DNA of 64,000 nucleotides from Salinicola halimionae (lineage in GTDB: Bacteria > Pseudomonadota > Gammaproteobacteria > Pseudomonadales > Halomonadaceae), in the NCBI RefSeq assembly GCF_003206065.1, contig NZ_PZJQ01000002.1, forward strand, positions 131,321 to 195,320, written 5' to 3'. The stretch's first letter is position 1; every line of letters begins with the position of its first letter. The notes under the pieces are model-generated. The model made no database searches and was not told the DNA's origin. It worked only from the letters and a program-made list of their open reading frames with translations. Made by a program: the position numbers and the translations under genes. This document shows, piece after piece, positions 1-64,000 of the stretch.

Positions 1-44
1 GGCGGGGTGTTTCGTTTGGCAGACCCGGGCCTCGGCATCGCCGA

Positions 45-1283
45 TCAGGCAAGACTCGCGTCCAGTCGCAGAAAACTGTCTGCAATCACCTGGGCGCCGG
101 CGGCCACGTGTCCGGGCTCGGCGTTTTCCGCTTCGTTGTGACTGATCCCCTTCTCGCAGGGAATGAAGACCATACCGGTGGGGCAGCGCGGCGGGAAATA
201 ACGGCAATCGTGGCCGGCCCCCGAGTAGATCGTTCGCCATGGCTGGCCGCTGGCACTGACCGAGGCCTTTATCGCCTCGAATGCCGCACCGTCGAAATGC
301 ACCGGCGCCTCGCTGACGGTCTGCGTCACGCTGATCTGACAATGCTTGGCTGCCGCCAGCGCGAGAGGCTCGATCCGATCGCCCAACGATTTGAGCACCT
401 CGGCATCCGAATAGCGGAAGTCGACTCCGAAGGTCACCTTTCCGGGTACCACCGACCAGGCATTGGGCGAAAGCGCGAAGTGACCAATGGTGAACCGGAT
501 CTCGTCCTTTTCGTCCCAGAACAGCGCATGAAGCTCATTGATGATCGCCACGGCATCGACCAGCGCGTCCTGGCGCAGGCTACGCGGTGTAGTGCCGGAG
601 TGATCTTCCTTGCCAACCACCTCGATTCGGAACCGACGCATGCCTTGCATGCCAGTGACCGCACCGAGTACCTCGCCGCCGGACTCGAGTAATGGCCCCT
701 GCTCGATATGAGCTTCCAGCAGTGCAGAGAACGGACTTCCCAATTCACGCCGTTCGGCATCGGGGAATTGCGCGTGCAACCTGTCGATGGCCTCACCCAT
801 GCTGATGCCATCGGCATCGAGCGCTGCGCGCGCCGTTTCCAGCGTCTTGATGCCAGCGTAGACGCCAGAGCCCATGCAGCCAGGCGTAAAGCGCGACCCC
901 TCTTCGTTATTCCAGATCACGCACTCCATGGAATGCCGAGTGGTAACACCCGCGTCGTCGATCGCTTCCAGTGCCTCGAAAGCCGCCAGCACGCCGAAAA
1001 TACCATCGAACCGCCCGCCCGTTGGCTGAGAGTCCGAATGAGAGCCGCTGACGAGAGGGGGTAATGAGGCGTCGGCGCCTTCTCGGCGAAGAAACAGGTT
1101 CCCGGCATCGTCCAGAAACAGACGAAAGCCCCGTTGCTTGGCCAGATCCGCCAGCAGGCGATGCGCGGCGATATCGTTGTCGTCCAGTGCCAGCCGGCAA
1201 ACGCCGCCTTTGGGCGTACCTCCCAACTTGGCCATGGCTTCGACACGTTCCCACAAGCGCTGACCATTGATAGTCACAGGCAT
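45..1283 (-). CDS. Zn-dependent M20 hydrolase (N-carbamoyl-L-amino-acid hydrolase / allantoate amidohydrolase family)
   Basis: Predicted cytosolic metal-dependent amidohydrolase of 412 aa that would cleave N-carbamoyl or ureido groups, as in purine or pyrimidine/hydantoin catabolism. Visible motifs are SHSDSQPTGGRFDG (about residues 81-94, a metal His and Asp), NNEEGSRF (about 124-131, catalytic and metal Glu), a His in AHIEQGP (about 190), the dimerisation-domain motif KEDHSGTTPR (about 224-233) and a C-terminal GISHNEAE (about 378). I chose the ATG at 1283 because TGGAGGGAAAT sits just upstream; the open frame extends 17 codons further without such a site. It stands alone downstream of rsmE across a 228-bp gap. 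The exact substrate cannot be read; beta-ureidopropionase or allantoate amidohydrolase are equally possible. Confidence 0.85.
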   Translation of the reverse strand: MPVTINGQRLWERVEAMAKLGGTPKGGVCRLALDDNDIAAHRLLADLAKQRGFRLFLDDAGNLFLRREGADASLPPLVSGSHSDSQPTGGRFDGIFGVLAAFEALEAIDDAGVTTRHSMECVIWNNEEGSRFTPGCMGSGVYAGIKTLETARAALDADGISMGEAIDRLHAQFPDAERRELGSPFSALLEAHIEQGPLLESGGEVLGAVTGMQGMRRFRIEVVGKEDHSGTTPRSLRQDALVDAVAIINELHALFWDEKDEIRFTIGHFALSPNAWSVVPGKVTFGVDFRYSDAEVLKSLGDRIEPLALAAAKHCQISVTQTVSEAPVHFDGAAFEAIKASVSASGQPWRTIYSGAGHDCRYFPPRCPTGMVFIPCEKGISHNEAENAEPGHVAAGAQVIADSFLRLDASLA

Positions 1284-1363
1284 ATTTCCCTCCAATCCTC
1301 TCGTATCGAATCCAATACGGCGATTCTGATTCAAGTTAGAGGCTCAACGCGCACCGCGATACC

Positions 1364-1419
1364 CGATTTTCGACCAACGACTTTTGGCCAACAGCTTTGG
1401 GCCTATAGAGTTGGCAGCG
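1364..1419. repeat. Degenerate 14-bp tandem array between rsmE and the amidohydrolase gene
   Basis: Three to four head-to-tail copies of a unit close to CGACTTTTGGCCAA start at 1364, 1378, 1392 and 1406. The last copies are degenerate. The array lies about 100 bp downstream of the rsmE stop codon. No function is evident. Confidence 0.5.
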
Positions 1420-1511
1420 TCGGCTCTGGCGTCTTGATCCATGGGAGAGTGTCGGCGAAGTCGGGTTGAAGATGGTTACTCGGCCGCCATCAGGACATAA
1501 GCGCGAGGCTC

Positions 1512-2237
1512 TTACAGATCGCCGAAGTGATGCTGCAGCAGCGTCAGCGCGACCACGGGTGCGGTTTCGGTACGTAGAATGCGCGGGCCGAGGGTGAGCG
1601 CCTGGAAGCCGGCACGCCGGGCGGCGTCGACTTCGGCGTCGCTGAGACCACCTTCGGGGCCGATCAACAACGCGGCGGCGTCGACCGTCTCCGCCTGCTG
1701 CCAGCTATCGTCGGTGGCGGGATGCAGCACCAGACGCAGGCTCTCTTCACGCTCACTGAGCCATTCGGATAGCGACCGCGGCGGGTGAATCGGCGGCACG
1801 CTGGCACGCCCGCACTGTTCGCAGGCGCTGACCGCGACGCCCTGCCAATGCGCCAGCTTCTTGGCCTCGCGATCGCCTTTCAGACGCACATCACCATGCT
1901 CGACGTAGAGAGGGGTGATCGCGGCCACGCCGAGTTCGACGGATTTCTGGATCGCGTAGTCCATGCGATCACCCTTGGAGATCGCCTGCCCAAGATGCAC
2001 GCTCAACGGGGACTCGCCACTGCCCTCGATCACCTGCTCGATCTGCGCGACGACCCGTTTGCGGCCAACCTCGACGAGCCTGGCCTGCGCCTCTTGGCCG
2101 CTACCGTCGAACAGCGTCAACGCTGCGCCCTCACGGAGTCGCAACACCAGCGCAACGTGGCGAGCCGGGCCTTCGGGTAGAACGATGTCGCCGCCAACGA
2201 CGAAGCTGGCGGCGACATGGATGCGCGGTTTGGCCAT
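1512..2237 (-). CDS. rsmE: 16S rRNA (uracil(1498)-N(3))-methyltransferase
   Basis: Methylates N3 of U1498 in helix 44 of 16S rRNA, using S-adenosylmethionine, on the 30S subunit. The 241-aa product has the usual length and architecture: an N-terminal PUA-like RNA-binding part (about 1-70) and a C-terminal SPOUT knot. Family signatures are ISKGDRMDYAIQKSVELGV (86-104), EQCGRASVP (140-148), the SAM loop IGPEGG (192-197) and LGPRILRTETA (216-226). It starts 9 bp downstream of the secB stop on the same strand, so it is probably cotranscribed with yibN-secB-rsmE. Nothing is broken or missing. Confidence 0.95.
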   Translation of the reverse strand: MAKPRIHVAASFVVGGDIVLPEGPARHVALVLRLREGAALTLFDGSGQEAQARLVEVGRKRVVAQIEQVIEGSGESPLSVHLGQAISKGDRMDYAIQKSVELGVAAITPLYVEHGDVRLKGDREAKKLAHWQGVAVSACEQCGRASVPPIHPPRSLSEWLSEREESLRLVLHPATDDSWQQAETVDAAALLIGPEGGLSDAEVDAARRAGFQALTLGPRILRTETAPVVALTLLQHHFGDL

Positions 2238-2245
2238 GGCTCGAA

Positions 2246-2743
2246 TTACTGCGTGGTTTCGCTGGCCTGGGCAGTGCGCTGCTTCTTCTGAGCGTACATC
2301 GCCTCGAAATTGACCGGCGCCAGCATCAACGGAGGGAAACTGCCGCGGCTGACCAGGCTATCGATGCACTCACGCGCATAGGGAAACAGCACGTTGGGGC
2401 AGAACGCGCCCAGTGTGTGATCGAGCTGATCGCCGGCAAGGCCGGAGATACGGAACAGTCCTGCCTGTTCGACCTCGACCAGAAACGCCGTGGCACCGTC
2501 TTCGTTGTTCGATACTTGCGCCGTCACCTTGACCACGACCTCGTAGAGGTCTTCGCCCACCGACTGGCTGGTGGTATCGAGGTCCAGGCCGACCTTGGGC
2601 TTGAACGGCTGCTGGAACACGCTCGGCGCATTGGGCGACTCGAACGAGATGTCCTTCACATAGATGCGCTGCAGGGAGAACTGCAGCTGCGGCTTATCTT
2701 GAGAACCGCCCTGAGAACCCTGCTGATTGTTGTCTTCCGCCAT
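2246..2743 (-). CDS. secB: Protein-export chaperone SecB
   Basis: Tetrameric cytosolic chaperone that keeps precursor proteins unfolded and delivers them to SecA for Sec-dependent export. The 165-aa product has the canonical core, including [19 protein letters not shown] near residue 23 and an [12 protein letters not shown] stretch near 113 with an essential region for SecA and substrate contact. A polar Q/G/S-rich N-terminus (about 1-20) precedes it. It follows the rhodanese gene on the same strand, as in the Escherichia coli yibN-grxC-secB-gpsA arrangement, but grxC is absent from the gap and gpsA does not follow. Start ATG at 2743 is the only reasonable one. Confidence 0.96.
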
Positions 2744-2760
2744 GATGCGTTTCCTGTACG

Positions 2761-2825
2761 TTCCTGAATGACTAAGAGCGTTTCCGAGTGACTAAAAGCG
2801 TTTTGGAGTAACTAAGAGCGTTCCT
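2761..2825. repeat. 20-bp tandem array in the yibN-secB gap
   Basis: Three imperfect 20-bp units (2761-2780, 2781-2800, 2801-2820), each ending in ACTAAGAGCG or ACTAAAAGCG, with a fourth partial unit after 2821. They sit between the rhodanese stop codon and the secB start, where grxC lies in E. coli. Origin by slippage duplication is inferred. Confidence 0.65.
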
Positions 2826-2868
2826 GCCTGACCAGCCTGACTGACCATGAGGTCTCGATGGCCGGCGC

Positions 2869-3291
2869 CTAGCGCCGAACCACCGGAAGGCCATCGGCCT
2901 GCCACTGAGCCATGCCGCCCTTGAGCTTGTAGACCCGGGAAAAGCCGGCCTGGCTGAGCTCGGTGACCGCAGCAGTCGATGTCTGACCCTGCTTGCAGAC
3001 CACGATGACCGGTGTGTCCTTGTGCTTTTCGATCTGCGGCAGGCGATCCTTGAGGCGTGACTGCGGAATGTTCTTGGCGCCAGCGATATGGCCCGCCTTG
3101 AACTCGTTGCTCTCGCGGATATCGATCACCACACCGTCTTCGCGGTTGATCAGTGAAGTGGTTTCGGTGGTGGAGACGCCTGAAGCGCCGCCGCGCTTGG
3201 CCTCGAATGCCAGCCACGCCAGCAGCACGACCAGAAAGGCGCTGACCAGCAGCGGGTGGTTTTCGACGAATTCGAACAACTGATCGATCAT
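2869..3291 (-). CDS. yibN: Membrane-anchored rhodanese-like protein (YibN type)
   Basis: A 140-aa single rhodanese domain tethered to the inner membrane. A hydrophobic segment (about residues 14-30) is followed by the rhodanese fold with VVIDIRESNEFKAGHIAGA (about 54-72) and the active-site loop CKQGQTST, in which Cys99 would carry the persulfide sulfur. C-terminal motif GGMAQW is also typical. Gene order relative to secB downstream and gpmI divergently upstream matches E. coli yibN. The precise sulfur acceptor is unknown. A TATAAT hexamer on this strand at 3463-3468 could be its -10 element, giving a leader of about 165 nt; the -35 is not convincing. Confidence 0.88.
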   Translation of the reverse strand: MIDQLFEFVENHPLLVSAFLVVLLAWLAFEAKRGGASGVSTTETTSLINREDGVVIDIRESNEFKAGHIAGAKNIPQSRLKDRLPQIEKHKDTPVIVVCKQGQTSTAAVTELSQAGFSRVYKLKGGMAQWQADGLPVVRR

Positions 3292-3674
3292 GGGTCTGCC
3301 GACACTCTAAATCTGGGGCCAATGGGATCGCAAAACGCCTTCATGGCGTGCGACTCCGCCCTTGGCGCGTCTGCATCAAATCACGTCCGCAAGCTGGCAT
3401 GAAAGCCTTCGTTGCTCGGGACGCGAGCGGCTGATAATCCTGGCCCGCTAGCGGGCGCCGGCCATTATACACGAGGCCGCCGTTGAAACGAGGAAGGCGC
3501 GGGTGCTCCGGCATTCCGAGGTCGGCGGCTGACCCCACTCACTCGGTGCGCTATCCTTCAGGACTCTGATTACTAAACGACGAATATCAAAACGGCAGAT
3601 TCCAGGACGACTGATCCCGACGCCGCTGGTTTCGACACGACTCACCCCGTTCATCCGAATTTTCGAGGCTTGTC
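3292..3674. other. Divergent intergenic region yibN / gpmI
   Basis: This 383-bp stretch separates two divergent genes and should hold both promoters. A TATAAT-like -10 for the minus strand is visible at 3463-3468. No equally clear promoter for gpmI could be read, and the short open frames here show no plausible coding character. Small inverted sequences such as CCCGCTAGCGGG near 3444 are present. Confidence 0.5.
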
Positions 3675-5279
3675 ATGGCAGATACTTCTCGCATTCCGCG
3701 CCCCGTCGCGTTGTTGATTCTCGATGGCTATGGTCAAAACGATGATAGCGCCAACAATGCCGTTGCCGCCGCCGATACACCGGTGATGGATCGTCTCAAG
3801 CGCGATTTCCCCAACACCCTGATTCACACCGATGGCCCTTACGTCGGCCTGCCGGACGGGCAGATGGGCAACTCCGAAGTCGGCCACATGAACATCGGCG
3901 CCGGGCGAATCGTCTACCAGGACTTCACCCGCGTCACCAAGGCGATCGCCGACGACGCGTTGAAGACGAACGAGGCGCTCACCGCGCCAATCGATGACGC
4001 GGTCGCCAACGACGGCGCCGTGCATCTGATGGGTCTGCTCTCTCCCGGTGGCGTGCATAGCCACGAGGACCACCTGCTGGCGATGGCGGAACTCGCTGCC
4101 AGCCGTGGCGCCAAGCGGATCTACCTCCACGCCTTCACCGACGGCCGCGATACCGCGCCCAAGAGTGCCGGCGCCTCGATCGAGCGAGCCAACGCCAAGC
4201 TGGCCGAGCTGGTCGGTGCCGACCATGGCTTCGTCGCGTCGGTGGTGGGTCGTTACTTTGCCATGGACCGCGACAACCGCTGGGATCGTGTCGAGAAAGC
4301 CTATCGCGTGGTGCGCTTCGGCGAGGGCGAGTACGTCGCCGACAGTGCCGAAGCCGGGCTGGCAGCGGCGTACGAACGCGGCGAGACCGATGAGTTCGTC
4401 GGCGCGACTGCCGTGCGGCCCCCACAAGGCGAGAGAGTCGGCGACAAGATCGTCATGGCCGACGGCGACGCCGCCCTGTTCCTGAATTTCCGCGCCGATC
4501 GTGCCCGCGAGCTGACCCGCGCCTTCGTCAATCCGGATTTCAACGACTTCGATCGTGGCGAGCGGATCAAACTGGCCGGCGAGGGTCTGGTGACACTGAC
4601 CCACTACGCCGACGACATCGACACGCCCGCCGCCTTCCCGCCCAACGATCTGGTCAACACTCTGGGCGAGGTCGCGGAGAGCCATGGCCTGACCCAGCTG
4701 CGCATTGCCGAGACGGAAAAATACGCCCACGTCACGTTCTTCTTCTCCGGCGGTCGCGAGGCCGAGTTCAAGGGTGAAGATCGCGCCATGATCCCGTCGC
4801 CGAAAGACGTCAAGACCTACGACGAGAAGCCGGAGATGAGCGCTTACGAGCTGACCGATACGCTGGTCAAGGCGATCGAGGCCGGCAAGTACGATCTGAT
4901 CGTCTGCAACTATGCCAATGGCGACATGGTCGGCCACTCCGGCGACTTGAAAGCGGCCACCAAGGCGATCGAGACGGTAGACGTGTGTCTCGGCCGCGTG
5001 GTCGAGGCGATCCAGAAGGCCGGCGGCGAATGTCTGGTCACCGCCGATCATGGCAATGCGGAGATGATGGTTAATCCCGAAACCGGCAATCCCCACACCT
5101 CTCACACCACGTTCATGGTGCCGCTGGTCTATGTCTGTCAAAACCAGGCCGATCAGAATAGGGCGGCCAGGCTCAAGCCGGATGGGCGACTGTGCGATCT
5201 GGCACCGACACTGCTGCACATGCTGCAGCAGCCCGCGCCCGAAGAGATGACCGGCAATGTGCTGATCGAAGATGCGTGA
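3675..5279 (+). CDS. gpmI: 2,3-bisphosphoglycerate-independent phosphoglycerate mutase
   Basis: Interconverts 3- and 2-phosphoglycerate in glycolysis and gluconeogenesis, using Mn2+ and a phosphoserine intermediate. The 534-aa protein belongs to the alkaline-phosphatase superfamily. LILDGYG (14-20) holds the first metal Asp, MGNSEVGH (64-71) holds the catalytic Ser67, GDMVGHSGD (near 416) and TADHGNAE (near 456) hold further metal ligands. Length is slightly above the E. coli enzyme (514 aa). The ATG at 3675 fits the conserved N-terminus. It is followed by envC and ctpA on the same strand, the order known from Pseudomonas. Confidence 0.97.
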   Translation: MADTSRIPRPVALLILDGYGQNDDSANNAVAAADTPVMDRLKRDFPNTLIHTDGPYVGLPDGQMGNSEVGHMNIGAGRIVYQDFTRVTKAIADDALKTNEALTAPIDDAVANDGAVHLMGLLSPGGVHSHEDHLLAMAELAASRGAKRIYLHAFTDGRDTAPKSAGASIERANAKLAELVGADHGFVASVVGRYFAMDRDNRWDRVEKAYRVVRFGEGEYVADSAEAGLAAAYERGETDEFVGATAVRPPQGERVGDKIVMADGDAALFLNFRADRARELTRAFVNPDFNDFDRGERIKLAGEGLVTLTHYADDIDTPAAFPPNDLVNTLGEVAESHGLTQLRIAETEKYAHVTFFFSGGREAEFKGEDRAMIPSPKDVKTYDEKPEMSAYELTDTLVKAIEAGKYDLIVCNYANGDMVGHSGDLKAATKAIETVDVCLGRVVEAIQKAGGECLVTADHGNAEMMVNPETGNPHTSHTTFMVPLVYVCQNQADQNRAARLKPDGRLCDLAPTLLHMLQQPAPEEMTGNVLIEDA

Positions 5280-5324
5280 CGCGGGTTCGCCATTCATCGT
5301 CATCCACGAGGGAGTCCGCCCGAC

Positions 5325-6503
5325 GTGAATCGTAGGCAAGTCAGGCGTCTCTCTCGGTCCAGATCAGGTAGCGGTACGATTGCATTCTTGCTGGCCAGCA
5401 GCCTGCTGCTGGCCGGTCCCGCTCTGGGTCAGGCCAATCCGCAGGAAGCCCGAGCCAGACTGGATAGTCTGGCGACCGATATCCAGGCACTACAGGGGAA
5501 GCTTGAAAATACCCAGGCTGCTCGCGGTGATGCCCAGGACGAGCTGGAACAGGTCGAGACGGCGATCGGCCAGACCCACAAGCGCCTGGATGCCCTCCAG
5601 ACCGAGCGCCATCAGCTCGATGGCGAAGTCGACAAGCTTCAGCACAAGCGCAAGACGCTGGCGGCCGATCGCGACCAGCAGCGCGAGGCGCTGGCACGCC
5701 AGTTCGACGCGCTCTATCGTCTTGGCACCACGCCCCAACTGAAGTTGTTACTCAATCAGGATGATCCTGCCGAGGTCGACCGGCTCCAGCACTATCTCAA
5801 TGCGCTCTCCTCGGCGCGGCGCGACAAGCTCGAGCAGCTGCGCGCGCTCAACCAGCAACTGGACGACAATCTGGCGGCGATCGACCAGCGCCGCTCGCGC
5901 CTGGATGAGGTGCAGACCGACCTCGAACAGCAGCGCCAGCAACTGGCTTCGGGCTTGAAGGAACGTCAGGCACTGGTGGCCAAGCTCAGTGGCCGCTATG
6001 ACAGCGAGCAGTCTCGGCTCGAGGATCTCAATCAGGACAGGGCCCACGTCGAACGTCTGCTGAACCGTATGCAGAAAGAGCTCGCCAATCTGAAGAAGCC
6101 GCCGCCCTCGACCGCTATTCGGCAGACGCGCGGCGGCCTGCCATGGCCGGTACAAGGGTCGATGCTGTCGAGTTACGGCAGTGGCGACGGGGTCAATCGC
6201 AACGGCATTCTGATCGGCGCGCCGGAAGGCACCGCGATCAAGGCAGTGCATGCCGGCCGGGTGGTCTTCGCCAACTGGATGCGCGGTTTCGGCAATCTGC
6301 TGATTCTCGATCACGGCGACGGCATTCTGACGCTGTATGCCCACCTTCAGCAGATCGACGTCGATCCCGGACAGCAGGTGGACAATGGCCAGACGGTTGG
6401 CGCCGTCGGCAATACCGGCGGCCAGTCGCGCTCGGCGCTCTATTTCGAAGTGCGCCAGAACGGCAATCCGATCGATCCGAGCCGCTGGATCGGACGACGC
6501 TGA
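5325..6503 (+). CDS. envC: Murein hydrolase activator EnvC
   Basis: Periplasmic factor recruited by FtsEX that activates the AmiA/AmiB amidases during septal peptidoglycan splitting. The 392-aa protein has a signal-peptide-like N-terminus (about 1-36, ending LLLAGPALGQA), a long glutamine- and leucine-rich coiled coil (about 40-260) and a C-terminal LytM/M23 domain (about 285-390). The LytM domain is degenerate: the HxH motif is replaced by ALYFEV (near 370) and the first zinc ligands are not seen, as expected for an activator rather than a peptidase. The start codon is GTG. It lies 45 bp after gpmI, probably in one operon with it and ctpA. Confidence 0.92.
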   Translation: MNRRQVRRLSRSRSGSGTIAFLLASSLLLAGPALGQANPQEARARLDSLATDIQALQGKLENTQAARGDAQDELEQVETAIGQTHKRLDALQTERHQLDGEVDKLQHKRKTLAADRDQQREALARQFDALYRLGTTPQLKLLLNQDDPAEVDRLQHYLNALSSARRDKLEQLRALNQQLDDNLAAIDQRRSRLDEVQTDLEQQRQQLASGLKERQALVAKLSGRYDSEQSRLEDLNQDRAHVERLLNRMQKELANLKKPPPSTAIRQTRGGLPWPVQGSMLSSYGSGDGVNRNGILIGAPEGTAIKAVHAGRVVFANWMRGFGNLLILDHGDGILTLYAHLQQIDVDPGQQVDNGQTVGAVGNTGGQSRSALYFEVRQNGNPIDPSRWIGRR

Positions 6504-6633
6504 TCGACCTGGCTCTCTGTAACCACCGGTTGCGCTGGATCATCCCCCCGCCGAAACGCTATGCTGGTTATCAAACGCCGTTCCCTCACCGGGACGGCTG
6601 GGTGGCGTCAGAGGCTTTTTTCACACGCCGTTT

Positions 6634-6689
6634 GTTCACAGGCCTCTGTACATAGGGCTTCGTACACAGGGCTTTTATTCACAAGCCCA
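6634..6689. repeat. Degenerate 14-bp tandem array between envC and ctpA
   Basis: Units GTTCACAGGCCTCT (6634), GTACATAGGGCTTC (6648) and GTACACAGGGCTTT (6662) follow one another with a 14-bp period, with a weaker copy after 6676. The array lies in the 254-bp gap after the envC stop codon. No promoter or gene was recognised in it. Confidence 0.55.
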
Positions 6690-6757
6690 GGTTCGAGGTC
6701 GGCGGATCGGGATCCGCGGCGCCAACGAACCTATTCAGCTCGAGTCGCGGAGACCGC

Positions 6758-8203
6758 ATGCATTCAAGCCGCCTGATTCCACGTGCCAAAAGGCTACGTA
6801 CTGCCGGACGCCAGACTCGAGGTGCTGCCTTCGCCCGCCCGCTAATGGGTTCGTTGCTGTTCGCGCTGATCCCCGTCATGGGATTGGCTCCGGCCGCTCA
6901 GGCGCAGACCGACAGCGCTGGCGACGTTCCCGCTCAGACTCAAGGCGGCGGTCTCAGCCAGGCCGAACAGGATGCCGCCAACGGCTTGCCGGTGGAGGAC
7001 GTCCGGACCTTCGCCGAGGTCTTCGAACGCATCAAGCGCACCTATGTGGAAAAGGTCGACGACAAGACGCTGCTGCGCAATGCCATGCGCGGCATGCTCA
7101 GCCAGCTCGATCCGCACTCCGAATATCTCGATGCCGATGCCTTCCAGAATCTCCGTGAAACGACCGAAGGCGAGTTCAGCGGCGTCGGGATCGAGGTTGG
7201 CTTGCGCGACGATCAACTGACCGTCATCGCGCCGATCGACGACACTCCGGCCGCCCGCGCCGGCGTTCAACCGGGCGATCGCATCGTCGCCATCGACGGC
7301 ACCCCGACCAATAATTTGAGCCTGCAGGAAGCCGTGGATCTGATGCGCGGGGATGCCGGCACCGATATCGAGTTGACGCTGTTGCGAGACGGCGAGCAGG
7401 AGCCGCGCGATCTCACGCTGACACGCGAGTCGATCCAGTCCGAGAGCGTTTCCAGTCGTCTCGTCGAGCCCGGCTACGGCTATCTGCGGATCAGCCAGTT
7501 CCAGAGCCGCACCGGTGAGCAGACCCGCGACGCGCTGGAGTCGTTGACGAAATCGGGGCCGCTGCAAGGGTTGGTGCTCGACCTGCGCAACAACCCGGGC
7601 GGCGTGCTTTCCAGCGCCGTCGACGTTGCCGACCAGTTCCTCTCCAGCGGGCTGGTGGTTTACACCAAGGGACGCCTGCCGGACGACGACATGCGCTTTA
7701 CCGCAAACACCGCGACCGTGGCCCCGGACGTGCCGCTGGTGGTGCTGATCAATGGCGGCAGCGCTTCCGCCGCCGAGATCGTCGCTGGCGCGTTGCAGGA
7801 TCAGGGGCGAGGGGTACTAATGGGCACGCGCAGCTTCGGCAAGGGCTCAGTACAGCAGGTGATGCCGCTCGGCAACGGCGATGGTCTCAAGCTCACCACC
7901 GCACGTTACTACACCCCCAGCGGACGCTCGATTCAGGCCGAAGGTATCGCCCCGGACGTTCGCGTGGTCAGGGGCCGACTGGAAGTGGAAGAGAGCAGCG
8001 GCCTGCAGCTGCGTGAATCCAGCCTGCGCGGTCATCTGCTGAATGGTGACCCCACCACTCCTGGTGACAATCCCGAGACGCCGGTCGCCGCCGACGATTA
8101 CCAACTGAGTGAAGCGCTGAACCTGCTCAAGGCGCTCAACGTGGTGCAGCGGAACCGTTCGGGTGCGGCGGCCGCCACCACCGACAAGGCGCCATCCCCC
8201 TGA
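6758..8203 (+). CDS. ctpA: Carboxyl-terminal processing peptidase (S41 family)
   Basis: Exported serine protease that trims or degrades envelope proteins from their C-termini; in Pseudomonas CtpA-type enzymes control peptidoglycan cross-link hydrolases. The 481-aa protein has a basic then hydrophobic N-terminus (signal peptide, about 28-50), a PDZ domain (about 138-220, GVGIEVGLRDDQLTV then AGVQPGDRIVAIDG) and the S41 catalytic core. The catalytic pair is Ser337 in GGSASAAEI and Lys362 in SFGKG, 25 residues apart as in the family. An alternative start is the ATG at 6845. Position after envC matches Pseudomonas. A strong hairpin follows the gene. Confidence 0.93.
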   Translation: MHSSRLIPRAKRLRTAGRQTRGAAFARPLMGSLLFALIPVMGLAPAAQAQTDSAGDVPAQTQGGGLSQAEQDAANGLPVEDVRTFAEVFERIKRTYVEKVDDKTLLRNAMRGMLSQLDPHSEYLDADAFQNLRETTEGEFSGVGIEVGLRDDQLTVIAPIDDTPAARAGVQPGDRIVAIDGTPTNNLSLQEAVDLMRGDAGTDIELTLLRDGEQEPRDLTLTRESIQSESVSSRLVEPGYGYLRISQFQSRTGEQTRDALESLTKSGPLQGLVLDLRNNPGGVLSSAVDVADQFLSSGLVVYTKGRLPDDDMRFTANTATVAPDVPLVVLINGGSASAAEIVAGALQDQGRGVLMGTRSFGKGSVQQVMPLGNGDGLKLTTARYYTPSGRSIQAEGIAPDVRVVRGRLEVEESSGLQLRESSLRGHLLNGDPTTPGDNPETPVAADDYQLSEALNLLKALNVVQRNRSGAAAATTDKAPSP

Positions 8204-8236
8204 GTGGCTTCCTGAACGTGGAAACGAACGCCAAAC

Positions 8237-8267
8237 CAAAACGGCTGCCTTTCAGGCAGCCGTTTTT
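8237..8267. terminator. Bidirectional rho-independent terminator between ctpA and ubiI
   Basis: A stem AAACGGCTGCCT / AGGCAGCCGTTT with a short loop, followed by T residues on the plus strand and by T residues on the minus strand as well. It serves the convergent genes ctpA and ubiI. Confidence 0.9.
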
Positions 8268-8294
8268 GATGGGTCTGTCATCACGAAGCGTCAA

Positions 8295-9578
8295 CTACCG
8301 ACACCGCTCGGGTAGATCGCCGTATTCCCCCAGCGCCTGACGAATCAACAGCCGCTTGATCGGCATCAAGCGGTCGACACCGCTGAGGCCCCAGTTACGC
8401 ACGAACCGCAGCGCCGGCAGATCACTGCCGAATAACCGCTGAAACCCTTGCATGGCGGCGAGCATGGCGGCGTTCTCGCTGCGTCGACGACGTTCGTAGC
8501 GAGCCAGAATGCGCGGATCGCCGGGGTCGGCCCCCCGCTGGCGGGCACGAATCCACTCTTCGGCAAGTACGGCCGCATCCATCAGCCCCAGGTTGACGCC
8601 CTGACCGGCCAACGGATGCAGGCTATGCGCGGCGTCACCGACCAGTGCCAATCCTTCGTCGACGTATCGCTGTGCGTGGCGCTGGGTAATCGGGAAATGC
8701 GGAGCGGCATCGATGACTTCGACGTCGCCCAGTCGGCCGCCCAGCCCCCGTGCCAGCTCGATACCCAGCTGCGACCGCCCCTCGTCGGTTTCGCCCAGCG
8801 CCGTCAGTCGCCGGGCCTCGCCGGGCGTGGTCGACCACACGATCGAGCAGTGATCGTCCCGACCGTCGATGGTCAGCGGCAGAAATGCCAACGGCCCGGT
8901 GGAAAGGAAAGCCTGCCGTGCAATTCCGCCGTGACCGATGGCGGTACGCACGCTGGTGACCATGGCGGCCTGTCCGGTGTCGCGCTCGTGAACCGGAATC
9001 CCGGCCATGCCGCGCAGCGGGGAATTCGCGCCGTCGGCCCCGACGATCAGCGGCGCCCGGCGCTGTTCGCCGTTATCCAGCGTGACCAAGGCGCGGCCGG
9101 CATCGCGAACGTCTTCGCGGTCAATCTCGTTCCCGCGCGCCGTTTTCTCACGCACGTAGCCCGTCAGGCGCACTTCCTGCAGCCATTCCACGTTGGGCAA
9201 TGCCTGCAACCGCTGTGCCAGCGCCGCCAGCAGCAGATCGTTCTCGACGATATGGCCCAGCGAATCGACACCCACGTCTTCGGCATCGAACCGGATCTCG
9301 CCGCTCCCTTCGGCGTCCCAGACCTGCATGCCGCGATAGGCCGCGACGCGACGCGATGCGAGCCAGGGCCACACGTCCAGTGTCGTCAGCAACCTCCGGG
9401 ATGCTGCCGTCAAGGCGCTGACGCGCAGTGCCGGTTTTCCCTGACCCAGGGTTTCGATCTCCTCGGGTGCTGGCGCCGCATCGACGATTGTCACTCGCCA
9501 GTTGGCTTCGCCCAGCAACAGGGCCAGTGTCGAACCGACGATCCCGCCGCCGACGATGAGTACGTCGCTGTCATCCAT
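8295..9578 (-). CDS. ubiI: FAD-dependent ubiquinone biosynthesis hydroxylase, UbiI/VisC type
   Basis: Flavoprotein monooxygenase of the UbiH/COQ6 family, predicted to perform C5 hydroxylation of the polyprenyl-phenol ring in ubiquinone synthesis. The 427-aa product shows the FAD GxGxxG motif VGGGIVGS (9-16), the GADGANSPLR motif (about 180-190) and the second FAD motif GDAAHSLHPLAGQGVNLG (from about 312). It follows ubiH by 26 bp at the end of the ygfB-pepP-ubiH-ubiI cluster, the same order as E. coli ygfB-pepP-ubiH-ubiI. The distinction from ubiH rests on that order and on GDAAH here versus GNAAH in its neighbour. Confidence 0.88.
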   Translation of the reverse strand: MDDSDVLIVGGGIVGSTLALLLGEANWRVTIVDAAPAPEEIETLGQGKPALRVSALTAASRRLLTTLDVWPWLASRRVAAYRGMQVWDAEGSGEIRFDAEDVGVDSLGHIVENDLLLAALAQRLQALPNVEWLQEVRLTGYVREKTARGNEIDREDVRDAGRALVTLDNGEQRRAPLIVGADGANSPLRGMAGIPVHERDTGQAAMVTSVRTAIGHGGIARQAFLSTGPLAFLPLTIDGRDDHCSIVWSTTPGEARRLTALGETDEGRSQLGIELARGLGGRLGDVEVIDAAPHFPITQRHAQRYVDEGLALVGDAAHSLHPLAGQGVNLGLMDAAVLAEEWIRARQRGADPGDPRILARYERRRRSENAAMLAAMQGFQRLFGSDLPALRFVRNWGLSGVDRLMPIKRLLIRQALGEYGDLPERCR

Positions 9579-9604
9579 TACGCGTCTTCCCTCCTGGGAT
9601 TTGC

Positions 9605-10864
9605 CTAGCGTTCGATTCCCATGGCGCGGCGTGCCAAAGTGCGACGCAACGGCCCGAGCGCATTGAGTCCGATCAGCCCGGCGGCGCGGGCGTGGCCGAG
9701 TACCGCATGATCGATACCGAAGAGCCGAATCAGGCCGTCGCTGAAGCGTACGATCTGATGCGTGTCGGCCGTGCGGCTGGCTTCGAATTCCGCCAGCGTA
9801 AGAGCATCACCGGCCGTGCGACCGTTCGCTCGCGCCTTCTCGATGGCGGTAGCGAGATCCATGACGCCGCGCAGCGCCAGATTGAAGCCCTGCCCCGCCA
9901 CCGGATGCAGCGAATGTGCGGCGTTGCCCAGAATGGCTAGATGCGGGCGGATCGTCTCTCGCGCCGTGACCAATGACAGCGGATAGGCGTGCCGCTGGCC
10001 CACCCGTCGGAAGCGACCGGCACGATCACCGAAGGTCCGCTGCAGACGGTCGAGGAACAGAGTGTCGGGGAGTGCCAGGGCTTCCTCGACGTCGCCCTGT
10101 TCATGAGTCCAGACCAGTTCCATGCGGCGCCCGGTCAGCGGCAACAGCGCCATGGGGCCCTCCTGCGTGAAGCGTTCGAATGCCCAGCCGTCATGCGCCC
10201 GATTCATTTCGACGTTGGCGATCAGCGCGGTCTGCCGATAGGCATGGTGGTTGCTCTCGATACCCAGACGCTCCTTGAAACCGGAGCGTCCTCCGTCGGC
10301 CAGCACCGTCAGGCCCGCCTGGATGATCTCGCCGGTATCGAGCGTGAGACGATAGCCGCCGTGCTCGGCCTCGAGCGTCTCGACCCGCGCCGGGCAATGC
10401 CAGTCGATCGGCAGCTGATCGAGCCGCGCGTGCAGCGCTCGCCCCATCCAGGCGTTGGGAATGACGTAACCCAGCGCCTCGACGCCGAGTTCATCGGCGT
10501 GCAGCCGGGTCGCCCCCAGGTGGCCGCGCTCACTGATATGAATATGCCGGATCGATGATGCCTGCTCCCGCATCGCCGGCCACACTTTCAACTGCTCGAA
10601 ATGCCGACGCGATCCATAGGCGATGGCACTGGCGCGAGCATCGAAGCTGGGCTGATAGGCGTTGGTCTCGTCGGCTCTGGGCAACGGCTGCGGTTCTATG
10701 ATCGCGACACGCAGCGGCGCTCGCCGCTCGCCCTCATTCGCCCTCGCCCTCTCATCTCGCTCGGCTTCTATCAGGTCGCCCAGCGCGCAGGCCAGGCTGG
10801 CGCCCACCAGGCCTCCACCAATGATCGCCACGTCGACCGTGGTTACTTGCTGCGTCTGGGGCAT
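9605..10864 (-). CDS. ubiH: 2-octaprenyl-6-methoxyphenol hydroxylase UbiH
   Basis: FAD monooxygenase of the ubiquinone pathway, hydroxylating C1 of the ring. The N-terminal IIGGGLVGASLA motif binds FAD, and the late motif LGNAAHSLHPVAGQGFNLALR has the Asn that UbiH proteins carry where UbiI has Asp (GNAA versus GDAA), which supports the assignment. I give the start at the ATG at 10864, preceded at about 12 nt by GGAG; an ATG six codons upstream (10882) is also possible but has no visible ribosome site. The protein is about 419 aa. It carries an unusually long Arg/Glu-rich insertion (near residues 30-46) between the first FAD motif and the next strand. Middle of the pepP-ubiH-ubiI operon. Confidence 0.88.
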   Translation of the reverse strand: MPQTQQVTTVDVAIIGGGLVGASLACALGDLIEAERDERARANEGERRAPLRVAIIEPQPLPRADETNAYQPSFDARASAIAYGSRRHFEQLKVWPAMREQASSIRHIHISERGHLGATRLHADELGVEALGYVIPNAWMGRALHARLDQLPIDWHCPARVETLEAEHGGYRLTLDTGEIIQAGLTVLADGGRSGFKERLGIESNHHAYRQTALIANVEMNRAHDGWAFERFTQEGPMALLPLTGRRMELVWTHEQGDVEEALALPDTLFLDRLQRTFGDRAGRFRRVGQRHAYPLSLVTARETIRPHLAILGNAAHSLHPVAGQGFNLALRGVMDLATAIEKARANGRTAGDALTLAEFEASRTADTHQIVRFSDGLIRLFGIDHAVLGHARAAGLIGLNALGPLRRTLARRAMGIER

Positions 10865-10981
10865 CAGGGCCGACCACTCCATTACGATTGGAAATTCACA
10901 AGCCGCTCATCATGTGGCCTACAGTCGCCTTACATGAGTTACGTAATTTTTGCGGCGCGATTGGCGCTGATCAAAAAACGA

Positions 10982-12319
10982 TCAGATCTGACCCGCCATC
11001 AGCGCTTCGATCGCGTCCGCAGCCTTGGGGACTCCTGCGGTCAGCACTTCACCGCCAGACTCGGTCACCACCACGTCGTCTTCGATACGAATGCCGATGC
11101 CGCGATAAGGAAGCGGAATATCCTCGGCGTCGGGGATATACAGGCCGGGCTCGACCGTCAGCACCATTCCCGGTTCCAGCGGTCGTGGCTCACCGTCGAC
11201 CCGATAGCTGCCGACGTCGTGAACGTCCAGACCGAGCCAGTGCGAGGTCGAGTGCAGATAGAACCGGCGGAAACTCTGGGATTCGATGCACGCTTCCAAC
11301 TCACCTTCCAGCAAGCCGAGTTCGATCAGCCCGGCGGTAAGATCACGCACAACGCCCTGATGAATGGCTTCCAGCGTGGCGCCGGGCTTCACCGAGGCCA
11401 CGCCGCGTTCTTCTGCCGCCAGCACGATATCGTAGAGTGCGCGCTGAGCTTCACTGAAACGGCCGTTGACCGGGAACGTTCGGGTAATATCACCGGCATA
11501 GAGATCGAACTCGCCACCGGCGTCGATCAGCACCAGATCACCGTCTGCCAGTGGCGCGGCATTTTCGATGTAATGCAGCACGCAGGCGTTGGCACCGCCG
11601 CCGACGATGGTGCCGTAGGCCGGCGCCCGCGCCCCGTGCCAGACGAATTCGTGCTCGATCTCCGCCTGCAATTGATATTCGAAGCGCCCAGCGCGGCTGG
11701 CGTGCATGGCCCGGCAATGCGCCAACGCGCTGATCCGGGCGGCGTGACGCATCAGCGCCAGTTCGGCCTCGCTCTTGGTCAGTCGTAATTCGTGAACCAG
11801 GGCGCTCACATCGGCAAAGCGGGTGGGCGCGACCGCGCCACACCGAGCACGGGCGCTCAACTGGGCACGCACGCCTTCGGCAATGCCCATGGCTCCAGCA
11901 TCGGCCAGCGGCAGATACACGGTTTGCCGACCATCCAGCAGTTCAGCCAGGCTCGATCGCTGGGTATTATCGAAAGCCTCGTCCATGCCGTACGCGTTGA
12001 CGGCACCCTCGGGACCGATACGAATACCGGTCCAGGCCTCTTTCTCGGGGTCCTTCTCCTGACAGTAGAGAATGGCCTCTCCGGCTTCACGGCCGGGTAA
12101 CAGCAGCAACAGCGCGTCGGGCTCGGGAAATCCGCACAGATAGTGGAAGTCGCTGTTCTGACGGAACGTATATTCGCTGTCGTGATTGCGCGTCTTGAGC
12201 GCAGCACCTGGCAGCAGCACGGCACTGTCTTCGGGCAATTCGGCCATCAGGCGTTCGCGGCGAGCGGCGAATTCTTCCATCGAGATGGCCGCAGGATGCG
12301 ATAACGGCTCGGGTAACAT
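10982..12319 (-). CDS. pepP: Xaa-Pro aminopeptidase (aminopeptidase P II)
   Basis: Cytosolic Mn2+ metallopeptidase that removes N-terminal residues preceding proline. The 445-aa protein has the N-terminal creatinase-like domain (about 1-175) and the pita-bread M24 domain. Metal ligands are readable: Asp266 and Asp277 in IDAGGEFDLYAGD, His in STSHWLGLDVHD, Glu in LTVEPGLY and Glu in GIRIEDDVVV. Length matches E. coli PepP (441 aa). A good ribosome site (CAAGGAGAGAGG) precedes ATG 12319. It sits between ygfB and ubiH in the conserved cluster. Confidence 0.95.
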   Translation of the reverse strand: MLPEPLSHPAAISMEEFAARRERLMAELPEDSAVLLPGAALKTRNHDSEYTFRQNSDFHYLCGFPEPDALLLLLPGREAGEAILYCQEKDPEKEAWTGIRIGPEGAVNAYGMDEAFDNTQRSSLAELLDGRQTVYLPLADAGAMGIAEGVRAQLSARARCGAVAPTRFADVSALVHELRLTKSEAELALMRHAARISALAHCRAMHASRAGRFEYQLQAEIEHEFVWHGARAPAYGTIVGGGANACVLHYIENAAPLADGDLVLIDAGGEFDLYAGDITRTFPVNGRFSEAQRALYDIVLAAEERGVASVKPGATLEAIHQGVVRDLTAGLIELGLLEGELEACIESQSFRRFYLHSTSHWLGLDVHDVGSYRVDGEPRPLEPGMVLTVEPGLYIPDAEDIPLPYRGIGIRIEDDVVVTESGGEVLTAGVPKAADAIEALMAGQI

Positions 12320-12385
12320 GCCTCTCTCCTTGCGCGGTGCGTCTCGAGTCTTGAAGAGACGCCTGAAAGTTTGACGATCGTGCCT

Positions 12386-12445
12386 CTGGTTTTCCGAAGC
12401 CCTGGTTTTCCGAGGCCCTGGTCCTCCGAGACCCTGGCCTCGAAG
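12386..12445. repeat. 16-bp tandem array 3' of the ygfB stop codon
   Basis: Units starting at 12386, 12402, 12418 and 12434 share CTGGTTTTCCGAGGCC with a strict 16-bp period, with decreasing similarity toward the last copy. It lies about 12 bp beyond the ygfB stop and upstream of pepP. Confidence 0.7.
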
Positions 12446-12456
12446 CGCGAACGGAT

Positions 12457-13074
12457 TCAGTGCAGCGACGGCGGCGTTTCGCCGTCATTGGCGGCCAGGT
12501 CAGCGTCTTCGGCTTCGACCTGTTCCACCTGAGGCTCGCCGGGATGTTGCTCGGTATAGAGCAGCATTGCCGCCATTCGGGCGTGTTCGGTCAGCGCGAA
12601 CAGATCGTTCTCGTTTTCGGGATCGTCGGCAATATCGACATCGATCGCCGATAGTGTACCGAGATCCTCCAGCGCTTCACGCAGGGGCGGCGACCAATTC
12701 TCGTAGGTTTCGCCATCCACTTCGTTGACGATCTCGAGAAAGCCCTGGGTCCATTCCTTGAGACCTTGAGCCCGCTCGGAAAGCGAGAACAGCTCATCCG
12801 GCAGCATCGGCTCGAAGTTCAGCTCGGCCGCTGACAGCGCATCCAGCGTCTGGCGCCGCCAGCCCAGCAGTACGTCGGCATCGTCGCGACTTTCCGGCTG
12901 CTCGACATTGAGTGCGCGGCAGACCTCCTCGAGCCAGCCTTCGGCACTGATGTCCTGCAGGCCGAGTTCGGCGCACAGACGACCGTCGAGAAACGCCGGT
13001 GACTGCAGGCTGCCATGCACCAGAAAGACGTTGGCGACGGTGGAAAAATCGAGCTGGTCGTTGATGATCGACAT
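12457..13074 (-). CDS. ygfB: UPF0149 family protein YgfB
   Basis: Small acidic protein of about 205 aa from the YgfB/YecA-like UPF0149 family. The family is helical and lacks a catalytic motif; in Pseudomonas aeruginosa YgfB has been linked to control of ampDh3 and beta-lactam tolerance, but the role here is inferred only. Conserved family features seen are VHGSLQSPAFLDGRLCAELG near the N-terminus and SERAQGLKEWTQGFL in the middle. I chose the internal ATG at 13074 (MSIIND), which matches the family N-terminus; an ATG four codons earlier exists. The C-terminus is very acidic. It is the first gene of ygfB-pepP-ubiH-ubiI. Confidence 0.85.
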   Translation of the reverse strand: MSIINDQLDFSTVANVFLVHGSLQSPAFLDGRLCAELGLQDISAEGWLEEVCRALNVEQPESRDDADVLLGWRRQTLDALSAAELNFEPMLPDELFSLSERAQGLKEWTQGFLEIVNEVDGETYENWSPPLREALEDLGTLSAIDVDIADDPENENDLFALTEHARMAAMLLYTEQHPGEPQVEQVEAEDADLAANDGETPPSLH

Positions 13075-13136
13075 GTCGGCATCCAAGATTGGTGAATCGC
13101 GAGCGTTGATGAGCGTGCAGCGCGGCAGGCGTCGCG

Positions 13137-13165
13137 TTGACCGCCCATAATCGGCTCTCTATAGT
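13137..13165 (+). promoter_or_regulatory. Sigma-70 promoter for zapA
   Basis: TTGACC (13137-13142), a 17-bp spacer and TATAGT (13160-13165) point toward zapA, giving a leader of about 160 nt. It overlaps the divergent promoter for ygfB. Confidence 0.75.
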
Positions 13166-13175
13166 GACGGATCAA
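13147..13175 (-). promoter_or_regulatory. Sigma-70 promoter for the ygfB-pepP-ubiH-ubiI operon
   Basis: On the minus strand TTGATC (13170-13175) is followed after 17 bp by GATTAT (13147-13152). The element overlaps the zapA promoter almost completely, so RNA polymerase binding should be mutually exclusive. Confidence 0.6.
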
Positions 13176-13334
13176 TCGCGGCGGCGATCGGTCTGGGCCT
13201 TCGATCCTTCCCCAGCGTAGCCGATCATCGACCGCTGGCAGGGTAGCGAATGCAGACAGTGGCCGGTCGACACACCGCGCGAATGCCTGCCATCTTACCG
13301 CATCGATCTTCACCGCCCACCCCGGAGCGACACC

Positions 13335-13655
13335 ATGAGCGACACGTCTCGCCCGACGACCGAAGTCACCTTGCTGGGCAAATCCTTCGTGATCGCCTGT
13401 CCGCCGGAAGAGCAGGAACAGCTGAAGCGCTCCGCCCGCTATCTGGATCGCGCCATGCACGGCATCCATTCTCGCGGAAAAGTGCTCGGCGCCGAGAAGA
13501 TCGCGATCATGGCCGCCCTCAACATCACCCACGAGCTGCTGACGGCGCTGGATTCACACCGCGCCGGTGAACAGAGCTTGAGTGATCTGAGCGAGAGACT
13601 GGAACGCGCGCTGGCCAAGGCGGGCGAACCCGGCCAGAAGACGCCTGCCTCCTGA
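13335..13655 (+). CDS. zapA: Cell division protein ZapA
   Basis: Promotes FtsZ protofilament bundling at the Z-ring. The 106-aa product has the typical N-terminal beta-alpha part with VTLLGKSFVIACPPEEQEQL, followed by a long C-terminal helix predicted to form the tetrameric coiled coil (about 50-95). It is divergent from ygfB and directly upstream of the 6S RNA gene and ygfA, the classic E. coli order zapA-ssrS-ygfA. The ATG at 13335 is preceded by GGAGCGACACC. A promoter is readable at 13137-13165. Confidence 0.95.
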   Translation: MSDTSRPTTEVTLLGKSFVIACPPEEQEQLKRSARYLDRAMHGIHSRGKVLGAEKIAIMAALNITHELLTALDSHRAGEQSLSDLSERLERALAKAGEPGQKTPAS

Positions 13656-13683
13656 AAGCTTTAGCAACTCTCTCAATCCTTCA

Positions 13684-13712
13684 TTGGGCTACGAGGGCCG
13701 CTCTGCTACGAT
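13684..13712 (+). promoter_or_regulatory. Promoter of the 6S RNA gene
   Basis: TTGGGC (13684-13689), 17-bp spacer and TACGAT (13707-13712) place the start of transcription near 13719, which coincides with the predicted 5' end of 6S RNA. Confidence 0.7.
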
Positions 13713-13718
13713 AGTGGT

Positions 13719-13903
13719 GTTTCCTGGAGTGTGCGCCAGTCATAACAGTCCCTCGAGCCTATGCGCAGTACCCAGGGGGCCAAATGCTAGGCAGGCCCGT
13801 GTGCATGTCCGCGCGACGGAAAGCCTGAAGGCTTGCCTGCGGCCACCCACCTTGAACCAGTAGGTTCAGGGCCAGAATGACAGCGGCACTCTGGGGAACT
13901 CTC
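13719..13903 (+). ncRNA. ssrS: 6S RNA (ssrS)
   Basis: About 185-nt RNA that binds the sigma-70 holoenzyme as an open-promoter mimic in stationary phase. The 5' end (TTCCTGGAGTGTGCGCCAG) pairs with the 3' end (GCGGCACTCTGGGGAACTC) to close the long rod. The conserved segment CACCTTGAACC...GGTTCA lies near 13848-13868, as in E. coli 6S. Position between zapA and ygfA is the conserved one. The 3' strand overlaps the start codon region called for ygfA. Ends are approximate. Confidence 0.92.
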
Positions 13904-14593
13904 TTGTCTCTCAACAAGACCACCGCAACGATCACCACCGAGTTTGCCCAACCAGCCACGACACCGCCGAACGGCGAGTCGGCCGCTGACGGCAGCCTCG
14001 ATAGACGTGAACTTCGTCGCCAATTGCGCCGACGTCGACGCGCACTGACCCCGCACCAGCGACGCATCGCTTCCCGCGAACTCTGCCGTCACCTCAAACG
14101 CCTGCCCGAGCTGCAACGCGCTCGTCGCGTGGCGCTTTATCTGCCCAATGATGGCGAGATCGATCCGCAACCGCTGATCGACTGGCTGACCACACGTCGT
14201 GCCCACGTCTATCTGCCGGTGCTGCGGCCGCTGTCCGATAATCGATTGTGGTTCGTTCGTTATCACGCCGGCACACGGATGACACGAAATCGCTTCGGCA
14301 TTGCCGAACCGGATACGCGATTCGGCGCTCATCGCGTCAATCGCCTGCCGGCCTGGGCGCTGGATACGGTACTGCTGCCGTTGGTGGGATTCGACGATGA
14401 AGGGCAACGGATCGGCATGGGCGGCGGTTTCTACGATCGCACTTTTGCATTTGCCCGCCGCCAACGCCCACGGCCACGTCTGATCGGGCTCGCTCACGAC
14501 TGCCAGCGGGTGGACGCCTTACCGGTGGCCGGCTGGGATGTGCCGCTGGATGCGATCGTCAGCGATCGACGGATCATTCAGCCACGGCGCTAG
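13877..14593 (+). CDS. ygfA: 5-formyltetrahydrofolate cyclo-ligase
   Basis: Converts 5-formyltetrahydrofolate to 5,10-methenyltetrahydrofolate with ATP. The recognisable family region begins at DRRELRRQLRRRRRAL (about residue 42), followed by LYLPNDGEIDPQPL and the ATP/substrate motif VGFDDEGQRIGMGGGFYDR near the C-terminal third. From the ATG at 13877 the protein is 238 aa, longer than the usual 180-200 aa, and that ATG lies inside the 3' strand of the 6S RNA. A TTG at 13904, just outside the RNA, is an alternative start. No ATG occurs between these and the conserved core, so the N-terminus remains uncertain. Confidence 0.88.
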   Translation: MTAALWGTLLSLNKTTATITTEFAQPATTPPNGESAADGSLDRRELRRQLRRRRRALTPHQRRIASRELCRHLKRLPELQRARRVALYLPNDGEIDPQPLIDWLTTRRAHVYLPVLRPLSDNRLWFVRYHAGTRMTRNRFGIAEPDTRFGAHRVNRLPAWALDTVLLPLVGFDDEGQRIGMGGGFYDRTFAFARRQRPRPRLIGLAHDCQRVDALPVAGWDVPLDAIVSDRRIIQPRR

Positions 14594-14620
14594 CGGAGAC
14601 GGGACGGGAGCCCAAACGAC

Positions 14621-14652
14621 GACGGCCGGCAGCGTTTCCGCTACCGGCCGTC
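14621..14652. terminator. Strong hairpin between ygfA and the small ORF (probable bidirectional terminator)
   Basis: A 14-bp stem (14621-14634 with 14639-14652, one G-T pair) closed by a 4-nt loop reading TTTC, GAAA on the other strand. No real U-tract follows on either strand, so termination is plausible rather than certain. Confidence 0.6.
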
Positions 14653-14740
14653 CTCAGCCACACCCCATTGGCTTCACGCTCTTCGCCACCCCGTGATATA
14701 CCGACCGCATGAGCCAGATGATCCAGAGGGTTTACGGGTC

Positions 14741-14836
14741 TCAAGCGCCCAGCAACGTCTGCGCATAGCCCGTTGCCACGACGCCGACGCCGAAGATCAG
14801 TACCAATGCCATTACCAAGTCGGGCTTGCGTTTCAT
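14741..14836 (-). CDS. Small single-span membrane peptide (31 aa)
   Basis: A 31-aa open frame beginning MKRKPDLVMALVLIFGVGVV: a short basic head followed by one hydrophobic helix (about residues 7-27), consistent with an inner-membrane miniprotein with cytosolic N-terminus. I do not know its function. Three signals support it as a real gene: GCGGAG five bases before the ATG at 14836; a near-consensus promoter on the same strand (TTGTCA, 17 bp, TATAGT at 14889-14917); and a hairpin downstream at 14621-14652. The open frame extends upstream to 14977 but that extension has no ribosome site and overlaps the promoter. Confidence 0.65.
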   Translation of the reverse strand: MKRKPDLVMALVLIFGVGVVATGYAQTLLGA

Positions 14837-14888
14837 GTCGACTCCGCTGCGTTGGGTTCGGCCGCTGCCCCCAGCAGCGACGCGCACG

Positions 14889-14917
14889 ACTATAGGGTCA
14901 GGCCAAAATCTTGACAA
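14889..14917 (-). promoter_or_regulatory. Sigma-70 promoter of the 31-aa membrane peptide gene
   Basis: Minus-strand TTGTCA (14912-14917), 17-bp spacer, TATAGT (14889-14894). It would start transcription near 14882 and give a leader of about 45 nt before the ATG at 14836. Confidence 0.75.
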
Positions 14918-15045
14918 GAGCGTTTCCGGCCCGGATGACACCTTTTTCGTTACCCAACAGTATCGGCCTTTACACAAAAAGGTTTAAGTCGGATTCAGAC
15001 CCTTTCGAGGCCTATTTCACGCTTTTGTAGTGACTCTACACGAGG

Positions 15046-16563
15046 TTAGGCCATGAATAGCCGATACGCCGTATTGTCGGTCTCTTTCCAGTAGCGGTAA
15101 CCGATGCGATCGAAGTGCTCCTCGGCATGGGCGCGATCGCCATTGGGCATCTGCAGCCCCACCAGTACCCGGCCGTAAGCGGCACCATGGTTGCGATAGT
15201 GGAACAGCGAGATGTTCCAGTCCGCCGGCAGATGGGTGAGGAAGTTCATCAGCGCCCCGGGTCGTTCGGGAAATTCGAAACGGTAGACCTCTTCCTCGAA
15301 GCGCTCCCTGGGTCGACCACCACCCAGATGGCGAATGTGCAGCTTGGCCAGTTCGTTGTCGGTGAGATCCTCGACCGGATAGTCCGCTTCACGCAACCGG
15401 CGGATGACCTCTTCACGATCCTCCCCGCCGGGTTTGACCTGCACGCCTACGAAGATGTGCGCACCGTCGGGATCGGCGTAGCGATAGTTGAACTCGGTCA
15501 CCATGCGCCGCCCGATCACCCGGCAGAACTGCTTGAAGCTGCCCGGCCGTTCGGGGATCTGCACCGCCAGTATCGCCTCGCGCTGTTCGCCCAGTTCGGT
15601 GCGCTCGGCAACATGCTGCAGACGATCGAAATTGATGTTGGCGCCGGAATTGATGCACATCAACGTCTGATCTTGCGCCCCGGTCTGCTGGATATACTTT
15701 TTAAGCCCCGCCAGCGACAGCGCACCGGAGGTCTCCGCCACCGCCCGCGTGTCATCGAAGGTATCCTTCACCGCGGCACACATCTCGTCGGTATTGACGG
15801 TGATCACGCCGTCGACGTGATCGCGCAGGATCTCGAACGGTGCCTCGCCGATCTGAGCCACCGCGACCCCTTCGGCAAACACCCCGACCTGATCCAGCGT
15901 CACCCGTTCGCCCGCTTCCAGCGCCGCCTTGAGACAGGCGGAATCTTCGGCCTCGACACCGAAAAGCTTGATCTCCGGACGCAGATATTTGATGTAAGCG
16001 GCAATACCCGCCAACAGACCGCCGCCGCCGACCGGCACGAAGATGGCATCGAGCGGGCCGGAGTGCTGGCGTAGAATTTCCATCGCCACGGTGCCCTGAC
16101 CCGCGATCACATCGAAATCATCGTAGGGCGGAATGTAGGTATAACCGTGCTCGGCGATCAATTCCCGAGCGTGGCTCAACGCCTCGCCGAAAGCATCGCC
16201 TCGGAGTACCACCTTGGCGCCCCAGCCGCGTACCGCGGATACCTTGATATCCGGCGTGACGCGCGGCATCACGATCACCGCCTTGACCCCCATCTGCTTC
16301 GCCGCCATCGCCAGCCCCTGAGCGTGGTTGCCGGCGGAGGCAGCGATCACTCCCTTGGCTTTCTGCTCCTCGCTCAACTGCGCCATCTTGTTGTAGGCGC
16401 CGCGAATCTTGAACGAGAACACCGGCTGCAAGTCTTCGCGCTTGATCAGAATCCGGTTGGAGAAGCGGCGGGAGAGCGCGGGCAGCGGGGAAATCGGCGT
16501 CTCCCGAGCCGCCTCGTAGACGCGGGCCTGGAGGATCTTCTTGACGATGTCTTCGAGTTGCAT
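15046..16563 (-). CDS. ilvA: Threonine ammonia-lyase, biosynthetic
   Basis: PLP enzyme that deaminates threonine to 2-oxobutyrate, the first step of isoleucine synthesis, feedback-inhibited by isoleucine. The 505-aa protein has the catalytic domain with Lys52 in [11 protein letters not shown], the SAGNHAQG loop and the glycine-rich PLP phosphate loop GGGGLLAG, followed by two ACT-like regulatory domains in the C-terminal 170 residues (one begins [16 protein letters not shown], the second [15 protein letters not shown]). Start ATG 16563 ([11 protein letters not shown]) matches the family; an upstream in-frame extension of 60 codons lacks homology. It is divergent from rpiA, again as in E. coli relatives. 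Confidence 0.95.
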
Positions 16564-16804
16564 TCGGGTATGTCCTGGCGAACAGCTGGGGCGCAGCGCT
16601 TCCGCCTCGAAACCGGCGGGTACGAGAACGGTGGATAATAGTGGACCCGTATTGTTAGCAGACCCCGGCACCGAGCGTCCAGCGCCATCGGCAGCGCATG
16701 CCGCTTGCTTTATAATGGCTACCCTCGGTTTCTGTCCGATCACGCGCCCATGCCCGGCTTTCCGACAGAACCTCGATCTTCTCCATCAGCCTGCCGGAAC
16801 CGAC

Positions 16805-17476
16805 ATGACTCAGGACGATCTCAAGCGCGCCGTCGCCGCTGCAGCCCTCGACGACATCGATAATCTTTTGACGCCCGATGCGGTGATCGGCGTGGGAACG
16901 GGGTCCACGGCCAATCATTTCATCGATCTGCTGGCGGGACGCAAACATGATTTCCGTGGCGCGGTGGCGAGCTCGGAAGCCACCGCCGAACGCCTGAAAT
17001 CGCACGGTATCGACGTGCTCGAACTCAACTACGTCGGCACGGTGCCTGTCTACGTCGACGGCGCCGACGAGATCGATTCGAAACTGCGCATGATCAAGGG
17101 CGGTGGCGCGGCACTGACCCGCGAGAAGATCCTGGCGGCCTGCGCGGAGCGTTTCATCTGCATCGCCGATGCCAGCAAGCGTGTCGAGGTGCTGGGCGGC
17201 TTTCCGCTCCCGATCGAAGTGATTCCGATGGCGCGCTCGTATGTCGCCCGCGAGATGGTCAAGCTCGGCATTACGCCTGTTTACCGGGATGGCGTGCTCA
17301 CCGATAACGGCAACCGCATCCTCGACGGCTACGACAAGCTGTTCGACGAGCCGGAAGCGATGGAAGCGGCGCTGGACGCCATCGTCGGCGTGGTCACCAA
17401 CGGCCTGTTCGCGCGGCGTCCGGCCGACGTGCTGCTGCTCGGCGGCGACAATGGCGTCGAGCGCTTCACGCGTTGA
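16805..17476 (+). CDS. rpiA: Ribose-5-phosphate isomerase A
   Basis: Interconverts ribose 5-phosphate and ribulose 5-phosphate in the non-oxidative pentose phosphate pathway. The 223-aa protein carries the signature motifs GVGTGST (29-35, phosphate binding), DGADE (85-89, catalytic Asp) and [11 protein letters not shown] (98-108, catalytic Glu/Lys). ATG 16805 starts the conserved [11 protein letters not shown]; a longer open frame upstream is not conserved and would overlap the ilvA promoter region. It converges with the ldhA-like gene with only 9 bp between stop codons and no terminator between them. Confidence 0.96.
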
Positions 17477-17485
17477 GGCAAAGCG

Positions 17486-18478
17486 CTACAACCGATTGGG
17501 GCACTCCAGATCGTTGGCAAACGCCACTAGATTCGCGCAGGTCACCTGCGCGATCTCCTGCAGCGCCTCGACCGTGAAGAAACCTTGATGGCCTGTGATC
17601 AGCACGTTGGGGAAGCTCGTCAGGCGGGCGAAGATATCGTCATCGATGATCTCGGCCGAGTGATCGCGGAAGAACAACTCGCTCTCTTGCTCATAGACAT
17701 CGATTGCCAATGCCCCCAATTGTCGCGACTTGAGCGCAGCGATCACGGCAGGCGTGTCGATCAGTGCACCGCGCGACGTATTGACCAGCATCGCGCCGGG
17801 TTTCATGGCCGCCAGCGTTTCGGCATCGATCATGTGATGCGTCTGCTCGGTCAGCGGGCAGTGCAGCGAGACGATATCGGACCGAGCCAGTAACGCCTCC
17901 AGCGGCACCACTTCCCCGTACGCAAGGAACGTGTCACTGGGATAGGGATCGTAGCCCAACACCTCGCAGCCGAGCCCCTTCAGAATGCGCGCCATGCAAA
18001 GACCGATCCGCCCGGTACCGATCACCCCGGCCGTCTTGCCATGAAGCGTTACTCCCAATAGCCCATCGAGGGCGAAATTGCCCTCGCGTACGCGATTGAA
18101 TGCGCGATGCGTCTTGCGATTCAGGGTCATGATCATCGCCAGCGCGTGCTCCGCCACGGCTTCCGGCGAGTAGGCCGGCACACGTGCCACGAACAGACCA
18201 AGCCGATGGGCGGTCTCGAGATCGATATTGTTGAAGCCGGCACAACGCAGCACGATTGCGCGGATATCCATTGCCGCCAGTGCCTCGAGCACTTCAGCGT
18301 CGAGGCAGTCGTTGACGAACACGCAGATGGCATCGCTGCCTTCGGCCAGCGTCACGGTACCGGTATCGAGGCTGGCTGTCTGATAGATCCACTCGAGACC
18401 GGCATCGGCCCGGGATTCGACGAGCTCGTCGAAAAAGCGGCGATCGTAGGGTTGGGCGCTGTAGACGGTGATTCTCAT
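17486..18478 (-). CDS. ldhA: D-lactate dehydrogenase (2-hydroxyacid dehydrogenase family)
   Basis: NAD-dependent D-2-hydroxyacid dehydrogenase of 330 aa, closest in layout to fermentative LdhA (329 aa in E. coli), reducing pyruvate to D-lactate. Visible features are the N-terminal RITVYSAQPYDRRFF, the NAD motif GVIGTGRIG (about 150), NTSRGALID with the catalytic Arg (about 235), a Glu about 25 residues later in DVYEQESE, and the catalytic His in TGHQGFFT (about 295). I use the ATG at 18478, which fits the family N-terminus; an ATG six codons earlier is possible. No clear ribosome site precedes either. It converges on rpiA. Confidence 0.88.
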   Translation of the reverse strand: MRITVYSAQPYDRRFFDELVESRADAGLEWIYQTASLDTGTVTLAEGSDAICVFVNDCLDAEVLEALAAMDIRAIVLRCAGFNNIDLETAHRLGLFVARVPAYSPEAVAEHALAMIMTLNRKTHRAFNRVREGNFALDGLLGVTLHGKTAGVIGTGRIGLCMARILKGLGCEVLGYDPYPSDTFLAYGEVVPLEALLARSDIVSLHCPLTEQTHHMIDAETLAAMKPGAMLVNTSRGALIDTPAVIAALKSRQLGALAIDVYEQESELFFRDHSAEIIDDDIFARLTSFPNVLITGHQGFFTVEALQEIAQVTCANLVAFANDLECPNRL

Positions 18479-18599
18479 GGTTGGCGTCGGGCGCATGACG
18501 TCACACTCGCAGCAAGAGGGCTCTTTCCCTAGGGTAGAGAATCTCCGAGCAGCCGCCAGAGACCGTTCGCCGCACCCAGGGCGGGCTCACCAAAGCCTG

Positions 18600-18682
18600 T
18601 TCGGACAAAATGCTCCGGGCGAAGCGCTTCGAGCGAGGCCCTACGAGCAGAATACTTCGGACAAAGTGTTCGAAGAAACGCT
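18600..18682. repeat. Imperfect direct repeat upstream of the deacetylase gene
   Basis: TTCGGACAAAATGCTC (from 18600) recurs as TTCGGACAAAGTGTTC (from 18656), and the similarity continues through GAAACGCT/GAAGCGCT. The spacing is 56 bp. It lies in the promoter region of the downstream gene and could be a regulatory site or a simple duplication. Confidence 0.45.
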
Positions 18683-18717
18683 AAGAAACAGGATTCAGAC
18701 TAATCCAGGAAGATGCC

Positions 18718-19653
18718 GTGTCCCTGCCGATCATCCACCATCCTGGTTACAGCTGCGAGTGGCCCGAAGGACACCCGTTCCCGATGGCGAAATTCCGTGT
18801 CCTGCGGGAGCGATTGTCAGCGCTGGGCTTCGATGCCCGCGACGATGTTCGATGGATAACACCGAGCCCGGCAACCAGCGGGGCGTTACTCCGCACTCAC
18901 ACCGCGGACTATTTGCAGCGCTTCTATCTAGGTGAAGTCTTGACCACGCGACGTACGCCGAGCGGCTTCCCCTGGTCGCCGGCGCTGGTCGAGCGCACAT
19001 TGCTGGAAGTCGGCGGTACGTTGGCCACCGTGGAAGCGGCACTGGAGAGCGGTCTAGCACTCAATAGCGCCGGTGGCACTCATCATGCCTACGCCGATCG
19101 CGCCAGCGGCTACTGTCTGCTCAACGATCTGGCGGTCGCGGCACGTTATCTGCTGGCTCAGCATGGTCTCGAGCGCATTCTGGTCGTCGACTGCGACGTT
19201 CATCAGGGCGACGGCACCGCCTGGATTTTCCGCGATGAGCCGAGAGTCTTCACGCTCTCGCTCCATGGCGAGGCCAATTTCCCCTTCGAGAAGCGCCGAA
19301 GTGACCGCGACGTCGCGCTCCCGCGCGGCACGGGTGACAACGCCTATCTGGCGTGTCTCGCACGCGAGCTCGACCCAATCTTGACCGATTTTCGGCCGCA
19401 GTTCGTGTTCTTCGACGCCGGCGTCGATGTGCATGCCGATGATCGGCTAGGGCATTTTTCGCTGAGCACCGACGGGCTCTATCGTCGTGACGCCTTCGTG
19501 CTGGAGCGCTGTCGGCGGTTGGACGTTCCCGTCGCCGGCGTCATCGGTGGCGGCTACGATCGGGATCTCGAGGCGTTGGCGGATCGTCATGCTCAGTTGT
19601 TTCTCGCCGCGCTGGCGTTGCATTCCAGGTTCGGCCGCAAAGGTCCTGGTTAA
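18718..19653 (+). CDS. Histone-deacetylase-family (acetoin utilization/HDAC-like) hydrolase
   Basis: Zinc-dependent deacetylase-fold protein of 311 aa. Catalytic His pair His122-His123 lies in GGTHHAY, zinc ligands Asp160 and His162 in DCDVHQGDG, and the third Asp in FDAGVDVHADDRLG; the transition-state Tyr is probably in the late IGGGYDRD. Bacterial members act on acetylated proteins, polyamines or acetoin-related substrates, and the substrate here is unknown. Start codon is GTG at 18718 with CCAGGAAG eight bases upstream. It converges on the hxlR-type gene and has no partner on its strand. Confidence 0.88.
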   Translation: MSLPIIHHPGYSCEWPEGHPFPMAKFRVLRERLSALGFDARDDVRWITPSPATSGALLRTHTADYLQRFYLGEVLTTRRTPSGFPWSPALVERTLLEVGGTLATVEAALESGLALNSAGGTHHAYADRASGYCLLNDLAVAARYLLAQHGLERILVVDCDVHQGDGTAWIFRDEPRVFTLSLHGEANFPFEKRRSDRDVALPRGTGDNAYLACLARELDPILTDFRPQFVFFDAGVDVHADDRLGHFSLSTDGLYRRDAFVLERCRRLDVPVAGVIGGGYDRDLEALADRHAQLFLAALALHSRFGRKGPG

Positions 19654-19705
19654 GCGGCTAGCTGGCAGGAAGCATCGAAATACCCATTCATCACCGGCAA
19701 CGAGA

Positions 19706-20101
19706 TCACTTCTGCTCTCCGGAAGCCGTCGTGAAGGGTTTTCCCGCAGTTCCCTTGCTGCCGAACAGATCGATGTGTGCGTCGCCCCAGGCTTTCAGCG
19801 CCATCAGGATAGGTGTCAGCTCTCGACCGCGCGCCGTAAGGCTGTATTCCACCTTCGGCGGAACCTGCGCATGGACTTCGCGGTGGATCAGTCCATCGGC
19901 TTCCAGCTCTCGCAACTGGTGGGTCAACATGCGCGGGGTGATAGTGTTGATTCGTCGTCTTAGCTCGTTGAAACGCAGCGTTCCTTCCTCGAGCAGATAC
20001 CACAGCACGACGCATTTCCACTTGCCGCTGATGAGGCTGACCGCGGCTTCGACCGAACAGCCCGGCTGGCAGTCGAAACGCGAATAGTGAGTCTTGGCCA
20101 T
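19706..20101 (-). CDS. HxlR-family winged-helix transcriptional regulator
   Basis: A 131-aa DNA-binding protein of the HxlR/MarR-like family. The winged helix spans about residues 20-105 (SGKWKCVVLWYLLEEGTLRFNELRR then ITPRMLTHQLRELEADGLI). Two N-terminal cysteines, Cys11 and Cys15 in DCQPGCS, are in the position used by several HxlR regulators to sense electrophiles or oxidants. It is divergent from an oxidoreductase gene that it probably controls, with a candidate operator at 20105-20122 overlapping its own ribosome site. I use the ATG at 20101 (AAAGGATACCGTG upstream); a GTG one codon earlier is possible. Confidence 0.9.
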   Translation of the reverse strand: MAKTHYSRFDCQPGCSVEAAVSLISGKWKCVVLWYLLEEGTLRFNELRRRINTITPRMLTHQLRELEADGLIHREVHAQVPPKVEYSLTARGRELTPILMALKAWGDAHIDLFGSKGTAGKPFTTASGEQK

Positions 20102-20104
20102 CAC

Positions 20105-20122
20105 GGTATCCTTTTTGATACT
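20105..20122. promoter_or_regulatory. Candidate HxlR operator palindrome
   Basis: GGTATCCTTTTTGATACT contains the inverted repeat GTATC-N6-GATAC immediately upstream of the hxlR start and overlapping its ribosome-binding site. Palindromes of this size flank many hxlR genes. Autoregulation and control of the divergent oxidoreductase are inferred. Confidence 0.55.
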
Positions 20123-20214
20123 ACTGGCGTTTTTTGTGCGTATGAGCCATTGAAGCCCTTACTTTATGATCGGATAACGAGAGGCACAATCGTCAATCAA
20201 GAGGGAGAGTCGAA

Positions 20215-21228
20215 ATGAAAGCTGTCGCTTACGAGACGCCGGGCGAAATCCAGCGCGCGGATTCGCTGGTCGATATCGAACGCGAGATGCCCGCGCCCCA
20301 AGGCCGCGACCTGCTGGTCGAAATCAAGGCGATATCGGTCAATCCGGTCGACACCAAGATCCGCGCGCGCGCATCGCCAGAGCCGGGAGATTGGAAAGTG
20401 CTGGGCTGGGACGCGGCGGGCATCGTCAAGGCCGTTGGGGATGACGTCGACGGCTTCGAACCCGGCGACGAGGTTTGGTATGCCGGCGAACTCACCCGCC
20501 CCGGCACCAATAGCGAATATCATCTGGTGGACGAGCGGCTGGTCGGCCACAAGCCAAAGACGCTCGGGTTCGCCGAAGCCGCCGCTCTGCCGCTGACCAC
20601 GATAACCGCCTGGGAGATGCTGTTCGATCGGCTGGAGGTGAATCGTCCGGTCGTCGGCGCCGCCAACGCCATCCTCATCATCGGTGGCGCCGGTGGCGTC
20701 GGTTCGATCGCCATTCAACTGTTGCGTGCCCTGACCGACATGACCGTCATCGCCACCGCGTCACGCCCGGAGACCCGAGCCTGGGTCGAAAGCCTCGGCG
20801 CCCATGCGGTCATCGATCATAGCCAACCGCTCGCCGCTCAGATCGAACAGCTGGATCTGGGCGCGCCGGGGTTCGTGTTCTCCACCACCCAGAGCCAGCG
20901 CCACCAGGACGAAGTGGTCGAGTTGATGGCGCCGCAGGGTCGATACGGCCTGATCGATGATCCCGAAAACTTCGTCATCAACGATTTCAAGCGCAAGTGC
21001 CTCTCGGTTCACTGGGAGCTGATGTATACCCGCTCGCTGTTCCAGACCCCGGACATGGATGAACAGGGCGCATTGCTGAATCGCGTCGCCGGACTGATCG
21101 ACGACGGCCGAATCCGAACCACCCTGACCGAAACGATGGGACCGATCAACGCCGCCAATCTCAAGAAAGCGCACACTTTGATCGAGAGTGGTCGGGCCAG
21201 AGGCAAGGTCGTGCTGGAAGGGTTCTAG
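20215..21228 (+). CDS. Zinc-type alcohol dehydrogenase-like / quinone oxidoreductase (MDR superfamily)
   Basis: NADPH-dependent medium-chain reductase of 337 aa. The GroES-like domain (about 1-125, with SVNPVDTKIR and GWDAAGIVKAVG) is followed by a Rossmann fold with GGAGGVGSIAIQL near residue 162. The usual structural and catalytic zinc cysteines are not seen, so it probably belongs to the zinc-free quinone-reductase/YhdH-ZADH branch acting on quinones or enones. It begins with a clear GAGGGAGAGTCGAA ribosome site before ATG 20215 and is divergent from the HxlR regulator, suggesting induction by reactive electrophiles. Confidence 0.88.
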   Translation: MKAVAYETPGEIQRADSLVDIEREMPAPQGRDLLVEIKAISVNPVDTKIRARASPEPGDWKVLGWDAAGIVKAVGDDVDGFEPGDEVWYAGELTRPGTNSEYHLVDERLVGHKPKTLGFAEAAALPLTTITAWEMLFDRLEVNRPVVGAANAILIIGGAGGVGSIAIQLLRALTDMTVIATASRPETRAWVESLGAHAVIDHSQPLAAQIEQLDLGAPGFVFSTTQSQRHQDEVVELMAPQGRYGLIDDPENFVINDFKRKCLSVHWELMYTRSLFQTPDMDEQGALLNRVAGLIDDGRIRTTLTETMGPINAANLKKAHTLIESGRARGKVVLEGF

Positions 21229-21268
21229 GTTTTGTACGAAAAGTAGGTTCCGATCAAAAGCGACTCCC

Positions 21269-21295
21269 TGCCGCCGACCTGCCCGGTCGGCGGCA
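21269..21295. terminator. Hairpin between the oxidoreductase and waaA (probable convergent terminator)
   Basis: An 11-bp perfect stem (21269-21279 with 21285-21295) with a 5-nt loop between two convergent genes. It is followed by AGGGCTTTC on the plus strand and GGGAGTCGCTTTT on the minus strand, so U-tracts are weak. Confidence 0.6.
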
Positions 21296-21331
21296 AGGGC
21301 TTTCTGCAAGGGCCATCTGCAAGGGTCGTCT
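21293..21331. repeat. 13-bp tandem array abutting the waaA stop codon
   Basis: Three units, GCAAGGGCTTTCT, GCAAGGGCCATCT and GCAAGGGTCGTCT, are exactly in tandem at 21293, 21306 and 21319. The array ends one base from the waaA stop codon (21333-21335). Confidence 0.75.
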
Positions 21332-21332
21332 G

Positions 21333-22646
21333 TCAGTCCCGGGAGTCGCTCTCGGTGGTTGCCGCCAGCTGCGCGCTGATCGCTCGGCGAGTCCGGACGA
21401 GTGCGCCACGATTGGCGGCAACCACCGCCCGCCCCGCTTCACCCAACCGATGACGGCGCTCGTCGTCGCTCAGCAATGCCACGAGAGCCTCGCCCAGCGC
21501 CTGGCCGTCTTCGACCTCGACCCGTGTGTCGCTCTGCGCCAGGGTATCGGCGATCTCGCGCAAGTTATCCAGATACGGGCCGCTGACCACCGCGACACCC
21601 AGCGCCGCCGGTTCGAGCAGATTGTGCCCGCCGATCGGTACCAGCGAGCCGCCGACGAAAGCGACATCGGCACAGCCGTAGAGCGTCATCAGATCGCCCA
21701 TGGTATCGCCCAGCAGCAGTGTCGTGGTGGCGGTGAGCGTCGGCCCGGCACTCAGGCGCCGAACCTGCTCGCCGACCTCGAGGCAGTAAGCGTTCACTTC
21801 GTCGAAGCGCTGCGGATGACGCGGCACCAGAATCAGCAGCGCCTCGGGAAAACGACGCTTGAGGAAGGCATGCGCGGCCAGGACCTGCTCATCCTCGCCG
21901 GGATGAGTAGAGCCCGCAATCCAGACCGGCCGCTCCCCCCAGCTCTCCCGTAGCCGCCGACTGGCCTCACGCGTGGCTTCGTCGACGTCGAGATCGAACT
22001 TCAGCGCTCCGGTCACGGCCACTCGCGACGGCAAAGCCCCGAGCGCCAGGAAGCGTTCACTATCGACAGTGGATTTGGCACCGATCCAGGCGATCGTCTC
22101 GAGCATGCCCCGACTCAACGCCCCGAAGCGTTGATAGAGGCGGAACGCGCCAGCACTCAGGCGCCCATTGGCGACCACCACCGGCACGTTTCGTTGGCGA
22201 CAGACTTCAAGCAAGTTGGGCCAGAGTTCGGTCTCGGCGATGATCGCCAGACGCGGATCCAGCCGCTTGATGAATCGACGCGCGCTACCGGGGAAATCCA
22301 GCGGCAGGAAATGGTGGGAAACACGCTCGCCGAAGGTCTGGCGCACGCGCTCGGCGCCGGTGGCAGTCATGGTGGTGATGACGAGATCGTGATCGGGGTG
22401 GTCGTCGAGCAATGCCCGAATCAATGGCGTTGCCGTGACGACTTCTCCTACCGAGGCCGCGTGTAGCCAGAGTCGTGGACGATCGCCAATGATCGAGATG
22501 AAGCCGAGTCGCTCGCGACGCGGGTGAGTAGGTGCCCACTCACGCCACACCTGCCACCAGATAAGGGGAGACAACAGATAGATCGTCAGTGAATAGAGCC
22601 AGCGCGCGAGTCGCGGCGACACTTGGAGCCGAGAGCGCATCGGCAA
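21333..22646 (-). CDS. waaA: 3-deoxy-D-manno-octulosonic acid (Kdo) transferase
   Basis: Transfers Kdo from CMP-Kdo to lipid A precursor at the inner membrane (GT30). The 437-aa protein has an N-terminal membrane anchor (about 13-33), the acceptor-domain motif HAASVGEV with the catalytic Glu (near 64), WIAGSTHPGEDE and the donor-site motif GSLVPIGGHNLLEPAALG. Its ATG (22646) abuts the hldE stop, so opsX-like, hldE and waaA form one operon. A short tandem array directly follows the stop codon. Whether it adds one or two Kdo residues cannot be told from sequence alone; a downstream Kdo kinase suggests a single phosphorylated Kdo. Confidence 0.95.
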   Translation of the reverse strand: MPMRSRLQVSPRLARWLYSLTIYLLSPLIWWQVWREWAPTHPRRERLGFISIIGDRPRLWLHAASVGEVVTATPLIRALLDDHPDHDLVITTMTATGAERVRQTFGERVSHHFLPLDFPGSARRFIKRLDPRLAIIAETELWPNLLEVCRQRNVPVVVANGRLSAGAFRLYQRFGALSRGMLETIAWIGAKSTVDSERFLALGALPSRVAVTGALKFDLDVDEATREASRRLRESWGERPVWIAGSTHPGEDEQVLAAHAFLKRRFPEALLILVPRHPQRFDEVNAYCLEVGEQVRRLSAGPTLTATTTLLLGDTMGDLMTLYGCADVAFVGGSLVPIGGHNLLEPAALGVAVVSGPYLDNLREIADTLAQSDTRVEVEDGQALGEALVALLSDDERRHRLGEAGRAVVAANRGALVRTRRAISAQLAATTESDSRD

Positions 22647-24077
22647 TCAGCGCTCACGATCGAGAATGGTGTCGATCATGGTGGTGGTCGACACGCCATC
22701 CTCGAAGCCCAGCACCAGAACCTCGCCACCGTTGCCGATGACCGCCTCGCCACCGGCGATATCCTCGGGCCGGTAGTCGCCGCCCTTGACCAGCCGATCA
22801 GGCAGCACCGCCTCGATCAGCCGTGCCGGCGTATCCTCGCGGAAAGGGACGACCCAATCCACCGCGGCCAACCCCGCCAGCACCTGTGCCCGACGCGCCA
22901 GGGTGTTGATGGGCCGTTTGGGCCCCTTGAGCCGCGCCACCGAGGCGTCGTCGTTGACCGCAACGATCAGCCGGTCGCCGAGCCGCTTCGCCTGTTCGAG
23001 ATAAGCCACATGTCCGGCGTGCAGGATGTCAAAGCAGCCGTTGGTCATGACCACACGCTCGCCCCGTGCCTGGGCTGCGCGCACGGCACCGATGAGCGAC
23101 ACTTCCTCGATGACGCCGTACTCGGCCAGACTGTCGCCATGAAGCGCGGTATAGAGCTCCGCCACGGAGAGTACGGCGGTGCCGGGCTTGGCCACTACCA
23201 GTCCGGCGGCCAGATTGGCGAGCATCACTGCCTCGCCGAAACCATGGCCGGCCGCCAGCGCCAGACCCAGCACCCCGATCACGGTATCGCCGGCGCCAGT
23301 CACGTCGAAGACTTCGCGGGCATGCGTCGGTAGATGCAGCGGCGCATGACCTTCACGAATCAACGTCATGCCACGCTCGCTGCGCGTGATCAGCAAGGCT
23401 TCGAGCTCGAGACTCGCCCGTAACTGCTCGCCCTTGTCGGCCAGCTGCGCGTCGTCGGCGCAGGGCCCGACGATCGCCTCGAATTCGGTCAGATTGGGGG
23501 TGATCACGCTGGCACCACGGTAGCGGCTGAAATCGCTTCCCTTGGGGTCGACCAGCACCCGCTTGCCGGCGGCGCGGGCAGTCGCGATCAACGTCTCGAC
23601 CCGATTGAGACTTCCCTTGCCATAGTCGGACAGAATCACCACATCCGCATCACTCAGCGCCGCTGCCACCTTCTCGATCAGCGGCGCGGTGTCGACGTTC
23701 CACAGCGATGATTCGAAATCGAGACGGATCAGCTGCTGGTTGCGACTCATGACACGCAATTTAGTGATCGTGGGCACATCGCCGCTGCGCTGGAAGTAAG
23801 CACTCACGCTGGCGGCTTCCAGCGCACGTTCCAGATGGCCGGCGTTATCGTCATCGCCGACGACGCCGGCTAGGCTTGCTCGCCCACCCAGCGAGGCAAT
23901 ATTGAGTGCCACGTTGGCCGCCCCGCCGGGGCGATCATCGGCGTCTTCCACCTTGACCACCGGCACCGGGGCCTCCGGTGAAATGCGCGATGTGCCGCCA
24001 TGCCAGTAACGATCCAGCATGACATCGCCAACCACCAGCAGACGGGCATGCTCCAGTTGCGAAAGGTCGACTTTCAT
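22647..24077 (-). CDS. hldE: Bifunctional D-glycero-beta-D-manno-heptose-7-phosphate kinase / heptose 1-phosphate adenylyltransferase
   Basis: Performs two steps of ADP-heptose synthesis for the LPS core: phosphorylation of heptose 7-phosphate and adenylylation of heptose 1-phosphate. The 476-aa fusion has an N-terminal PfkB/ribokinase domain (about 1-315, with DVTGAGDTV near 260 as the catalytic anion hole) and a C-terminal cytidylyltransferase-like domain (about 340-476, with [17 protein letters not shown] near 353). It overlaps the upstream glycosyltransferase gene by four bases and abuts waaA, so translation is probably coupled. Length equals E. coli HldE (477 aa). Confidence 0.97.
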
Positions 24078-25174
24078 CCTCGTGACTCCAGCGCGTCGCC
24101 GTCGACGGATGCAGCGGTATCGGCCAGTAGCCGATCCAGGTGCTCGACCACGTCGTCCAGCGTGATCAGGGCCATGGCATCGGCGTGGCGGACCCGTGTG
24201 CCCCAGTTGACGGCCTCGACGGATTTATTCAGGTAGCGGCGTACGGCGTCAGGGTAGCGATTGACGACATGATCGCGCCAGCAGTATGGCGCCGCGCGAT
24301 CCGGGTTGGTGGTCGCATAGAGCCCCAGCGTCGGCGTTCCCAGCGCATTGGCCATGTGGACCGGGCCGGAATCCGGCGCGATCACCACACGGGCGCGCCC
24401 CAGCAGGGCCAGCAAGCCCTTGAGCGACGTCCGGCCAATGGCGTCGATGATCTCGACGTTCGGACACAGCCGCCGAATCTGTTCACCCATGTCACGTTCC
24501 TGAGGGCTACCCCCGCCGCTCATCACGGTTCTCAGCCCATGACGCTGCCAGGCATGTTCGATGACAGCCGCATAGCCCTCAGCCGACCAGTTGCGAAAAT
24601 TGCGCAGGCGCGGATTGGCGCACGGGCTGATGACCAGATAGGGCTGGTCGCCGGTCAAATGGCGAGCCTCTTCATAAGCCGCATCGGGCACCGGCAACGA
24701 CCAGTCGAGACGCGTATCCTCGACGCCCAGCAAACGCGCGAAGTCCATGAAGGATTCGAGCACGTGCGCCCGCGGATGTGGCGCCAGCTGGCGATGCGTG
24801 AACCAGTGCTGCCAGTCCTTGGCCCGCGCCTTGTCGTAGCCCACGCGCACGCCGCATTTGAGCCCCAACGACAGCACGCTGGCGCGCAGCGCCTGTTGCA
24901 TGTGCAGCAGGACGTCGAAGCGGGTGTCCTTGAATTGGCGCCAGATCTCGCGCATGCCGGCAAAACCGGTGGCCTTGTCGTAGATCACCAAATCGACGCC
25001 ATCGAGCCCGCTCAGCAGGCTGTATTCGGCCTTGCCGACGATCCAGGTGATACGTGCTTCGGGCCACTGGCGCTGCAGCGCGCGCACCGTAGGCACCAGA
25101 TTGCAGACGTCGCCCAGCGCGGAAAGGCGCAGGATGCCGATGTGTCGCGGGCGCTCTGGCAGAGATTGCTTCAT
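24074..25174 (-). CDS. ADP-heptose:LPS heptosyltransferase, OpsX/WaaC type (GT9)
   Basis: Glycosyltransferase family 9 enzyme of about 366 aa that adds heptose to the Kdo region of lipid A-Kdo. The N-terminal [20 protein letters not shown], the [15 protein letters not shown] segment, and the C-terminal donor site [28 protein letters not shown] are visible. The layout resembles Haemophilus OpsX (heptosyltransferase I acting on phosphorylated Kdo) more than E. coli WaaC; this is my recollection of the family, not a search. I use the ATG at 25174; 12 more codons are open upstream. First gene of the operon with hldE and waaA. Confidence 0.82.
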
Positions 25175-25323
25175 GGGCTTGGATGAATTCCCACAGGATA
25201 AAACGGGCATTCTAGCGGAAGCGAGGGTGGAATGCGTCCCGCGCCTCGGTCATCAGCTTATCGACATGAGAGAGTCGGACCATTCAAGACTAAAGGCAGT
25301 CGATATCCCTCCATTGACCCAAA

Positions 25324-25959
25324 CTACCTTGCCTGCTTTTTGGGATATACCGGGATCGTTTCGAAATTCAGCCGCGCTGTCGCTTGGCGCTCGAACTTCC
25401 ATGCATGGCCATACCACTGTCGACCACCGCCGCCTTCAGTAAAACCAATCAACGAGACGGTAAAGTCCAGTTCAAGCGCCGCTTTTAGATCCATTAGTAG
25501 CGCTATCATATAAAAACCCGTGGAAGCACCGCCTCGATCCGGCAGATCATCGAAAGGATAGTCCTCCAGTAGAGAAAGATTTCTAGTCATAGGAATAAAA
25601 TGTATGTTCCCTTTCTCGATGGATCCAACATCCCCATCCAGAAGAAATGTTTCAGTATCTCTAGCCAGCTTTTTAAAGACTCGAATCCGTAATTTATGGG
25701 GAAATCCAAAAAAACTCTGTTTCCGAATGCCGTATCTATGCACAAAACAATGATTCGCTTTCAGGGGAAGCTTGTACAGCTGGCGGCATTTATTAAAGCT
25801 AAAAATCAAACAGTCTGAAGTAATTGCCGCTTGGCGAATATGCTTTTGTGTTATGTTGGGATTGCTAGCTACCAGCACTACTCTTGTTGTCTCTTTGAGC
25901 TTATGTAACAAGCTCCCGGGGGCTATGGAGAGTGCTGTCGGGTCTTCCATCATTTTCAT
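25324..25959 (-). CDS. Unrecognised protein, possible GT29-like (sialyltransferase-fold) glycosyltransferase; A/T-rich
   Basis: A 211-aa protein inside the LPS island that I cannot place firmly. It reads VVLVASNPNITQKHIR (about 28), SDCLIFSFNKC (about 48), then GGASTGFYMIALLMDLKA (about 146) and SLIGFTEGGGG followed by HAWKFERQA near the C-terminus. The order SNP, FxFN, STGF and GF...H...E recalls the small-motif pattern of GT29-type sialyltransferases, but this is weak. The gene and the flanking 25960-26060 are visibly A/T-rich with codons unlike the neighbours, which points to horizontal acquisition. No clear ribosome site precedes ATG 25959. A function in outer-core decoration is inferred only from position. 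Confidence 0.6.
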   Translation of the reverse strand: MKMMEDPTALSIAPGSLLHKLKETTRVVLVASNPNITQKHIRQAAITSDCLIFSFNKCRQLYKLPLKANHCFVHRYGIRKQSFFGFPHKLRIRVFKKLARDTETFLLDGDVGSIEKGNIHFIPMTRNLSLLEDYPFDDLPDRGGASTGFYMIALLMDLKAALELDFTVSLIGFTEGGGGRQWYGHAWKFERQATARLNFETIPVYPKKQAR

Positions 25960-26069
25960 AGATTATTCAGCTTTTTTCTGGGTTCACAGAACAACCGCAG
26001 CATCTTCCCATGCGATAGTGGTATGCAGCGGAAAGATGCAGTGTCAGCTCAAGACCGAGAATGGGTGCG

Positions 26070-27203
26070 TCAATTGCCCAACCTCTCAAAGGAAACGCGC
26101 AGCTTTTCTGTCTGGCGCCGGTAGGAGTAGTCACTTACCAACTCGGAAAGTCTCAGGCCCAGCGTCTCGAGATCCGACTCGATCAGCAGTCGCTCGAGAC
26201 GATCGACCCACCCATCGGTGTCACGACTTTCCAGCATCAGATCGGCATGGTCTGCCTCGAGCAATTCGGCGGCGCCGGTAGTGGAGGAAAGTAAAACCGG
26301 CGTGCCACAGGCCATGGCCTCGAGCGAGACGCGGCCAAACTCTTCGATGTGGGCCGGCAGCACGAACACGTCCAGCGCCCCGTAGAGTGTCTCGACGTCA
26401 CTGACGGTAGTACGCCAGATAAAGCGCTCGGCGATGCCAGCCTGTTCAGCCTGGCGCTGGTAGGGAGCAAAGTCGTCCTTGCCGACGACCAGAAAGCGGC
26501 ACTGCCCTGGCAGGCGCTGTTCCAGACCGGCGGCCATCTCGACGAATCCGGCGACGTTGCGTTTGGTAAAATTGCCGGAGGTGATCAAGCCGATCAAGCG
26601 GGTGTCATCCTCGATGCCTAACTCGCGTCGGCGGGCCTCACGTCCTGTCGCGGCCCGTTCGAGGTTGAAGATGTCGGGATCGTAGCCTGGGTAACTGATC
26701 TCGATACGCGATTCGTCGATGCCATAGCGATCGTGGAAATCCTCCGCCATCATGCGGGAATTGACCGCCACCCGACGAAACTTGCCGCCCTCGAGCACAT
26801 GATCGTGAATGGCGGCCACTTCGTGGCCCGCGGGCAGGTCGCGGCCATGAATGCGCTGGCTGGCCAGGTGCACGCAGTTGTGCATGTAAACCACATCGGG
26901 CGTCTCGACATCACCGTGACTGACCAGCATCGCGGGGGGGTGACGCCGGCACCAGGCCTGCACACGACGGTTGAACCAGAAGCGTCGGAAGGGCCCCTTG
27001 AACGGCCAGCGCTTCAACCGGACGAGCTCGGCGCCGGCCGTTTCAGCCAGTTCCCGCCGACCGCGTTCAGCAAGGATTACCACCCGATAGCCCAGCGCTT
27101 TCAACGCCGCGGCCTGTTCGAAGGCGTTGCGACTGGCGCCGGTACTCTTTTCCACCTGACGAATGGCAATCACGGCCAACGGCGCTTGCGGATCTTCAGT
27201 CAC
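26070..27203 (-). CDS. Glycosyltransferase family 4 (LPS core)
   Basis: A 377-aa GT-B glycosyltransferase predicted to extend the LPS core from a nucleotide sugar. The N-terminal domain includes QVEKSTGASRNAFEQAAAL, and the C-terminal domain has the donor-site pattern ITSGNFTKRNVAGFVE (near 210) and HIEEFGRVSLEAMACGTPVLLS (near 288) with the E-x7-E motif. It is the most upstream minus-strand gene of the LPS block, divergent from kdkA with a 186-bp gap between start codons. Sugar and linkage cannot be read; WaaG-like glucosyltransfer is one possibility. Confidence 0.85.
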   Translation of the reverse strand: MTEDPQAPLAVIAIRQVEKSTGASRNAFEQAAALKALGYRVVILAERGRRELAETAGAELVRLKRWPFKGPFRRFWFNRRVQAWCRRHPPAMLVSHGDVETPDVVYMHNCVHLASQRIHGRDLPAGHEVAAIHDHVLEGGKFRRVAVNSRMMAEDFHDRYGIDESRIEISYPGYDPDIFNLERAATGREARRRELGIEDDTRLIGLITSGNFTKRNVAGFVEMAAGLEQRLPGQCRFLVVGKDDFAPYQRQAEQAGIAERFIWRTTVSDVETLYGALDVFVLPAHIEEFGRVSLEAMACGTPVLLSSTTGAAELLEADHADLMLESRDTDGWVDRLERLLIESDLETLGLRLSELVSDYSYRRQTEKLRVSFERLGN

Positions 27204-27389
27204 GAAAGCTTCCTCGATGTTCGATGGATGCCCGCACGGTCGTCGAATGCCGAACGGTACGAATCGCCAACATGCGGTGGCAGGTTTGCCCGGTTACAAT
27301 GCGCCCCGGCGGCTCATTGTCGCCTATCTTGTCTCTCCGCTGGCCGGCGACACCGCAACCTCGCTTCGGCCCAACGTCAAGGATCGGTC

Positions 27390-28124
27390 ATGCCGCTATC
27401 GACCTACCATCATCGGGACGCGCATATCTTATACGATCCTGCGCGCCTCGCTCATCCCGACCTGCCGATTCTTCCCGAGTTCGGGGAAGCCTGGCTGGAT
27501 CCAGATGCTTGGGCCGAACGCGGCCTGGTGATCGGTTCGGCTCCGGGGCGCGGTGCCAGTCAGTTTCTCGAGATCGAGGCGTCCGAGTGGGTGCTACGAC
27601 CCTACCGCCGCGGTGGCATGGTAGCCAAGGTCAGCCAGGTCGACTATCTATGGACCGGGCTAGAGCGCACTCGGGGTTTCCGCGAAATGCGACTGACGCG
27701 CGCCCTGTTCGAGCAGGGGCTGCCGGTACCGGCGCCGGTGGCATCCATCGTGATACGTCACGGCCTGAGCTATCGCGCTGCGCTGATCACCGAGCGCCTG
27801 GCGAACAGCGAGGCGCTGGCCGAGCGGCTGGCCGATGCCTCGCCTGCGCTGCTTGCCGACGTTGGCGCCACCATTCGACGATTTCACGATGCCGGCCTCG
27901 ATCACGTCGACCTCAACGCACGCAATCTGCTGGTTTCAGCCGATGATAAGGTTTGGCTGATAGATTTCGACCGCTGTCGAATTCGCCCGAAAGGCAGATG
28001 GCGACAGCGCAACCTGTTACGGCTCAAGCGCTCTCTTCTTCGTTTCTCGCCCTTGGGTGCCCAAGCGTCCTACGATCTCGTCGTCGAAGGGTATGGCGGC
28101 GCGCTAGGCACTCATTCACGCTAA
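27390..28124 (+). CDS. kdkA: 3-deoxy-D-manno-octulosonic acid kinase
   Basis: Kinase that phosphorylates O4 of the Kdo residue in the LPS inner core, using ATP. The 244-aa product is of the RIO/WaaP-like fold: VLRPYRRGGMVAKV near residue 69 (nucleotide-binding strands), the catalytic loop DHVDLNARNLLV (about 171-182) and the metal-binding DFDRC (about 192-196). I use ATG 27390, preceded by AAGGATCGGTC; the long open frame upstream (to 26733) lies antisense to the glycosyltransferase gene. It heads the plus-strand operon kdkA-yejM-like-GT2-GT4-ddl-opgB-like. Pairing with an OpsX-type heptosyltransferase fits a core with phosphorylated Kdo. Confidence 0.9.
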   Translation: MPLSTYHHRDAHILYDPARLAHPDLPILPEFGEAWLDPDAWAERGLVIGSAPGRGASQFLEIEASEWVLRPYRRGGMVAKVSQVDYLWTGLERTRGFREMRLTRALFEQGLPVPAPVASIVIRHGLSYRAALITERLANSEALAERLADASPALLADVGATIRRFHDAGLDHVDLNARNLLVSADDKVWLIDFDRCRIRPKGRWRQRNLLRLKRSLLRFSPLGAQASYDLVVEGYGGALGTHSR

Positions 28125-28138
28125 GGCTCTTCCTGTTC

Positions 28139-29980
28139 ATGCATGACACGCTGAAGCGCCGTTGGCGCAGCACTCTGCTTTTTGCCCTTTTTCAACTGCC
28201 GCTCGTCTGGCTGATCGCTCTGCGTTATTCGCCTTATCTGGCCACTCCGCATGACCCTATGGGGATCGCCTATCTAATCCTGACCTGGGTTGGCCACTTC
28301 GGCATGCTGGTCCTGCTCGGCTGGCTACCGCTCGCCGTAATGGCATTGGTGCTCAAGGCGCGCTGGCTATGGATGCCGGCGACACTTTTCGGGGCGCTGG
28401 GGCTGAGCGCGCTGCTGCTGGACACGATCGTCTACGCTCAGTATCGCTTTCACGTGAACGCCTTCATGGTGTCGCTGTTCCTGAACGACAAGGACGGCGA
28501 AATCTTCAGCTTTACCACGACTACCTGGCTGGCTGTCGTGGGCAGCGTGATCGCGGCACTGGCGCTGGAAGGTTGGCTCGCCCGCCGCCTGATCGTGGAT
28601 AATCGCGGCGGTCGCCTGCCGGTGGGGCTCGCCTGCGGCGTGATTCTGGTGACCCTGATCGGCAGCCATGGGCTGCACGTCGTCGCCGACGCCCGCTATC
28701 AGCGTAGCGTGACCCAGCAGGTCGGCATCTATCCGTTGCTGTTTCCGGCTACCGCCAAGGGCTTCATGGAGAAACACGGCTGGCTCGACCCCCGCGCCGC
28801 CCGCGCCGAACGGGCCGATATCGATGCCAAGCAGGCGCAGAATCTCGACTGGCCCAAGACGCCTCTCAGTTGCCAGAACGAGGCAGCCCCCAATGTCATG
28901 GTGGTGCTGATCGACTCCTGGCGCGCCGATGAGTACGGACCCCAGAACACGCCGAACCTCTACGCCGCGCTGAACGACAGTGGACGCCGCTATCTCGATC
29001 ATTACAGCGGTGGCAACGCCACCCGAAACGGTGCCATGAGCCTGTTTTACGGGCTCAGCGGCAACTATTACGCTTATCTGGATGATACCCAGACGCCACC
29101 CCTGTTGATCACCCAGCTACAGAAACAGGGCTATGCGCTGGGCATCTTTTCCTCGGCCAGCCTCGATGGCGTCGGGTTCGATCGCACGATCTTTTCGTCG
29201 GTCGATTCGCTGCGCCTGAGCACGCAAGGCGATTCTCCCGCAGGTCGAGATCAACGGATGACCGACGACTGGCTGGGCTGGCTCGCTCAGCAGGAGCAGA
29301 ACGACGAATCCCCCTGGTTCGGCATGCTGTTCTACGACGCGCCCCATGGCTACGATGTGCCGGATGGCGCCGACCAGCCGTACCAGCCTTCGGTGAAGGG
29401 AATGGATTATCTCGATCTGGGCCCCGATACCGACCCAGAGCCCTACTTCAATCGCCATCGCAACGCGGTGCACTACGACGACGAGTTGCTCGGTCGGGTG
29501 ATCGACGATCTCAAGGCCAAGGGCGAGTGGGACGACACGATGCTGGTGGTTACCGCCGACCACGGTCAGTCGCTCAATGATTTCGGCAAGAACTACTGGG
29601 GCCACAACAGCAACTTCGCCTCACCGCAGACTCACGTGCCGATGATCGTCAACGGCCCCGGGGTCGAACCCGGCCGGGTCGAGGGCATAACCAGTCACCT
29701 CGATGTGATGCCGATGCTGATGCGACATGCCCTGGGCTGCAGCAATCCGCTTGCTGACTACGCCCAGGGCGAGGACCTGCTCGATCCGGGCCTCGACCAT
29801 CCCTGGGTCCAGGCCAGCAGCTATATCGATTACGGCATCATCGAACCGAAGCGCATCACTGTGGTCGACGGTACCGGTCAGTGGAACATCGTCGATCGGC
29901 AGCTCGATCCCATCGATGATGCCGAGTTCTCGCCGGCGGTATTCGACGCCATGCAGTGGTTCCGTCAGTTCTACCGGTAG
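28139..29980 (+). CDS. yejM: YejM/PbgA-like membrane protein (DUF3413 plus sulfatase-type domain)
   Basis: Inner-membrane protein of 613 aa. The N-terminal third has about five hydrophobic segments (about residues 10-200), followed by a periplasmic alkaline-phosphatase-fold domain with NVMVVLIDSWRADEYG (about 257), a YSGGNATRNGAMSLFYGLSG segment and TADHGQSLND near 465. In E. coli YejM (586 aa) senses periplasmic LPS and, through LapB, controls LpxC stability and thus LPS synthesis; whether the enzymatic site is used here is not known. It begins 15 bp after kdkA. The start ATG 28139 is chosen by the family N-terminus. Confidence 0.85.
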   Translation: MHDTLKRRWRSTLLFALFQLPLVWLIALRYSPYLATPHDPMGIAYLILTWVGHFGMLVLLGWLPLAVMALVLKARWLWMPATLFGALGLSALLLDTIVYAQYRFHVNAFMVSLFLNDKDGEIFSFTTTTWLAVVGSVIAALALEGWLARRLIVDNRGGRLPVGLACGVILVTLIGSHGLHVVADARYQRSVTQQVGIYPLLFPATAKGFMEKHGWLDPRAARAERADIDAKQAQNLDWPKTPLSCQNEAAPNVMVVLIDSWRADEYGPQNTPNLYAALNDSGRRYLDHYSGGNATRNGAMSLFYGLSGNYYAYLDDTQTPPLLITQLQKQGYALGIFSSASLDGVGFDRTIFSSVDSLRLSTQGDSPAGRDQRMTDDWLGWLAQQEQNDESPWFGMLFYDAPHGYDVPDGADQPYQPSVKGMDYLDLGPDTDPEPYFNRHRNAVHYDDELLGRVIDDLKAKGEWDDTMLVVTADHGQSLNDFGKNYWGHNSNFASPQTHVPMIVNGPGVEPGRVEGITSHLDVMPMLMRHALGCSNPLADYAQGEDLLDPGLDHPWVQASSYIDYGIIEPKRITVVDGTGQWNIVDRQLDPIDDAEFSPAVFDAMQWFRQFYR

Positions 29981-30042
29981 CCTTGTCGATGTCACAATGA
30001 CTAGCGCTACAATGCGCCAGACGCTGTCGAACATCCTGGGCG

Positions 30043-30067
30043 GGGCGTCGCGATTATCGCGACGCCC
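30043..30067. other. Perfect palindrome between yejM and the GT2 gene
   Basis: A 25-bp interrupted palindrome: 12-nt arms (30043-30054 GGGCGTCGCGAT; 30056-30067 ATCGCGACGCCC) around a single T. It could form an 11-bp hairpin in RNA, acting as an attenuator or terminator, or be a protein-binding site. No U-tract follows. Confidence 0.6.
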
Positions 30068-30118
30068 GCTATCGTTTGGCACCGAGTCCGTAAATCCATC
30101 GACGATCCAGGAGGGCTC

Positions 30119-30922
30119 ATGGCCGCCATTACCGGCGTGGTGATCACGCTCGACGAAGCTGACAACATCGAAGCCTGCCTGGCCTCGCTGCAGCGGGTCT
30201 GTGATGAACTGATCGTGGTCGATTCCGGCTCCCTAGACGAGACGGTGGCCCGGGCCGAGGCGTTCGGCGCCCGCGTGATCCATCAGCCCTATCTGGGCGA
30301 TGGCCCGCAGAAGCGTGTCGGACCGCAGACGGCCAGCCATCGCTGGGTGCTGTCACTGGACGCTGATGAGCGGCTAACCGACGACGCCGTGGCAGTCATC
30401 CAGGCCCTCGATCTGGATGCCGGTGAAAATGGAGAAGGCGGCCACGACGCCTATGCGCTGCGCCGGCGAAACTTCATCGGCAGCCGCTGGATCCGCCACT
30501 GCGGATGGTATCCGGATTACTGCATCCGGCTGTTCGATCGCGAGCGCTGCGGGTTCTCCGAGAGCCGCCAGCATGCATCCGTCCAAGCCACGAATCCGCA
30601 GCGTCTGGACGCCGACCTGGAACATTACTCGTTCGCCAACCTCGCCGAGCTTTTCGGCAAGGCCAGCGGTCGCTTTTCCAATCGCGCGGCCAAGATCATG
30701 TACCTCAAGGGCAAGCGCGCCAATGCGCTGTCACCGGCACTTCATGGTGCCAATGCCTTCATGCGCAAGTACGTATTCCAGCGCGGCTTTCTCGGTGGGC
30801 TCGACGGCATTTCGGTGGCGCTGTCTGCGGCGGTCAACGCCTATCTGAAATACGCCAAGCTGCTCGAGTTGCAGCGCGACGCCAAGGTGCGCGAGGCCGA
30901 AAATTTCGATCGGATATGGTGA
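30119..30922 (+). CDS. Glycosyltransferase family 2 (WaaE/KdtX-like LPS core glucosyltransferase)
   Basis: A 267-aa GT-A enzyme. The nucleotide-sugar domain shows GVVITLDEADNIEACL (5-20), VDSGSLDETVARAEAFGA (near 37) and the metal site SLDADERL (near 80), then the WaaE-like stretches GWYPDYCIRLFDR (near 128) and SFANLAELFGKASGRFSN (near 175). WaaE-type enzymes add a beta-1,4-glucose to heptose I of the inner core. The ATG at 30119 has a strong ribosome site (CAGGAGGGCTC). It is followed after 4 bp by the next glycosyltransferase, so the two are co-translated in the same operon. Confidence 0.86.
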   Translation: MAAITGVVITLDEADNIEACLASLQRVCDELIVVDSGSLDETVARAEAFGARVIHQPYLGDGPQKRVGPQTASHRWVLSLDADERLTDDAVAVIQALDLDAGENGEGGHDAYALRRRNFIGSRWIRHCGWYPDYCIRLFDRERCGFSESRQHASVQATNPQRLDADLEHYSFANLAELFGKASGRFSNRAAKIMYLKGKRANALSPALHGANAFMRKYVFQRGFLGGLDGISVALSAAVNAYLKYAKLLELQRDAKVREAENFDRIW

Positions 30923-30926
30923 CGAT

Positions 30927-32027
30927 ATGACGACTCGTCCGTTGCACGTCCGTCACGTCAATCTGGCTCGGGGTTTCCGTGGCGGTGAGCGCCAGACGCT
31001 GCTGCTGATCGAAGCGCTGGCACGCCTGGGGAAACAACAGGGCGGTATCGATCAGAGCCTGGTCTGCCGTCGCGACTCCCCCATGCGAGAAGCGCTGGCT
31101 GATTTGGATATCGATGCCGATATCACACTGATCGACGCCGATCATGCCCTTGCCGGTCACTGTCATCATGATCGCCACCGCCCGAAGGCGACCCTGACGC
31201 ATGCCCACGAAGCCAAGGCGGTGCACTGGGCGTGGGCCGAACGTCGCCTGCGCGGCACGCCCTATCTTCTGACGCGCCGTGTACCCCAGCCGGTCAAGGA
31301 CAAGCGCTTCAATCGTTTGACCTATCGCGGCGCCGCGACCGCCGTGGCGATTTCGTCGGTGATTGAGAGCCATCTTCGCGATAGGAACTGGTGTCCCGTC
31401 ACTCGCATTCCCAGCGTGCTGTCGGGTCAGCCGAGCGATGCAAGCCGGGTCAAGGCGCTACGCGAGCGCTTTGCCGAACGTCGAGTGATCGGCCATATCG
31501 GTGCGCTGGTGGATCGCCACAAGGGCCAGCGCGTGCTGATAGAGACGGCGCGACGGCTTCGCGAGACGCATCCCGACGTCTGCTTCCTGCTGCTCGGCGA
31601 AGGCGACGATGGCGAGGCGCTGAAGGCCGAAAGCGCGGAGCTCGACAACGTGATCTGGGAAGGCTTCCAGCGCAATGTCGGCGACTATCTCGAGATCATG
31701 ACGCTGTTCGCCTTCCCCTCACGCAATGAAGGCCTGGGCTCGACGCTGCTCGATGCCATGGATCACGGCGTGCCGATCGTGGCCAGTAACGTCGATGGCA
31801 TACCGGATCTGATCGAGGATGACGTCAGCGGAGTGCTGGTACCCGTCGGCGATTCCGATGCGTTGGCAGCGGCTCTCACCGCGCTGCTGGAAGACCCGGC
31901 ACGTCGGCAGCGGTTGGCCACCGGCGCCAGTCGACGCCTGTCGGCGTTCACTCCGAATGCCATGGCTACAGCCTATCTTGCGCTGTACCGGCAACTCGTC
32001 GATGCGCGTCAACAAGGCAATACCTAG
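30927..32027 (+). CDS. Glycosyltransferase family 4 (LPS core)
   Basis: A 366-aa GT-B glycosyltransferase. N-terminal VRHVNLARGFRGGERQTLLL marks the acceptor domain; the C-terminal half has GHIGALVDRHKGQRVLIE (about 190), LLLGEGDDGE (about 227) and PSRNEGLGSTLLDAMDHGVPIVASNVDGIPD (about 268) for nucleotide-sugar binding. It starts 4 bp after the preceding GT2 gene and precedes ddl by 108 bp. The sugar transferred is unknown; membership in the LPS core operon suggests core extension or outer-core addition. Confidence 0.86.
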   Translation: MTTRPLHVRHVNLARGFRGGERQTLLLIEALARLGKQQGGIDQSLVCRRDSPMREALADLDIDADITLIDADHALAGHCHHDRHRPKATLTHAHEAKAVHWAWAERRLRGTPYLLTRRVPQPVKDKRFNRLTYRGAATAVAISSVIESHLRDRNWCPVTRIPSVLSGQPSDASRVKALRERFAERRVIGHIGALVDRHKGQRVLIETARRLRETHPDVCFLLLGEGDDGEALKAESAELDNVIWEGFQRNVGDYLEIMTLFAFPSRNEGLGSTLLDAMDHGVPIVASNVDGIPDLIEDDVSGVLVPVGDSDALAAALTALLEDPARRQRLATGASRRLSAFTPNAMATAYLALYRQLVDARQQGNT

Positions 32028-32135
32028 GCGGCGGAATACTCGATCGATAGTAACGTGGCATCATGACGGCCGAGTGGCATAAAGAGTGACAGCGCCCGGG
32101 CGGCGTCGAGATCGTTAGCGAAGTGGAGCAGAACT

Positions 32136-33233
32136 ATGAGCAAGATTCGGGTTGGCATCATCTGCGGCGGGAAATCGGCGGAGCATGAAGTCTCGCTGCA
32201 GTCGGCCAGAAACATCGTCGATGCGCTGGATCGAGAGCGTTTCGAGGTTACGGTCATCGGCATCGACAAGCAGGGCCAATGGCATATCAACGATGCCGGC
32301 AATTTTCTGCTCAATGCCGATGATCCCCGACGCATTGCCCTCAACCCCTCTGCCGGCGATATCGCCCTGGTGCCTGGCCGCGAACATCGGCAGTTGATCG
32401 CCACCGACGCTTCTCAGGGTGCACTGAGCCAACTGGACGTGGTCTTCCCTATCGTTCACGGCACGCTCGGCGAGGATGGTTCGCTGCAGGGGCTGCTGCG
32501 GATGGCCAATCTGCCCTTCGTCGGCTCCGGCGTTCTCGGCTCGGCCGCCGGAATGGACAAGGACGTTGCCAAACGTCTGCTGCGCGACGCCGGTATCCCG
32601 GTCTCGCCTTTCGTCACCCTCACTCGTCGCACGGCAGCCAGCGTCGATTTCGACGCACTGCGTGCGGAGCTCGGGTCGCCGTTGTTCGTCAAACCGGCCA
32701 ATCAGGGCTCTTCGGTCGGGGTCAGCCGGGTGGAGAACGCCGCCGAGTTCGATCAGGCACTGGCGCTGGCACTGGCGTTCGATCACAAGGTGCTGGTCGA
32801 GTCCGCTGTCATCGGACGCGAGATCGAGTGCGCGGTACTGGGTAACGACACGCCGGAGGCGAGCGTTTGCGGCGAGATCGTGGTCGAGAACGGTTTCTAC
32901 TCCTACGACACCAAGTACATCGACGATGACGCGGCTACCGTCGCCGTTCCCGCCGATATCGACGCCGGCGCCAGTGAATCGATCCGCCAAATTGCGGTAC
33001 GCACATTCCAGGTGCTGGAGTGTGCCGGCCTGGCTCGTGTCGATGTCTTTCTCACGCCCGAGGGGAAAGTCGTCGTCAACGAAATCAACACTCTCCCGGG
33101 CTTCACCCGCATCAGCATGTACCCCAAGCTGTGGCAGGCAAGCGGCCTTACCTACTCGGCACTGGTGACGCGGCTGATCGAACTGGCCATGGCGCGCCAT
33201 GCCGAAGATCTGGCGCTTCGAGATTCCCGCTGA
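32136..33233 (+). CDS. ddl: D-alanine--D-alanine ligase
   Basis: ATP-grasp enzyme making the D-Ala-D-Ala dipeptide for peptidoglycan precursors. The 365-aa product is of the long DdlA type (E. coli DdlA 364 aa). Motifs seen are [20 protein letters not shown] at the N-terminus, [16 protein letters not shown] near 185, EINTLPGFT near 315 and [11 protein letters not shown] near the C-terminus (Mg2+ and omega-loop). Start ATG 32136 has GTGGAGCAGAACT upstream. It is unusual to find it in an LPS operon and not in the mra/dcw cluster; a second ddl (ddlB) elsewhere in the genome is likely. A tandem array overlaps the stop codon. Confidence 0.95.
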
Positions 33234-33281
33234 CCGTCATGAGATGTCCGCCGAGCGCTGTGAGATTTCCGCCGAGCGCTA
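33219..33281. repeat. 21-bp tandem array overlapping the ddl stop codon
   Basis: Three units (33219-33239, 33240-33260, 33261-33281) with a 21-bp period. Units two and three differ at few positions (TGAGATGTCCGCCGAGCGCT and TGAGATTTCCGCCGAGCGCT); unit one overlaps the ddl C-terminus and its stop codon and is more diverged. Confidence 0.7.
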
Positions 33282-33439
33282 CGGACCTTCCCCTGCGCGG
33301 CGCGAATGCCGCCGAACGGGCAGGAACTCTTCGGTAACCTGCTTGTCTTGAAGTCGTCATGATAGAGTCATGACGACTTCTCATGCGATGCCAGGAATTG
33401 GCATCGACAGCACACGACGTTCACGGATCGAAGCCGGTC

Positions 33440-35002
33440 ATGACCATCTCTCGCGATACACGACGTTGGTGTGCACTCACCTACATCGGCCTCTGCATCG
33501 GTTACGCCGTCATGGTGATCGGGGTACTCCCATGGTGGACACCCATTGTCATCGCTCTCGCCTGGCTCGCCATCGGCTACCACTTCCATTGGGGCCATGC
33601 CTCGCAACGCGCAACCCAGCGCAAGGCGTGGCCATGGTCGTTGCTGCCCTTGATCCTGTGGTGGGTCTACATCTATCTCGACGACAGCTTCGGCCAGCTC
33701 GATTTGGGCGCGGTGATCTTTCATCTGCAGGCCGGTATCGAAGAGAATGGCAGTACTGATCGCCAGATCGCCGGGGTACTCTATTCCATAGCCGCGATCA
33801 TCATGCTGGTCGCGGTAACCTGGCTGGTGCGAGCGGATCACCGCTGGCGCCTGTGGGAACGGGTGCTGAGTCTGTTCCTGCTTGCCTTCAATCCGCTGCT
33901 GTTCGGGCTGTCTCTGCGCGGTGCCGCCGTGATCGACGACGACGAGTCCTGGCTCAACGCTCGCTATCGGCCCCCTGAGATCGTCGCGGCGCCGCAGCAG
34001 CAGCCTAATCTGATCTATCTCTACATGGAGAGTACCGAGCGCACTTACAGCGATACTCGGCGCTTCGGTGATGCTTACGAAGATCTGGCCCAACTGGGCA
34101 AGGAAGGCATCGTCTTCGATGGCGTCAAGCAGCTCGACAATACCGGCTGGACGATGGCTGGCATGGTCGCCAGCCAGTGCGGCGTACCACTGATGCCGGC
34201 GGGACTGATGCACGATAACCAGTTCGAGCCGCTATCGGACGTGCTCCCGGGCGTCGATTGCCTCGGCGACCTGCTCCATGCACGTGGTTATGACCTCACT
34301 TACATGGGCGGCGCCAGTACGAAGTTCGCCGGCAAGGCAAAGTTTTATCGAGGGCACGGCTTCGATACCGCCCTGGGTCGCGACGAACTGGAGGACAAAG
34401 CGCTGGCCGGCTATCTCAATGATTGGGGACTTTACGACGATACGCTGTTCGATCTCGCCGAAAAGCGTATCCGGAGTCTCCATGACAGCCAGAAACCCTA
34501 CGCCTTCTTCGGCCTGACCCTGGCAGCGCATCCGCCGTTCGGCAATCCGTCGCAGTCGTGTATCGACAATCAGGGCCCGTTCGACGGCACCGATATTCTC
34601 TATTCGGTCAAATGTACCGGCTGGCTCGTCAAGAATTTCATCGAACGACTCCGATCCGAGGGGCTGCTGGACAATACCTTGATCGTGGTGGCCAGTGATC
34701 ATCTCTCGATGAAGAACTCCGTATGGGAAGATCTCATCGCCGAGGATCGCGAGAATACGCTGATAATGCTGGGCAACGGCCTGCGCCCAAACGTGATCGA
34801 GCGGCCAGCGAGCATGGTCGACGTGCTGCCGACGCTGCTGGAAGCAATGGGCTATACCGTTCCTGATCATCGCGCAGGTCTGGGCGTGTCGCTATTCTCG
34901 TCATCCCCCACCCTGATCGAACGTTACTCGCTGGAGGAGATGAATCAGCGCATGCGTAGCGAGAACATTCTTCAGGAAAGACTCTGGAACGGGGTCAACT
35001 GA
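33440..35002 (+). CDS. Phosphoglycerol transferase I-like membrane enzyme (OpgB/MdoB type)
   Basis: A 520-aa inner-membrane protein: four to five hydrophobic segments in the first 170 residues, then a periplasmic alkaline-phosphatase-superfamily domain. Key matches to OpgB are NLIYLYMESTERTYSD (near 191), NTGWTMAGMVASQCGVPL (near 234, carrying the nucleophilic Thr) and VVASDHLSMKN (near 417, metal ligands). OpgB adds phosphoglycerol from phosphatidylglycerol to periplasmic glucans; here, last in an LPS operon, it might instead modify the core. I chose ATG 33440; 19 more codons are open upstream. Confidence 0.78.
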   Translation: MTISRDTRRWCALTYIGLCIGYAVMVIGVLPWWTPIVIALAWLAIGYHFHWGHASQRATQRKAWPWSLLPLILWWVYIYLDDSFGQLDLGAVIFHLQAGIEENGSTDRQIAGVLYSIAAIIMLVAVTWLVRADHRWRLWERVLSLFLLAFNPLLFGLSLRGAAVIDDDESWLNARYRPPEIVAAPQQQPNLIYLYMESTERTYSDTRRFGDAYEDLAQLGKEGIVFDGVKQLDNTGWTMAGMVASQCGVPLMPAGLMHDNQFEPLSDVLPGVDCLGDLLHARGYDLTYMGGASTKFAGKAKFYRGHGFDTALGRDELEDKALAGYLNDWGLYDDTLFDLAEKRIRSLHDSQKPYAFFGLTLAAHPPFGNPSQSCIDNQGPFDGTDILYSVKCTGWLVKNFIERLRSEGLLDNTLIVVASDHLSMKNSVWEDLIAEDRENTLIMLGNGLRPNVIERPASMVDVLPTLLEAMGYTVPDHRAGLGVSLFSSSPTLIERYSLEEMNQRMRSENILQERLWNGVN

Positions 35003-35047
35003 GCGTCATCGCGAGGAGCAAGCGGCAAGCACCTGCCGGAGTATGAT

Positions 35048-35959
35048 CTAGCGTGACGCCGGCCACTCGATAGGGCCCAGGTCCTCGCCGGGATCCAGCT
35101 CGCCCGGCCGGGTTTCGGGGGTGGCAAGCGGTAACGCCTCGGCCACGCGTACCAACGCCCCCTCGCCGCTGGCATCCTCGACCACTCGCTGCCACCATTG
35201 GCGATGCACCGCGCGCACGACGACGGGGATCGACTCCAGGCCCAGACGCTGCGCCATCGCCAGACGATGTAGCCCTCGGTTTATCTTGAGCAGCCGGCCC
35301 TCGCGGGTAACGGCAACGCCCAGTGCATCCTTCCCCAGTTCGGCATCGAATCCCCGGTTTGCCATGTCGTCGAGAAAGCCGAGATAGGTTTGCAGGTAGG
35401 CGAGTATCTTGTCCTCCGTGTCGAGCAGGATACCCTGGTGGTACGAGGACCACGGATGTCCCGACTCCAGTCGTGAGCGGTATTGGCGAAAGCGCTCGGT
35501 CTGGGTGAGATCGGCGCGATGGATATCGATGTCGCTGATGAAGCGATAGCGCGAACCACGCCGCAGGTCACCACGACTGCGATCCCAATCACCGTCCCAG
35601 ATGAATGCCGAGGAAGACGGGCGTCTGCCATCGACACCCTTGACGTTGAGATCCCGGATCAATTCACGCGGGTCGACATGCACGACCAGCGCCTCACCCA
35701 GCCGCGTCTCGATCGAGCGCCGCGGTAGCCCCCGGCGCTCGGCCCAACGACCGCCCACTCTTCCGTCGGCCCAACGCCGTAACAGTGACTCTTCCAACGG
35801 CACGCCGATACGACGCTGAAACGAGTCCCGCAGGTTGGCCTGCCAGCGCGCCCGACGAACGCCCCACTTCATACGAGGGTCGAGAAGATCGCTGAACGCA
35901 GTGTCCTCGGCAGGCAATCGCGGAGAGGAGGACGATGGAGGCTGGGAGACGCGCGCCAT
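35048..35959 (-). CDS. Hypothetical protein with ParB/sulfiredoxin-like segment, in LPS island
   Basis: A 303-aa cytosolic protein that I cannot name. The N-terminus is Arg-rich (MKWGVRRARWQANLRDSFQR near 30). The stretch GRLLKINRGLHRLAMAQRLGLESIPVVVRAVHRQWW (near 221-256) has the look of the ParB-like nuclease/sulfiredoxin fold, in which a G-x-H-R-x-x-A motif binds nucleotide. Proteins with this element occur beside polysaccharide gene clusters, where their role is unclear. It lies at the end of the minus-strand block after a glycosyltransferase, and converges on the OpgB-like gene with 45 bp between stop codons. Confidence 0.72.
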   Translation of the reverse strand: MARVSQPPSSSSPRLPAEDTAFSDLLDPRMKWGVRRARWQANLRDSFQRRIGVPLEESLLRRWADGRVGGRWAERRGLPRRSIETRLGEALVVHVDPRELIRDLNVKGVDGRRPSSSAFIWDGDWDRSRGDLRRGSRYRFISDIDIHRADLTQTERFRQYRSRLESGHPWSSYHQGILLDTEDKILAYLQTYLGFLDDMANRGFDAELGKDALGVAVTREGRLLKINRGLHRLAMAQRLGLESIPVVVRAVHRQWWQRVVEDASGEGALVRVAEALPLATPETRPGELDPGEDLGPIEWPASR

Positions 35960-36104
35960 GGAGAAGCCTACACGTTCGGGTATGGAAGTGTGTCATTATC
36001 AAACACTGTTCGGGGAGCATATCATAGCACATTGATAAGCATGCTACAGAGTTAGTCGCCGCCAGCGGTTGTCACTTTTCTCCACACTAGCCTTCCCCTC
36101 ATGG

Positions 36105-37250
36105 CTAAGTCGTCGGCAGCTCCAGGAACTGCTGCATAATCCGGGTGTCTCGAAAACGCTCGATCAGTTCCGGATCGTCTTCCAGAGAAGGGGGGCGTTC
36201 CAGACCCTCGCGAATCTTGATTGCCAGGCCGGAGATCGAATTGTCGGCGATCAGCCTCGCCTGGTCGTGAATCAACACGTTGCGCACGCCCCCGGGGCAG
36301 TCGACCGCCGCACAGGGCGTGCCGCAGATCATGCTCTCGGCGAGCACGATCCCGAAGGCCTCGCTGCGCGAGCTCAGCACGAACAGCCGGCCGTGCTTCA
36401 TCCACGGGTAGGGATTGGGTTGGCTGCCGACGAAGTGGATACGCGCTCGGGCACCGAGCTCATCGACGAGCTTCTCAAGACTCTCGCGCTTCGGCCCATC
36501 ACCGACGATGACCAGATCCTCCTCGATCGTGGCCTCCAGATAGGCACGAATCAGCCACGCCTGGCGTTTGACATCGGAAAGCCGGGAGACGTGAACGATA
36601 AAGGGTCTGTCAGGCAACTCGACGGGCTCATCGGCCTGGCGGCGAATGGCCTCGATATCGCACGGATTCATGATGGTCGCCCAGCGACCGGGCCGAATGT
36701 CGTGATGAGCGAGCTGCTTTTCCAACTGAGCACGTACGTTGGGTGTATTGCAGGCGACCTGCTTGTCCTCGTACAGCTTGCGCAGATAGAAGCCCTTGAG
36801 CCAGCTACCATAATCCCCGGGCCAGGAAACGGTCACCTGCCACAGGCGGGAGTCTCGCCAGGACCAGACAGTCTCGAAGGCACCTTGCCCGCGCATGATG
36901 ATGCGATCGATCGGGCCATGTTCACGCTCGAGTTCGGCCACGAAGCGCTGCAGATAGTGACCACCATACCAACCTCTCCACAGGAAACCGGAACCCGGCA
37001 TCAGCGGCTTCAGCAGCGCCCGCGTGAGCAGGTCATAGACCAGCCCCACTCCCGTCTTGCGAAAGGCCTTGTCGAAATCCACCCGATGGACCGTCACGCC
37101 GGCGTCCGGCGCCAACTCATTTCCACCCTTGAGTACCAGCACATGGACGTCGTGGCCTTGACGCGCCAGCACGTTGGCAAGATTAACGGTCACTCGCTCG
37201 ATACCGCCGATACTTAGCTTGCGTACGACCAGCAATACTCTCTGGCTCAC
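36105..37250 (-). CDS. Glycosyltransferase family 4
   Basis: A 381-aa GT-B glycosyltransferase with N-terminal VVRKLSIGGIERVTVNLANVLA and the C-terminal donor site FIVHVSRLSDVKRQAWLI (near 197), VIVGDGPKRESLEKL (near 236) and SSRSEAFGIVLAESMICGTP (near 282). It overlaps the upstream glycosyltransferase gene by four bases (ATGA), so the two are translationally coupled. It is predicted to add a core or outer-core sugar; donor and acceptor are unknown. A short A/T-rich gap (about 35960-36104) separates it from the ParB-like gene. Confidence 0.86.
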   Translation of the reverse strand: MSQRVLLVVRKLSIGGIERVTVNLANVLARQGHDVHVLVLKGGNELAPDAGVTVHRVDFDKAFRKTGVGLVYDLLTRALLKPLMPGSGFLWRGWYGGHYLQRFVAELEREHGPIDRIIMRGQGAFETVWSWRDSRLWQVTVSWPGDYGSWLKGFYLRKLYEDKQVACNTPNVRAQLEKQLAHHDIRPGRWATIMNPCDIEAIRRQADEPVELPDRPFIVHVSRLSDVKRQAWLIRAYLEATIEEDLVIVGDGPKRESLEKLVDELGARARIHFVGSQPNPYPWMKHGRLFVLSSRSEAFGIVLAESMICGTPCAAVDCPGGVRNVLIHDQARLIADNSISGLAIKIREGLERPPSLEDDPELIERFRDTRIMQQFLELPTT

Positions 37251-38143
37251 GGCATCGCCTCTCGTGTTGGAGTCGTTTCGAAAATCATCGCCCTTAACTC
37301 CGGGTAACGCGCCAGGCAGCTAGCGAACTGACGATCATTGCCACCCTGTTTGATGTTGTCTTCATGCAGTGCCGACTCCCCCGCTGCCGGGCTAGGCAGG
37401 AAGTCGACGTTACGTGGATTGATTCTGACGCAGCACGTACCGGCCTTGAGCGAGGCCATCTTGAACCAGATATCGTCCGCATTGGGCGCCAAGGTCTGAA
37501 AGGCTTCGACGTCGAAAACCATGGTATCCAGCAAGCCGGGCGGGTACAGCACGCCCCCGCTTCCGGTCGGCATCAGGGCGAAATTAGGATGAGTGGCTCC
37601 GGGATCCTGACGGCTCTTGACCATCTGATAGGAGATGACACCCGAGCCCGGCGCGCTTTCACAAAGCATATGACCCCGGTGGCAGACGATACAGCCTGGA
37701 AATCGATCCGCGCCATCTAGCAGACGTCGCGCCCAGTCGGATGGATACAGCATGTCATCGTCGGCGGTGATGATGGTGGCTTCCGGATACCGCTTGAGAG
37801 CATGTAGTAACTTGTCATAGGAGCGGTAGTCCGCTTCGGTCACCACGATTTTCACGCCGCGCCGCGTCAATCGCCGGAGTGACTTTGGTAGCTCTCCGAT
37901 CGTTTCCTTGTCACGTTGCGATAGATAAAGATGGACGTCGAAAGCATCGATATCCTGCTCGCAGAGAGACTCCAGCGTGGCAAAGATCTGATGGATACGT
38001 GGCGGATGCGTAGTCAGCGAGATGATGAGCCGATCACCGCTGGAAGGCACATGAAGAGAAGACCATGGATTCTTCATTCGATAATACAGAAAGCGAAACG
38101 CAGATCGTAATTTACGTTTTCGTTTGGCAGTCAGTAGCGGCAT
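37247..38143 (-). CDS. GT-A-type glycosyltransferase (uncharacterised)
   Basis: A 298-aa protein with a GT-A-like layout: LIISLTTHPPRIHQIFATLESL near 39 and the metal-binding ITADDDMLYPSDW near 124, where the DDD triad would bind the nucleotide-sugar/Mn complex. A late NADDIWFKMASLKAG stretch resembles the catalytic-base region of related enzymes. It is basic at the N-terminus (KRKRKLRSAF), consistent with a peripheral inner-membrane association. It follows waaF by 51 bp and overlaps the next gene. Related proteins are often only annotated as hypothetical; the sugar is unknown. Confidence 0.74.
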   Translation of the reverse strand: MPLLTAKRKRKLRSAFRFLYYRMKNPWSSLHVPSSGDRLIISLTTHPPRIHQIFATLESLCEQDIDAFDVHLYLSQRDKETIGELPKSLRRLTRRGVKIVVTEADYRSYDKLLHALKRYPEATIITADDDMLYPSDWARRLLDGADRFPGCIVCHRGHMLCESAPGSGVISYQMVKSRQDPGATHPNFALMPTGSGGVLYPPGLLDTMVFDVEAFQTLAPNADDIWFKMASLKAGTCCVRINPRNVDFLPSPAAGESALHEDNIKQGGNDRQFASCLARYPELRAMIFETTPTREAMP

Positions 38144-38194
38144 GGTCGCTCTCGATCAGTATTACAGTGGCCAGTCGGACAGCCGTCTTTTACG

Positions 38195-39220
38195 TTAGCC
38201 CTGAATCGCCTGCTCGATCCTGCCTGGCAGCATCTGTTTCAAACAGTTCCGATGCCCCAGCGGGCAGGTGCGTTCGAAACAGGGTGAGCAGGATAGCGCC
38301 AGATAGTGAATATCGGCATTGTCGGTCAACGGCGGCGTGTAAGCCGGCGAAGAAGAGCCGTAGAGAGCCTGGATTCGCGTGCCGACCGCGGCGGCCACGT
38401 GCATTAGTCCTGAGTCGTTGGTGACCACTTGCTCACAGGCGGCGAGCAGGTCGACGGCGTCCGCCAGTCGGGTCTTGCCGCACAGGTTATGGGCGGATTC
38501 CAGGCCGTCGGCGATCACGTCGCCGGCCTCGGTATCTTTGGGCCCACCCAGAACCCACACTGCGTAGCCCTTGCCGATCAGTGTTTCAGCCAGTTCGCGA
38601 AAATATTCCAACGGCCACTGCTTGGCCGGGCCGTATTCCGCGCCGGGCATCATGCCGATGGCCGGGCGCTCGCCTAGAGACAGCTCGGCGCGCAGCTCAG
38701 TCTGACGCCCGCGATCGACGCGCAGTCGAGGATGCGGGATCTCAAAACTCCTACCCGTGGCCTGTTCGACATCGAGCCCCAACGCCACGAAACGCTTGAC
38801 GGTTTGATCCAGCACACCTTTGTCGAGCCGTCGGCGATCGTTGAGCAGCACATAGCGCTGTTCGCCGGTGAAACCGGTGCGGCGGGGAATACCGGCCAGG
38901 AACGGTAGCAGCGCCGACTTCAGCGAACGCGGCAATACGATGGCGCGATCGAAGCGGCCTTTCAACGAGCGTGCGACCTCGCGCCGGGTCTTCCAGCCAA
39001 ATTCGCCGTGTTTCACGTCCAGCGCAATGGCCTCGTCGACTTCTGGCATGCGCTCGAGAATCGGCAGCGACCAGCCCGGCGCCAGCACGCCGATCTTCGC
39101 GCCCGGATGGCGTCGCTTGAGAGTGATGAACAGGCTCTGCGCCATCACCATGTCGCCGACCCAGGAAGGGCCAACGACCAGGATTCGTGGTGCCTCGGCA
39201 CCGACAGCAGCTTCATCCAT
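38195..39220 (-). CDS. waaF: ADP-heptose:LPS heptosyltransferase II
   Basis: GT9 enzyme that adds the second heptose to the inner core. The 341-aa product starts [19 protein letters not shown] (near 13) and carries the family donor region [19 protein letters not shown] (near 189) and [25 protein letters not shown] (near 263), ending with a Cys-rich [19 protein letters not shown] stretch typical of WaaF. Its start codon lies inside the end of hldD (overlap of 8 bases), so it is cotranscribed with hldD. Length is close to E. coli WaaF (348 aa). Confidence 0.95.
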
Positions 39221-40196
39221 TCAGCCATTCCAGATAGGCGGAAACGCCTTCGCGCACCGTCTTGAACTCGGCGGTATAGCCCGCCTCGCGCAGGCGGCAG
39301 ATGTCGGCGCGGGTGTAGCTCTGGTAACGACCCTTGAGTTCATCGGGAAAGTCGATGTACTCGATCTCGACTTTTGCCCCGTCCTTGTCGGAATAGAAAT
39401 CGATGGCCGTCTCGGCGATCGCCTTGAACGGCTCCGCGCGGCCGGTGCCCAGGTTGAAGATGCCGGAGACCTCGGGGTTGTCCAGAAACCACAGATTGAC
39501 GTCGACCACGTCGCCGACGTAGATGAAATCGCGGCTCTGCATGCCGGCTTCATAGCCGTCCCAGGCGCCGAACAGCTTGGGATTCTCGCCACGCTGGACC
39601 TGGCTGTGATGATGGTAGGCGACGCTGGCCATCTTGCCCTTGTGCTGTTCGCGCGGGCCATAGACGTTGAAGTAGCGAAAGCCGACGACCTGGCTGTCGA
39701 ACTCGTCCCAGCGCGCACGCACGTATTGATCGAACAGCAGCTTGGAGTAGCCGTAGACGTTGAGCGGCTTCTCGTGAGCGGGGTCCTCGACGAACACCTC
39801 GCTACCGCCGTAGGTAGCGGCGGACGAGGCATAGAGAAACGGGATTCGCTTGGCCTGACAGTATTCGAGCAGCACCTTGGAGTACTCGAAGTTGTTCTCC
39901 AGCATGAAGCGCCCGTCCCACTCGGTAGTATCCGAGCAGGCGCCCTCGTGGAAGATCGCCTCGATCGGTGGCAGTCCGCCGGCTTCGCCGCGCATCTCAC
40001 CGCCTAGTTCCGCCTTCACCCGGGCCAGGAAATCGTCCTTGTCCAGATAGTCACCCAGCGTGCAGTCCGCCAGGTTGACGAATTTGGTGCCGTCGCTGAG
40101 ATCGTCGACCACCATGACGTCCAGATGGCCGCGTGCGTTGAGTGCCTTGACCAGATTGGCCCCGATGAAGCCGGCCCCGCCCGTGACAACGATCAT
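39213..40196 (-). CDS. hldD: ADP-L-glycero-D-manno-heptose 6-epimerase
   Basis: NADP-dependent extended short-chain epimerase that converts ADP-D,D-heptose to ADP-L,D-heptose, the donor for the LPS heptosyltransferases. The 327-aa protein has the Rossmann motif [13 protein letters not shown] at the N-terminus and the [10 protein letters not shown] active site (Tyr-x3-Lys) near residue 139, plus [19 protein letters not shown] typical of HldD. It heads the minus-strand block hldD-waaF-GT-GT and is divergent from glyQ with a 181-bp gap. A TAAGAGGAGTTACGAC leader fits its ribosome site. Confidence 0.96.
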
Positions 40197-40377
40197 GTCG
40201 TAACTCCTCTTCGATCGACTCGGTTACCGTGAATGGAGACTCCGACCGCGTGCGTCGCCGGACGTTCGATGACAATGCGTCGACGACACGGCCTGATCGT
40301 CGACAGTGCCTATAACCGATTGAGCGCTAATTGTATACTTGGCGGCTCACGAATTCATGGGCAACGGTGCGCAGTCA

Positions 40378-41336
<959 letters not shown>

Positions 41337-41340
<4 letters not shown>

Positions 41341-43409
41341 GCATGGCAGTCAACACCCTACTGATCGAACTGGGCGTCGAAGAGCTGCCGCCAGGCGCTC
41401 TCGCCAACCTGGCGTCCGCCCTGCGTGACGGCGTCATCAAGGGTCTCGACGACGCCGAGGTTCCCCATGGCGAGGCATACGCCCTCGCCTCCCCGCGGCG
41501 CCTTGCCGTGCGCATTGCGGCGCTCGCCGACAAGCAGCCGGACCGTGAAGTCGAAAAACGCGGGCCCGCCCTGGCCGCCGCGTTCAAGGATGGCCAGCCC
41601 ACCAAGGCGGCCCAAGGTTTCGCCCGCTCCTGCGGCGTGGCGGTGGACGAACTGATTCACCTGGAGACCGACAAGGGCACCTGGCTCGGCTACCGTGAAC
41701 AGCAGCAGGGAGACAACGTCGAGACGCTGCTGCCGGCGATCGTCAGCGCCGCTGTCGATGCCCTGCCGGTGCCCAAGAACATGCGCTGGGGCGCCTCGCG
41801 TATCGAGTTTTCGCGTCCGGTCCACTGGCTGGTGCTGCTTTACGGCGATCAGATCGTGCCGGCCAGCGTGCTCGGCCTGAAGTCCGGCCGCACGACACTG
41901 GGACACCGCTTTCACGCGCCGGCGCCGATCGAACTTGCCCACGCCGACGACTATGAAGCCGCACTCGAAAACGCCTACGTGCTGGTGGATCTGGAGCGCC
42001 GCCGTGAGCGCATTCGGGAGCAGGTACTGGCCGAGGCCGAAGTTCAAGATGCCCAGGCGGTTATCGACGAGGATCTGTTGGAAGAGGTCAACGGTCTCGT
42101 GGAATGGCCGGTGGCGCTGACGGGTACATTCGATGAGCGCTTCCTCGAGGTGCCCGCCGAGTGCCTGATCTCCTCGATGAAGGCCAACCAGAAGTATTTC
42201 CACCTGCTCGATGCCGACGGCAAGCTCAGGCCACAGTTCATCACCGTGGCCAACATCGACAGCGAAGATCCGCAACAGGTCATCTACGGCAACGAAAAGG
42301 TCATTCGCCCCCGCCTGGCCGACGCGGCGTTTTTCTTCGAGATCGATCGCAAGCAGACGCTGGAAGCTCGGCGCGAGTCGCTGGCCAATGTCGTCTTCCA
42401 GCGCGAACTGGGATCGCTCGCCGACAAGGCCGCCCGCAGTGAAGTCGTCGCTCGGTTCATCGCCCGCAAGATCGACGGCGACTCCCAGGCGGCCGCGCGC
42501 GCGGCCCAATTGGCGAAATGCGATCTGGTCACGGAGATGGTGCTCGAGTTCCCCGAACTGCAGGGCATCATGGGAACCTATTACGCGCGCCACGATGGCG
42601 AGCCGGAAGACGTGGCGGAAGCCATTCACGAGCAGTATCTGCCGCGCTTCGCCGGCGATGTCATTCCCCAGACACCGACCGGCCAGGCACTCGCGCTGGC
42701 CGACCGTCTGGATACGTTGACGGGAATCTTCGGTATCGGCCATCGCCCTACCGGTGCCAAGGATCCGTTTGCCCTGCGCCGCGCGACCATTGGCGTGCTG
42801 AACATCCTGATCAAGGGCGAGCGGGATCTCGATCTGCGCGAATTGCTGGAACTGGCCGCATCCCAGCACCGCGACCTGCCCAAGGCCGAAGGTCTGATCG
42901 ACGACGTGCTGACCTACATGCTCGACCGCTTTCGTGCCTGGTCGCAGGACGAAGGCTTGCCGGTCGACGTCTATCTGGCGGTACGTGCTCGCCCGGTGAC
43001 ACGGCCGCTGGATTTCGCCCGCCGTCTGCGCGCCGTGCATCGTTTCAGCCAGCGAGAGGAAGCCGCAGCCCTGGCAGCGGCCAATAAGCGCGTTTCCAAT
43101 ATACTGGCCAAGCAGCAACACGACGGCAGTACCCAAGTGAAAGAGGACCTGCTCGTTGAAGACGCGGAAATCGCCTTGGCTAACACCGTGACCGATTGCC
43201 GCGATCAGGTCGAGCCGCTGTTTCAGGAAGCAGACTATGCGCAAGCCCTGGATATTCTCGCCACGCTGCGTGCGCCGGTCGATCGCTTCTTCGACGAGGT
43301 GATGGTTGCCACTGACGACTCCGCCATCCGCGCCAACCGTCTCGCGCTTCTCGCCAGTCTTCAGGCGCTGTTTCTCGAAGTGGCCGATATCGCTGAACTA
43401 CAATCGTGA
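41337..43409 (+). CDS. glyS: Glycine--tRNA ligase beta subunit
   Basis: Beta subunit of glycyl-tRNA synthetase, needed for tRNA recognition. The 690-aa protein begins [22 protein letters not shown] and includes [34 protein letters not shown] and [20 protein letters not shown], with an HD-like and anticodon-binding C-terminal region ([20 protein letters not shown]). It overlaps glyQ by ATGA and is followed, inside its 3' untranslated region, by a parS site and then a rho-independent terminator. An ATG two codons later (41343) is equally possible as start. Confidence 0.96.
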
Positions 43410-43417
43410 TTCTCGCT

Positions 43418-43433
43418 TGTTTCACGTGAAACA
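43418..43433. other. parS site 1 (ParB-binding)
   Basis: TGTTTCACGTGAAACA, a perfect 16-bp palindrome identical to the general bacterial parS consensus. It lies 9 bp after the glyS stop and one base before the terminator stem. Confidence 0.9.
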
Positions 43434-43434
43434 T

Positions 43435-43460
43435 ACGCCCGGCTTTAAGCCGGGCGTTTT
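43435..43460 (+). terminator. Rho-independent terminator of glyQS
   Basis: Stem ACGCCCGGC / GCCGGGCGT with loop TTTAA, followed by TTTATT. It directly follows parS site 1. Confidence 0.88.
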
Positions 43461-43532
43461 ATTCCAATCTGCATTTCATAGCTGCTGGACCATGCCTAAA
43501 GCCACAACTTCTAGCCCCTAGCAGTCGCATAG

Positions 43533-43548
43533 TGTTCCACGTGAAACA
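43533..43548. other. parS site 2 (ParB-binding)
   Basis: TGTTCCACGTGAAACA, one base from a perfect palindrome and a known parS variant. It lies between the glyS terminator and the decayed glycosyltransferase frame. Confidence 0.9.
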
Positions 43549-43618
43549 TCGTAGCCACCTCTGAGCGAGTCCAGTCAGCTATCCTGCAGGGACACGCCTC
43601 ACGCGTCGCTAGACCTCG

Positions 43619-43975
43619 ATGCGAACCTCGAGAACGAACTCGCTTTCTCCTGATCTAAGGCCAATAGAAGCTATCGAAGCTTACGATACCGATCCAGTCG
43701 TGAAGCGTAACGATCAAGGAGACTCAATTGAATTCGGTCCGCCGACAGCACACTTATCCGCGTGCCCGCGATTTTACTTCGGCATACCGCTACGCTCTCG
43801 GCAGGCCTGCTTCGATTGGTCACTGGTTTGCCGCAATCTCGAGCGAACACTGCTTTCAATGTACCGAGGCAGGAAAGGCGTTATAGGTAAGTATGTTCGA
43901 CGCTCTCTGATCGAGGATCCTGACGGGATCTCCAAGCTCATAGCGGATTACCCTCAGCTCTCCGAATTTCTTTGA
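43619..43975 (+). pseudogene. Decayed glycosyltransferase fragment (hypothetical 118-aa frame)
   Basis: An open frame of 118 aa whose middle, RFYFGIPLRSRQACFDWSLV followed by CRNLERTLLSMYR (about residues 52-83), resembles the first strand and helix of a GT2-like glycosyltransferase, where the residue order IPL-R-W-x-V...L-x-TL-x-S is typical. The expected nucleotide-sugar site is missing: the frame jumps to RGRKGVIGKYVRRSLIEDPDG and stops. The first 50 residues show no family similarity. I therefore read it as an internally deleted remnant; it could also be a small gene of unknown role. No good ribosome site precedes it. It lies between parS sites 2 and 3. Confidence 0.4.
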
Positions 43976-44105
43976 GTCAGCGAATAATGTTGTCCCGCTA
44001 TCAAGTCACATACTCGACCGGCGTCGCCGCAAGGGGCGCAATGGAATGAAGCACGATCGATGAGATTTCTTTTTAGTTCTCCTTTCCAGTATCTTGATGA
44101 CAATT

Positions 44106-44121
44106 TGTTTCACGTGGAACA
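44106..44121. other. parS site 3 (ParB-binding)
   Basis: TGTTTCACGTGGAACA, the reverse complement of the site 2 sequence. It lies about 87 bp upstream of the gmhB start codon. Confidence 0.9.
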
Positions 44122-44207
44122 CCCCTCTTCGCACGTGAGGTTTGAGTCGGAGTGATATTGTTCGTCGCCCTACACTGTTCTTCACCCTCTCTTTCAGGAC
44201 CTCTCCG

Positions 44208-44747
44208 ATGACCGGACTCGTGATTCTCGATCGTGATGGCGTCATCAATGAAGACTCCGACGCCTACATAAAATCTCTCGAAGAGTGGCGGCCATTGCCC
44301 AACGCCATCGAGGCCATGGCTCGTCTTTACAAAGCCGGATGGCAAGTAGCGATCGCCACCAACCAGTCTGGCATCGGCCGCGGCTATTATGATCTGGACA
44401 CGCTGCACGCCATCCACCGCCGCCTCACCGACCTGGTGGAAAGTGCTGGCGGTAGCATCGCCATAATCGCCTACTGCCCTCATCGACCCGATGAGGGCTG
44501 CGATTGCCGGAAGCCCAAACCGGGAATGTTGTTACAGATTCAACGATCTCTAGGTTTCGAGTCATTGGAAAACAGCTGGATGGTTGGCGATAGTCTGCGA
44601 GACATTCAGGCCGGCCTAGCTGCAGGCTGCCATACCGCGTTGGTTGGAACAGGGAACGGTGCCGATACCCCGGCCAATCTACCTCGATCCATCAGCCCTG
44701 ACTGGCTCTGTGAAGATCTTGCCGAGTTTGTCGACCGTCTGATCTGA
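44208..44747 (+). CDS. gmhB: D-glycero-beta-D-manno-heptose 1,7-bisphosphate 7-phosphatase
   Basis: HAD-family phosphatase that removes the C7 phosphate in ADP-heptose synthesis, between the two HldE reactions. The 179-aa protein has the nucleophile motif LDRDGVINED (Asp8, Asp10), ATNQSGIGRG (motif II), and the zinc-binding loop CPHRPDEGCDCRKP (Cys90, His92, Cys98, Cys100), plus GDSLRDIQAG (motif IV). ATG 44208 has CAGGACCTCTCCG upstream; the open frame extends to 44142 but without a ribosome site. It stands apart from the LPS island, beside glyS as in several gammaproteobacteria. Confidence 0.94.
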   Translation: MTGLVILDRDGVINEDSDAYIKSLEEWRPLPNAIEAMARLYKAGWQVAIATNQSGIGRGYYDLDTLHAIHRRLTDLVESAGGSIAIIAYCPHRPDEGCDCRKPKPGMLLQIQRSLGFESLENSWMVGDSLRDIQAGLAAGCHTALVGTGNGADTPANLPRSISPDWLCEDLAEFVDRLI

Positions 44748-44814
44748 TCCAACAGCGTCGCTGGTTCTTTCCTGAATCCACAATGGCTCGAAATCCGGGT
44801 CGAACCCCACGAAT

Positions 44815-44830
44815 TGTTTCACGTGAAACA
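44815..44830. other. parS site 4 (ParB-binding)
   Basis: TGTTTCACGTGAAACA, perfect palindrome identical to site 1, in the 207-bp gap between gmhB and the AsmA-family gene. Confidence 0.9.
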
Positions 44831-44954
44831 CAACTGGCTCTCGTGCGCCTTTCTGCTACGTCAGCGAGCCATCGGGCCAGTGAGCGAGCAGGGCGACGTT
44901 CCTCTCCCCCTCGACTATCCTTGAATTCTTCACCACGAAACTTGGGATAGCGTG

Positions 44955-47018
44955 ATGACTCAAGGAAAGAGGATTGGCGTTTGGGTCCTAGCCATCGTAA
45001 TACTACTCATGGCCGCACTGGTCATCATCGTAGCCACCTTTGACTGGAATCGGCTGAAGCCGACGATCAATCAACATGCAAGTGAAGCGCTGAACAGACA
45101 GGTCTCCATCGATGGCGACCTGGACGTCAACTGGCTGTGGCCCTCGGGTGACGGCGGTTGGCGGCACTGGTTTCCCTGGCCAAGAATTCATGCCGAAGAC
45201 ATCCGTATCGGTAGTCCCAGCGAGGTTACCGATGCAGATCTCGTCAGTTTGAAGGCCATTGATATCACCCTCTCTCCACTGCCGTTGTTCGCAAAGACTC
45301 TCTCTGTGCCTGCTATCGCTCTGAACGGTGGGGAAGCAACACTCATGCGCTTGGAGGACGGTCGCAATAATTGGACATTCGACCTCGGTAGCAACGACCA
45401 GAAAGATCAAGCGAAGGATGAAGGTTCGAAAGAAAATGGCTGGACAGTCGATGTCGGGGCCATCGATTTCGATCCCATCGATGTGCATTATCGAGATGCG
45501 ATATTGGCGGCCAATATCGATGCCACGGTCCAGCTGCTAGGCAAACCCATCGCATTCAAAGAGCTGACTGGCGATGATAGCGCCGTCAGCCAGACCGAAG
45601 GCCAGCAGATCAGCGATTACCGTTTTGGTTGGAAAGCTGAGGGGACCTATCGCGAACAACCATTCTCTGGCTCGGGGAAGCTGGGTGGTCCAGAGGCGTT
45701 CAAGCGTCGGGGTGTTCCGTATCCCGCTCAGGCCGAGATAGATGCCGGGGATACCCAAGTCGCGGTCAACGGTACGATAACCGACCCGCTATCGCCGCAA
45801 GAAATCGATATGGACCTCAGTTTCTCGGGCCAGAACCTGGGCGCTCTCTACGACATCATCGGCGTGACCTTGCCCGATACGCCACCTTATTCCACTCGAG
45901 GTCATCTCACTGCCAATCTAGGTACGCAGGATGCACTCTCATTCCGCTATCGTGATTTTGATGGCCAGATCGGTGATAGCGATATCCATGGCGATCTTAC
46001 CTACCGAATGGGCGAACCGCGCCCTTTGCTCAAGGGCGAAGTCATCTCGCAACAGCTGCGGTTCGCCGATCTCGCGCCGCTGATTGGTGCTGACTCTAAC
46101 GCTAAAAAGGCCGACCGAGGTGAAACCAACAGACAGCCAGATGATAAGTTGCTTCCGGTCGAAGCATTCGATGCGGCCCAGTGGAAGACCATGGATGCGG
46201 ACGTGAAGTTCACCGCCAAACGTGTCGAGCACGGTGACTCTCTCCCTCTCGAAGACATTTATACCCACGTCAGATTGGATGATGGAGAGATTCTGCTGGA
46301 CCCACTGCGGTTCGGCATCGCGGGAGGCAACCTCAATACCACCTTACGTCTCGACGGTAGCCAGACACCGATGCAAAGCCGGGTGGACATGCACATTCGG
46401 CATCTCATGCTGAGCCGCCTGTTCCCCGACGTCGAGCTGATGGATAACAGCCGAGGAGAACTCAACGGAGACGCCACTCTCAGTGGTACCGGAAACTCGG
46501 TCGCGGACATTCTAGGCAGCAGCAACGGCGACCTTCAGATGTTGGTCAATGAAGGCCTGATCAGCCAGAACCTGATGGAGCTGGCCGGGCTCAATGTGGG
46601 TAACTACGTGGTCGGCAAGTTGTTTGGTGATGAACAGGTGAAGATCAACTGTGCGGCAGCCAATTTCAATGTCACTGATGGGCTGGCCAAGACGCGCTTC
46701 TTCCTGATCGATACAGAAAACGCCTTGGTCAAGATCGATGGTACCGCCAACTTTGGTAACGAAGCGCTGGATTTGACTATCGAACCGGAGAGCAAGGGAG
46801 CTCGCGTCTTCACGCTACGTTCACCGCTTTACGTCAAAGGAACCTTCAAGAATCCTTCACCCGGCGTGGACACGGGGTCTTTACTGGCGCGAGGCGCTAT
46901 CGGTGCATTTCTGGGCACCGTGGCGACCCCGGCTGCAGCACTGCTGGCGCTAGTATCACCAAGCGCGGATGGAAAAACCCCGTGCAATGATTTCTTGAGC
47001 CAGATCCAGACAGACTGA
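44955..47018 (+). CDS. AsmA family protein
   Basis: Envelope protein of 687 aa. One N-terminal transmembrane segment (about 7-27, GVWVLAIVILLMAALVIIVATF) is followed by a chorein-N-like domain and a long beta-rich periplasmic region, ending with an AsmA C-terminal domain (GTANFGNEALDLTIEPESKGA near 592, LRSPLYVKGTFKNPS near 620). AsmA-like proteins bridge inner and outer membranes and are implicated in phospholipid transport and outer-membrane homeostasis. I chose ATG 44955 rather than the GTG one codon before it. It is flanked by parS sites on both sides and has somewhat more A/T than neighbouring genes. Confidence 0.88.
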   Translation: MTQGKRIGVWVLAIVILLMAALVIIVATFDWNRLKPTINQHASEALNRQVSIDGDLDVNWLWPSGDGGWRHWFPWPRIHAEDIRIGSPSEVTDADLVSLKAIDITLSPLPLFAKTLSVPAIALNGGEATLMRLEDGRNNWTFDLGSNDQKDQAKDEGSKENGWTVDVGAIDFDPIDVHYRDAILAANIDATVQLLGKPIAFKELTGDDSAVSQTEGQQISDYRFGWKAEGTYREQPFSGSGKLGGPEAFKRRGVPYPAQAEIDAGDTQVAVNGTITDPLSPQEIDMDLSFSGQNLGALYDIIGVTLPDTPPYSTRGHLTANLGTQDALSFRYRDFDGQIGDSDIHGDLTYRMGEPRPLLKGEVISQQLRFADLAPLIGADSNAKKADRGETNRQPDDKLLPVEAFDAAQWKTMDADVKFTAKRVEHGDSLPLEDIYTHVRLDDGEILLDPLRFGIAGGNLNTTLRLDGSQTPMQSRVDMHIRHLMLSRLFPDVELMDNSRGELNGDATLSGTGNSVADILGSSNGDLQMLVNEGLISQNLMELAGLNVGNYVVGKLFGDEQVKINCAAANFNVTDGLAKTRFFLIDTENALVKIDGTANFGNEALDLTIEPESKGARVFTLRSPLYVKGTFKNPSPGVDTGSLLARGAIGAFLGTVATPAAALLALVSPSADGKTPCNDFLSQIQTD

Positions 47019-47035
47019 CCTGGGAAGATGCGGAT

Positions 47036-47051
47036 TGTTTCACGTGGAACA
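47036..47051. other. parS site 5 (ParB-binding)
   Basis: TGTTTCACGTGGAACA, same sequence and orientation as site 3, 18 bp after the AsmA-family stop codon. Confidence 0.9.
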
Positions 47052-47059
47052 CTGCGGCA

Positions 47060-47075
47060 CGTTCCATGTGGAACA
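47060..47075. other. Degenerate parS-like site 6
   Basis: CGTTCCATGTGGAACA lies 24 bp from site 5 (start to start). It differs from a consensus variant at the first base and at the central C, so binding would be weak. Confidence 0.45.
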
Positions 47076-47328
47076 TCACAATCTCGTTTGGGAGAGAAGA
47101 CGACTTGCTGTAACCAACCAGCGGCGCTTGAAGCCCCCGCTGCCTCCAAGCTGTAGCTCACTTTGGTCGACCAGCAGGCTAAGAGTATTGGCTGGCGACC
47201 CGGCCGGTCCCACAGAGAATGGCCGGGCTTGACTGCATGATGACGGCCAGCGGTGTCGGCCAAAATGGCTAGAAGAGACGAACCGCTGTGACAAAAACCA
47301 ACACGCAGCGGGTTTCGGAAAGAAAGGA

Positions 47329-47727
47329 CTATCGCGAATTTTGCTCGTACTGCTTGCCTAGCGATTCCAGAGCACCAATGATCTTCTCGATCTCGGCGTC
47401 GAAGCGGTGTTGTTGCTGAGCGTAGAAATGACGCGTATACGATGCGCCTTTGTGCTTATCCACCAGATGAGAAAACTGCGATTCCAGCTGCTCGGTGTGA
47501 TAGCGCAACCGTTCGGTAAGAAACTCTGCCTGACCTTGGTGGCAAGCCACGTCCATCAATGCCCTCACCTGGACCGTCAACAGATAGAGCTGCAGGACAT
47601 TGCGTTCCTGAACTTCTTTCTGCGTGGAAACACTATCATCCAGCAGATTGATCGAACTCATCTGACAGCAGCCGGTATCGTCAGTCAGCGGACGATCCTG
47701 AACCGCTTTCTCCTGAGTCTGCAGCAT
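47329..47727 (-). CDS. Hypothetical protein, 132 aa, helical
   Basis: A 132-aa soluble protein of unknown function, predicted mostly alpha-helical, with no signal peptide or membrane segment. Recurrent polar heptad-like runs (VQERNVLQLYLLTVQVRAL near 40, then LTERLRYHTEQLESQFSHLVDKH near 71) suggest a coiled coil or helical bundle. A strong ribosome site (AAAAGGAGGG, seven bases before the ATG at 47727) argues that it is translated. It sits between the parS cluster and an aldehyde dehydrogenase gene and is divergent from the latter. I do not recognise it. Confidence 0.68.
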   Translation of the reverse strand: MLQTQEKAVQDRPLTDDTGCCQMSSINLLDDSVSTQKEVQERNVLQLYLLTVQVRALMDVACHQGQAEFLTERLRYHTEQLESQFSHLVDKHKGASYTRHFYAQQQHRFDAEIEKIIGALESLGKQYEQNSR

Positions 47728-47926
47728 GGTCAGACCCTCCTTTTAAGTCGCTGAACCCTCCGGTTCATACTACCACTGCGATTTATTGTCACCGTTCGCC
47801 ATTGGTCGAAGCACCAAGCCCACGACAGAGGAGGTCGCCTAAAGCGTAATGGCAGGCATTCGTTCAGGAGCGCAAATTGGTAGAGAAATCCAGCGATCGG
47901 CTACCGATCCATCAGGAGAGCTCATC

Positions 47927-49447
47927 ATGCGTTACGCCAACCCCAATACTTCGGACGCCATCACCCGGTTCGAGAAACGCTACGACAACTACATCGGCGG
48001 TGAGTGGGTACCGCCGGCCGAGGGGCGATATTTCGACAACATCACCCCAGTCACCGGCGAAGTGTTCTGCGAAGTTGCTCGGTCAAGTCAGAAAGATATC
48101 GATACGGCACTGGACGCGGCCCACAAGGCCGCGCCCGGCTGGGGCAAGACATCCGTTCAGGAACGTTCGTCCCTGCTTCTCAGGATCGCGGATCGCATGG
48201 AACAGAACCTGGAAATGCTGGCCGTGGCCGAAACCTGGGACAACGGCAAGGCCGTGCGCGAAACGCTGGCCGCCGACATCCCGCTGGCGATCGACCACTT
48301 CCGCTACTTCGCCGGCTGTATCCGCGCCCAGGAAGGTACCGCTGCCGAGATCGACGAGAACACGGCCTCCTATCATTTCCATGAACCACTCGGCGTGGTC
48401 GGCCAGATCATACCCTGGAATTTTCCGATCCTGATGGCGACCTGGAAACTGGCGCCGGCGTTGGCCGCGGGTAACTGTGTGGTGCTAAAGCCCGCCGAGC
48501 AGACACCGGTTTCGATCTTCAAGGTCATCGAGGTCATCCACGACCTGCTGCCCAAGGGGGTCATCAATATCGTCAACGGGTATGGCGAGGAAGCGGGCCA
48601 GGCGCTGGCCTCCAGCAAGCGCATCGCCAAGATCGCTTTCACCGGCTCCACTCCCATCGGCTCGCACATCATGAAGTGTGCGGCCGAGAACATCATTCCT
48701 TCCACCGTGGAGCTCGGCGGAAAGTCGCCGAATATCTACTTCGAAGACATCATGTCAACGGAGCCCGAGTTCATCGATAAATGCGCCGAAGGCTTGGTGC
48801 TGGGCTTTCTCAACCAAGGCGAAGTTTGTACCTGCCCGTCTCGCGCCCTGATTCAGGAGAGTATCTACGACGACTTCATGGCCAAGGTCATCGAGCGGGT
48901 CAAGAAGATCAAGCGCGGCCATCCGCTGGATACCGAAACCCAGGTCGGTGCTCAGGCCTCGCAGGAACAGTTCGACAAGATCATGTCCTACATGGACGTG
49001 GCACGCGAGGAAGGGGCGGAGTTTCTGTCCGGTGGCGAGCGGGAATCCCTCGGCGACGATCTATCGCGGGGTTACTACATTCAGCCGACGCTGTTGAAGG
49101 GTAACAACAAGATGCGCGTGTTCCAGGAGGAGATTTTCGGGCCGGTGGTCTCGGTGACGACATTCAAGGACGAAGCGGAAGCGCTGGCCATCGCCAACGA
49201 TACCGAATTTGGTCTGGGCGCCGGTGTCTGGACCCGCGACATCAATCGCGCCTACCGCATGGGTCGCGGCATTCAGGCCGGCCGCGTATGGACCAATTGC
49301 TACCATCAGTATCCGGCCCACGCTGCCTTCGGCGGCTACAAGAAGTCTGGTGTGGGGCGAGAGACTCACAAGATGGCGCTGGAGCATTATCAACAGACCA
49401 AGAATCTGCTGATTAGCTACGATATCAATCCGATGGGCTTCTTCTAA
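47927..49447 (+). CDS. NAD(P)-dependent aldehyde dehydrogenase (AldB/ExaC type)
   Basis: Oxidises aldehydes, probably acetaldehyde, to carboxylic acids. The 506-aa protein has the nucleotide-binding [21 protein letters not shown] segment, [11 protein letters not shown], the catalytic base Glu262 in VELGGKSPN and the nucleophile Cys301 in [11 protein letters not shown]. This NQGEVC pattern with an adjacent Cys is that of the AldB/ExaC/AcoD group used in ethanol and acetoin oxidation, which is family knowledge rather than a test. I use ATG 47927, with CAGGAGAGCTC upstream; an open extension to 47849 exists. A hairpin follows. Confidence 0.92.
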
Positions 49448-49461
49448 GCCAACGGGCAAAT

Positions 49462-49487
49462 CTCCGAGGTCCGAAAGGATCTCGGAG
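49462..49487. terminator. Hairpin 3' of the aldehyde dehydrogenase gene
   Basis: Stem CTCCGAGGTCC / GGATCTCGGAG (one G-T pair) closed by GAAA, starting 15 bp after the stop codon. No U-tract follows, so it may be rho-assisted or a stabilising hairpin. Confidence 0.55.
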
Positions 49488-49713
49488 CTAAAGATCGGAA
49501 TGCGGAAAGCCCGACGGTTTTGCGGCGCATTATTTCCTGCCCTGGTCGCGACACCTCGGCCGCCCTGATCCAGGCCCGCTCGACGATGACGACCACCAAT
49601 TCCATACGTCCGCTTCTCGGATCTCGGTTTGATCCACGTTGTATCGGGCTAACCTCCACTCGATTACTGTTACAGTGAGAAACACGGACACGCCAGACAA
49701 GAGAGGAAACGCC

Positions 49714-50022
49714 ATGACGAACATGACGACCTTCTTGAGCAGCCTCGACCGACCGACGCCGCCAGCAGATCTGGGACACGAACTTCGAGCTCTGTGGTGG
49801 GCTGGGAGATCCGAATGGTCCAAGGCGCATGCTCAAGTGGACTCGAGTTCGGGTCGGCGAGCGGCTTGGGTTCACGCCTATCTCCATCGCTGGGAAGGCG
49901 ACATCGATAACGCCCACTACTGGTATCGCCAAGCCGGGCGTCAATTGCCGGACCAGAGCCTGGACAATGAGTGGCATGAAATCACCCGGTCACTGTTGCG
50001 AGAGCTTTCGCCTCAGCTCTGA
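49714..50022 (+). CDS. Conserved hypothetical protein, 102 aa
   Basis: A 102-aa soluble protein without signal peptide or membrane segment. The central WVHAYLHRWEGDIDNAHYWYRQAGRQLP (near residue 52-79) recalls a conserved hypothetical family seen in Halomonas and Pseudomonas that shares the HAYLHRxEGDxxNAxYWYxxAG pattern; its function is not known. The pattern has a tetratricopeptide-like helical look. Start ATG 49714 has GAGAGGAAACGCC upstream and is preferred over an upstream in-frame ATG at 49639. It converges on the PLP dehydratase with 19 bp between stops. Confidence 0.8.
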   Translation: MTNMTTFLSSLDRPTPPADLGHELRALWWAGRSEWSKAHAQVDSSSGRRAAWVHAYLHRWEGDIDNAHYWYRQAGRQLPDQSLDNEWHEITRSLLRELSPQL

Positions 50023-50041
50023 CCCGAACCCAATATCCGGA

Positions 50042-51016
50042 TCAGCTGTGAGCGCCTTGGACCAGCTCTGCAAATCGCTTCAGGTCAACGTTACCACCGG
50101 AAAGAATGACCCCCACGCGCTGCCCTTCGATCGGCACCTGTCCACTGAATGCGGCAGCCGCTGCCAGGCACCCGGTCGGTTCGACGAACTGCTTCATCCG
50201 CCCGGCCATGAAGACCATGGCATCAACGAGTTCCGCGTCGGAGACAGTGACGATCTCGTCGACATGCGCCTGGAGTACCGGGAAAGTCAGCGTACCCAGC
50301 GCCTGGGTCTGGGCGCCATCGGCGATGGTGCGCGGCGTGTCGATGGAAACGATTTTGCCGCTGGCCAGGCTCCGCTGAGCGTCGTTACCGGCTTCCGGCT
50401 CGACGCCGATGATTCGACAGTTCGGATAACGTGCCCTGGCAACCGTGGCACAGCCGGACAGTAGCCCGCCGCCACCCAGCGGCACGATCAATGTATCCAG
50501 CTCACCGACATCATCGAACAGCTCCTCGGCAACGGTACCCTGCCCCGCCATCACGTGCGGATGGTTGAACGGCGGGATCAAGGTCAGCCCTTCGGCATCG
50601 GCCAGTTCCCGGCCCAGCGCCTCGCGATCCTGGGTATAACGGTCATAGAGCACGACTTCGGCGCCATAGCCACGAGTGGCCGCGATCTTGATCGCTGGCG
50701 CATCCTCGGGCATCACGATCACGGCGCGAATGCCATGCAGTCTGGCCGAGAGTGCGATTGCCTGAGCATGGTTGCCCGAGGAAAAGGCGATGACCCCGGC
50801 TGCTTTCTGCTTGGCATTGAACTGAGTGATGGCGTTGTAGCCACCGCGGAACTTGAACGCGCCGATGCGCTGAAGATGCTCGGCCTTGAAGTGAAGCGTT
50901 GCGCCAGTGCGCGCGTCCGCCGTCGCCGACCGCAGCGCCGGCGTCCAGTGGGCGATTCCTTCGAGCCGTCGATGTGCCGCTACCACGTCATCGTAGTCGA
51001 TTGCCAGGGTGCTCAT
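50042..51016 (-). CDS. PLP-dependent threonine/serine dehydratase family protein
   Basis: A 324-aa fold-type II PLP enzyme without an ACT regulatory domain. Lys55 in GAFKFRGGYN binds PLP; FSSGNHAQAIALSARLHG and the phosphate loop GGGGLLSGCA follow. It resembles catabolic threonine/serine dehydratases, serine racemases and 3-hydroxyaspartate ammonia-lyases, which share this layout; some Halomonadaceae use a similar EutB in ectoine breakdown. The genome context does not decide between them. It is divergent from the GNAT acetyltransferase and distinct from ilvA in this window. Confidence 0.86.
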   Translation of the reverse strand: MSTLAIDYDDVVAAHRRLEGIAHWTPALRSATADARTGATLHFKAEHLQRIGAFKFRGGYNAITQFNAKQKAAGVIAFSSGNHAQAIALSARLHGIRAVIVMPEDAPAIKIAATRGYGAEVVLYDRYTQDREALGRELADAEGLTLIPPFNHPHVMAGQGTVAEELFDDVGELDTLIVPLGGGGLLSGCATVARARYPNCRIIGVEPEAGNDAQRSLASGKIVSIDTPRTIADGAQTQALGTLTFPVLQAHVDEIVTVSDAELVDAMVFMAGRMKQFVEPTGCLAAAAAFSGQVPIEGQRVGVILSGGNVDLKRFAELVQGAHS

Positions 51017-51161
51017 GCCGTCATCGTTCTCCCGTTGTCATGGCGTCGTTGTCGCGGTTATCGCGTCCAGCGCTACATTGAAAGCCCTTCAAAATGCTTA
51101 AATGAAACACTTGGATAGGGCTTCGATCATGATGGCTGAATGGCCGCGAGGAAAGAGACAG

Positions 51162-51626
51162 ATGGCATCATACGACTGGATATGGCAGACGGGCCCCGAA
51201 CTCGATCCTGCCGAACTTTATGCGCTGCTCTCGCTGCGTGAGGCCGTGTTCGTGGTAGAACAGCAGTGCCCCTATCAGGAACTGGATGGTCACGATCTGC
51301 ACGACTCGACGCACCATCTGAGCGTACTGACAGCTGACCATCTCGCGGCGACCCTGCGTCTCAAAGTCCCGGATGAGATCGACCGGCCCGTCTCCATCGG
51401 CCGCGTGGTCATCCATCCCGATTACCGTGGCGGCGGACTCGGTCACGAGCTGTTGCGCGCCGCGCTGACGCGAATCGAATCGCGATGGCCCGGCCGCGAC
51501 GCCAGGCTGTCCGCCCAGGCGCATCTACAGGGTTATTACGGCCGCCACGGCTTCGAGCCGGCCGGCGAAATCTATGTGGAAGACGGCATCCCCCATATCG
51601 ACATGCAGCGAGCGGGCGACGCGTAG
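51162..51626 (+). CDS. ElaA-like GNAT N-acetyltransferase
   Basis: A 154-aa acetyltransferase of the GNAT fold. The N-terminal ELYALLSLREAVFVVEQQCPYQELDGHD is characteristic of ElaA, and IGRVVIHPDYRGGGLGHELLRAAL contains the acetyl-CoA binding R-G-x-G-x-G-like loop. The substrate is unknown. I start at ATG 51162, with GAGGAAAGAGACAG upstream and a length equal to E. coli ElaA; an open extension reaches 51102. It is divergent from the PLP dehydratase and ends before a strong terminator. Confidence 0.88.
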   Translation: MASYDWIWQTGPELDPAELYALLSLREAVFVVEQQCPYQELDGHDLHDSTHHLSVLTADHLAATLRLKVPDEIDRPVSIGRVVIHPDYRGGGLGHELLRAALTRIESRWPGRDARLSAQAHLQGYYGRHGFEPAGEIYVEDGIPHIDMQRAGDA

Positions 51627-51655
51627 AGTCAGTAAGCACTCACTTTAAAGAAAAC

Positions 51656-51694
51656 GAAAAAGCCGACGCTGCAACAGCAGCGTCGGCTTCTTTT
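51656..51694. terminator. Bidirectional rho-independent terminator between elaA-like gene and gabT
   Basis: Stem AGCCGACGCTGC / GCAGCGTCGGCT, loop AACA, followed by TCTTTT on the plus strand and by a run of T on the minus strand. It serves the convergent acetyltransferase and gabT genes. Confidence 0.92.
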
Positions 51695-51735
51695 CAGCGT
51701 ATCCGCCCCGCCACTCGGGGCAGAGATCATTCAGC

Positions 51736-53013
51736 TCAGGCGCCGAATTCGCTCAGCATCTTCTCGATCAGATCGAGTCCCTCTTCAAGCACCTCGTCAC
51801 TGATGGTGACCGGCATCAGGAAGCGGATCGTGTTGGCGTAAAGGCCACAGGAGAGCAGGATCAAACCGCGTTCGCGCGCCTCGCGACAGAGCTTGCCTGC
51901 CAGCTCGGCATTGGGCACGCCGCTCTTCTTGTCGGTGACCAGATCGAAGGCCGCCATCGCGCCCAGGTTGCGCGCGTTGGCGACACCGGCGTAGTCCTGC
52001 TGCCACTTGTCGAAGCGCACTCGAAGCTTCTCGCCCAACGCCTGGCTCTTCTCCAGAATGCGCTCCTCCTCGAACACTTCCAGCACGGCCAGCACCGCGG
52101 CACAGGAGACCGGGCTGCCGGTATAGGTGCCGCCCAGCGAGTTGCCGCCGGAAGCGTCCATCACCTTGTCGGTACCCACCACGGCGGAGATCGGCATGCC
52201 GTCGGCCATGCTCTTGGCCATGGTGATGATGTCCGGTTCGACGCCGCTGTGCTCGATGGCGAACAGCTTGCCGGTCCGCCCGAAGCCGGACTGCACCTCG
52301 TCGGCGATAAGCAGGATGCCGTGTTCGTCGCAGATCTCTCGCAGCGCTTTCAGGAAGCTCGCCGGCGCGGCGTGGAAACCGCCCTCACCCAGCACCGGCT
52401 CGATCACGATCGCCGCAGTGTCGTTGACGTTGGCATCAGTCTTCAGCGTCATTTTCAGATGGCGCAGTGCCTCTTCTTCGCTGACACCGATGGAAGGTAC
52501 CGGATAGGGCGCGCGATAAACCTGACCGGGCATCGGGCCGAAGTCGTTACGATACGGCGCCACCTTGCCGTTCATCGCCATGGTCATGAACGTCCGGCCG
52601 TGATAGCCGCCGGTAAAGCAGATCACGCCGGAGCGTCCGGTGGCGGCACGCGCCACCTTGACCGCGTTTTCCAGCGCCTCGGCGCCGGAGTTCGCCAGCA
52701 TCACCTTGGCGTGGCCGCGCACCGGCGTCACTTCGCTGAGCTTCTGCGCCACCCGCACGTATCCCTCATACGGCATGACGGTCTGGCAGGTATGCATCAC
52801 CTTGTCGAGCTGGGCCTTGACCGCCTCGACCACCTTGGGATGACGATGGCCAATGTTGAGCACACCGATACCCCCGGCGAAGTCGATGAAGCGCTTGCCG
52901 TCCTCGTCCCACAGCTCGGCATTCTCGGCGCGAGCGGCGAACTGACCGGCCGGGCTGGCCGCGCCGTTGGCAACGTAGCGCTGCTTGAGTTCGTTGAGTT
53001 CTGCATTGGTCAT
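51736..53013 (-). CDS. gabT: 4-aminobutyrate--2-oxoglutarate transaminase
   Basis: Class III PLP aminotransferase converting GABA to succinate semialdehyde. The 425-aa protein has the N-terminal core FIDFAGGIGVLNIGHRHPKVVEAV, LANSGAEALENAVKVARAATGR, the DEVQSGFGRTGKLFAIEH motif and the PLP Lys267 in MAKSMADGMPISAV, with GNSLGGTYTGSPVSCAA in the C-terminal half. Length and Lys position match E. coli GabT (426 aa, Lys268). ATG 53013 has CAGAGGAGTG upstream; the open frame extends 29 codons further. A permease gene lies upstream and a MocR-type regulator is divergent from it. No gabD is in the window. Confidence 0.92.
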   Translation of the reverse strand: MTNAELNELKQRYVANGAASPAGQFAARAENAELWDEDGKRFIDFAGGIGVLNIGHRHPKVVEAVKAQLDKVMHTCQTVMPYEGYVRVAQKLSEVTPVRGHAKVMLANSGAEALENAVKVARAATGRSGVICFTGGYHGRTFMTMAMNGKVAPYRNDFGPMPGQVYRAPYPVPSIGVSEEEALRHLKMTLKTDANVNDTAAIVIEPVLGEGGFHAAPASFLKALREICDEHGILLIADEVQSGFGRTGKLFAIEHSGVEPDIITMAKSMADGMPISAVVGTDKVMDASGGNSLGGTYTGSPVSCAAVLAVLEVFEEERILEKSQALGEKLRVRFDKWQQDYAGVANARNLGAMAAFDLVTDKKSGVPNAELAGKLCREARERGLILLSCGLYANTIRFLMPVTISDEVLEEGLDLIEKMLSEFGA

Positions 53014-53102
53014 GGATGAACACTCCTCTGACGCGGCATCGGGTGCCGCTAACGTGGGTCGCGCGTCGTCGGGTTCGCAGGCGGCGCGCCATACAATCAA
53101 AA

Positions 53103-54524
53103 TCAGGATTTATCGTAGGCAGCCCGAATGAGGCGATCGCCCATCTCTCGACCGTAGTGCTGTCGCGCCCATCCGTACAGTGCCAATCCGGCGACCATCC
53201 AGCCACCGAAGATGGACCACTCGATGGGCGTCAGCGCCGACGGGCTGCCTGGCAGGTAGAGACACGTCATGCCCAGCGACAGCAGCACCGCCAGCACGCC
53301 GACCAGTTTGCCGGCACCGACATGGTATGGGCGCGGCATGTCCGGCTCGCGATAGCGCAGGATAACGAACGACAGCGCCACGAACAGGTAGGCAAGCACG
53401 ATGCCCAGGCCGCCGGCATCGACGAGCCATACCAGCGCCGGACGTCCGAAGAATGGCGCCGCGGTGGAAAGCACGCCGATCAGGATGATGGCGTGGGTCG
53501 GGGTCTTGTAGCGCGGGTGCAGCTTGCCAAGGAAAGCCGGCAACATCCCGGCGTGGGCCAGCGCATAAATGGCCCGCGACCCGCCAATGTAGAACGCATT
53601 CCAGCTGGTGATGATCCCGGCGATGCCCGCCAGCACCATCAGATTGCCGGCCCAGGATGCATCGAAGACCGCCGTCATCGCGTCCGGCACACTGAGAGAG
53701 CTGCCCTGCAGCGCCTCGTTGTCGAGCATCAGGCTGGTGCCGAGAATGATCAGGGTATACCAGCACACCGCCATGATCACCGAGAGCACCAGCACCTTGC
53801 CGATATCACGGAACGGCAGATCGATCTCTTCCGCCGCCTGGGGAATCACGTCGAAACCGACGAACAGGAACGGGACCAGCACCAGTACCGCCACGATGCC
53901 CCCGAAGGCGCCGTGCTCGCCGCTGGCGAACAGCGGCTGCATGTTGCCGCCGTCGCCGGTGAACAGCGCTCCGGTCACGAACATCACCCCCGCCACCAGG
54001 ATCAGCCCGGTGACGACTTTCTGCAGTAGCGCAGCGGTGGAGATCCCCACGTAATTGACGGCCATCATCACCAGCGAGCCGAGCACGCCTACCGCGACCC
54101 AGGTCGCCTTGACGTCCCAGCCGGCGACGGTCCATAGATCACCGACGGCGTAACCGGGAAACAGATGCTCGACCACCGTCGGCAGCGCCACGGCTTCGAA
54201 CGACGCAACGCTGACATAGCCCAGCACGATGCTCCAGGTGCAGACGAAAGAGGCAAAGTGGCCGAGCGCTCGATAGCTGTAGACGTGTTCGCCACCCACT
54301 TGAGGCATCGCCGACGCCAACTCGGCATAGGTCAAACCCACCAGCAGCACGGCAATGCCGCCAATGACGAAGGCGAGTATCGCGCCCACGCTACCCCCAT
54401 CGAGAATGGCGCTACCGGTGAGGACAATCCAGCCCCAGCCGATCATGGCGCCGAAAGCCAACGCGAGAACATCGGTACGGGCGAGAACCCGCACGAATTC
54501 CGGAGGATGAGGAGCATTCGACAT
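53103..54524 (-). CDS. Amino acid permease, APC superfamily (putative GABA/amine transporter)
   Basis: Inner-membrane secondary transporter of 473 aa with about 12 hydrophobic segments. The first is ALAFGAMIGWGWIVLTGSAIL with the APC GxxxGxGx pattern; a conserved AELASAMPQVGGEHVYSYRALG loop follows, and IGGSRAIYALAHAGMLP is near the middle. It is the upstream gene to gabT, 89 bp away, and both are divergent from a MocR/GabR-like regulator, so uptake of GABA or a related amine is likely but not proven. It may also carry glutamate or ethanolamine. Confidence 0.84.
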   Translation of the reverse strand: MSNAPHPPEFVRVLARTDVLALAFGAMIGWGWIVLTGSAILDGGSVGAILAFVIGGIAVLLVGLTYAELASAMPQVGGEHVYSYRALGHFASFVCTWSIVLGYVSVASFEAVALPTVVEHLFPGYAVGDLWTVAGWDVKATWVAVGVLGSLVMMAVNYVGISTAALLQKVVTGLILVAGVMFVTGALFTGDGGNMQPLFASGEHGAFGGIVAVLVLVPFLFVGFDVIPQAAEEIDLPFRDIGKVLVLSVIMAVCWYTLIILGTSLMLDNEALQGSSLSVPDAMTAVFDASWAGNLMVLAGIAGIITSWNAFYIGGSRAIYALAHAGMLPAFLGKLHPRYKTPTHAIILIGVLSTAAPFFGRPALVWLVDAGGLGIVLAYLFVALSFVILRYREPDMPRPYHVGAGKLVGVLAVLLSLGMTCLYLPGSPSALTPIEWSIFGGWMVAGLALYGWARQHYGREMGDRLIRAAYDKS

Positions 54525-54627
54525 GAGGATTTCTCTTTAGGTTGTTATTGAGAAGGCGAGAGCGTCGTCGATAGACCGGGAACAGCGATCCACCTGTCAC
54601 GCTACCACTCCGAGCCCTACCCGGGAC

Positions 54628-54656
54628 TAGACCACTTTCCGCTTCGGGTAGACCAC
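54628..54656. promoter_or_regulatory. Direct repeat TAGACCAC upstream of the MocR-type regulator (candidate operator)
   Basis: TAGACCAC occurs at 54628-54635 and again at 54649-54656, 21 bp apart, within the gap between the permease and regulator genes. Two direct repeats about two helical turns apart are compatible with a dimeric GabR/MocR operator. Confidence 0.5.
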
Positions 54657-54713
54657 CTGCAATGGCCAGCGCATAATCGACGGATTCCTACCGCGTTCCT
54701 CACGAGGAGTCGC

Positions 54714-56150
54714 ATGGACGACCGCCACCAGGCGCTGTATCACATCAAGCTGGGTTACCACGCGCAGCCGGTGCACCTGACCAAGCACTGCCGACTCGAG
54801 CAGACCCTGCTGACATTGATTGCACAGCGGTGGCAGGGCGGCCAACGACTGCCCGGTCATCGAGCGCTATGCGTCACGCTCGGCGTGGCCCGCAACACGC
54901 TGGCCGGCGTTATCGAGAGCCTGACCCGACAAGGGCATCTGATCACCGACCATGGCCGGGGCACCTGGGTGTGCAAGCGCTTACCTCGGCGAGAACGGGA
55001 GGCTGTCCCCAGCGGGCCGATTTCTCGCCGCGCACATAAGCTGCTTGGGGATGTCGGTGCCAGTCCGCTGCAGAGCGGCGCCTTCGTGCCGGGGGTGCCC
55101 GATATCGTCCATTTTCCGATCGCCCGCTGGCGCCAGCTCTATTCGCGCATCACCGTGCCCCACAATACGCTGCTGCTCTCCTACGCCGCGGGCGGCTACG
55201 GGCCGTTGAAGCGCGCCATCGCGGGCTATCTGTCACGGTGGCGGGGCATCGACTGCGAACTCGATCAGATCGTGATTACCGAAGGCGCCCACCACGGCCT
55301 TCAGCTGTGCGCCCTGACGCTGGCTGACCACGGCGATCGTGTGGTCATGGATTCCCCGTTCTACTGGGGCGCTCGGAACGTCTTTCACGCTGGCGGACTC
55401 GAGATCGAGCACGCCATCTGGGAACCGCGGGAAGGTTACGTGGGCACGTTGCCAAGCGCTCGCCCCAGACTGCTCTACTTCACCGGATCTCACCATTATC
55501 CGTTAGGCATGAAGTCAGTGAGTGCTCACAAACATTCACTGGTTCGACATCTTGAACCCGACTGGATCCTGGAAGACGACTACGAATTCGGCGACGGCTG
55601 TCATCGGGAACTGGCGTTCGATACCGTCGCCGACAACCAGATTCTGATCGGCTCGTTCTCCAAGCTGATGTTCCCGGGTCTGCGGCTGGGTTATCTGGTG
55701 GTTCCGAGAGGGCTGAGTGCCGCGATCAACCGGGTGCGTACCGGCGTCTTTCGCGAAGGAAGGCTACTCGATCAGGCGGTGCTCGCCACCTTCATCGATG
55801 ATGGCGATCTGGATAGCTGGTGTCAGCGCATGGCCCGCGAGTATCTGCAGCGCCAACAGCAGCTGCAGGGGCTGCTCGCCGGGACACCCGGCATCATCGG
55901 CATTTCGCCGCCGGCCGGCAATATCAGTCTGAGTCTGGCGCTCGCCGCGAATCTGGACGACGAGCGTTTATCACAGCATCTGCTGAACCGATACCAGCTG
56001 GTCGCCCGGCCGTTGAGCCGAGTGTGCGGCGCGGGCGACCACCGGCGCGGCCTGATCCTGGGCGTCGGCATGGTCGAGGGCGAGGCGCTTGACCGTCAGG
56101 GCCTGCGCCTCGCTGCCGGCATTCGCGAGTTCGTCGAGTCGCAACGCTGA
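54714..56150 (+). CDS. MocR/GabR-type PLP-dependent transcriptional regulator
   Basis: A 478-aa fusion of an N-terminal GntR winged helix (about residues 20-95, including GQRLPGHRALCVTLGVARNTLAGVIESL) with an aminotransferase class I-like domain (about 110-470). The PLP-binding Lys317 is in SFSKLMFPGLRLGYL, with DDYEFGDG upstream as the ligand Asp motif. Such regulators sense an amine or amino acid through PLP. The divergent permease-gabT pair makes GABA a reasonable candidate effector. It is convergent with the ABC transporter operon. It starts with CACGAGGAGTCGC before ATG 54714. Confidence 0.9.
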   Translation: MDDRHQALYHIKLGYHAQPVHLTKHCRLEQTLLTLIAQRWQGGQRLPGHRALCVTLGVARNTLAGVIESLTRQGHLITDHGRGTWVCKRLPRREREAVPSGPISRRAHKLLGDVGASPLQSGAFVPGVPDIVHFPIARWRQLYSRITVPHNTLLLSYAAGGYGPLKRAIAGYLSRWRGIDCELDQIVITEGAHHGLQLCALTLADHGDRVVMDSPFYWGARNVFHAGGLEIEHAIWEPREGYVGTLPSARPRLLYFTGSHHYPLGMKSVSAHKHSLVRHLEPDWILEDDYEFGDGCHRELAFDTVADNQILIGSFSKLMFPGLRLGYLVVPRGLSAAINRVRTGVFREGRLLDQAVLATFIDDGDLDSWCQRMAREYLQRQQQLQGLLAGTPGIIGISPPAGNISLSLALAANLDDERLSQHLLNRYQLVARPLSRVCGAGDHRRGLILGVGMVEGEALDRQGLRLAAGIREFVESQR

Positions 56151-56168
56151 GATGGCAACGTGCCAGCC

Positions 56169-57323
56169 TCAGGCGGTCTCCAGAACGTCACCGACGTCGG
56201 CAGTACGCTCGTCGCGAATCCGGCCTTCGGTCTCGGGATCGAACACCACCATGCGCGAGACGTCGAAGGCGAATCTCGCCCGCTCGCCCGGACGTAGCGG
56301 CGTACCCGGGCGCATGCGGGCGTTGATATGGGCGCCCCCGAGCGACGTCACCACGTAGAGATCGGCGCCGGTCGGCTCGACCAGCTCGACCGGCAGTTCG
56401 GCCTCGTGAATGTTGCCCTCACGGTGATTGGCGCTAGCCGGATCGGTGATCGCCTCGGGCCGCAAGCCTATGATGACATCGCGATCGCACCAGTCACGCA
56501 GAGCCTGGCGATCACGCACGATAGGCAGCGTCAGGGTGGTGTCGCCCGCTATCGCCTGCGCTACCGGCACGCCATCGCGCTCGACGATCCGCGCCTCGAT
56601 CAGATTCATCGATGGCGAGCCCATGAAACCGGCGACGAACAGATTGTTGGGATCGTCGTAGACCGCCTGCGGCGTGCCCAGCTGCTGGAGCTCGCCACCG
56701 CGCATGACGGCGATTCTCGACGCCAGCGTCATCGCCTCGATCTGGTCGTGGGTAACGTAGACGATCGTGGTCCCCAGACGCTGATGGAGCTGCTTGATTT
56801 CAGTGCGCATGTCGACGCGCAGCTTGGCATCCAGGTTCGACAACGGTTCGTCGAACAGGAAGAGTTGCGGATCGCGTACCAGCGCCCGCCCCATCGCCAC
56901 GCGCTGGCGCTGCCCGCCGGAAAGCTGCCCCGGCTTGCGATCAAGCAGGTTCTCGATCTGCAGCAGCTTGGCGACTCGGTCGACCGCTTCACGACGCTCC
57001 TTGCGCGGGACCTTGCGCATCTCCAGCCCGAAGCCGATGTTGCCCGCCACCGTCATGCTCGGGTAGAGCGCGTAGGACTGGAACACCATGGCAATGTCGC
57101 GCCGTGACGGATGCACGTCATTGATACACCGGCCGTCGAGCAGCAGCTCGCCCTCGCTGATCGAATCGAGTCCGGCGATCATGTTCAGGAGCGTCGACTT
57201 GCCACAGCCCGACGGCCCCACCAGGACCAGAAAGTCACCCTGCTCGATCGAGATATCGATGCCCTTGAGGACATGGGTCTCGCCGAAGCGCTTGTGAACG
57301 TTATTGATATGCAGAAAGCTCAT
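56169..57323 (-). CDS. gtsD: Sugar ABC transporter ATP-binding protein (MalK/GtsD type)
   Basis: ATPase subunit of a carbohydrate importer, 384 aa. Walker A GPSGCGKST (36-44), signature LSGGQRQRVAMGRAL (134-148), Walker B LFLFDEP (154-160) and the H-loop YVTHDQ (near 190) are intact; a C-terminal OB/TOBE domain (about 240-384) gives the MalK/UgpC layout. It starts 7 bp after the permease stop and is the last gene of the four-gene importer operon. It converges on the MocR-type gene with 18 bp between stops. Such ATPases can be shared by several importers. Confidence 0.9.
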   Translation of the reverse strand: MSFLHINNVHKRFGETHVLKGIDISIEQGDFLVLVGPSGCGKSTLLNMIAGLDSISEGELLLDGRCINDVHPSRRDIAMVFQSYALYPSMTVAGNIGFGLEMRKVPRKERREAVDRVAKLLQIENLLDRKPGQLSGGQRQRVAMGRALVRDPQLFLFDEPLSNLDAKLRVDMRTEIKQLHQRLGTTIVYVTHDQIEAMTLASRIAVMRGGELQQLGTPQAVYDDPNNLFVAGFMGSPSMNLIEARIVERDGVPVAQAIAGDTTLTLPIVRDRQALRDWCDRDVIIGLRPEAITDPASANHREGNIHEAELPVELVEPTGADLYVVTSLGGAHINARMRPGTPLRPGERARFAFDVSRMVVFDPETEGRIRDERTADVGDVLETA

Positions 57324-57330
57324 GTGATCC

Positions 57331-58206
57331 TCAGCCCTTGACCGATCCCGACATCAACCCGCGCAGGAAATACTTGCCCGCGAGGATATAGACGATGAGC
57401 GTCGGCACCGCCGCCACCATCGCCGCCGCCATGTTGACGTTATAGGCCTTCACTCCCGTGGAGCTATTGACCAGATTATTGAGTGCCACCGTGATCGGTG
57501 CACTGTCGCCGGAGGCGAACGAGACGCCGAACAGGAAGTCGTTCCAGACGTTGGTGAACTGCCAGATGATCGTGACCACGATGATCGGTATCGACGCTGG
57601 CAGCAGAATCCGGAAGAAGATGACGAAAAATCCGGCACCATCGAGCTGCGCCGCCCTTACCAGTTCATCCGGAAAGCTGGCGTAGAAGTTGCGAAAGAAC
57701 AGCGTGGTGAATCCGATACCGTAAACGATGTGGACGAGCACCAGGCCCCATGTACTGTTGGCCAGATGCAGAATTCCCAGCATACGAGCCATCGGCAGCA
57801 GAATGATCTGGAACGGAATGAAGCAGCTGAACAGTATCAGTCCGAACACGATCTTGTGGCCGCGAAACTTCCACTTGGTCAATACGTAACCGTTGAACGC
57901 GCCCAGCAGGCCTGAGATCAATACCGCAGGTATCACGATCTTGATGCTGTTGAAGAAGTAGCCGTGCACCCCTTCGCATTCGAGACCGATGCAGGCGCTT
58001 CCCCACGCTTCCCGCCAAGGAGCGAATGTCCATTCGCCGGGCAGCGCCAGCATGTTGCCCTGATGGATCTCATCCAGCGTCTTGAACGACGTGGTCAGCA
58101 TCACGTAGAGCGGCAGCAGATAGATGACCGCAAACACCAGCAGAATGGCGTAGAGAATGGCCCGCGTAGCAGCGCCCTGACGTACGGTGGGAGATGCGGC
58201 ACTCAT
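57331..58206 (-). CDS. gtsC: Carbohydrate ABC transporter permease (GtsC/MalG type)
   Basis: Inner-membrane permease of 291 aa with about six transmembrane segments; the first (about 15-36) is ATRAILYAILLVFAVIYLLPLY. The EAA loop ELVRAAQLDGAGFFVIFFRILLP (near 192) would contact the ATPase. A long open extension upstream lies antisense-free but is covered by the preceding gene, and ATG 58206 overlaps the stop of the other permease by four bases, so the two are translationally coupled. It belongs to the binding-protein-dependent MalG branch. Confidence 0.88.
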   Translation of the reverse strand: MSAASPTVRQGAATRAILYAILLVFAVIYLLPLYVMLTTSFKTLDEIHQGNMLALPGEWTFAPWREAWGSACIGLECEGVHGYFFNSIKIVIPAVLISGLLGAFNGYVLTKWKFRGHKIVFGLILFSCFIPFQIILLPMARMLGILHLANSTWGLVLVHIVYGIGFTTLFFRNFYASFPDELVRAAQLDGAGFFVIFFRILLPASIPIIVVTIIWQFTNVWNDFLFGVSFASGDSAPITVALNNLVNSSTGVKAYNVNMAAAMVAAVPTLIVYILAGKYFLRGLMSGSVKG

Positions 58207-59108
58207 GATCGAGGCTCCCGAAGCTCGGAGTAGAGATAGGGGATGATCAGCGCTGCGATCACCGCCAGCATGAACACCGCGCTGGCCGCGGCGATGCCCA
58301 TCTCGTTGCGCGAAAAGGCGTAGGAGTACATGAAGGTCGCCGGTACCGCCGTGGCATTGCCCGGCCCGCCGCCGGTCATCGCTACGATCAGGTCGAAACT
58401 CTTGATTGCCAGATGCGCCAGTACCACGACCGCGCTCATGAAGACCGGTCGCAGCTGGGGAATGATGATGCGCGCATAGATCTTCCAGGCCGGCGCGCCG
58501 TCGATCTGGGCAGCCTTGATCATCTCGCCGTCGATGCCGCGCAGGCCCGCCAGGAACATCGCCATGACGAAACCCGTCGCCTGCCATACCGCAGCGATCA
58601 CCACCGTATAGATCGCCATGTTGGAATCGATCAACCAGTTGAAGCTGAAACTCTGCCAGCCCAGGTCATGCATGGTCTTTTCCAACCCCAGTCCGGGATT
58701 GAGAAACCACTGCCAGGCGGTACCGGTGACGATGAAAGAGAGCGCCATCGGGTAGAGATAGATGGTGCGCAGTACGCCTTCGGCCCGGATGCGCTGATCG
58801 AGCAAAATCGCCAGCACTAGGCCCAGCACGATACAGCTGACGATGTAGAGAAGTCCGAAGACCCAGATATTGTGCAGCGCGATGCCCCAGGTCCAGGAGG
58901 TCCACAACCGCGACCACTGATGGAGTCCGACCCAGGTGTAATCCGGCATCATGCCGGAGTCGCTGAACGAGATGTAGCTGGTCCAGGCTATGAAGCCGTA
59001 GACGAAGAACAGAACCAGGACACAGGAAGGCGACAACACCAGCTTGGGCAGCCAGCGCTGAAGCCGTTCCCGCGCTCCACCGTCCCGATCCGGGGAAGCA
59101 TTGGACAT
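58203..59108 (-). CDS. gtsB: Carbohydrate ABC transporter permease (GtsB/MalF type)
   Basis: Inner-membrane permease of 301 aa with about six transmembrane segments. The N-terminal cytosolic stretch (about 1-20) is polar, then KLVLSPSCVLVLFFVYGFIAW begins the first span. The EAA loop reads EMIKAAQIDGAPAWKIYARIIIPQL (near 197). It follows the solute-binding protein by 54 bp and overlaps gtsC. Together with GtsC it forms the translocation pore of the importer. Confidence 0.88.
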   Translation of the reverse strand: MSNASPDRDGGARERLQRWLPKLVLSPSCVLVLFFVYGFIAWTSYISFSDSGMMPDYTWVGLHQWSRLWTSWTWGIALHNIWVFGLLYIVSCIVLGLVLAILLDQRIRAEGVLRTIYLYPMALSFIVTGTAWQWFLNPGLGLEKTMHDLGWQSFSFNWLIDSNMAIYTVVIAAVWQATGFVMAMFLAGLRGIDGEMIKAAQIDGAPAWKIYARIIIPQLRPVFMSAVVVLAHLAIKSFDLIVAMTGGGPGNATAVPATFMYSYAFSRNEMGIAAASAVFMLAVIAALIIPYLYSELREPRS

Positions 59109-59162
59109 CGGATCACTCTCGATTCGTGAATGAGAAGCCCCGCCAGTGGGCGGGGCCGATCA

Positions 59163-60455
59163 TCAGGACGTTGCGCTCTTGACCGCCATCGCCAGCTGTT
59201 CGGCGGCGACATCGCTTGGCATGTCACTGTTGACGAATGACGAGATGATGTCGAAGACGGCGTTCTTCACCGACGCCGGCGCGGCGTAACCATGCGCCAG
59301 GCTACCCATCAGCGTGTGGTTCTTCGCGGCCGACTTGACCTGCTCGTAACCGCGTTGAGCGCAGGCATCGAGTTTGTCGGCAGAGAGGTCCATACGCGCC
59401 GGCACCGAGCCCTTGATCTGGCTGAAAGCGATCTGGAACTCGGGTGAGCCGATGATCTTGGCCATGGTCTGCTGCATCTTCTGCTGATCGCCGTCATCGG
59501 TATCGAACATGATCATCAGATCGCTGTTGAAGGTCACGGCATCCTGCGTGCCCGGGGTGCGGAAGCACATGAAATCCTTGCCCGGCTCGAGATTGGCGTT
59601 GAGGAACTCACCCTTCGCCCAGTCACCCATGATCTGATAGAGCGCCTTGCCGTTGATCACCATCGCCGTGGCCAGGTTCCAGTCGCGGCCGGGGGAGTTG
59701 TCATCCTTGTACTTCAGCAGTTCGCGGAGATGGTCGAACGACTGCGTCATGGTGTCGGAATCGAGCGCCTTGGGATCGAGATTGATCAGCGCCTGGCGAT
59801 AGAAATCAGCACCGCCGGTCGCCAGCACCACGTTCTCGAACACCGTAGTGTCCTGCCACGGCTGACCGCCATAGGCCAGGCCGGTGTAGCCCGCATCCTT
59901 GGCCTTCTTCAATGACGCAATGAAATCATCCCAGGTCTTGGGCTGTTCGATGCCCAACTCATCCATCAATGGTTTGTTGGCCCAGACCCAGTTGGTGGAA
60001 TGGATCTCGAACGGCGCCCCAATCCAGTGACCTTCGTACTTGGCGAATTCCTGCAGCGGCTGCGGAAAGACCTCGTCCCATTTTCCTGCCTTGGCAACAT
60101 CGTCGAGCGAACTCAGTGCATCCCGTTTGGCCCAGTCCTGTGCATCGTAACCAAGAACTTGCGCCGCCGTCGGTGGATTGCCCGAGGTGATGCGCGAACG
60201 GAGAACGGCCATCGCATTGGTACCGGCGCCTCCCGCAACCGGCATGTTCTTCCAACCGATATCCTGATCCGCCAGACCCTCTTTCAGCGCACCCAGCGCT
60301 TTGGCCTCACTTCCCGACGTCCACCAGTTGAGAACTTCGACCTGATTATCCGTTGAAGTATCAGCCGCCATCGTATTGGTGGATAGCGCTAAAGCGAATG
60401 GAAGTAGCGCAAATCCCAGACGATTGACGAGGGTCCTGTTGTGATTGCTGTGCAT
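59163..60455 (-). CDS. gtsA: Sugar ABC transporter solute-binding protein (GtsA-like, glucose/mannose family)
   Basis: Periplasmic binding protein of 430 aa. A signal peptide (about 1-30, ending TNTMAADT) precedes VEVLNWWTSGSEAKALGAL and MPVAGGAGTNAMAVLRSRITSGNPPTAAQVLGYD, motifs I recall from the Pseudomonas GtsA glucose-binding proteins. Sugar-binding aromatic residues include WW in NWWTSG. It is the first gene of gtsABCD-like order and is preceded by a ribosome site GAAGAGGAATTAAGGG. The exact sugar cannot be read from sequence. Confidence 0.87.
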   Translation of the reverse strand: MHSNHNRTLVNRLGFALLPFALALSTNTMAADTSTDNQVEVLNWWTSGSEAKALGALKEGLADQDIGWKNMPVAGGAGTNAMAVLRSRITSGNPPTAAQVLGYDAQDWAKRDALSSLDDVAKAGKWDEVFPQPLQEFAKYEGHWIGAPFEIHSTNWVWANKPLMDELGIEQPKTWDDFIASLKKAKDAGYTGLAYGGQPWQDTTVFENVVLATGGADFYRQALINLDPKALDSDTMTQSFDHLRELLKYKDDNSPGRDWNLATAMVINGKALYQIMGDWAKGEFLNANLEPGKDFMCFRTPGTQDAVTFNSDLMIMFDTDDGDQQKMQQTMAKIIGSPEFQIAFSQIKGSVPARMDLSADKLDACAQRGYEQVKSAAKNHTLMGSLAHGYAAPASVKNAVFDIISSFVNSDMPSDVAAEQLAMAVKSATS

Positions 60456-60543
60456 CCCTTAATTCCTCTTCTTGTTGGGGCAACATCTAGTTCTTTTACG
60501 AAACGACCCACCTCATCTGGCGCACCAAGTGGGATAATTGAGA

Positions 60544-60571
60544 CTATTACCTAACTGCATTTACCTAACAA
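60544..60571 (-). promoter_or_regulatory. Candidate gtsA promoter with overlapping direct repeat
   Basis: On the minus strand TTGTTA (60566-60571) and TAATAG (60544-60549) are 16 bp apart. The 9-bp direct repeat TTACCTAAC (plus strand, 60547-60555 and 60561-60569) overlaps both hexamers, which suggests a regulator-binding site; the regulator is unknown. Confidence 0.45.
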
Positions 60572-60785
60572 TACAACCATGGACGCACATGCAGTCGCTC
60601 AGCGCTCGGTTAGCAGACCCCGTTACGCAGAATGGCGCGGGTTGGCGGTGAGTAGCACCTGGGTTTACCCCCTAAGTCGCATCGACTAATAGGCGATGTC
60701 ATGGGGACTCATCGACTTGCCAACCCCTGCGCCGATATCTGAAAAACTGGTGATTGAGCATTAATAACACACCATGAAACAACGC

Positions 60786-60820
60786 ATAAAAAAGCGGCTC
60801 ATCCGAAAAGGATGAGCCGC
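60786..60820 (-). terminator. Rho-independent terminator of gyrB
   Basis: Minus-strand stem AGCGGCTCATCC / GGATGAGCCGCT with loop TTTTC, followed by TTTTTT. It lies about 90 bp beyond the gyrB stop. Confidence 0.9.
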
Positions 60821-60910
60821 TCTGTTTACCGAACTTATTCTGCCTGGTCAGTTAAATACCAGCCTCAGCTTAGTATAGCCGGGCCTCAATCTTATCGTCC
60901 CGACCTCGCC

Positions 60911-63328
<2,418 letters not shown>

Positions 63329-63344
63329 TCACTCCGTGGTGAAA

Positions 63345-64000
63345 TCATTCCGAATACAGCCGTCCGCCGGCGAGTTGCGATGCCACCACGTCCGTGTCTG
63401 GCTGCCAGACGTCGGCCAGCGCCTCGCGATCGACGCTGGTGATGAAGACCTGGCAGTTGAGCTGCTCGAGCCATTGGCAGAAGATCCGCCGATGGTCGCC
63501 GTCGAGTTCCGCCGGCAGGTCATCGATCAAGTAAAGACAGGTGCGGCCACTCGACTGTTCTAGCAGCTGTCCCTGGGCAAGCTTCAATGCGCTGACGACC
63601 AGCTTCTGCTGGCCGCGCGAAAGCACTTCAACCGCCGCATGTCGCCCGACGCGAATACGCAGGTCGGCACGCTGTGGCCCCTGCTGGGTAAAACCCATCT
63701 GGCGATCGGTATCGCGTCCGGTCTCGAAAACCTCCAGCAAGGCGCGCTGGCGATCCCAGCCCCGCGAGTAGCGCAAGGTCAGATCCGGTAACGGCAACAG
63801 CGCCGCCAGGGTCTTCTCGAAAACCGGCGCGAAGCGCGCCATATAGCCCTCGCGCAGGCTATCCAGACGCTCGCTCCAGTGCGCCAGTTCACGCTCCCAG
63901 ATACGTATCGACTGAACATCGATTCTATCATGCCTGAGCAGCGCATTCCGATGTTTCAAGGCCCTTCTGACGCGTTTCCAGCCGTCCAGAAAGTCCTGTT
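63345..64000 (-). CDS. recF: DNA replication and repair protein RecF (5' end cut by window edge)
   Basis: ABC-type ATPase that with RecO and RecR loads RecA at single-stranded gaps. Only the C-terminal part is present: the frame is open through position 64000 and the N-terminal Walker A region lies beyond the window edge. The visible part begins WKRVRRALKHRNALLR, and contains SRGQQKLVVSALKLAQ (ABC signature region) and CLYLIDDLPAELD (Walker B and D-loop). The ABC signature is intact. It lies upstream of gyrB in the conserved dnaA-dnaN-recF-gyrB order, so the origin region is probably just past the window end. Confidence 0.93.
   Translation of the reverse strand, partial: QDFLDGWKRVRRALKHRNALLRHDRIDVQSIRIWERELAHWSERLDSLREGYMARFAPVFEKTLAALLPLPDLTLRYSRGWDRQRALLEVFETGRDTDRQMGFTQQGPQRADLRIRVGRHAAVEVLSRGQQKLVVSALKLAQGQLLEQSSGRTCLYLIDDLPAELDGDHRRIFCQWLEQLNCQVFITSVDREALADVWQPDTDVVASQLAGGRLYSE

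Follow-up and report, generated by a model that had tools for sequence, protein, structure and literature searches.

The locus raised the question of whether a group of 16-bp palindromes around gmhB in Salinicola halimionae constitutes the centromere of the chromosome. The window analysed here is the whole stretch of 64,000 nucleotides, which corresponds to C4:131321-195320 in an assembly of 3,991,304 bases and 11 contigs. A first-pass annotation had read the palindromes as a compact cluster of ParB-binding parS sites close to the replication origin. Literature searches found no relevant work on parS in Salinicola, and searches on parS within recF (Halomonas, Halomonadaceae, intragenic parS) turned up nothing about Salinicola in the titles and abstracts of the matches listed, most subscription work lying outside the search.

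A compact group of parS sites between glyS and the end of asmA

The sites and the genes around them, in the coordinates of the window, are as follows.

41337..43409, plus strand, glyS, glycine--tRNA ligase beta subunit (TIGR00211)
43418..43433, no strand, parS, perfect palindrome, 8 bases 3' of the glyS stop
43533..43548, no strand, parS, TGTTCCACGTGAAACA, second site in the glyS-gmhB gap
44106..44121, no strand, parS, TGTTTCACGTGGAACA, 86 bp 5' of gmhB
44208..44747, plus strand, gmhB, HAD-family heptose bisphosphate phosphatase (NF006506, above cut-off)
44815..44830, no strand, parS, perfect palindrome, gmhB-asmA gap
44952..47018, plus strand, AsmA-family protein, here asmA (PF05170, above cut-off)
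47036..47051, no strand, parS, TGTTTCACGTGGAACA, directly 3' of asmA
47060..47075, no strand, degenerate parS, CGTTCCATGTGGAACA, two mismatches to TGTTYCACGTGRAACA, partner in a close double site
60911..63325, minus strand, gyrB, 16.2 kb from gmhB
63345..64000, minus strand, recF, cut by the window end (TIGR00611, above cut-off)

Coordinates and letters of the five good sites, as well as the degenerate sixth, agreed with those given in the first-pass annotation. The sites belong to the TGTTNCACGTGAAACA type of 16-bp palindrome, as expected of a chromosomal ParABS centromere, and all five good ones are intergenic. Allowing up to three mismatches to TGTTTCACGTGAAACA, exactly five places were detected in the window, namely these five, against a mean of 0.11 and a maximum of 1 in 100 dinucleotide shuffles of the window. 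The statement that no site occurs elsewhere in the window holds at this threshold; it overlooked a decayed site in recF that starts at 63997 and crosses the window edge, with two mismatches to TGTTYCACGTGRAACA and four to the palindrome used by the first-pass annotation. The distance to gyrB and recF, put at 14-20 kb, was found to be 13.8 to 19.9 kb.

Profile matches bore out the identities proposed for the three neighbouring genes. A second GmhB model (TIGR00213) stayed below its cut-off for the gmhB product, and the NCBIfam AsmA equivalog model far below for the AsmA-family protein. Between gmhB and gyrB the window holds asmA, exaC and other genes. A simple recent import of asmA together with its parS sites was considered and found unsupported by a homologue search of 56 Halomonadaceae genomes of other genera. 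This search returned six near full-length homologues with 47-55% identity, all located outside the glyS-gyrB interval, and seven partial ones (28-35%); one genome (G032) has a parS-like sequence about 75 bp 5' of its asmA homologue.

The motif is concentrated in the origin region

On its contig the cluster lies at C4:174.7-178.4 kb. In the whole assembly the motif was found at nine places with up to three mismatches, and the reversed control pattern at one. All but one of the nine lie on C4, from 79.5 to 298.2 kb and thus within 219 kb; the exception is a three-mismatch match on C6. With at most one mismatch to TGTTYCACGTGRAACA, seven sites were detected genome-wide, five of them in the cluster. 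No second group of sites was present in the assembly at up to three mismatches, those outside the cluster being single and spread; on C4 they are found at 79.5, 114.4 and 298.2 kb. Even scatter of the motif, which had been named beforehand as the finding that would speak against a centromere, was therefore not what the genome contains; several sites are clustered in the origin region, as in a centromere.

The first-pass annotation had placed the cluster near the origin by way of dnaA and gyrB. dnaA, at C4:197.2-198.7 kb, is separated from the cluster by 19-24 kb. Cumulative GC skew, calculated over 495 kb of C4 and thus over part of the genome, is lowest at 229 kb, close to mnmG and parAB; in a relative with a complete genome (G005) the minimum within the 199 kb analysed likewise falls near mnmG-parAB. 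DnaA-box-like sequences with at most one mismatch gave conflicting counts: in the genome of the window, six occur within 600 bp at 227.4 kb, the highest number among 1,648 windows of that size, and three at 199.0 kb, whereas G005 has seven on the dnaA side and five on the mnmG side. Judged by the skew minimum, the origin may lie near mnmG-parAB, about 50 kb from the cluster, rather than at dnaA. Given the skew minimum, the position of dnaA and the conflicting box counts, the cluster is placed on the gyrB side of the origin at a distance of about 20 to 55 kb, and 52-58 kb from parAB. The earlier placement is therefore right on a scale of 20-55 kb, but the skew minimum sits about 50 kb away at mnmG-parAB.

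The cluster is conserved throughout Salinicola

We also analysed the locus in other members of the genus. The cluster is kept in the genome of the window and in all 17 Salinicola relatives searched; gmhB is present in all 18, and so is the gene order glyQ-glyS-gmhB-asmA. The intergenic DNA counted in these genomes (the glyS-gmhB gap, the gmhB-asmA gap and 500 bp after asmA; 30,443 bp in total) contained 97 sites within two mismatches, of which 92 differ by at most one and 61 are exact, as compared with 0.02 expected within two mismatches from letter-shuffled gaps of the same genomes. The coding sequences of the three genes glyS, gmhB and asmA, 83,820 bp in all, contained no parS site within two mismatches. 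Counted over the 18 genomes in full, sites within one mismatch number 117, and 92 of them fall in the cluster; two of the remaining 25 belong to the genome of the window.

The arrangement of the sites (up to two mismatches) is similar from locus to locus. Every locus has a site within 90 bp of the end of glyS, two to four sites in the glyS-gmhB gap and exactly one in the gmhB-asmA gap. Within the 130 bp that follow asmA, the first parS alone aligns as a conserved block in all 18 loci. It is followed by a second site 24-41 bp further on in ten loci, including that of the window, and 236-458 bp away in four; none was seen in the other four. Since the close second site recurs in ten of the 18 loci, we take the site at 47060 as a real, weaker member of the cluster.

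Partner proteins and the nature of the cluster

A single match to the ParB family was found in the genome, at C4:231.5 kb; the gene before it belongs to the ParA superfamily, its best model, NF041546 (2.8e-35), remaining below cut-off. SMC (C7:449.8 kb) and ScpA (C7:198.8 kb) were both detected above their cut-offs. According to PMC7383237, residues R173 and G201 of Caulobacter ParB set the specificity for parS; ParB proteins keep both residues, and Noc has others in their place. In an alignment to Caulobacter ParB (6t1f), with positions counted by hand, the protein has R at R173 and G at G201, as well as L at T179 and A at A184. The chromosome thus encodes a cognate ParB with parS-specifying residues and a ParA-like protein, the latter assigned by superfamily match.

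Genome-wide clustering, conservation in Salinicola, the single ParB with parS-specifying residues and the SMC and ScpA genes all support the reading of the cluster as the centromere. From the sequence record we consider it very probable that the cluster is the chromosomal centromere of this Salinicola species, at which ParB would load and spread to form one partition complex served by ParA and SMC-ScpAB. On the mechanism described in the ParB literature, carried over here to the organism of the window, ParB dimers would be loaded at each of the five good sites, and weakly at the sixth, as clamps that depend on CTP. Loaded ParB would then slide onto glyS, gmhB and asmA and give rise to one partition complex, which ParA would carry to the daughter cell halves and which would recruit SMC-ScpAB.

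Palindromes placed between genes, one of them 86 bp upstream of gmhB, could also be the sites of another regulator or transcription terminators. Yet the motif is exact parS, and in most sampled relatives it also lies within recF codons, a position suited neither to a terminator nor to a promoter operator. A terminator-like hairpin does follow glyS, at 43435-43457, but as an element separate from the parS palindromes, and such hairpins are no commoner than in shuffles (2 vs 3.7). We therefore rejected this explanation as highly improbable. Noc, a paralogue of ParB, binds a related motif (PMC7383237), so that nucleoid-occlusion sites (NBS) might be mistaken for parS. At the two positions that tell ParB from Noc, where a Noc-type protein would have Q and R, the genome's single ParB-family match has R and G, and no Noc-type protein with Q and R was found in the genome. 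The cluster sites follow the parS consensus as against what we take to be the letters of NBS, and a Noc-type function was rejected as having next to no likelihood.

A further alternative accepts ParB as the ligand and supposes that its main task at the cluster is to silence gmhB, asmA and glyS, partition being left to other sites. It finds a precedent in Pseudomonas aeruginosa, whose parS3 and parS4 allow ParB to repress the promoters next to them (PMC5521831). The lone, dispersed sites outside the cluster, counted at up to three mismatches, offer no second group that could take over partition, and local repression would be a side effect of a centromere rather than an alternative to one. Silencing as the main function is accordingly very unlikely, if a little less so than the two preceding explanations. 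The preferred reading remains that of a centromere; it is one of the ordinary kind, and the tentative genus-level relocation described below is its single uncommon feature.

A pair of parS sites within recF is missing from Salinicola

In other Halomonadaceae genera, 42 of 56 genomes carry two parS sites (at most one mismatch) within recF; nine have one and five none. The first site is mostly read as VFHVKH or VFHVEH in the protein. Six genomes from other families of the order were those listed with matching places out of 21 searched, and hence not a random sample; five of them have both sites, and in the sixth (G049) the first is present and the contig ends at the position of the second. By contrast with this Pseudomonas-type, recF-embedded layout, in Salinicola neither position of recF holds a site within one mismatch in any of the 18 genomes. 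The first position differs by two mismatches in the genome of the window and by three to seven in the other Salinicola, and the second is unrecognisable (six to seven mismatches at best). Because the recF pair is missing, Salinicola has its sites only between genes, a layout unlike that of most relatives. This genus-wide absence is new with respect to the first-pass annotation.

A recF tree was calculated with the site codons removed, by a quick search without bootstrap; it used five of the other-family genomes and has long branches among the outgroups. Salinicola forms one supported clade of 18 in it, nested in a supported group of 53 rows of which the other 35 all have two recF sites. The simplest account of these sequences would be one loss of the pair before Salinicola radiated.

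The distance from gmhB to recF is 12.2-21.7 kb in the 17 Salinicola genomes with both genes on one contig (in G013 they are on different contigs). Of 23 loci in the other genera, one per genus, 17 have gyrB at 0.1-3.5 kb from gmhB, and in six gyrB is not within the stretch read. We considered the rule that separation of gmhB from recF always goes with loss of the recF sites, the label separated or adjacent being assigned per genus from gene coordinates. Counts are strongly in its favour: none of the seven separated genera has both sites (none in the 18 Salinicola genomes; one in six and none in three of nine others), and both are kept in 42 of the 47 genomes in which the genes are adjacent. 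The recF tree, however, provides three supported independent pairs (five on all branches), with a median p of 0.5 in the sign test, and counter-cases with adjacent genes exist, two without a recF site (G067, G081) and two with one (G023, G025). The rule was not adopted, and the association of separation with loss remains a lead.

A possible relocation of the centromere

The findings can be joined into a relocation of the centromere in the ancestor of Salinicola, in which a gene block (here 16 kb, asmA included) came to lie between gmhB and gyrB, both recF parS sites decayed, and an intergenic-only array took shape after glyS, before gmhB and on both sides of asmA. We regard this as a serious possibility that falls somewhat short of being probable. 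In P. aeruginosa, excess ParB lowers the expression of genes around parS1-4, gyrB included (PMC5521831). A relocation, if true, would have moved the ParB complex off the dnaA-dnaN-recF-gyrB operon, the expression of which is disturbed by excess ParB in P. aeruginosa. With its recF pair gone, Salinicola would be a system in which to ask if ParB nucleation within the replication operon is of consequence. The likely centromere has now been placed for this genus, which offers a natural case of centromere turnover: a pair of parS sites in recF codons, kept in P. aeruginosa and most sampled Halomonadaceae, was shed by one genus.

Comparison with known systems

Among the 23 other Halomonadaceae genera sampled, 14 loci share with Salinicola a site near gmhB, that is, within one mismatch and either between glyS and gmhB or at most 200 bp after gmhB; Salinicola has neither the recF pair nor the proximity of gyrB to gmhB that prevail in those genera.

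The parS1-parS4 sites of P. aeruginosa resemble the Salinicola cluster in being a small, compact group of 16-bp parS sites on that side of dnaA where gyrB and glyS lie, served by ParABS; they number four, and the window holds five good ones. Any single one of the four is enough for segregation (PMC4368675). parS1 and parS2 lie within recF (PMC5521831), unlike the five intergenic sites of the window; parS3 and parS4 are both intergenic according to PMC5521831, whereas PMC4368675 gives only parS4 as intergenic and parS3 as coding. The four sites lie 3-15 kb from oriC, as against about 50 kb between the Salinicola cluster and the skew minimum, a distance still well inside the zone of about 650 kb around oriC in which parS must sit to work in P. 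aeruginosa (PMC5098823).

Position of the origin

Since the GC-skew minimum was located at mnmG-parAB, at 229 kb of contig C4 of the window's genome (locus L087, outside the window) and about 30 kb beyond dnaA, the origin of Salinicola may not adjoin dnaA. In the complete genome of a relative (G005), the GC-skew minimum was also found at mnmG-parAB, near coordinate 0.8 kb (L274).

The parS region and its AsmA-family gene

The region of the window that carries the parS cluster (43000-48000) showed a G+C content of about 55%, lower than the value of about 62% observed for most of the window. A 6S RNA gene (Rfam RF00013) was detected at window positions 13718-13901. Near full-length homologues of the AsmA-family gene that is flanked by parS sites (window positions 44952-47018, + strand) were present in only 6 of the 56 Halomonadaceae genomes from other genera, all of them at other locations. 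In G032, a parS-like site was located about 75 bp upstream of the homologue. Further taxa with such near full-length homologues included Sodalis, Serratia and Paraburkholderia.

parS sites outside the cluster

In two other genomes of the family, parS sites that matched exactly or nearly so were dispersed and not clustered, extending over about 80 kb in G033 (contig C12, 6.6-88 kb, partly L103) and about 330 kb in G031 (contig C1, 1167-1498 kb, partly L101 and L255).

About 60 kb off the cluster, a single TGTTTCCCGTGAAACA (L003, 1501-1516; C4:114408) was found within a 2-oxo-tetronate isomerase gene, which matched NF043033 above the cut-off. The homologous gene of G018 also carries a parS-like site, yet its position is shifted by 14 codons. 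The sequence of the lone site is identical to the parS listed for Thermus thermophilus (PMC7022226).
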